DNA of 23,876 nt, taken from positions 1 through 23,876 of IMG/VR virus record IMGVR_UViG_3300037584_000120; one strand, given 5' to 3'. This document shows, in pieces, positions 1-23,876 of the stretch. How positions within the stretch are numbered: the first letter of the stretch is position 1; each line of letters opens with the position of its first letter. A program made the translations under genes and the position numbers. The notes beneath the pieces are model-generated. The model was not told the origin of the DNA and did not search any database. It worked only from the letters and a program-made list of their open reading frames with translations. Source of the stretch: a virus.

Positions 1-257
1 GCATTTCCTATTTTCCTAAGTGACTCAATACCAATACTAACCGCTTTATCACTGGTATCATGCGCCATAGTGCAAGTGTAACCTACATTCATGGTAGTGC
101 CTTCTATCTCGAAAGATAGTTTGACTGCTTCCCATCCATTATTACCAACTACTATTTCGTCACCAACGAAAATCATGTTGTGTCGGCCTTCTTCTATCTT
201 TGGTTTTGCTTCTACTTCGGCATCAAAATCATGCCCGTACTTACTCAAATCGGTCAT
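1..257 (-). CDS. DUF669-like candidate ssDNA-binding protein, 3' end cut by window
   Basis: The frame begins with ATG at 257 behind a strong AAGGAG ribosome binding site and stays open to base 1, giving 85 residues with no stop, so the gene continues outside the window. It starts MTDLSKYGHDFDAEVE, and an N-terminal MxDLSKY/F followed by an acidic stretch is how many phage DUF669 proteins begin. A beta-rich region follows (MIFVGDEIVVGNN, then KLSFEIEGTTMNVGYTC). DUF669 proteins commonly sit next to AAA_24/Sak4-like ATPases and are thought to bind single-stranded DNA in phage recombination or replication. Here the gene follows such an ATPase by 11 bp in the same operon. The assignment rests on the N-terminus and the neighbour and is tentative; that it is a real gene is well supported. 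Confidence 0.6.
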   Translation of the reverse strand, partial: MTDLSKYGHDFDAEVEAKPKIEEGRHNMIFVGDEIVVGNNGWEAVKLSFEIEGTTMNVGYTCTMAHDTSDKAVSIGIESLRKIGN

Positions 258-268
258 ATTATTCTCCT

Positions 269-1003
269 TTATTTCCCGATAATTGCTGATCTAATTTCTT
301 GCCAATCGAAAGGCATTTCTTCTGGCAAGCCGTATCTGTTTTTTGCAAGGAATGCTGGTTTGGCTTCGGTGTATAACATTCTTTCACCCTGTATTGCTTT
401 GGATGTAGTTTGTCCACCTTTACCTTTAATCTTAACACTGCCAAATTTGTAGTTGGCAAAGAAACAACAATCACTATGCTCAAGTATCAAGTCACTTGCT
501 TTCCTATGAAGTTTCAATTCATACCTATCGTATGCTTCAATCTCAGGTGACTCGAAACGCTTGATCTGACTGTGTGCAATTTGAATAATCGTCATTTTCT
601 TTTCATCTCTTAAACGATTAAGAACATCTATGTATTCGCGCCATTGTTTCAACGCCTCTACATAACCACGACCATATCCAAATTCCTCGATTGATTTTTT
701 GCCATGTATGTTACATACCTTCTCCCACACTAAAGGCTCTAACCAATCCAAAGAATCCACACACAATGTTGCGTATTCGTGATCTTCTTCCAGTAATGAA
801 TTTAGATTCTCAATGAATGAATCATAATCTTTCGATACTGGGAAGTGGTCACATTGGATTTTACCCATGCCATCCTCTGTCAATAAAAATATGGGTTTAT
901 TCATACTGGCAGCGAATGATGTCTTACCAATACCCGCACCCCCATATAGCACCAACTTAGGTGGCTTTAACTGCGTTTTACTTCTTATTGCTTTTAGGCT
1001 CAT
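269..1003 (-). CDS. AAA_24 / Sak4-like RecA-fold ATPase
   Basis: A 244-aa P-loop ATPase. Walker A is GGAGIGKTS (G21-x4-G26-K27-T28). A Walker B-like strand ends in CVDSLDW, with D83 and D86. A polar strand IIQIAHSQIKRFESPE follows, like the sensor segment of RecA-fold proteins. Phage AAA_24 proteins include Sak4-type single-strand annealing recombinases, which work with a ssDNA-binding protein, so the next gene (DUF669-like) fits as partner. I chose ATG 1003 because GAGGAG lies just upstream and the longer frame adds 20 residues that only read through the previous gene. It overlaps the 3' end of that gene by 26 bp. The ATPase call is firm; the recombinase role is inferred from family and context. 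Confidence 0.85.
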   Translation of the reverse strand: MSLKAIRSKTQLKPPKLVLYGGAGIGKTSFAASMNKPIFLLTEDGMGKIQCDHFPVSKDYDSFIENLNSLLEEDHEYATLCVDSLDWLEPLVWEKVCNIHGKKSIEEFGYGRGYVEALKQWREYIDVLNRLRDEKKMTIIQIAHSQIKRFESPEIEAYDRYELKLHRKASDLILEHSDCCFFANYKFGSVKIKGKGGQTTSKAIQGERMLYTEAKPAFLAKNRYGLPEEMPFDWQEIRSAIIGK

Positions 1004-1232
1004 TGTCTTTCTTCTCCTCTGTTTGATTGACAATAGATTGCAATTGACTGCTGTAATGCGCACTCAGGATAGAAAGTTTTTCTAATTCAAACTCAGCGTT
1101 ACCTTTCACATCACGAATTGCGTTATTAACAGAAGTTAATTTGTTTAAAGTTAATTTACCTTCATCAGATAGATCGTCAATTTTATGCTCGACTCCATCC
1201 TCAAAAGAAAAAGTTTTTATTTCTTCGCTCAT
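978..1232 (-). CDS. Small acidic protein, unknown function
   Basis: An 84-aa protein starting MSEEIKTFSFEDG. ATG 1232 overlaps the stop of the nuclease gene upstream in an ATGA arrangement, which implies translational coupling. A longer reading frame exists but would run 100 bp into the nuclease gene. The product is charged and probably mostly helical from residue 25 on, with a Lys-rich end (EEKKDNEPKSNKK). Small phage proteins of the pattern 'FxFEDGxEHKIDDLSDEGK' (a short hairpin, then a helix carrying an asparagine/lysine-rich heptad) occur beside recombination genes in other phages, but I cannot name a family. Its place between the RecB-like nuclease and the Sak4-like ATPase suggests an accessory role in DNA metabolism; this is inference. 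Confidence 0.75.
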   Translation of the reverse strand: MSEEIKTFSFEDGVEHKIDDLSDEGKLTLNKLTSVNNAIRDVKGNAEFELEKLSILSAHYSSQLQSIVNQTEEKKDNEPKSNKK

Positions 1233-1972
1233 ATTGATACCTCGTATTGTTTGTATGCCTCGCAAATTTCCTTTGCTCGACAGAAGCGACATTGATCTCT
1301 CCCAGCATTGAATACTGGCTCTGGTTCTAAGCAAGCCTCAATAGCTGGCTTTAGAATATTGAAACCCCATTCCACTAGGTTATCCGCAGTTATATCCCAT
1401 GCGCGAATCTTGCCATCTTTGTGATATGAGGTTGGTTGTACGATTGTCAATTCCATTGTAGTTCTATCATTTCCGTATCTTGCTAATGCACCCAAACCAT
1501 AGATCATTAATTGTGGGTTATCTTCAACATCTACTGGGAATTTACCTGATTTTAAATCAATTACTGCTATTCGGTTTGCCTTCTTTCCAAGTATGGTGGC
1601 ATCGCCTGTTCCCCAACACTCAGAAGATATTTCATTTATATATAGCTTTTCTTCTATTAATAAAGTGCCTTCTAATTCTTCTTGTCTATTCTTAACATAA
1701 TCAACATAGACTTCCGCGCAATCAATCATTGACTTATTTACTTTGATATTGAATCCATCTATTTCTTCTTCACGATCTAACCAGTAGTCACTCAATGTGA
1801 CATTCTCTAGTCTGTCTTTCAACAACATCTCTACCATGTGGTGAACCAATGTACCTGTAGCTGCGGGTATTGTGGTATCCATAACAAAAGGTATTGACTC
1901 AGATAATTGAATCGAACCAGGACAAGCCATCCAACGCTTTGCTGCTGATGGTGAGAATCTACTGTGAGCCAT
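1229..1972 (-). CDS. DUF2800 RecB/Cas4-like PD-(D/E)XK nuclease with Fe-S cysteines
   Basis: A 247-aa protein with the RecB-nuclease motif order: GTLVHH (H44), GTGDA (D124), VIDLK (D139-x-K141) and NPQLMIYG (Q154). It has an N-terminal cysteine (C17, in WMACPGS) and a C-terminal CRFCRAKEIC cluster (C228, C231, C237). One distant plus three clustered cysteines is the 4Fe-4S arrangement of Cas4 and AddB type nucleases. DUF2800 is the phage family with this layout, and the length is somewhat short for it. The expected activity is a ssDNA or DNA-end exonuclease feeding the recombinase encoded downstream. Its start overlaps the upstream nuclease gene by 14 bp, and it shares an ATGA junction with the gene below. 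Family call is strong; the substrate is not known. Confidence 0.85.
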   Translation of the reverse strand: MAHSRFSPSAAKRWMACPGSIQLSESIPFVMDTTIPAATGTLVHHMVEMLLKDRLENVTLSDYWLDREEEIDGFNIKVNKSMIDCAEVYVDYVKNRQEELEGTLLIEEKLYINEISSECWGTGDATILGKKANRIAVIDLKSGKFPVDVEDNPQLMIYGLGALARYGNDRTTMELTIVQPTSYHKDGKIRAWDITADNLVEWGFNILKPAIEACLEPEPVFNAGRDQCRFCRAKEICEAYKQYEVSI

Positions 1973-2348
1973 CTTTATGTTCCTTGTAAATCTTAGCCCA
2001 CAACTCAGGGTTTATTGTTGCTGTGCAGTTGAAATCATCATCTGGAAAAAGTTTGCTAGTGTGTGGTAAAACCACTTGCCATTGTTGCCTATCTGCTCTG
2101 TACCACAAGCAAGGTATTAAATTTACCTTCTCCGCTTGCTCGCACGTTTGCACCCACCACTGACGCACATCGCCTTGCGTAATACTTTTCCTACGTTTTA
2201 CTTCAATCGCATACGGCTCACCACCCAATAAATCATGCCCACCGCCATAGGTCTGAGAATAATTGACCTGTAACTCAACCTCAGTCATTTCTTTAATAAC
2301 GTCAATCACTTCTCTCTCACCCCTTCTCCCTTTATTTCTAGCGTTCAT
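1959..2348 (-). CDS. PD-(D/E)XK nuclease, Hjc-like resolvase candidate
   Basis: A 129-aa protein with a clean PD-(D/E)XK core. N-terminal NKGRRGEREV carries E11, D39 lies in GGGHDLLG, and E49-V-K51 lies in AIEVKRRKS. A helix with WWVQTCEQAEK follows, then LIPCLWYRADRQQW, the typical strand after the active site. The pattern resembles archaeal-type Holliday junction resolvases and related phage nucleases. It sits at the head of the leftward recombination module, two bases downstream of the HTH gene's stop. Resolving branched DNA before packaging is the likely job, by family and context. A restriction-like or VRR-type nuclease is the alternative. All three catalytic acidic/Lys positions look intact. 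Confidence 0.8.
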   Translation of the reverse strand: MNARNKGRRGEREVIDVIKEMTEVELQVNYSQTYGGGHDLLGGEPYAIEVKRRKSITQGDVRQWWVQTCEQAEKVNLIPCLWYRADRQQWQVVLPHTSKLFPDDDFNCTATINPELWAKIYKEHKDGSQ

Positions 2349-2350
2349 TG

Positions 2351-2542
2351 CTACTTACTTTTTGATTGTTTTTCGTAATCTTCGATAACATCTCTTTCGT
2401 ATAAGACAGTACCGCCAATCTTGGTATAAGCTGGGCCAATACTTTGTACGCGCCAGTTCTCTAAAGTTCTTGGGGATTTGTGCCACCGAGCAGCAAGCTC
2501 TGTGGTTGACATAAAATTGGAATACCCTTTTCTCTCTTTCAT
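2351..2542 (-). CDS. HTH_17 (excisionase/MerR-like) DNA-binding protein
   Basis: A small winged-helix type DNA-binding protein. The core reads STTELAARWHKSPRTLENWR followed by a wing segment GPAYTKIGGTVLYERDVI, the standard HTH_17 layout with a helix-turn-helix and then the 'Y-x-K-I-G-x-x-V-x-Y' strand. Three ATG codons are possible (2554, 2542, 2512). I chose 2542 because it leaves a leader of about 24 bp from the predicted TATAAT at 2577-2572, but 2512 also keeps the whole domain. It is the first gene of the leftward early operon and faces the plus-strand DUF3310 gene across overlapping promoters, so it may regulate that divergent region. No integrase is in the window, so I do not call it an excisionase. 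Confidence 0.8.
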   Translation of the reverse strand: MKERKGYSNFMSTTELAARWHKSPRTLENWRVQSIGPAYTKIGGTVLYERDVIEDYEKQSKSK

Positions 2543-2547
2543 TATTT

Positions 2548-2576
2548 TTCCCATTTCTACACGATTGCTGTATTAT
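2548..2576 (+). promoter_or_regulatory. Sigma70-like promoter for DUF3310 gene
   Basis: TTCCCA (2548-2553), 17 bp spacer, TATTAT (2571-2576): 4 of 6 and 5 of 6 matches to the consensus. It would start transcription near 2584, about 24 bp before the DUF3310 start codon. It shares its -10 bases with a leftward promoter. Confidence 0.45.
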
Positions 2577-2577
2577 A
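2572..2577 (-). promoter_or_regulatory. Leftward -10 element for early DNA-metabolism operon
   Basis: A perfect TATAAT on the minus strand. The -35 region is poor (TTCCAT at a long spacing), so it may need an activator. It lies inside the -10 region of the rightward promoter, so the two probably exclude each other. Confidence 0.4.
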
Positions 2578-2607
2578 TACACATTCAAATCTTAAATGGA
2601 AGTGTTT

Positions 2608-2844
2608 ATGAGAAAAAAACTAGCAACGGAAAAACAAATGGGTGGAGATCATTATAAAAAACAAATTCAACCTATTGAATACATTGTGGCAAACAATCTC
2701 TCTTTTTGTATGGGTAATGTAGTAAAATACGTTACCAGAGATAAAGAAAATAAAGTGCAAGATTTATTGAAAGCCAAGCACTATATTGATCTCGAACTTG
2801 AATTAGTACACAACTGCGATTCTGATGGAAACCCAATAAAATGA
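2608..2844 (+). CDS. DUF3310 protein
   Basis: A 78-aa protein beginning MRKKLATEKQMGGDHYKKQI. The conserved blocks of DUF3310 are all visible: GGDHYKK, IQPIEYIVANNLSFCMGNVVKYV, and the C-terminal helix DLLKAKHYIDLELEL. DUF3310 proteins are common in tailed phages near replication and nucleotide-metabolism genes and are often annotated as nucleotide-kinase-like, though the biochemical role is not established. I chose ATG 2608 because GGAAG sits seven bases upstream; the ATG at 2596 lacks a site. It is one of only two plus-strand genes, transcribed away from the leftward early operon. Confidence 0.85.
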   Translation: MRKKLATEKQMGGDHYKKQIQPIEYIVANNLSFCMGNVVKYVTRDKENKVQDLLKAKHYIDLELELVHNCDSDGNPIK

Positions 2845-3001
2845 CCCTCATAAGTTATTGAATCCAAACAAAAAGATTTGCGCAAACTTTTTTAGATCAA
2901 CCATAACATAAGGCTTTCAGCCCGATAATTTATCTTTTTTTTAAAAATGCGTTTTTTTAAAACCCTTATAATTGAAGGCTTCTGTGAGGTACTCACTATT
3001 A

Positions 3002-3010
3002 TGTTATAAT
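3002..3010 (+). promoter_or_regulatory. Extended -10 promoter (TGtTATAAT)
   Basis: TG-T-TATAAT is a perfect extended -10 box. The -35 position (CTGTGA, about 17 bp upstream) is poor, as is usual for extended -10 promoters. The start would be near 3017, giving an untranslated leader of about 75 nt before the 110-aa gene. This is the best promoter match I found in the window. Confidence 0.65.
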
Positions 3011-3037
3011 ATATATACGCAGTTACTTATTAACTGC

Positions 3038-3049
3038 CGTTCTTTAACA
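3038..3049 (+). promoter_or_regulatory. boxA-like antitermination element
   Basis: CGTTCTTTAACA matches the rRNA-leader boxA (TGCTCTTTAACA) at 10 of 12 positions and is followed by ACTTGG. It lies in the transcribed leader about 20 nt after the predicted start, where NusB/NusE-dependent boxA elements act. The match is by eye, and no boxB stem is evident immediately downstream. Confidence 0.4.
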
Positions 3050-3067
3050 ACTTGGTTTAACACTATC

Positions 3068-3079
3068 GCCCGAAAGGGC
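3068..3079 (+). promoter_or_regulatory. Small GNRA hairpin just ahead of the ribosome binding site
   Basis: GCCC-GAAA-GGGC, a 4-bp GC stem with a GAAA tetraloop, ends one to four bases before the AAAGGGAG ribosome binding site of the 110-aa gene. It could stabilise the mRNA end or affect translation initiation. Confidence 0.4.
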
Positions 3080-3093
3080 AAAGGGAGAATATT

Positions 3094-3426
3094 ATGTCAA
3101 CTTCATTAGAAGGTTTATTAGGTAATGTATTAGGATCATCTGGAAAATTACCGAAACAGTATTGGCTCGATGAAGCAAAACTAGATAGACGTTATTACGG
3201 CAAAGCAAAACGTTTAGCTAAAAAGCTAGGTTTATGGATCGAGATTGATAATGTTTCAAATGGTTTCGGTGAGCCAGTATCTAAAGGTCAATGGATATGC
3301 GGTGATTCTGATTTTTATAAATCTTTGCCTCATGTTGATGATGGATTCTTTTCAACATCATGGTCAGAATGCCACGACAATTTATTGGCCATTCAAGATG
3401 AACTATCTAAATTATCTAAGGAGTAA
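3094..3426 (+). CDS. Unknown 110-aa protein with its own strong promoter and boxA leader
   Basis: Starts at ATG 3094, six bases after AAAGGGAG. The protein is soluble and has a basic helical part around residues 28-45 (AKLDRRYYGKAKRLAKKLG), a beta part with WIEID and GQWICGDSDFY, and a C-terminal helix rich in Glu and Lys (QDELSKLSKE). I recognise no family. It has a dedicated extended -10 promoter, a boxA-like element and a hairpin in its leader, and it points against the late operon, ending 12 bp before the terminator hairpin. Such an isolated, strongly driven small gene suggests an early or host-takeover role, or a regulator; that is inference. Codon use looks like that of the neighbouring phage genes. 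Confidence 0.75.
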   Translation: MSTSLEGLLGNVLGSSGKLPKQYWLDEAKLDRRYYGKAKRLAKKLGLWIEIDNVSNGFGEPVSKGQWICGDSDFYKSLPHVDDGFFSTSWSECHDNLLAIQDELSKLSKE

Positions 3427-3438
3427 TATTAAAAGGAT

Positions 3439-3454
3439 GGGGGCGCAAGCCCCC
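3439..3454 (-). terminator. Perfect GC hairpin between converging operons
   Basis: GGGGGC-GCAA-GCCCCC: a 6-bp all-GC stem with a GNRA (GCAA) loop. On the minus strand it is followed by ATCCTTTTAATATT, which gives a short T run, so it fits best as the terminator of the long leftward late operon 40 bp after the FecR-like gene. On the plus strand the flank is TGACTTAAAA, so it may also work weakly for the 110-aa gene. Confidence 0.7.
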
Positions 3455-3493
3455 TGACTTAAAACCCAAAGTGTAAACCAGGTTATGTATTTA

Positions 3494-4624
3494 TTAACTT
3501 CCCTGTTTGATATTGATTATAGAACTGCCACCACCATTTGTGATAACTTGATTGACCTTACCTTCTTGTTCTATTCTTATGCTGTATGATCCATCCTTCG
3601 ATACTTGCATTTGTAAGTTATCTTCTACTTGTCTAATAAACTTAACTTCACTATCCGTAATAAATGTATTTATCTGGGTATCACTATCGTATCCAATATC
3701 TGTACCTCTAATACCATCGGATGATAATGCTTTGTTTGCTTTTGAGAGTTCATCAATCTCTTGTATTACATCCAGTAAATCCTCAAGAAAATTAGCAGCA
3801 AGGTAATCTATATCTAATTCAGTGTATTCAAGATCATCTTCTTGTAATTCATCGGTATCGAGTTCATCAAATTCCAATAAATCAACATCCAATATATTGT
3901 CTGCTTTGGTATTGTTTTCTTCTGTTTCTGATTCTTCATTTTCTGGTGGGTTTACAATTAACATATTGTCAATCATGGATAGATCAAGATTTAAAACTAC
4001 GCCTCTTGTCGGTGCTGTTTCAAAGTTATATACAGTAGTGGATTCATAGGGTTTAGTAAGAACAGTTTCTCCTAATGCCGTGTAAACCACTATCTCCCCA
4101 CTCGCTTCCCCGCTTGCATCAGGCAACAAGATAATCAGGGCCTCTCCTGTTTCTTTTACAGTGATTGTGAAATCCGTGCCACGAATACCAACTGTAGCCG
4201 AGTTCGTTCTAACAGTGATGTTGTCTTTAGGTATGCGTTTTGTTTTGCTTGAAATAAATCTGCCAGTGCCTTTTACAAAATTGATTGCCATACTAGATTT
4301 ATTTGGGTCAGGATCAAAAACAAATTCATCCACCACAACCTGACTGTGTTCTGTGAGCCGTATCGTTGTGTCATCTCGAAAAGTAACGCCCATACGACCA
4401 TTAGCTGTTTCCAAGCGATCATAAGAATTAAGAGAGAAATCAATAATACTTTCATACGGCTTATCTCTAACGACTCTGGTATTGCCTTTTAATTCTGTGA
4501 TGTTGCCAATGTCAACATCCAACGCTTGTGCCTTGATCGTCCTGGTTAATACACACGCTGCCATTATTGCCAGAAGAAGTAACGCGTAGCCAATCGTTGT
4601 CTTGCGTAGATTGTTGGTCAACAT
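3494..4624 (-). CDS. Secreted FecR-domain protein with C-terminal curlin-like repeat
   Basis: A 376-aa exported protein and the last gene of the late operon. ATG 4624 follows AAGGT by a normal distance. A signal or anchor segment (residues about 10-28, GYALLLLAIMAACVL) ends near IKAQA-LDVD. Residues about 40-155 are a FecR domain: GRMGVTFRDDTTIRLTEHSQ, then INFVKGTGRFIS and TVRTNSATVGIRGTDF. FecR domains are periplasmic/extracellular beta modules in signalling and surface proteins. Residues about 228-300 are a highly acidic linker (EESETEENN, DELDTDELQEDDLE). A second GIRGTD occurs near residue 304. The last 30 residues contain IRIEQEGKVNQVITN, which matches the curlin pattern Q-x-G-x-x-N, and end NIKQGS. 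It overlaps the curlin-like gene by 113 bp. An amyloid nucleator or anchor role (CsgB-like) is inference. Confidence 0.8.
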   Translation of the reverse strand: MLTNNLRKTTIGYALLLLAIMAACVLTRTIKAQALDVDIGNITELKGNTRVVRDKPYESIIDFSLNSYDRLETANGRMGVTFRDDTTIRLTEHSQVVVDEFVFDPDPNKSSMAINFVKGTGRFISSKTKRIPKDNITVRTNSATVGIRGTDFTITVKETGEALIILLPDASGEASGEIVVYTALGETVLTKPYESTTVYNFETAPTRGVVLNLDLSMIDNMLIVNPPENEESETEENNTKADNILDVDLLEFDELDTDELQEDDLEYTELDIDYLAANFLEDLLDVIQEIDELSKANKALSSDGIRGTDIGYDSDTQINTFITDSEVKFIRQVEDNLQMQVSKDGSYSIRIEQEGKVNQVITNGGGSSIINIKQGS

Positions 4625-5219
4625 CAAACGACCTTGAGTTACCATCGTGTTCCAACTTGAAATAAGCACCCGCATATCCATCTCCATCATAATTTACAGT
4701 ATTACTATCTCCATCTAAATCAATATAGTTGGTTGCGCTATCAACATCAAGGTCAATGTTTACTGTGTTGCTTGCACCTTGCACTATCGTGTCAATGTCT
4801 GCACCACTTGCTAAAGAGTTAGTCGCTAGATCAAGTGTAAATGTATTAGTTGATCCATCTACATCAACATTTACATTCGCGTTATCTGCCGAGTTTGAGT
4901 TGCCAGCATCAACTTGAATAGTATATAAGTTGGTATCACCATCAAAACTAAACAGCCCTGTGAATGAATCTGCATTGATGTCACCTAGCATCTTGTTATT
5001 ATTACCTATCTGGTTTACATCTAATGTCATTGTAGTACCATCAAGATCAAATGCAGTCATAGAGCCGTGTGCTGACTGTAATCCGCCAATTATATTTCCA
5101 GAGCCTAACTGCTCTAAGTCAATGTTCGCTGTAGCACCAACTTGATCTACATAGATTTCGTTATCGTCAGCTATTGCGCTACACGATAACAATAAAAATA
5201 AACTAATTAATTTCTTCAT
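4512..5219 (-). CDS. Curlin-like secreted repeat protein (CsgA-like)
   Basis: A 235-aa protein with an N-terminal signal peptide (MKKLISLFLLLSCSAIA, cleavage likely before DDN; the C13 lipobox is imperfect). The mature chain is made of alternating short strands and Q/D-x-G-x-x-N turns: VDQVGATANIDLEQLGSGN, LDVNQIGNNNKM, VDGSTN, VQGASN, LDGDSN, HDGNSR. The first units match the curlin motif; later ones replace Gln by Asp, giving an acidic, Asn/Ser/Gly-rich chain expected to form a beta-solenoid amyloid. It is longer than E. coli CsgA (about 150 aa) and ends with two cysteines (VCINQDDQGTSVGC). It directly follows csgG with a 17 bp overlap, so it is the probable substrate of that pore. Other beta-solenoid adhesins are the alternative. 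Confidence 0.75.
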   Translation of the reverse strand: MKKLISLFLLLSCSAIADDNEIYVDQVGATANIDLEQLGSGNIIGGLQSAHGSMTAFDLDGTTMTLDVNQIGNNNKMLGDINADSFTGLFSFDGDTNLYTIQVDAGNSNSADNANVNVDVDGSTNTFTLDLATNSLASGADIDTIVQGASNTVNIDLDVDSATNYIDLDGDSNTVNYDGDGYAGAYFKLEHDGNSRSFDVDQQSTQDNDWLRVTSSGNNGSVCINQDDQGTSVGC

Positions 5220-6063
5220 ATTCCCAATACCCCTTGCTAATTCCTATCTTAATTATTTGTAATACTCCTTGTTCGATTGATTGTTGCAATGCGATTGATG
5301 TACTTTCATTCTCTGCTGCGCCACCTTCTATTTCGACTAACTCAGTTCCATTAGATATAAAACGAAACAAGTCTTGCGACAGCCCTACTGAGATAATACT
5401 TTTATTTATCAATACTTCAATTAAAACTTCCCCTGTGGAAACAGAAACCAAGCGTAATGAAATAGTAATTAAATCTTCCCGATACTCTTTAGAGCTTCCT
5501 ATCCCCAAATAACGCGCACCCATCCCGCCACTCCTAATATTAGAATCTATGGATAGCACGGCTCCTTGAATCAACAGTCCCGCCAACAAAAGAGGTTTGA
5601 CAGCACTCTCCTCGTCAAAAGTTTCTCTTGTTGAGCGTATTAATTGCCTTTCTTTGGTCAAACTGTCTAATCCAACTCGTTCTGCTACTTGAAAGAACTC
5701 ACCATTCGATGCGTGTTTTAATGCTCTAATTAAAAGTGCTTCTGGTGCTTGAGTAATAGCGGTTGAGAATAAGGCGAAGGATCCATTCGATTTGCGCGCT
5801 CCTGTCATATCTTTAAAGCTATTTGGATATACAGCTATTACTGGTTTTCTTTTTGCTGGCTTTAGATTTAGAAGTTCTTCGTTTTGTAGCTCTAGTATTG
5901 ATGCTTTTTCTATTACTATATAAGGCAGACCGCCTTCTTCTAATAGAGAGCTATATCTTGGCGCACAACTAGAAAGTAAAATCACCGATAGGAACAGAAA
6001 TTTCAGTCTTATGTTCGTTTTCGTCAGTAATTGTAAGTGTAATTGTATCTTCTTCAACAACAT
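5203..6063 (-). CDS. csgG: CsgG-family outer-membrane curli secretion lipoprotein
   Basis: About 286 aa. The lipobox LSSC (Cys33 with this start) marks an outer-membrane lipoprotein. The CsgG hallmarks follow: FSTAITQAPEALLIRAL (97-114), GLDSLTKERQLIRSTRE (131-147), SNIRSGGMGARYLGIG (174-189), ISLRLVSVSTGEVL, DLFRFI, and a C-terminal helix SIEQGVLQIIK with GISKGYWEY. CsgG forms a nonameric pore that exports curli subunits. Length and motif order match E. coli CsgG (about 277 aa). The start is uncertain: ATG 6063 is the nearest plausible codon, and the whole signal peptide is then encoded inside the end of csgF in another frame, with the Cys codon immediately after the csgF stop. In the constriction loop the Phe of FSTA is kept, but the positions of Tyr51 and Asn55 in E. 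coli appear changed to Gly and Leu. Confidence 0.92.
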   Translation of the reverse strand: MLLKKIQLHLQLLTKTNIRLKFLFLSVILLSSCAPRYSSLLEEGGLPYIVIEKASILELQNEELLNLKPAKRKPVIAVYPNSFKDMTGARKSNGSFALFSTAITQAPEALLIRALKHASNGEFFQVAERVGLDSLTKERQLIRSTRETFDEESAVKPLLLAGLLIQGAVLSIDSNIRSGGMGARYLGIGSSKEYREDLITISLRLVSVSTGEVLIEVLINKSIISVGLSQDLFRFISNGTELVEIEGGAAENESTSIALQQSIEQGVLQIIKIGISKGYWEYEEIN

Positions 6064-6412
6064 ATTCAATCGTATTACCTTCAAGCTCCAGCTTGCCTGA
6101 TTTTTGTGGTGTTTCGCCAAACAGTTGTTCTACCATTTGACGGCTTAACTGTGCATAGATACGAGATTCCAAGTTGCGTATAAATCTTGCCAGTGTTGTG
6201 TTATCCGCTTCTCTTGCGAGTTCGTCTTGGTATGCTTGTATTTCATCTTTAATGCTCTGCCTTCTTGTGTTCTCTTGATTCTCGATTGTTAAGTAATGTG
6301 AAGAACTGTTAACACCAGAAAAGCTAGGGCTTTTAAATCTGAATGATATTTCATCTGCAACTAAATTACTTGCAAATAATACCAATAAACTAATCTTTAC
6401 GCTGATCTTCAC
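5969..6412 (-). CDS. csgF: CsgF-family curli assembly protein
   Basis: 147 aa. A signal peptide ends at SNLVA-DE (residues 19/20). The mature N-terminus ISFRFKSPSFSGVNSSSHYL corresponds to the CsgF segment 'FxFxxPxFGG', the part known to insert into the CsgG pore. A long helix pair follows (QDELAREADNTTLARFIRNL), then the beta C-terminus NTIEYVVEEDTITLTITDEN ending in EISVPIGDF, matching the CsgF C-terminal domain. CsgF couples the pore to subunit nucleation at the cell surface. It starts with GTG at 6412, behind AAAGG, overlapping the previous gene by 23 bp, and overlaps csgG by 95 bp. Motif, length (E. coli about 138 aa) and neighbour csgG agree. Confidence 0.9.
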   Translation of the reverse strand: MKISVKISLLVLFASNLVADEISFRFKSPSFSGVNSSSHYLTIENQENTRRQSIKDEIQAYQDELAREADNTTLARFIRNLESRIYAQLSRQMVEQLFGETPQKSGKLELEGNTIEYVVEEDTITLTITDENEHKTEISVPIGDFTF

Positions 6413-6740
6413 GTTCGGCCTTTGCTATTTTATCAATTTCTATTAAGTTTGGTGCGCCAAGTAATGTCTTTAATAATACATCTTGTCGTATGGTCTGATT
6501 ATCTAAGGCTCTAACGCGATCTATGAGTGCCACTATAATGCCATGTTGAGCATCCAGTTTGGTGCTTAGTCTTTCTTCCATTGCGTTTAGACTGGCATCT
6601 ACTTTTTCATCAACGACATCTATCTTTTGTTCCATACCATCAATAATTCGGTTTATTAATTTCCATATAAATATACCTAAACCCAATGCACTTGCTATTG
6701 GGAATCCTACTTGATTAATAAACTCTATTGCTTCATTCAT
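6390..6740 (-). CDS. Small single-TM coiled-coil protein, unknown (holin/XhlA-like layout)
   Basis: A 116-aa protein with one membrane segment near the N-terminus (residues about 10-28, VGFPIASALGLGIFIWKLI) followed by a long predicted coiled coil (DGMEQKIDVVDEKVDASLNA and on) and a charged tail (KAEREDQRKD). This layout is common in phage small membrane proteins such as BhlA/XhlA-type holin-associated proteins, but I see no diagnostic motif. It lies just before csgF, overlapping it by 23 bp. It may be part of the lysis or curli block; its architecture is echoed by the membrane protein at 21127-21366. Function open. Confidence 0.7.
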   Translation of the reverse strand: MNEAIEFINQVGFPIASALGLGIFIWKLINRIIDGMEQKIDVVDEKVDASLNAMEERLSTKLDAQHGIIVALIDRVRALDNQTIRQDVLLKTLLGAPNLIEIDKIAKAEREDQRKD

Positions 6741-6752
6741 GGTATTTACCGC

Positions 6753-7199
6753 TTAATTAGATTTTAACTTATTATATTCTTTTATTGAATTTAAAGCGGA
6801 TTTTAAACTTTTCATGCTGTCAGCATTTTTCATGTTATCGTCTGTAACATAAATACAAGTCTTTGAGTGTCCTTTTTCATTGATAGTTTTATGAAATGGA
6901 AAAAACAATATTTTTTTATACTTAGCGCAATACAACGCAAATAAATCTACATAACCTTTTCTAAAAAATCTTTCTTTAGAATGAGAACCGCGCCTTATAT
7001 CGAACTTCCAACCAGGTTTTTTGTTGTTTCTTTTTGATTTGGTTTTAACTTGTACCTTTAAAAAATCTTTTTTATGTTCAAATAATACATCTGCTTGCGC
7101 ACCATCGGTGTTTACAATCACATAGTCGCTAATCAAAGACAAAACGGAAGCGGTAAAATATTCACCTGACTTGCCGAGCCTTTGTGTTGCTCTGTTCAT
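6753..7199 (-). CDS. PD-(D/E)XK endonuclease-like protein with QVK active site
   Basis: A 148-aa protein. RLGKSGEYF carries E13, QADVLFEHK carries D37, and FLKVQVKTKSKRNNKK carries Q50-V-K52. This is the order of the PD-(D/E)XK families in which the third motif is Q-x-K (as in DUF4365 and PDDEXK_11-type proteins, 'vQVKt'). The C-terminal part (YVDLFALYCAKYKKILFFPF) is the usual core strand and helix. Such proteins include small endonucleases and possible homing or branched-DNA nucleases. It sits between the large ejection protein and the curli block in the late operon, a location that does not suggest a replication role. AT-rich and Lys-rich compared with neighbours, so it may be a late insertion. 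Confidence 0.7.
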   Translation of the reverse strand: MNRATQRLGKSGEYFTASVLSLISDYVIVNTDGAQADVLFEHKKDFLKVQVKTKSKRNNKKPGWKFDIRRGSHSKERFFRKGYVDLFALYCAKYKKILFFPFHKTINEKGHSKTCIYVTDDNMKNADSMKSLKSALNSIKEYNKLKSN

Positions 7200-7205
7200 A
7201 TAGGG

Positions 7206-10190
7206 TTATTTTGCTCTTTCAACTATCTTTCTTACGGCTCTACTTAATCTGTTGTATTGTATTTGCGCAAATCTTTGCGGGTCTTCTGCTTGTGCAAATG
7301 GTTTTATTTCTTTTCTGATTTCTTTGAGAGCTTCACGCATTACTAACTCTTTAGCCGGATTATTTAATTTTTGATATTTTGGTGCTACTACTAATCTTGA
7401 TATTAAATTCTCAACCAATGGCCCCATGTATTTAGCCATTATCTGATCTGCTGTTCTATCTCCAGTGTAAGGCAATATGTCTATTCTTTTAAATCCTAAT
7501 CTGTCTAATTCTTTTTCAGCAAGATTTTTTTGTTCTCTAACAGTAACACCAGTTAATTGTCTTGTTAATGGGCCAGGTAGCTCTATGTCAGTAAAAGGTA
7601 GCTTTACTGTTTCTGGTCTGCCAGGTGTTGCTGCTCTTGTTGGAGATTCTGCTTCTGGCAAAGTTTCTCTAATACTAGGTACACTGGTTTTTAACTGTTC
7701 TACTACGGCAGACGGAATATCTCCGTATGTTTGTGTTTCTGGTAGCGCAGTTCTAAATGGCTGATCTTGTTCTATAAAATCTCCAAACATTCTTAATGGA
7801 GTTAAAAAACCACCCAAAACCTCAGAAGTAAATCTAGCCATAGCCTTTGAAATTCTTGCCTCATTGCTTACACCAGATATTTCATTTATAAAATTATCAA
7901 CTAAAGCTAAACCAGCACCAGCCCTAAACTGCGCTCCAGTTAAACCCTGTATAACATCTTTCGCGTTTGGTGGTATTCTGCCATCTTCTGCCCTTACTAT
8001 TAAATCAGCAACCAATAAATATGGTGTTAAAGGAAAGTAAGGTCGCATATCTATTGTTTTTCCATCTTTGGTTTGCATTTCATACCATTTTTCAGAACCA
8101 AATCCTCTGCGTTTTGCCTCAATAGTTCCCATTAATAATGATGTTCCTATCATAGCCCTACTAAATACGCCCATATCTCCAGCAGCAACTTTGGCTCTTT
8201 CTTTTCCTGAGAGTAAAGATAAAGGCCCTAATGGACTATGCTGGTATTGAAACTTCATTGCATTGGTCATAAACCTAGCAAATGGGATTAAACCTGTAGT
8301 TAAAAAAGGTATAGAGTTAGATATATCTACAAAAAGTTTACCAAACTTATTATCTGGTGTTTTTGCATAAGTAAACTCTAAAGCATCATCAACTGCTTTT
8401 TCTACATCAGCTTTAGTAATTGCTTTGGTGTCATTATTTTTTACAACATCATCTAAAGATATCCCTTTTTTCTTTAAAGTTTTATCTAAAGAAGCAGCAA
8501 ACATTCCCCTTCTGTAATAAAATTCTTGCATCCTATTTATTACGTTTAAACCATCAACTACTTTTTGCGCACCTTTTAATGTTTGAGTATCAGCAGCAGA
8601 TGCAACCTCAGAAGCATAGTTATTAAACAATCTATCTTTTTCATTAACAAAATATTTAGTAGCAAATTCTGTTGCTTCTTTGGCTTTCTTTTTATTGCTT
8701 GTTAAATTTAACAATAAACCAAAAGTTTCTGTTTGATCTACTGGAACTTCTTCTTTTCCAAATAACCTACGCATAGGATTAAATGTTCTGTTTAGAATAT
8801 TATCCATACCTTTAGTTAAAGTATGCACACCCACTCTACCTACTTGCGCTGTAAAGTTTCTCATAGAAGTGGCTACTTGGCTTACTAAAAGCCCTCGTCT
8901 TACGTTATCTAGTTTGTATGCTGTATCGCCAAAAGATTTAATGAGTGAGCTTGCCATCCCTTCTTGCGGTGCAGTTTCAGATATTTGTTGACCAATATCT
9001 TTCATTGCTTTTTTTGCCACACTTAATTGAGCCAACCTTCGACCAGCATCAGAAGCACCCAATCTCCAAAGTTGTGCAAATTGAATTTCATTTATATTGT
9101 TTCTTTTTAATACATCAGTAAAAGCCTTTCTGTATGTTTCGTTTTTATTTACTAATTGCAAAGCATCAAATAATTGATCTGATATTTTTATATTTGGGTC
9201 TCTTGGTATTTGTAATTCATCTAATACTTCAATACCAACATCAATTCCTTTTTGACTAATATCTAAATTAAAATCTGTTTGTAAGTCTTGTTTTACGTCT
9301 GCAACTTCTTGTCTAACATCTTCTGCTAATTTTCTATCAAATTTTTCTACATCTGGCTTGATGCTTTCCTTTGCTTCTTTAACAGTAGAAGATGTATCAA
9401 TAACAGACTCAGCTTCCATTTTTTGTAATTGTTGTTGTGTTTTTATTGCTGAGTTTCTGCTACCAATACCACCAACAGTTCCACCTAAAACTGACCCAGC
9501 CCCCGCACCAATTAAAGCTGCCTTTCCAGATTGTTTTAAATCAAAACCTTCTTGTTGACCAGCTTGTATTCTAGCCGATTGTCTAAGTGCATTGTCTGCG
9601 GTTGCATAAACAGAACCTTCTATTGCTCCAACTTTTGCACCCTGTTTTACACCCGCTTTAGTTGCTTGTTTTACACCCTCTTTTATTCCTTGTTTTAATG
9701 CTTGCGCACCAGCAGTTGCTGCACCAAATGTTCCGATACCAACATAAGTAGTTGGGTCAGTTAGTACACCTTTTGCAAATCTACCAAAACCAGCAAAACT
9801 AGCTTCTTTCTCATCATACATATCCATCAATGTAACAAAATCTTTTTTTTGCTGATCTGTAGCTTTAGTTAGTTGCGTGGCTTCTAAACCCATCTTTGGA
9901 AGGTTATAGTTAAATAAACCCATATAACGTAAACCATAATTTGCGTACTGTTTATCAGAGTCGAGGTCAGGGGCATCTGCGCCTTCGTTTAATTTATATA
10001 TTGATTTTGAGGCATTAATCCATTCTGGATTTTTTACTATGTTTTCTTCCGTAAGTTTTTCTGGTTGCATAGTTGCACTACCAAGCTGACCAGAAAATAT
10101 ATCTCTTGCCTCTTGTTGAGTAGGCTGTCTGTTGCTTGTTACCTTTAAAGTTTTACCAGTATTAGGATCGGTGATTTGGTAAACAGACAT
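7206..10190 (-). CDS. Large internal virion / DNA ejection protein candidate
   Basis: A 994-aa protein with ATG at 10190 (MSVYQITDPNTGKT); a TTG 12 bp upstream is possible but less likely. The N-terminus reads ITDPNTGKTLKVTSNRQPT, a leader type I associate with large virion proteins of marine podoviruses. Residues about 155-250 are Ala/Gly-rich and amphipathic (KQGIKEGVKQATKAGVKQGA, ALIGAGAGSVLGGTVGGIG), suited to membrane insertion. Long helical stretches follow, with PYFPLTPYLLVADLIVR near residue 710. I see no lytic transglycosylase or peptidase domain. Being the largest gene and following two other putative ejection proteins, it is probably the T7 gp16/P22 gp16-like protein that is released with DNA into the host envelope. 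This is inferred from size, composition and position. Confidence 0.75.
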   Translation of the reverse strand: MSVYQITDPNTGKTLKVTSNRQPTQQEARDIFSGQLGSATMQPEKLTEENIVKNPEWINASKSIYKLNEGADAPDLDSDKQYANYGLRYMGLFNYNLPKMGLEATQLTKATDQQKKDFVTLMDMYDEKEASFAGFGRFAKGVLTDPTTYVGIGTFGAATAGAQALKQGIKEGVKQATKAGVKQGAKVGAIEGSVYATADNALRQSARIQAGQQEGFDLKQSGKAALIGAGAGSVLGGTVGGIGSRNSAIKTQQQLQKMEAESVIDTSSTVKEAKESIKPDVEKFDRKLAEDVRQEVADVKQDLQTDFNLDISQKGIDVGIEVLDELQIPRDPNIKISDQLFDALQLVNKNETYRKAFTDVLKRNNINEIQFAQLWRLGASDAGRRLAQLSVAKKAMKDIGQQISETAPQEGMASSLIKSFGDTAYKLDNVRRGLLVSQVATSMRNFTAQVGRVGVHTLTKGMDNILNRTFNPMRRLFGKEEVPVDQTETFGLLLNLTSNKKKAKEATEFATKYFVNEKDRLFNNYASEVASAADTQTLKGAQKVVDGLNVINRMQEFYYRRGMFAASLDKTLKKKGISLDDVVKNNDTKAITKADVEKAVDDALEFTYAKTPDNKFGKLFVDISNSIPFLTTGLIPFARFMTNAMKFQYQHSPLGPLSLLSGKERAKVAAGDMGVFSRAMIGTSLLMGTIEAKRRGFGSEKWYEMQTKDGKTIDMRPYFPLTPYLLVADLIVRAEDGRIPPNAKDVIQGLTGAQFRAGAGLALVDNFINEISGVSNEARISKAMARFTSEVLGGFLTPLRMFGDFIEQDQPFRTALPETQTYGDIPSAVVEQLKTSVPSIRETLPEAESPTRAATPGRPETVKLPFTDIELPGPLTRQLTGVTVREQKNLAEKELDRLGFKRIDILPYTGDRTADQIMAKYMGPLVENLISRLVVAPKYQKLNNPAKELVMREALKEIRKEIKPFAQAEDPQRFAQIQYNRLSRAVRKIVERAK

Positions 10191-10194
10191 ATCA

Positions 10195-10911
10195 TTATTC
10201 AATCTTGTTAATTTCTAAGGTATTGGATTTACCACCAGTAATGTCTATACCTAAAGATTCAAAAATACTTTCAGCGGTTTTATTTTTCATAAATTCATCG
10301 TAAATAGTTTTTTCACCTTCTGGCAAATCTTCTGGTTTTATTCCTTGTTGTATCTTTTGCAATATAACTAATTTTATACTATTAATTTGTTGACTAGGGC
10401 TTAAAGGAGTAACAGTATCATCAGCAAAATAATTAGGTGATATGCCTTCTACCGCAGCCCTTGCTTTTCCTTCTGGCATCCCATCTTCAACTAATTGATC
10501 TATCAAGTTATTTTTTTGATCTTTAATTTCTTCAGTTTTAATGTCTTGCAATCTCTGTTGCTCCATTGCTTGCAACCTAACACCCGCATATCTTTCTGGA
10601 TTAAGAGAAGCTAACTCATACATTTCTTTTGTCATTGCGCCTTCTTCTAATAACATATCTAATTTTTTTTGAGCATCTGATTTTCTTTGTTCAATTTTTG
10701 CTTTTTCTAACTCAATTTCTTTTCTTTTTCTTTCGTTTTCTTGTTGCTGAGAAATAAAAGCCATCCTTCTTGGATCACCAGATAGTCTTGCTCCAGCAAT
10801 CTCAAAAGCTCTGCCTAGATTTTCTAATCCAGACCTTTCATCAGTTGCCATTCTTTCCAAACCAGTGCTTGCTCTTTGACCTAAAGTTCTTAATAAATCT
10901 TGTATTGCCAT
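10195..10911 (-). CDS. Coiled-coil virion protein, probable ejection component
   Basis: A 238-aa protein that is mostly helical. After the start (MAIQDLLRTLGQRASTGLER), residues about 55-90 form a strongly charged coiled coil (QQENERKRKEIELEKAKIEQ, then RKSDAQKKLDMLLEEG), and further helices follow (QQRLQDIKTEEIKDQKNN). ATG directly follows the stop of the upstream gene, with AGGA about ten bases before. It lies between an Ala/Gly/Gln-rich protein and the giant 994-aa protein, the place of the second internal virion protein in podovirus late operons. No enzyme motif is visible. Role by context only. Confidence 0.65.
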   Translation of the reverse strand: MAIQDLLRTLGQRASTGLERMATDERSGLENLGRAFEIAGARLSGDPRRMAFISQQQENERKRKEIELEKAKIEQRKSDAQKKLDMLLEEGAMTKEMYELASLNPERYAGVRLQAMEQQRLQDIKTEEIKDQKNNLIDQLVEDGMPEGKARAAVEGISPNYFADDTVTPLSPSQQINSIKLVILQKIQQGIKPEDLPEGEKTIYDEFMKNKTAESIFESLGIDITGGKSNTLEINKIE

Positions 10912-11904
10912 TTAACTAAATCCTAAATCTGAAATATAACGCTCTGGATCAGATGACCCAGAATAAGTAGGGGTTGATCCAAACAAACCACCTAAAAATG
11001 GTTGTGCTTGCTCATATAAACCAATACCAGCAGACAGTCGATCAAATATACCAGGACTGTATCTTTCTGTTTGTGTTCTACTTGGTGTAACTCCACTCAC
11101 ACCAGTTGCCAGTAATCCAAGTTGTCGCTGTGGATAATCTAATGCTCTCTGGAACTCACCTCTAGCAGCAGCTATCGCTTGCTGTTGCAATGCTTGCTGT
11201 TGACCACCAATACCACCTAGCAAACCTAAACCACGATACTGTTCACCAAGCAAGCCTCTTTGTAAGTCTGCTTGAAACATTCTGTTTCTCATTTGTCTTT
11301 CAATATCTGACTCTGCTGCCCTCTGCGCCCTACCAAAGCCCGCCTCACGCAAGCCCGCAGATGTTCTTGCCATAGCTTCTGCAAAAGGTCTTTGTGACTC
11401 AGATTCCAATAAAGCAGATCGAGAACCACCAAATGCACCCGCACCAATTGCCCTAGCTTGCGCACCACCTCTAGCAATATCCGCTTGACGTTGAATATCT
11501 TGCATAGATTGATCTATAACTTGAGAAGTAAATGGACTTTGATATGCACTGATGTCTGCACCCAATAAAGACGGTGCTTGTTGCCCAGCTAAAGAGCTTA
11601 ACTGACCCATTGGATCAAGTGCTTGAGTTCTTTCAAACATACCTCTGGTAGCACCAAATGCTCGTAACTGATCTGGTGAGAAACCAGCAACCATAGGCCC
11701 TGTGTAGGGTACGAAAGGTTGTTGTGATGCAGCTTGCGCTTTCTCGTATAAATCTCTTTGTATTGCTTGGGTTTGTGGGTCAACCATCATTGATGCTTGG
11801 GTTTGACCTGTGCTACTGCTTCCACCATCGAATAAACCTTTAACAGCACCAGCTGCTCCAGCTACTTTTCCAGCGGTTGTTAATATTGGTAATGCTGCTG
11901 CCAT
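10912..11904 (-). CDS. Ala/Gln-rich virion protein, candidate DNA-injection protein
   Basis: A 330-aa protein. The N-terminus is hydrophobic and Ala/Gly-rich (LPILTTAGKVAGAAGAVKGL). The core has a repeated helical pattern containing YQSPFTSQVIDQSMQDIQRQ, IGAGAFGGSRSALLESES and MARTSAGLREAGFGRAQ. The 'Y-x-x-P/S-x-T-x-x-V-I-D' and 'GAFGGSR' blocks are a signature of a phage structural family often called internal virion or injection protein, found just before large ejection proteins. Gln-rich stretches (GGQQQALQQQAIAAARGEFQ) suggest coiled-coil packing. Start ATG is preceded by a modest AGAGGAAT site. Function within the virion is inferred from family and place. Confidence 0.7.
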   Translation of the reverse strand: MAAALPILTTAGKVAGAAGAVKGLFDGGSSSTGQTQASMMVDPQTQAIQRDLYEKAQAASQQPFVPYTGPMVAGFSPDQLRAFGATRGMFERTQALDPMGQLSSLAGQQAPSLLGADISAYQSPFTSQVIDQSMQDIQRQADIARGGAQARAIGAGAFGGSRSALLESESQRPFAEAMARTSAGLREAGFGRAQRAAESDIERQMRNRMFQADLQRGLLGEQYRGLGLLGGIGGQQQALQQQAIAAARGEFQRALDYPQRQLGLLATGVSGVTPSRTQTERYSPGIFDRLSAGIGLYEQAQPFLGGLFGSTPTYSGSSDPERYISDLGFS

Positions 11905-11916
11905 GTTTTATTCCTC

Positions 11917-12327
11917 TTATAAATCTTTGCTAACTAGGTATTCTGGCTTAAAACCTAAGTGTTTTATTTTTCTAAACCAACCTTTTCTGCCTATTAATGT
12001 AATTTTATTTATGCCTATTTCTTTTGCGTGTTGTTCTATACATTTATATATTGCTTCTATTTCTTCGTATTTGCCACTTGCACATAAGATGTGCATGATA
12101 TTTTTTTGGCTAAATGCAACACATTCAGTAACTATGACGGATTCCTTGGCGGGCCATAAAAAGGCTATTCCGTTTCTTATTTTATCCTCTATGTCGTTAA
12201 TTGTATAGGTATCTTGATACTTCATTGCCTTTACAAGTAACGGCTTACATCTTTTCCATTCTATTTCCCACGGCTCAAGTTCTTGCTGTGGGTATAAATC
12301 AATAACTTTATTAGTCGCCTTTTGCAT
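11917..12327 (-). CDS. GNAT-fold-like protein in the virion module
   Basis: A 136-aa protein. Residues about 47-95 show a beta strand pair (GIAFLWPAKESVIVTECVAF) and then NIMHILCASGKYEEIEAIYK, an acetyl-CoA-binding-site-like loop and helix order. The C-terminus has NKITLIGRKGWFRKIKHLGF ending KPEYLVSKDL, the usual final strand-helix-strand of phage GNAT-like proteins. T7 gp13-like and related virion proteins have been linked to this fold. The acetyl-CoA loop itself (Q/R-x-x-G-x-G/A) is not convincing, so it may be an inactive structural GNAT. It overlaps the gene upstream by 17 bp. Function unknown. Confidence 0.6.
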   Translation of the reverse strand: MQKATNKVIDLYPQQELEPWEIEWKRCKPLLVKAMKYQDTYTINDIEDKIRNGIAFLWPAKESVIVTECVAFSQKNIMHILCASGKYEEIEAIYKCIEQHAKEIGINKITLIGRKGWFRKIKHLGFKPEYLVSKDL

Positions 12328-12676
12328 ATTCTATAATACTTAAATATAAATCTATGTTGGCATGATTAACTTGTGCCTTCAAAATCTCGCCTTGTTGTAA
12401 AATAATGCCAGCATTGGTTTGTAGTTCTACAGTAGCATGAGCAGTTATGTTTTTTTCTTTATATATAAAAAACTCATTAGAACTGGTATCTGTTACAGAT
12501 ACATCTAAATTGGTTTGTTGGTTGCCGTGATCGCAAGCTAAAAAACCTTGAATAATAGAGAAGTCAAAATCACCACCGCTAGGTGCTGTGTATATTGTTT
12601 GCTGTGTAGTTGCAGAAAAAGAATATTTAACATTAATCGCTCTTTGTATATATTGCTTTTGAGAGGATACATCCAT
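12311..12676 (-). CDS. Small beta-rich structural protein, unknown
   Basis: A 121-aa protein with alternating polar/hydrophobic strands (KYSFSATTQQTIYTAPSGGD, then LDVSVTDTSSNEFFIYKEKN) and no cysteine cluster or transmembrane segment. Its ATG overlaps the gp10-like stop in TAATG, so it is translationally coupled to the tail hub gene. In marine phages small beta-sandwich proteins of this kind accompany tail hub genes, and it may be a tail accessory or fibre adaptor. I cannot assign a family. Confidence 0.6.
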   Translation of the reverse strand: MDVSSQKQYIQRAINVKYSFSATTQQTIYTAPSGGDFDFSIIQGFLACDHGNQQTNLDVSVTDTSSNEFFIYKEKNITAHATVELQTNAGIILQQGEILKAQVNHANIDLYLSIIEYAKGD

Positions 12677-14190
12677 TATCTTCTGCCTCTAGTTACTACA
12701 TCCAAGCGAACATTACCTAATTCAAAATCTTGTGTAGTATCGCCTGTTACTTTCATTTGCACTTGCCTAGCACTGAATCTGGCATCTGTGTAACCATCAC
12801 TCGAATCAAATGTAAATGAACCAAAATCTGTTTCTGGGCCTAACGGTGTAAACTTACCAGTAAAACTTAATGTCACACCAGGTAATGTACTGGCTTCTGA
12901 ATCGGGTATGATTTGATTGCATTGCACATAACGATCACCGTTAGATATTTCTATCGGCCCTGACTGACAAAAAGGTACAGATGTTCCTAAGTTGGGTGAG
13001 TTATTTAATGTGGTGCTTTCGTGTTGATATACAAAACCACTATTATCGCACGCAATCGGATAATCAAATACACCTTGATCCACCCAACAACCTCTGTCCA
13101 TAGCACCTACCGCCCACACATTATCCATGTAATTCCAAATAATATATTTATCGGGTTTTTGACTGTCAGTAGATGGGAAAAACCAAATAAATTCATTGTA
13201 GTTAGAATTATGACCACCAGCTATGGTTTTACGATAACTGTAATTTAGATCGCTAAAGATATAATCGTGTACCTCGCATGGCACTTCTCTCACCCTTCCA
13301 TCGTAAACGAATATCGCGTTCTCTCCCACCCAAGATAATGCGTTACCAGAGCTTGTTATAGATCGAGTTGATATTGCTTTACAGTTAGTACCCGCATCTG
13401 CAACACCATATACAAATGGATTGCCATTATAAAACAACCTAGCAATACCAGTATCAGTAAATAAAATAACATCTGTTTGAAACTTTTTAGCACCAATTAA
13501 TCTACCACCTGTCGGCACTTGCAAGTCACCCGCAGTATTGGTTGCTTTAGCTGTCCAGTTAGTTTCTTCTTCTCTGGAACACCACGATACCTTTCTTGGA
13601 TCGCCACCCGCACCAATCGCTAAAATATGTCTTTCGTTTGTTACAACAACAGCTAGGTTGCCAGTAGGTGCATTAGTTATTGCTGTTCCAGCAGAATCAG
13701 GCGTATTTGTGCCACCGCCATGCGGCCTCCATTGATATATCTTGCCATCAGATGCAGAGCAAAATATTAAAAACTCACCCCAGTTATCGAATGAGAATGA
13801 AGTTGTATCAAACAATAATCCAGACTGTGATCTGGCATCTCCGTAATCTTCTTGTCCATATTGATATGCACCATAGCCTAATGGATCGTTTGAGGCATCC
13901 GTTACAAATCCAGTGGGTGTTATGTCGTACCAAATATTACGAGTTAATACATAAACTTTTTGTCGAGTGCCAACAGCTAATATAGAATTTCCAAAGTTAT
14001 CGCTGTATGCGTACATTGCGGTGGGTGTGCCTGTTAGTGCTGCTGGTTTTAATTTTTCCCAGCCACCAATAGGTTTTAAGTTTCCGTTTTGGAAACGTAC
14101 TAAATCGCCATCAGTCCAACGACCCTTCTTTGAGTAAGGTGTGCCGTTTGTAACAATACCTGGAACTGGTGTAATTGGCAGTAAAGCCAT
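12676..14190 (-). CDS. P22 gp10-like tail hub / packaged DNA stabilisation protein
   Basis: A 504-aa protein starting MALLPITPVPGIVTNGTPYS. The N-terminal signature GDLVRFQNGNLKPIGGWEKL is the 'VRF-x-x-G-x-x-x-x-x-GGW' motif common to podovirus DNA-stabilisation/tail hub proteins. The body has beta-propeller-like repeats, each with a turn and aromatic strand (FDNWGEFLIFCSASDGKIYQ, NAPTGNLAVVVTNERHILAI, ALSWVGENAIFVYDGR). Length fits gp10-like proteins (about 470-600 aa). It lies between the fibre block and the ejection block, as in P22-like tails. Confidently a virion tail protein; exact naming is by family resemblance. Confidence 0.78.
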   Translation of the reverse strand: MALLPITPVPGIVTNGTPYSKKGRWTDGDLVRFQNGNLKPIGGWEKLKPAALTGTPTAMYAYSDNFGNSILAVGTRQKVYVLTRNIWYDITPTGFVTDASNDPLGYGAYQYGQEDYGDARSQSGLLFDTTSFSFDNWGEFLIFCSASDGKIYQWRPHGGGTNTPDSAGTAITNAPTGNLAVVVTNERHILAIGAGGDPRKVSWCSREEETNWTAKATNTAGDLQVPTGGRLIGAKKFQTDVILFTDTGIARLFYNGNPFVYGVADAGTNCKAISTRSITSSGNALSWVGENAIFVYDGRVREVPCEVHDYIFSDLNYSYRKTIAGGHNSNYNEFIWFFPSTDSQKPDKYIIWNYMDNVWAVGAMDRGCWVDQGVFDYPIACDNSGFVYQHESTTLNNSPNLGTSVPFCQSGPIEISNGDRYVQCNQIIPDSEASTLPGVTLSFTGKFTPLGPETDFGSFTFDSSDGYTDARFSARQVQMKVTGDTTQDFELGNVRLDVVTRGRR

Positions 14191-14193
14191 TCA

Positions 14194-14313
14194 TCACCTC
14201 TTATATCTATTTTTAAGAAAATCTTTTAATTGATTAAATTTTGGCTCGTTAAAAAACCTTAACCCAACTAAACCAAAAGCTACTATTACTAATATTAAAA
14301 TTATGAAATCCAT
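14194..14313 (-). CDS. 39-aa single-pass membrane peptide
   Basis: A very short gene with an excellent AAGGAG ribosome binding site (spacing about 6). It encodes a hydrophobic helix, MDFIILILVIVAFGLVGLRF, then a basic tail ending KDFLKNRYKR. The positive C-terminal tail puts the N-terminus outside by the positive-inside rule. The stop TGA is followed by a second TGA and then the gp10-like ATG (TGATGAATG), so the gene sits tightly in the operon. It could be a small holin-like, envelope or tail-accessory peptide; nothing decides this. Confidence 0.65.
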   Translation of the reverse strand: MDFIILILVIVAFGLVGLRFFNEPKFNQLKDFLKNRYKR

Positions 14314-14322
14314 GTGATCTCC

Positions 14323-14667
14323 TTACGAAATTGTTTTCTGTACTGAGGTAGGTGTTACTTTTGCAGCTATCTGAGCATCTAAACTTGCTTTCATTTCTGT
14401 AACTTTATCAGAACCTAACGCTGTTTCTACCCAACCTTGTACGTCAGCTTTTGCAACGCTTGCAAAGGCTTTAAAGCTCGATAGATCAGAAGTATCTAAA
14501 CCTTGCGTTCCATAACTTGTAGCAGTTTGGTAAGCTCCTTCTGAGTCTTTGTTAGTATCATCAGTACCTGTTAGTCTCCAATGTACGTTATAAATTACGT
14601 CTGCCTTACTATCTTTTGTTGGGTATGTATCGACAGTTGAAACATCCCAAGTGTATGCTATTGCCAT
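14323..14667 (-). CDS. Conserved phage protein (DUF7936-like)
   Basis: A 114-aa protein starting MAIAYTWDVSTVDTYPTKDS and then DVIYNVHWRLTGTD. The 'Y-x-W-x-V-x-x-x-x-x-Y-P' opening and the VHWR strand are a pattern I associate with a conserved phage family (DUF7936) that is usually found beside tail fibre genes. The C-terminal half is helical (FKAFASVAKADVQGWVETAL). The start follows the fibre gene stop by one base, implying coupled expression. A structural or fibre-accessory role is likely; the family number is from memory. Confidence 0.65.
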   Translation of the reverse strand: MAIAYTWDVSTVDTYPTKDSKADVIYNVHWRLTGTDDTNKDSEGAYQTATSYGTQGLDTSDLSSFKAFASVAKADVQGWVETALGSDKVTEMKASLDAQIAAKVTPTSVQKTIS

Positions 14668-14668
14668 T

Positions 14669-16012
14669 CTATGCGTCCTCTAGTGTTTTTATTCTTGTTT
14701 TTAAATCATCAATAATTGTTTGTTGTTCTTGGATTGCTTTTACGCATAAAGCGACCATGTGTGGATATCTCAAAGCATCTGGTGTTTCTTTGCCATCTTC
14801 ATCTTTAATATATTGAACAAATTCCGTTAATCCTGAGTCATGTACTTCTTCTGCAATCAAGCCATAGAAAATAGTATCTCCTTCACGGTTGCCTTTATAG
14901 TTGACTGGTCTTAATTTTTTAAGCTCTGCCAATCCTTTATTTGCATCTGTAATTGTGTTTTTGTATCTTCTTGAAGAAGTTGACCTTTCAAAATTTCCAC
15001 TACTACGAACAACCATGTTTGCAGACTCAGAGGTAGTTTGAGCTTGTACTGTAGGGGAAATTACTGCACCATCTCCCGCTATTCTTAATAATGAATTTCC
15101 ACTGGAATCTTGAAATTGAACGGAATAGTTACTATTGTTACTGCCAGCCTTAACAATTAATCCACCAGAAGTTAATATATTCGTCACAGAATTCGTTAAG
15201 TGAAATAAAGCGGCACCCGTACCAGAGCTACCTATTGCTAATTCTTGTGCAGTTCCTGAATTTTGAGCAAGAATCTCTAAAGCACCAGAGCCTACACCAC
15301 TCAATGTGGATGAATTTCCTATAGAGAAATCCCATTCCGAGACTCCAGCTCTGTTTAATCTGATTTTAGTTCCATCTGCTGATTCTGCTATATGAAGCGG
15401 ATGTGCTGGATTTGTCCCTATGCCTACACCATCAGAATCAATACGCATCCTTTCAGTACTTGCAGTTGCAAAAGCTAAAGCATTGTCTGAATGTGTGTAG
15501 TTTATATAACCCGCATAAGACGCCGCACCACTTGTGCCATCTGCAAACTGTATTGTTCCTGCACCATCATCTGCTGATTGCATTGATATACGAGTATTAG
15601 CATCTGATGTAGTTCCTAGAGTTAGAATTTCAGTTGGACTAGCATTGCCAATACCTACCTTTAAATTTTCATCAATAACAATAGCTGGTGTAGTTCCTAC
15701 TGCTGAACCTTTACCTATTACCAGATCATCGGCAGAATCATCAAGACCAATATAAAAGTCTTGAGCGTTGCCGTCAAAAACGATTTTAACATCTTCTGCA
15801 CCAGCATCTCCTATTGTAAGTGTTGGGGTTGTGCCTTGTATTGCTACAGCACCACCAAATGTAACTGCTCCCATACTAACTGCTGTACCTGATGCACTAA
15901 ATATTGCATCAACAGTATCTAAATCAGTATTTATTTTTGTACCCCAAGTATCTGTACTCGCCCCTACTTCGGGTTTTGTTAAACTTAAATTCGTAGTTGT
16001 TGTATCTGCCAT
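14669..16012 (-). CDS. Tail fibre with C-terminal Peptidase_S74 chaperone domain
   Basis: A 447-aa protein. The N-terminus [20 protein letters not shown] is the common virion-attachment opening of marine phage fibres. Residues about 50-345 are beta-rich trimeric-fibre repeats, with blocks such as [20 protein letters not shown]. Residues 346-447 are an intramolecular chaperone of the endosialidase/S74 type: SSRRYKNTI carries the Ser346/Lys351 pair (i, i+5) expected for autocleavage, and [13 protein letters not shown] plus the helical tail [18 protein letters not shown] complete the domain. The chaperone folds the trimer and is then cut off just before Ser346. A host receptor-binding fibre or spike is the likely role. 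Confidence 0.85.
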
Positions 16013-16027
16013 GTTTCCTATCCTATG

Positions 16028-16798
16028 TTAAGCTGCTTCTGACCAAGACGTTGACGGATCAGTTTGGTCTGTCCAAGTTGTTTTTGTTACTGTTTGATCC
16101 GTATATGTGGTTGTCGTTACAGTATCATCTTCCCATTTTAAGCCACCAATGACGGAAAGACTAGATGTTTGTGCGATAGTCGCTACACCAGAATATTTTA
16201 TACTACCAAGCGCAGTAACTCCACTTGTCTGCGTTATAGTAGCCTCACCCGATACTACCAATTCTGCGGTAGCACTAAATCCTGATGTTTCTGCCGAGGT
16301 TGCTACACCTAATTTAACTAATGTTCCTGATGCACTTACTGCGCTAGTTTGTGCGCTAGTTGCTGATGCACTCAGAACAATAACTGCTGTTGCACTCACC
16401 GCAGATGTTTGTGCTATGGTTGCTGTACCAAGTTTAACTACTTCTGCGGTAGCTGATAATCCAGAAGTTTGAGCAATCGTAGCTTCACCACGATCTATTT
16501 GTCTGCCAGTAGCAGCAAACCCAGAGGTCTGTGCCATAGTAGCAGAACCCAGTTTTACTACTTCGGCTGTTGCGGTTACAGCGGATGTTTGTGCAATCGT
16601 GCTTGTGGCTAGTTTAACTAAACGCCCACTTGCTGTTACACCTGATGTTTGTGCTGATGTTGCGGATACTGCAAACGTCATAGACGCAGATGCAGTCAAC
16701 GCTGACGTTTGCGCTAGAGTCGCTTCGCCAAGTTCAAATACAGGTTGCCCATAGAAAGACTTCCCATAACCACCGTAACCATAGCCTACTGAGGCCAT
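16028..16798 (-). CDS. Tandem-repeat virion protein with ten 20-residue repeats
   Basis: A 256-aa protein in three parts. Residues 1-24 are Gly/Tyr rich (MASVGYGYGGYGKSFYGQ). Residues 25-224 are ten exact-length 20-residue repeats with the consensus ATIAQTSAVSATAEVVKLG; each has an Ala-Thr strand, an invariant Q/E-T-S, and a second strand. Residues 225-256 are Thr/Asp/Trp rich (YTDQTVTK, TTWTDQTDPSTSWSEAA). The repeats have no gaps, so they would form a regular beta-solenoid or beta-spiral. Thr/Ala/Ser dominate, with one or no charged residues in most repeats. It sits between a fibre and a probable decoration gene, so a fibre shaft, whisker or surface decoration is likely. No family recognised. 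Confidence 0.8.
   Translation of the reverse strand: MASVGYGYGGYGKSFYGQPVFELGEATLAQTSALTASASMTFAVSATSAQTSGVTASGRLVKLATSTIAQTSAVTATAEVVKLGSATMAQTSGFAATGRQIDRGEATIAQTSGLSATAEVVKLGTATIAQTSAVSATAVIVLSASATSAQTSAVSASGTLVKLGVATSAETSGFSATAELVVSGEATITQTSGVTALGSIKYSGVATIAQTSSLSVIGGLKWEDDTVTTTTYTDQTVTKTTWTDQTDPSTSWSEAA
16127..16726 (-). repeat. Ten in-frame 60-bp repeats inside the tandem-repeat virion gene
   Basis: Ten units of exactly 60 bp (20 codons) in phase. The core coding for AQTS (gcn-cag/caa-acn-tct) recurs in nearly every unit. Synonymous codons vary, so it is an old, protein-selected repeat and not a recent DNA expansion. Confidence 0.85.
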
Positions 16799-16801
16799 GT
16801 A

Positions 16802-17197
16802 TTACGCCAATGTAACGTCTAAGTCACCAGCATCGAATCTAAATACATCACCACTTGCTACTGCTTTGGAAGCAGATAATGCTGCCCAAGCCATTAAGTT
16901 ACCGCTTGACGAGGCATCAAAAATACCTACATGGGTTACTGTTCCCCAAGTGCCAGTAGCCGTAGCAAACTCGACTGCTGATCCATTGGTTGCTGTGGTT
17001 GGTGAAGTACCTGATACAGTCATAGCAGCCATACTTTTTCTTGCGTATGAACCACCAGAGCATTCAGTACCACCACCAGTATCAGAAGGTGCTGCTGTAA
17101 ATAAACCAACGTATAAAGTTCCTGGTGCTGTGTAAGCACTACCACCAAATACATGATCTAATACTTTATCTTCTAAATAATCTGTAAATCCAGCCAT
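16802..17197 (-). CDS. Phage tail/decoration-type structural protein
   Basis: A 131-aa protein that opens MAGFTDYLEDKVLDHVFGGS and continues YTAPGTLYVGLFTAAPSDTG. The 'YLE-x-K-h-L-D-H-h-FGG' helix followed by 'LYVGLFTAAP' is a highly recognisable conserved phage structural family. It ends VASGDVFRFDAGDLDVTLA, with the expected 'SGD-x-F-x-x-x-A/GDL' strand. Members are annotated variously as tail fibre or minor structural proteins. It sits between the adaptor and the repeat protein. Family recognition is firm; the precise virion position is not known. Confidence 0.75.
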   Translation of the reverse strand: MAGFTDYLEDKVLDHVFGGSAYTAPGTLYVGLFTAAPSDTGGGTECSGGSYARKSMAAMTVSGTSPTTATNGSAVEFATATGTWGTVTHVGIFDASSSGNLMAWAALSASKAVASGDVFRFDAGDLDVTLA

Positions 17198-17210
17198 TCT
17201 CTATTTACTC

Positions 17211-17858
17211 CTAATTTCTCATAAAATATGTTGTTTTCTTGCGTTGACCATAAGTTCTTTTTCTTGGTATCAAAGAACCTTTTCCAAACGCAGCTCTTTC
17301 TTGTTGCATACGCATTTCTTCTAAAGCTAATTCAAATTGCGCAGTAAACATCTGAACTCTATCATCTTCCATAAGATAAATAGAGGCTTGTTTTAACGCA
17401 CCGTATAAATAAACATCTGGGTGATTTGTTAAAACAAAATTACTGGTGTTCGAGTCGCTTAACGCGGTGATTTTACCATAATAAGTTAATTGTAATGTAT
17501 ATGATGTGTCAGGGGTAGGGGCAAGTTCTAATGTGCCATCTACAATAGCGAAATACTTTGGCTGTCCAGAAGTATTGTCATTTGCCCTTCTAAATACATC
17601 TAATGATTCTATTGATTGTTGCATTAATGGAGAAAAATCATTTGATGTAATTTCTACATTAATTACTTCCAACCAATCGTCAGGTAGAGTTAAATATTGA
17701 GCATCTGCTGTGGCAGTTGCTCTTTTAATCATATCTTTATCTCTAACCTTTCTGTTTAATTCTGCTTCGGTAGTGTCAATAAATATATCAATTTGTGATG
17801 TTAAATCACTTCTATTCAAATAACCCGCTATTTGAGTTTTTAATTCTTCATAATTCAT
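17211..17858 (-). CDS. Head-tail adaptor (SU10 adaptor / P22 gp4-like)
   Basis: A 215-aa protein. The N-terminus MNYEELKTQIAGYLNRSDL is a short helix followed by DIFIDTTEAELNRKVR, the classic opening of podovirus adaptor proteins ('I-x-x-F-I-x-x-A-E-x-x-h-x-R'). Next is YLTLPDDWLEVINV, then PKYFAIVDGTLELAPTPDT and YTLQLTYYGKI, a beta domain with 'L-x-L-x-P-x-P' as in SU10-type adaptors. The C-terminus is helical and basic (KRTYGQRKKTTYF). Adaptors sit under the portal and join it to the tail. Start overlaps the upstream stop by 4 bp. Confidence 0.82.
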   Translation of the reverse strand: MNYEELKTQIAGYLNRSDLTSQIDIFIDTTEAELNRKVRDKDMIKRATATADAQYLTLPDDWLEVINVEITSNDFSPLMQQSIESLDVFRRANDNTSGQPKYFAIVDGTLELAPTPDTSYTLQLTYYGKITALSDSNTSNFVLTNHPDVYLYGALKQASIYLMEDDRVQMFTAQFELALEEMRMQQERAAFGKGSLIPRKRTYGQRKKTTYFMRN

Positions 17859-18145
17859 ACTCTACCTTGCCATATTCTAAATAATTTATTATCTGGATCG
17901 TTGAGCCATTTCTTCCATTGCTTCCTGTCATTAGCCCAACCTTCTCTTATTGCCTTTTGATATATTACCATAGGTACTTCTGCAACGTGCTTTAATTCTT
18001 TACCTTGCGTACCGTAAGATAAATTCTTTACATTATCCAAAATAGGCTGAACATTTTGAGAACTGTGATAAATGTTCTTTTCATCTTCTGTAGCAAACTC
18101 ACTCATAAATCCTGATTTAGAGTCTATTAATGTTCTTCTTGCCAT
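17855..18145 (-). CDS. Small virion-module protein, unknown
   Basis: A 96-aa protein starting MARRTLIDSKSGFMSEFAT. ATG 18145 follows GGA at the normal distance and lies just past a hairpin. A longer frame from 18187 would read through that hairpin and is unlikely. The sequence has a charged helix with DEKNIYHSSQNVQPILDNVK and a C-terminal WLNDPDNKLFRIWQGRV, a pattern I have seen in phage proteins between the capsid and adaptor genes. Possibly a head-completion protein, by position only. Confidence 0.65.
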   Translation of the reverse strand: MARRTLIDSKSGFMSEFATEDEKNIYHSSQNVQPILDNVKNLSYGTQGKELKHVAEVPMVIYQKAIREGWANDRKQWKKWLNDPDNKLFRIWQGRV

Positions 18146-18163
18146 GATTATTCCAATAAGGAT

Positions 18164-18184
18164 GAGGGGCATTTCTGCCCCCTC
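18164..18184 (-). terminator. GC hairpin after the major capsid gene
   Basis: GGGGCA-TTTC-TGCCCC, a perfect 6-bp stem with a 4-base loop, about 9 bp past the capsid stop, with no T run on the minus strand (it is followed by TCATCC). It may act as an attenuator or mRNA-stability element that makes capsid mRNA more abundant than distal genes. Confidence 0.45.
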
Positions 18185-18192
18185 CATTTAAC

Positions 18193-19128
18193 TTACGATG
18201 TTGATAAGTCAGCAGCGATTCCGTGTGCTTTCTCATTTGACACTTCTAAACCATATTCAACAACAATCATTTTTGTCATTGCATCACCAATAGTGGAGAT
18301 GTCAATAGTTTCAAAATCTCTCAAGAAAGAAACTTTAGCGAAATCAGGGTCAACAAATAACGCTGATCTTGATCTACTAAAGTTAGAAGGAACTACTTGC
18401 AATTCACCAAAGTCACCAGCATAGATAGCAACTGATGCTTCTACAGTATTAGCATCAATCATTTGTCTTGCAGATGAACGACCAGTAAACCCAGAAACAA
18501 CACTTTTAACGTGTGGGCCACAAATCAACATTGAAGGCTCACCACCGTTTGCAAAGCAAAGTTGTTGTACTGCTTTTAGGATAGTTTCAGTAAACGCACG
18601 TTGTGTACCATCAGTAGGTGCAGCACCGTTTCCAGCACCAGCTCCGTTAGTACCACGCGATACGTTAGTTTCTGTCCAAGTTTCAAAACCACCAGTTTGA
18701 CGAGCAGTAGTCGCGTTACCAGCATTTTTTGCTACTTTAGAGCATAAGGCCGTTTCCATATCACGCTTCAAACTTTTAGCCATAATAGCTAGTTGATGCG
18801 CCATTTCTGTGCGCTTACCCGCAGCATCGGAAGCATTTTGCGTACCAGTTACAGTTGCATCTCTGCTTGAGATTTGACATACGTTACTTTCTCTAACTGT
18901 AGCAGTAGAAGCTGCTCTTGATAGCTCGAAACCTTCCAACTGACCTGTACCAGATGCAGTAGGTAGGGCTTCTGTTTGCCAATCAAATTGGACGTTTTTT
19001 ACATTTGTTTTGCCTATGGAACTCATAAAAGGCGTACTCATTGGAGAGATATTGTAGATAGTATCAGACAATGATTCTCTGTCAGCAGTCGCAGTATATG
19101 TGTCAAAGGCGTTTGTTACTTTAGCCAT
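18193..19128 (-). CDS. Major capsid protein (SU10-type, DUF5309 family)
   Basis: A 311-aa HK97-fold capsid protein. The opening MAKVTNAFDTYTATADRESL and LSDTIYNISPMSTPFMSSIG is the signature of SU10/DUF5309 capsids ('L-x-D-x-I-x-x-I-x-P-x-x-T-P-F'). VQFDWQTEALPTASG and EGFELSRAASTATVRESNVC follow, then a helix MAHQLAIMAKSLKRDMETAL (the spine). AGDFGELQVVPSNFSRSRSA and the C-terminal DPDFAKVSFLRDFETIDI complete the domain. It directly follows the scaffold gene with an AAAGG site, and a GC hairpin follows it. Length and order are typical. Confidence 0.92.
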   Translation of the reverse strand: MAKVTNAFDTYTATADRESLSDTIYNISPMSTPFMSSIGKTNVKNVQFDWQTEALPTASGTGQLEGFELSRAASTATVRESNVCQISSRDATVTGTQNASDAAGKRTEMAHQLAIMAKSLKRDMETALCSKVAKNAGNATTARQTGGFETWTETNVSRGTNGAGAGNGAAPTDGTQRAFTETILKAVQQLCFANGGEPSMLICGPHVKSVVSGFTGRSSARQMIDANTVEASVAIYAGDFGELQVVPSNFSRSRSALFVDPDFAKVSFLRDFETIDISTIGDAMTKMIVVEYGLEVSNEKAHGIAADLSTS

Positions 19129-19140
19129 TTTTTTATACCT

Positions 19141-20163
19141 TTAAATTAATTGTTCAAAAACTTTAGCTGCATCTTGCACTTTGCCAGATTTAGCTAATCT
19201 CATTTTTGCTTTTTTCACTGGCGTTGTTGTTTTAGGTTTATTGGCTGTTCCAGGTCTTGCAACTCTTGAGGCTGCTTTTTGGGTTGGCTTCTTCTTGGTT
19301 GCTGCCACTTGTTTGCGGTATAGCATCCCATCTCGTAAGCCAAGTAGCACTCTATAATCTATCACCTGATTAACTTCATCTTGAGTAAACCCAAGTTCGT
19401 TAACTGCATAGTTTGTGATTGCAAGTTTATCCTTTTGGGATTTCTCTGCATCAGACCATTCGGGAATCCTTTCTTTAAGTTGCTTTTGTCCATAATCGAC
19501 AAAATCTTGAATTTGCTTTTGCTGTTTTTGCATTGCTTCTTCTTGCAATCTTTTGTTTTCAGCTTTAGCAGCATCTAACTTTTTACGTTTTTCTTCCCAA
19601 ACGTCTTTTTCACGAACATATCCAATAGGATCAGATTCGTATAGTGCTGACCAATCTGGTTCGTTATCCAATTCACCATTTAAACTTGCCTCTAACTGAG
19701 GCAACAACTGAGCGTAAATAGCATCTTTTTTCGCTAACTCTGATTGCTGATCTTCAAAACTTTTACGTTGTTGTGCCAGTTCTTGAGTTTTGCGAGTATA
19801 GTCTTGCTGACGAGAATATCCGTTTCGGAGTTCATCTAACGTGACCTCTTGCTCAACACCATCAATCTTTACGGTGTAGGCAGTAGGTTGTAGTTCTTCC
19901 TCTACTTCTGTTTGTTCTTCTAAAGACTGTTCTACTTCTTCTTCTCCTTCCTCGAAATCATCTTCGACTTCAACTTCTGCTTCTGCCTCAACTTCTGCTT
20001 CCGCTTCCATTTCTGTTTCAACGACATCTTCTGGAGATGTTTCTGCTTGTTCTGCTTGAACTTCCTCTGGTGCTTCCTCAATTGGAGTCAAAAGATTTTC
20101 AAAAGAACTTACAGTTTTATCTAACTCTGATTGTAAAGCAATCGGCTTGGCGTTGTTGCTCAT
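19141..20163 (-). CDS. Capsid scaffolding protein
   Basis: A 340-aa protein. The N-terminal half is extremely acidic (residues about 30-90, such as ETEMEAEAEVEAEAEVEVED). Residues about 93-125 carry a conserved strand-helix block TAYTVKIDGVEQEVTLDELR and YSRQQDYTRKTQELAQQRKS, the hallmark of phage scaffolds of this type. The rest is helical with an alternating Lys/Gln coiled coil, and the C-terminus is basic (PVKKAKMRLAKSGKVQDAAK). An acidic body with a basic capsid-binding tail, immediately before the capsid gene, fits scaffold. Start is preceded by AAGGAG. Confidence 0.88.
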   Translation of the reverse strand: MSNNAKPIALQSELDKTVSSFENLLTPIEEAPEEVQAEQAETSPEDVVETEMEAEAEVEAEAEVEVEDDFEEGEEEVEQSLEEQTEVEEELQPTAYTVKIDGVEQEVTLDELRNGYSRQQDYTRKTQELAQQRKSFEDQQSELAKKDAIYAQLLPQLEASLNGELDNEPDWSALYESDPIGYVREKDVWEEKRKKLDAAKAENKRLQEEAMQKQQKQIQDFVDYGQKQLKERIPEWSDAEKSQKDKLAITNYAVNELGFTQDEVNQVIDYRVLLGLRDGMLYRKQVAATKKKPTQKAASRVARPGTANKPKTTTPVKKAKMRLAKSGKVQDAAKVFEQLI

Positions 20164-20185
20164 GTTTACTCCTTAATTTTTTAAA

Positions 20186-20214
20186 ATTTTACCTAGTTAT
20201 ATATAATTGTGCAA
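20186..20214 (-). promoter_or_regulatory. Possible promoter ahead of scaffold/capsid genes
   Basis: TTGCAC, 17 bp spacer, TAAAAT: 3 of 6 and 5 of 6. It overlaps the end of the preceding small gene and would give a short leader before the AAGGAG site of the scaffold. Correct spacing but a weak -35, in AT-rich sequence where chance matches are common. Confidence 0.3.
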
Positions 20215-20460
20215 TTTTTTGATTTGCGCACTCGTTATCTTCCCACGTTCTACCAAAATGCGTAGATGCCTCTCCACTTCTGGTAAAATATTAATCGCAT
20301 TATGCAAGGTTTCTCTAAAGGCAACATTATCTTCACCTTTGGTATTCATCCATAATGCAACATATTCTTCTTTTAAATTCTCGATAGACTTTTTAAATAC
20401 ATCGCTTTTTAAAATTAATTCTGCTTCGTTTGATTCTAATACTTCCTCTCTAGTAGCCAT
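20197..20460 (-). CDS. Small helical head-module protein, unknown
   Basis: An 87-aa protein, nearly all helix. The central block AFRETLHNAINILPEVERHL with a preceding 'ALWMNTKGED' and the C-terminal ILVERGKI form a pattern I have seen in small phage proteins between portal and scaffold genes. No transmembrane segment or zinc motif. Highly charged on both helix faces, so dimeric packing is plausible. It begins one base after the stop of the proline-rich gene. Function unknown. Confidence 0.65.
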   Translation of the reverse strand: MATREEVLESNEAELILKSDVFKKSIENLKEEYVALWMNTKGEDNVAFRETLHNAINILPEVERHLRILVERGKITSAQIKKLHNYI

Positions 20461-20461
20461 G

Positions 20462-21115
20462 CTATCTCCTTATTCTTCCACCACCTCTAGTTCCTGTTCC
20501 ACGACCTCTTACTGGAACAACACTATCTAGTGCTGCTTGTATGTTAGTAAAATCAAAAGGTGTATAACCTACTGACGGATATTTAATTGGTTGTGGCTCT
20601 GGAATACTAGGAAACATCAAAGCATCAAATGCGCCTGATTCTATTTCTTCCCTTGATAAACCAGAAGTATCTACCATGCCCATGTCAATCGGTGGCATTG
20701 GTGGTTGCATTACAGGTGTGGGTGCTTCTCTTGGTTGAATGACATTCATCATGTCATCCATTGGTATTCCTGTATCTAGCATTTCTTTTCCTTCCCTAGA
20801 ATATCCAGTAGGAAATGTGTTGATAAATAAACTCTCAGGATCAATAGGAAGATTGTATGGGTTGTTAGGATTAAATGGAGCAGTCCTTACTGGCTCTTGC
20901 ATTAATGCGGGTGGGGGTGGTGGTGGTGGTGCGGGCATTGGGGCTTCTTCCCTTACGGAAACTGGTACTCCATCTCGCATTACAAAACCTTCTGGAAACT
21001 CCTCTGAGTATCCTACACCTGGCGCAATCATGTCAGCTACATTTTCTCCACCCGCTATTGATTGCGCATACCTTAAACCCGAACTGAATAAAGGGTCTAT
21101 AATTCTCTGTGCCAT
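20462..21115 (-). CDS. Proline-rich virion protein with RGG tail, unknown
   Basis: A 217-aa low-complexity protein. After MAQRIIDPLFSSGLRYAQS there is a proline run (PAPPPPPPPALMQEP) and a second proline-rich stretch (TPVMQPPMPPIDMGM). Acidic spacers lie between. The end is strongly basic and Gly/Arg rich (RGRGTGTRGGGRIRR), like an RGG-type nucleic-acid-binding tail. An AAGGAAT site precedes ATG 21115. A disordered linker or packaging/ejection accessory is possible. I recognise no family. The antisense strand has a 146-codon open frame here, which is a by-product of this composition. Confidence 0.7.
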   Translation of the reverse strand: MAQRIIDPLFSSGLRYAQSIAGGENVADMIAPGVGYSEEFPEGFVMRDGVPVSVREEAPMPAPPPPPPPALMQEPVRTAPFNPNNPYNLPIDPESLFINTFPTGYSREGKEMLDTGIPMDDMMNVIQPREAPTPVMQPPMPPIDMGMVDTSGLSREEIESGAFDALMFPSIPEPQPIKYPSVGYTPFDFTNIQAALDSVVPVRGRGTGTRGGGRIRR

Positions 21116-21126
21116 ATCTATTCCTT

Positions 21127-21366
21127 CTACCTTGAGATTAATCTATCTATTTTTGATTCTAAATTATCCAATCTTTTAAACAATCTTTCCATATCTTCTA
21201 ACAAATCAATTTTAGTCACATACCGAGTTGGCAGTTCTTCTCTTGTTTTATTAAGCAATATATCTATTCTTTTCATTTCTGTTGCGTTATTTCTTATACC
21301 ATAAATTAATGGAGCGTATATTAATGTTAAAATAACATTCCAAAGAAAAAAAGGATTTATGTCCAT
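21127..21366 (-). CDS. Small membrane protein with coiled coil after lysozyme, spanin-like candidate
   Basis: A 79-aa protein. One hydrophobic segment occupies residues about 6-23 (FFLWNVILTLIYAPLIYG), followed by a helical coiled coil ending LEDMERLFKRLDNLESKIDR. Its start overlaps the lysozyme gene by 10 bp, so it is the third gene of the lysis cassette. An N-terminal membrane anchor with a coiled-coil periplasmic part is the layout of i-spanin (Rz-like) proteins. No lipoprotein partner (o-spanin) is visible nearby, so the call is tentative; it could equally be a holin regulator. Confidence 0.6.
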   Translation of the reverse strand: MDINPFFLWNVILTLIYAPLIYGIRNNATEMKRIDILLNKTREELPTRYVTKIDLLEDMERLFKRLDNLESKIDRLISR

Positions 21367-21794
21367 GCCTTGCTTGCGAAAAGTAATGCTTCCGCACCTC
21401 GTCTTTTAACCAAACCTTTATTGACAACCCCAGCACTTTTATTCCATCTTTGCATTTGCTCTGGCACTTCATTGTATTTTTCTTCATTAAGAACTTTTAA
21501 CATAGTGCTTGACTTTAAGTTGCCCGCACCTAAATTGAATGTCCATGATACCAAAGCATCGAATTGATTTTGGTTTAAATCAACTGTAACTAATTTATCA
21601 ACATTATCTTCAAACTCTTTTAAATCTTGTTGCAGTAATGCTTCAGCTGTTTCTTCGGTTATGTGCATATTTTCTACCACATCTTTTGTGTGACCATAAC
21701 CAATCGTTAAAACATTGGCACTACATAAGTAAGGCTCTAATCGACAACCTTCAAAATGCTTAATTAAATCTATTCCGTTCTGAGAAGTTTCCAT
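21357..21794 (-). CDS. GH24 lysozyme (endolysin)
   Basis: A 145-aa phage muramidase. The catalytic arrangement E15-x8-C24-x5-T30 is visible in HFEGCRLEPYLCSANVLT, followed by IGYGHTKD, the usual GH24 'G-Y-G-H' strand. Helical lobe and QFDALVSWTFNLGAGNL (the conserved 'F-x-x-L-x-S-F-x-F-N-x-G' motif) and the C-terminal GLVKRRGAEALLF are intact. It cleaves peptidoglycan and ends infection. There is no signal peptide, so it depends on the holin encoded just upstream; the two genes share a TAATG stop/start. Length matches T4-type/P22-type phage lysozymes. Confidence 0.95.
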   Translation of the reverse strand: METSQNGIDLIKHFEGCRLEPYLCSANVLTIGYGHTKDVVENMHITEETAEALLQQDLKEFEDNVDKLVTVDLNQNQFDALVSWTFNLGAGNLKSSTMLKVLNEEKYNEVPEQMQRWNKSAGVVNKGLVKRRGAEALLFASKAWT

Positions 21795-22273
21795 TAGTCC
21801 TTGCTACCACCATTAGATGCACCAAAATAAAAACTAATTACAGCACTTGCTAAACCGCCAAGGTAGCCGAGAACTAAGTTAATGAGTGCCTCGCTGTTCT
21901 GCTCTGGTGGTTGTAGTGTTACTAAAAATATATAACCCATAAATCCACCCAAAGTAGCAATACCCATAATTCGAGTTGTCCAATCTTTAGAAAACTTACC
22001 TCTCGCATCTTGTATGTCTTTTGTTTCCAAAGCATATAAATCAACATCTAACTCTTTCATCTTAATTTCAAAATCAGTATCTATCTTTTTAAGTTCTGCG
22101 AGTTGCTCTGGCGTTGCTTGTTGTACTGCTTGCTCTATCTTCTTTGGCGTTGGCTCACAACCAAGTGCATCAGCTACCATATTGGCTGCCATGTTACCCA
22201 TAGGCCCACCAAGAGCAGTGCCTATTGTAGGTGCAACAGCACCTATTAAGTTTTTAACAAATTTAAATTTCAT
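21794..22273 (-). CDS. Holin, 3TM (GTA-type)
   Basis: A 159-aa protein. A Gly/Ala-rich hydrophobic N-terminus (IGAVAPTIGTALGGPMGNMA) is followed by a helical charged stretch (TPEQLAELKKIDTDFEIKMK). Two clear transmembrane helices follow at residues about 102-120 (IMGIATLGGFMGYIFLV) and 129-151 (LINLVLGYLGGLASAVISFY), and the protein ends in SNGGSKD. This matches the 3TM holin family first described from gene-transfer agents. It opens the inner membrane for the lysozyme encoded next, with which it shares TAATG. Strong by layout and neighbour. Confidence 0.85.
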   Translation of the reverse strand: MKFKFVKNLIGAVAPTIGTALGGPMGNMAANMVADALGCEPTPKKIEQAVQQATPEQLAELKKIDTDFEIKMKELDVDLYALETKDIQDARGKFSKDWTTRIMGIATLGGFMGYIFLVTLQPPEQNSEALINLVLGYLGGLASAVISFYFGASNGGSKD

Positions 22274-22467
22274 TATGCACCAACTTTTTTTGTTGCTAGT
22301 TTATGTGACTCGCCAAAAGTAGCACCTTTGTTCATAGCACCAACCATTACTTTTAAATGTTTTATTGTGTGGTGTTCTGCGTGTTCTTTCATAGCATTTT
22401 GTTGTCGTTTATTTAAAGAAGCAACATTAACCCCTTTAATCATTTTAGCTGATTTTTTAGTTTTCAT
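22273..22467 (-). CDS. Small basic protein, unknown
   Basis: A 64-aa lysine-rich protein (MKTKKSAKMIKGVNVASLNK) with a helical His/Lys-rich centre (NAMKEHAEHHTIKHLKVMVG). It starts four bases after the stop of the 18-aa ORF and ends at the first base of the holin gene. It belongs to a run of tiny basic genes between the portal and lysis cassette. Conserved 'EHAxHHT-x-x-H-h' blocks occur in other marine phage and algal-virus small proteins, so nucleic-acid binding is possible, but no family is certain. Confidence 0.65.
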   Translation of the reverse strand: MKTKKSAKMIKGVNVASLNKRQQNAMKEHAEHHTIKHLKVMVGAMNKGATFGESHKLATKKVGA

Positions 22468-22470
22468 TGT

Positions 22471-22527
22471 TTAGTATCCGTAAGTTTTCTTTTTAGTCTT
22501 AGATGATTTTTTCTTTTTTTTACGCAT
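22471..22527 (-). CDS. 18-aa lysine-rich microprotein
   Basis: ATG 22527 to TAA 22471: MRKKKKKSSKTKKKTYGY. It overlaps the preceding gene's stop as ATGCGTAA, has AGAGGAA about ten bases upstream, and its stop is followed within three bases by the next ATG. These junctions copy those of the surrounding genes, which argues for translation. Ten of 18 residues are Lys and one Arg; it would bind nucleic acid or membranes. Too short for any homology call; a spurious ORF remains possible. Confidence 0.5.
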   Translation of the reverse strand: MRKKKKKSSKTKKKTYGY

Positions 22528-22801
22528 TTCTTTTGTTTCCTCTTTTGGTCATAGTTTTAACATTAGTTGGTCTACCACCAACACCTTGAGCTTTTGCTCT
22601 TTTTCTTCTAACAGCACTTTTCTTTTGTGCTTCTGTCATTCTTGCAGCTTTAGAGGCTGGCACACATTTTGGGTAGCCTTTTCTGTTAGTAGATGCTTTC
22701 TTTCTACCGCAAGATTCATAACCGCCACCTTTTTTCTTTCGACCTAAATCAACCCATTTTTCATCGAACCACTTAGCTAATCCATCTGTGCTTTTAGACA
22801 T
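22520..22801 (-). CDS. Basic conserved protein with CGRK...YPKCVPASKA motif
   Basis: A 93-aa strongly basic protein. Conserved blocks: KSTDGLAKWFDEKWVDLGRK, CGRKKAS, and GYPKCVPASKAARMTEAQK. The two cysteines (CGRK and YPKC) with a Trp-rich N-terminus form a distinctive motif set that recurs in marine phages and large algal viruses and behaves like a small DNA-binding module. The C-terminus is Lys/Arg rich (VRRKRAKAQG). Start overlaps the previous stop by 8 bp (ATGTCTAA). The family is real, but I cannot give its number. Confidence 0.75.
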   Translation of the reverse strand: MSKSTDGLAKWFDEKWVDLGRKKKGGGYESCGRKKASTNRKGYPKCVPASKAARMTEAQKKSAVRRKRAKAQGVGGRPTNVKTMTKRGNKRNA

Positions 22802-22940
22802 TTTTGTATTTACCGCCTCTTTTTTTGTACTCTCTTACAAGCCAAGCATTTGCATAAGCACTTGGATATACTTTAAATTTTTTCTTTGCCAATGACTTTA
22901 CTCTTGAATATAAAGTTGGATTAGTTGGTTTACTAGCCAT
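22794..22940 (-). CDS. 48-aa basic conserved protein (VYPSAYANAW family)
   Basis: ATG 22940 follows AAGGAG, which itself overlaps the stop of the upstream gene (TAAGGAG). Product: MASKPTNPTLYSRVKSLAKK and then KVYPSAYANAWLVREYKKRG, ending GGKYKNV. The 'Y-P-S-A-Y-A-N-x-W-L-V-x-x-Y-K-x-R-G-G' block is a conserved motif in small proteins of marine phages and nucleocytoplasmic large DNA viruses. Basic and helical. It overlaps the next gene by 8 bp. Function unknown; packaging or DNA binding is plausible given its portal-proximal position. Confidence 0.75.
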   Translation of the reverse strand: MASKPTNPTLYSRVKSLAKKKFKVYPSAYANAWLVREYKKRGGKYKNV

Positions 22941-22949
22941 GTTATCTCC

Positions 22950-23198
22950 TTACCAGTTTTTGCAAGACCAGTATCTTGCGGTTAGTTTATCTTTAGCTGT
23001 ATCACATTTATGTCTTGCTCTAAATGATTTACGTCTTTTTGGTTGATTTTTCTTGATCGTCATATTGGGATCACCAAATCGAACTAATCTTACTGTTTCA
23101 CCCTTTTTTGCCAATACTGCAAACTTTTTATTTTTACCTGGTGTTCTTTTGGGTTTGTTGTACCCACTAAATCTTTCGCCTCGATAAGTTATTGCCAT
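22950..23198 (-). CDS. Basic conserved protein (KPKRTP...RKSFRARH family)
   Basis: An 82-aa protein. MAITYRGERFSGYNKPKRTP, then VRLVRFGDPNMTIKKNQPKR, then KSFRARHKCDTAKDKLTARY ending WSCKNW. 'K-P-K-R-T-P-x', 'V-R-F-G-D', 'R-R-K-S-F-x-A-R-H-x-C' and the C-terminal 'Y-W-S/A' are a known phage/large-virus motif set. Two cysteines (RHKC and SCKN) could bind metal. It lies 2 bp after a small acidic gene and begins the block of tiny basic genes. I do not give a family number. Strong as a gene, unknown function. Confidence 0.75.
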   Translation of the reverse strand: MAITYRGERFSGYNKPKRTPGKNKKFAVLAKKGETVRLVRFGDPNMTIKKNQPKRRKSFRARHKCDTAKDKLTARYWSCKNW

Positions 23199-23200
23199 AA

Positions 23201-23383
23201 TTAATGTATCCTACTTTCTTCAATATGTATTAGTTCTGAGTTTTGATCTATTTTTCCCATAAACATAAACATCATTTTATTTATTGCTTCTTCTTCCGAA
23301 TTAGCTGGGATATCTGTTCCTGTAAATATTTCATCACCTTCTAAAAATTCAATGTCATAATACTTAGTTGTTTGGATTTCCAC
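23201..23383 (-). CDS. Small acidic protein following portal, unknown
   Basis: A 60-aa protein from GTG 23383, whose AAGGA site lies at a normal distance and whose start overlaps the portal's last seven codons. It is acidic: YYDIEFLEGDEIFTGTDIPA, then a helix NSEEEAINKMMFMFMGKIDQ. An upstream GTG (23440) would overlap the portal more and is less likely. The 'A-N-S-E-E-E-A' stretch resembles small phage proteins with a beta hairpin plus amphipathic helix. No family recognised. Confidence 0.6.
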   Translation of the reverse strand: MEIQTTKYYDIEFLEGDEIFTGTDIPANSEEEAINKMMFMFMGKIDQNSELIHIEESRIH

Positions 23384-23876
23384 CTGTAAATAATCCTTGT
23401 GATTGTGTTTTAGCGATCTGTCTAAGCGTTTCTCTATCACGTTCCATTAACGCATTTATTTCTGCCACATTAATTTGCGCACCATATTTAGCATTAAGTT
23501 CAGCAGCTTTTAGTCTAATGTTAGCTTCTGCTTTATCTCTATCTCTATCGTCATCCATGATAATCTTCATGCGATCTGTTTCAGAATCAATCATTGCTTT
23601 CTGTGCTTGCACTTGCGCTTTTTGCATTTCAGCTTGCGCTAACATCTCTGCTGCATCTGGTTTTTGCTGTTCTGGTTGTGGTGGCATAGGCGGTACTTGC
23701 GTATTAATAAAAGATTGCGCGTCTTTAAATCCAGCCATCTCAATAATTTTAGTTAATGTATTGGAATATTGTTGCAAGCTAACCAATGGGTTATTCATTC
23801 CCATAGTTTGTAGTATTTGCTCTTGCTTGCCCGCTAACTGCGCTAGCAATGCAGACTTTTCTTCATCGCTAGACTT
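23364..23876 (-). CDS. Portal protein C-terminus (P22-like), 5' end cut by window
   Basis: The frame is open to the window edge, so about 170 C-terminal residues are seen. It has FKDAQSFINTQVPPMPPQPE, then a long helix rich in Ala, Gln and Met (AEMLAQAEMQKAQVQAQKAM) and a second helix ending ETLRQIAKTQSQ. This is how portals of the P22-like type end: the turret/barrel helix with 'A-Q-A-x-x-x-K-A-Q-x-x-A'. The 28-base open stretch beyond an internal TTG codon is in frame (KSSDEEKSA), so the ORF is not starting here. As the genome's portal it is expected to follow the large terminase beyond the window. Confidence 0.75.
   Translation of the reverse strand, partial: KSSDEEKSALLAQLAGKQEQILQTMGMNNPLVSLQQYSNTLTKIIEMAGFKDAQSFINTQVPPMPPQPEQQKPDAAEMLAQAEMQKAQVQAQKAMIDSETDRMKIIMDDDRDRDKAEANIRLKAAELNAKYGAQINVAEINALMERDRETLRQIAKTQSQGLFTGGNPNN

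Follow-up and report, generated by a model that had tools for sequence, protein, structure and literature searches.

A compact curli-like gene cluster in a marine phage and the recurrent link of its relatives to lysis genes

A marine phage encodes a compact gene cluster that would enable an infected bacterium to export curli-like amyloid protein. The genes lie in a 23,876-base fragment from an IMG/VR virus record (the window), and we think it probable that this phage type VIII secretion (curli) system (T8SS) is a late, lysis-timed exporter of curli-like material. Under this model, CsgG would form a pore in the outer membrane, CsgF would plug into that pore, and an acidic, curlin-like beta-solenoid protein (Sub) would be the secreted cargo. 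An exported FecR-domain protein with a curlin-like unit at its tip may help with assembly or anchoring, and Up1, a small protein encoded upstream of CsgF, would sit in the inner membrane, having been drawn from the lysis repertoire. The infected cell would then export curli-like material around lysis, and the phage may benefit if neighboring hosts or debris are held near released progeny (“sibling capture”). In the ocean, such phage clusters are numerous and already published, with a biological role that is predicted only; the open-access papers searched yielded neither an experimental function nor a link to lysis genes. What is new here is the re-reading of Up1 as a membrane protein of the lysis repertoire, and the recurrent presence of endolysin and holin genes upstream of the clusters. 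Together with the re-reading of genes labeled “histidine kinase” and “iron regulator”, the joining to lysis genes gives a testable lysis-stage timing that separates the competing proposals.

The gene cluster and its genomic context

ORF and profile searches identify four genuine, overlapping, phage-borne genes at positions 3494–6412 on the minus strand: csgF, csgG, a curlin-like substrate gene, and a gene for a FecR-domain protein (Table 1). Profiles, motifs, and predicted fold bear out these identities, which had been proposed in the original prediction. A fifth constant gene, Up1, was overlooked there. The original prediction also described phage DNA with an overlapping, operon-like arrangement, and this holds: all gene pairs overlap (by 113, 17, 95, and 23 nt from FecR through Up1, with inner starts used), and the capsid, scaffold, adaptor, and tail genes share the cluster’s strand with few gaps between them, the curli cluster comprising the last genes of this structural operon. 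The major capsid protein shares 44% identity with its counterpart in Pelagibacter phage HTVC106P and 52% with the one in a Microcystis phage, values that leave the host unfixed. GC content is 37.5%, as compared to 32.1% in HTVC106P. Rfam and tRNA searches of the phage DNA returned no matches, and an adenylate cyclase gene was not found in the fragment. CsgE had been predicted to be absent; indeed, its profile (PF10627) has no match within the 23,876 bases, which are a fragment of the genome. The CsgE gate is dispensable, and some curli systems lack it.

Table 1. Features of the curli-like cluster and of the lysis region in the window
Feature	Positions	Strand	Remarks
Terminator-like GC hairpin	3439–3454	-	3' of cluster; consensus scan only
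FecR-domain exported protein	3494–4690	-	398 aa from first ATG; ATG 4624 is the likelier start
Curlin-like secreted substrate (Sub)	4512–5219	-	235 aa; signal peptide
csgG, outer-membrane pore lipoprotein	5203–6120 (TTG) or 5203–6063 (ATG)	-	PF03783
csgF	5969–6412	-	GTG start; signal peptide; PF10614
Up1	6390–6740	-	116 aa; constant gene upstream of csgF
Lysis genes	21127–22273	-	~15 kb upstream of curli cluster, same strand
79-aa TM plus coiled-coil protein	21127–21366	-	beside endolysin
GH24 endolysin	21357–21794	-	Phage_lysozyme 9.7e-50; phrog endolysin 2.5e-63
Putative holin	21794–22273	-	TM segments and neighborhood only

CsgG and CsgF

CsgG matches its Pfam profile with 152.5 bits (cut-off 20.8; E = 1.3e-44) and the solved E. 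coli CsgG in the PDB at 5.6e-37. CsgF matches its own profile with 60.8 bits (cut-off 25.8; 2e-16), and its sequence match to the solved CsgF is weak (0.27 as a single sequence, 0.025 as a profile). The original prediction had staked itself on these two profiles, both of which matched. It had also quoted motifs as signs of an intact CsgG and CsgF, and all of them are present in the sequence: SGGMGARYLGIG, FSTA, the lipobox LSSC, and FRFKSPSFSG. The lipobox is kept in 51 of 53 CsgG relatives. The constriction of E. coli CsgG contains Y51, N55, and F56; in the alignment to E. coli CsgG, the phage protein keeps the F, has L in place of N, and lacks the Y. The N-terminal segment of E. coli CsgF binds inside CsgG. 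The corresponding F-x-F-K-x-P-x-F-x-G segment is conserved among relatives and in the alignment to E. coli CsgF, with F26, P29, and F31–G33 invariant. Homology and the conserved motifs suggest that the phage CsgG and CsgF would likewise assemble into a pore.

The curlin-like substrate

Of the profile matches expected for the four proteins, those of CsgG, CsgF, and the FecR protein exceed their cut-offs and that of the substrate does not: the substrate scores 9.1 bits against Curlin_rpt (PF07012), for which the cut-off is 20.7, and 2/35 relatives give a match at 0.068. The protein is enriched in G-x-x-N turns, with eight as compared to 2.8 in composition-preserving shuffles (p = 0.003); for 53 relatives, the figures are 7.7 and 2.7. 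A signal peptide is followed by about 8–9 beta-arch units with G-x-x-N turns. The net charge of the mature protein is −32, as compared to −6 for E. coli CsgA, and the substrates of podophages have two invariant cysteines near the C-terminus.

An AlphaFold (AF2) model built with 35 relatives (pLDDT 80.3) is all beta, with strand-turn-strand units forming a predicted beta-solenoid. A Foldseek search of the PDB with this model gave nothing at E < 0.001; candidates from Foldseek were re-aligned with VIA-align, and the match to CsgA arose only through this second step. The top VIA-align match is CsgA of Pontibacter korlensis (8c50; Z 18.0, 199 aligned residues, 19% identity, rmsd 8.8); for the E. 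coli CsgA fibril (8enq), Z is 12.1. Solenoid chains of SufB/SufD score Z 15–17, meaning that likeness of fold is in itself no proof of membership in the curlin family. The best matches in BFVD are phage proteins annotated “Curlin associated”. A profile search of PDB sequences with the substrate returned only antibody chains, which were dismissed. The modeled fold class thus appears firm, and the assignment to the curlin family appears less so. The predicted fold, the signal peptide, and full co-occurrence with the pore support the reading of this protein as a curlin-like cargo.

The FecR-domain protein

The FecR protein matches PF04773 with 44.8 bits (cut-off 24; 1.7e-11) and phrog_37870 at 2.4e-63. 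It was originally said to end in a curlin-like unit, and this unit is conserved: 46 of 47 relatives end in IxIxQxx, and 31 of the 47 have QxGxxNxVxxN within the unit. The structure model is poor overall (pLDDT 43.2) and is better for the C-terminal strands, with blocks near 70. Pfam gave no match to a cytoplasmic N-terminal FecR anti-sigma domain, and from the likelier start only ~10 residues precede the hydrophobic segment. Both features make the published reading of the protein as an iron regulator doubtful. Most likely, the FecR protein is an assembly or anchoring factor instead.

Linkage and selection

In IMG/VR, CsgG relatives occur on at least 590 contigs. In viral loci with enough flanking sequence, CsgF and Up1 precede CsgG in 115/115 cases, and CsgG is followed by Sub and FecR in 97/97. 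Independent seeding from Sub recovers CsgG in 62/62 and CsgF in 56/56 loci. These sets overlap and were chosen by similarity, so they show linkage rather than frequency across all phages. All five genes are under strong purifying selection, the substrate included, with median dN/dS values of 0.09 (Up1), 0.17 (CsgF), 0.11 (CsgG), 0.08 (Sub), and 0.09 (FecR). Adenylate cyclase is found in only 20 of the 67 loci with room for it.

In a small CsgG tree, the phage sequences and one gammaproteobacterial contig (L076) stand apart from the alphaproteobacterial and the other gammaproteobacterial sequences. This tree thus did not reproduce an origin of the cluster in alphaproteobacteria; with L076 on a long branch and the tree unrooted, no conclusion on origin is drawn. 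Five loci assigned to Maricaulis, Flavobacteriaceae, Rhodobacteraceae, and Pelagibacter MAGs (L072–L075, L077) were left out, since these contigs probably belong to phages.

Up1 and the link to lysis genes

Up1 has one N-terminal transmembrane (TM) helix, a coiled coil, and a conserved, charged C-terminus, and it sometimes occurs in two copies before csgF. Position, copy number, and shortness suggest that it corresponds to the gene before csgF that is labeled “histidine kinase” in PMC9599517. That label was rejected, because neither HisKA nor HATPase kinase domains were found in 21 Up1 relatives of 85–117 aa. Against the PDB, Up1 matches nothing but coiled coils, one of them a HAMP domain (E 0.33), which may be the reason for the kinase label. 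Weak matches to the PHROG holins phrog_4898 and phrog_1296 were also found (best 0.00096). Among annotated phage records, relatives of Up1 are confined to the six that carry csgFG, and a search of 372 alphaproteobacterial genomes found them in a single MAG, which holds phage-like contigs. Searches of IMG/VR seeded from Up1 yielded eight distinct loci without csgFG (seven others, in which CsgF is farther off or overlapping, were left out). In seven of the eight (L285, L288, L325, L346, L348, L353, and L469), Up1 directly adjoins genes for a putative holin and an endolysin of the GH24 family. These neighborhoods support the view that Up1 is a small inner-membrane protein of the lysis repertoire.

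The link to lysis genes extends to the curli clusters themselves. The sample comprised 61 distinct T8SS loci, retrieved with CsgG or Sub as query and having 3.6 kb or more of upstream sequence. Up1 is present in 61/61, and in 38/61 this 3.6-kb upstream stretch contains an endolysin and/or holin-like gene on the cluster’s strand; by our estimate, a given gene would fall by chance in ~1/10 of random 3.6-kb stretches of a 40-kb genome. For example, in L318, L322, and L117 the order is endolysin, holin, Up1, CsgF, CsgG, Sub, FecR, with genes that overlap or nearly abut. The state of the link changes at least six times on well-supported branches of the CsgG tree, indicating that it is not an accident of one clade, whether by repeated gain or by repeated loss. 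The clade of the phage studied here has no lysis genes next to the curli cluster; this phage has a separate lysis region (Table 1), whose putative holin was given no function by Pfam or PHROGs and in which profile scans recognized no spanin. Spanins are easily overlooked.

What could the phage gain from the cluster?

Because the cluster is on the same strand as the capsid and tail genes, nearly gap-free with them, and because relatives’ clusters are joined to lysis genes, late expression is likely. This had been proposed earlier; it is a reasonable inference from position and gains from the linkage in relatives. Late timing favors roles that concern the lysing cell and its neighbors, such as capture or an aid to release, and argues against exclusion of other phages. 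Sibling capture, proposed in PMC7029224, may be the benefit that best fits this timing. Several points count against the exporter reading. First, the substrate falls under the curlin Pfam cut-off, and no CsgE gate was found. Second, the phage’s own clade is without adjacent lysis genes, and the holin call is by position and TM segments. Third, the cultured phage Melnitz carries the cluster and showed no clumping (PMC9004378).

A bolder version of lysis timing, which we put forward tentatively, is that the holin, the endolysin, Up1, and the T8SS constitute one late unit, in which the curli pore and/or fiber might aid the outer-membrane stage of release or glue the lysing cell to its neighbors. 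If true, the secretion system would be an egress device. It is unlikely that CsgG and CsgF act mainly to permeabilize the outer membrane or to time lysis, with the exported protein secondary, an idea that extends to the outer-membrane step of lysis the pinholin/secretin proposal of PMC9004378. The joining of relatives’ clusters to endolysin and holin genes, the assignment of Up1 to the lysis repertoire, and the lack of a recognized spanin are all consistent with such a pore. However, a pore alone would not need Sub and FecR, which are always present and strongly constrained, and the phage already has an endolysin and a putative holin at another site. Spanins, moreover, tend to escape such scans.

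We give slightly less credence still to a surface amyloid of the infected cell that blocks superinfection by other phages. Superinfection exclusion normally acts early, a poor fit to a late, lysis-linked placement. A surface coat could mask receptors, and the cluster is retained and under selection; however, this role, which the original prediction had listed and PMC9599517 also raises, found no specific support. Host-cell aggregation and egress, the other two roles listed in that prediction, may still apply. The import of nutrients such as cofactors and siderophores for phage production through an ungated CsgG pore, as proposed in PMC9599517, is improbable: the apparent lack of a CsgE gate and the presence of a FecR-domain protein agree with it, but it leaves CsgF and the constrained curlin-like substrate unexplained, and the FecR protein’s short N-terminus and missing anti-sigma domain make iron signaling unlikely. 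Least probable of all is a curlin resemblance without curli function, with the curlin-like protein and the FecR protein serving as parts of the virion or tail, as their place at the end of a structural operon could suggest, given their signal peptides, their obligate linkage to CsgG and CsgF, and the location of the cluster in the myophage HTVC008M away from the structural genes.

Comparison with known systems

The cluster is not new, having been published for pelagimyophages (PMC7029224), for Melnitz (PMC9004378), and for HTVC023P-type podophages (PMC9599517). The original prediction understated this prior knowledge, since pore, partner, and substrate had already been reported together for pelagiphages (PMC9599517). 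HTVC008M (PMC7029224; KC465899) and Melnitz (PMC9004378) share an identical five-gene order with the phage described here, and their CsgG proteins are 46% and 43% identical to its CsgG, respectively. Unlike this phage, they have an additional curlin gene and encode an adenylate cyclase, and their genomes are T4-like. Melnitz was said to be without csgA/B (PMC9004378), contrary to its records, which annotate curlin-repeat genes downstream.

Bacterial curli operons (E. coli csg and ten proteobacterial loci) have CsgG, CsgF, and adjacent curlin genes, as here, but no adjacent Up1 or FecR was found in them, unlike in the phage cluster. A bacterial curli cluster can include FecR, as the gene order of the gammaproteobacterial contig L076 indicates (curlin-CsgF-CsgG-curlin-curlin-FecR).

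A close parallel in organization is the T8SS of HTVC023P-type podophages (PMC9599517), with which the cluster has in common the order of upstream short gene(s), CsgF, CsgG, CsgA/B, and FecR, and the combination of a pore and a full substrate without CsgE, CsgC, or CsgD. The phage described here differs in having one upstream gene and in being without adenylate cyclase and a second curlin gene. The reading of the genes also differs. Endolysin and holin go unmentioned in PMC9599517. We read the upstream gene as a probable membrane protein of the lysis repertoire and the FecR protein as structural, rather than regulatory.

A bacterial curli cluster with FecR exists, since the chromosomal cluster of the contig L076 includes this gene. 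This contradicts the statement placing FecR outside bacterial type VIII secretion system (T8SS) operons. The L076 cluster is bordered by acyl-CoA dehydrogenase-like genes and lacks Up1, the coiled-coil protein encoded upstream of the phage csgF. Five phage-like T8SS contigs (L072, L073, L074, L075 and L077) were found within MAGs that bear the names Maricaulis, Flavobacteriaceae, Rhodobacteraceae and Pelagibacter; these contigs are probably mis-binned virus DNA. CsgG is also encoded on the 1,499-base record OR851715.1, which goes under the name Salmonella phage but is probably host chromosome.

The podophage form of the substrate has two invariant cysteines close to the C-terminus (window 4512-4560) that could form a disulfide; the myophage form lacks them. 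PHROG gave no match for the 110-aa ORF.

Features in the window and in L076
Feature	Location	Strand	Description
79-aa protein	window 21127-21366		N-terminal TM, coiled coil; adjoins endolysin
110-aa ORF	window 3094-3426	+	Opposite strand, convergent with cluster
Chromosomal curli cluster	L076 6604-11704		curlin-CsgF-CsgG-curlin-curlin-FecR; gammaproteobacterial contig

The 79-aa protein, with a weak PHROG lipoprotein match, resembles an inner-membrane spanin in layout. Melnitz-3 carries two genes annotated with curlin repeats (L071 6716-9510), whereas its own paper describes csgA/csgB as missing (PMC9004378).
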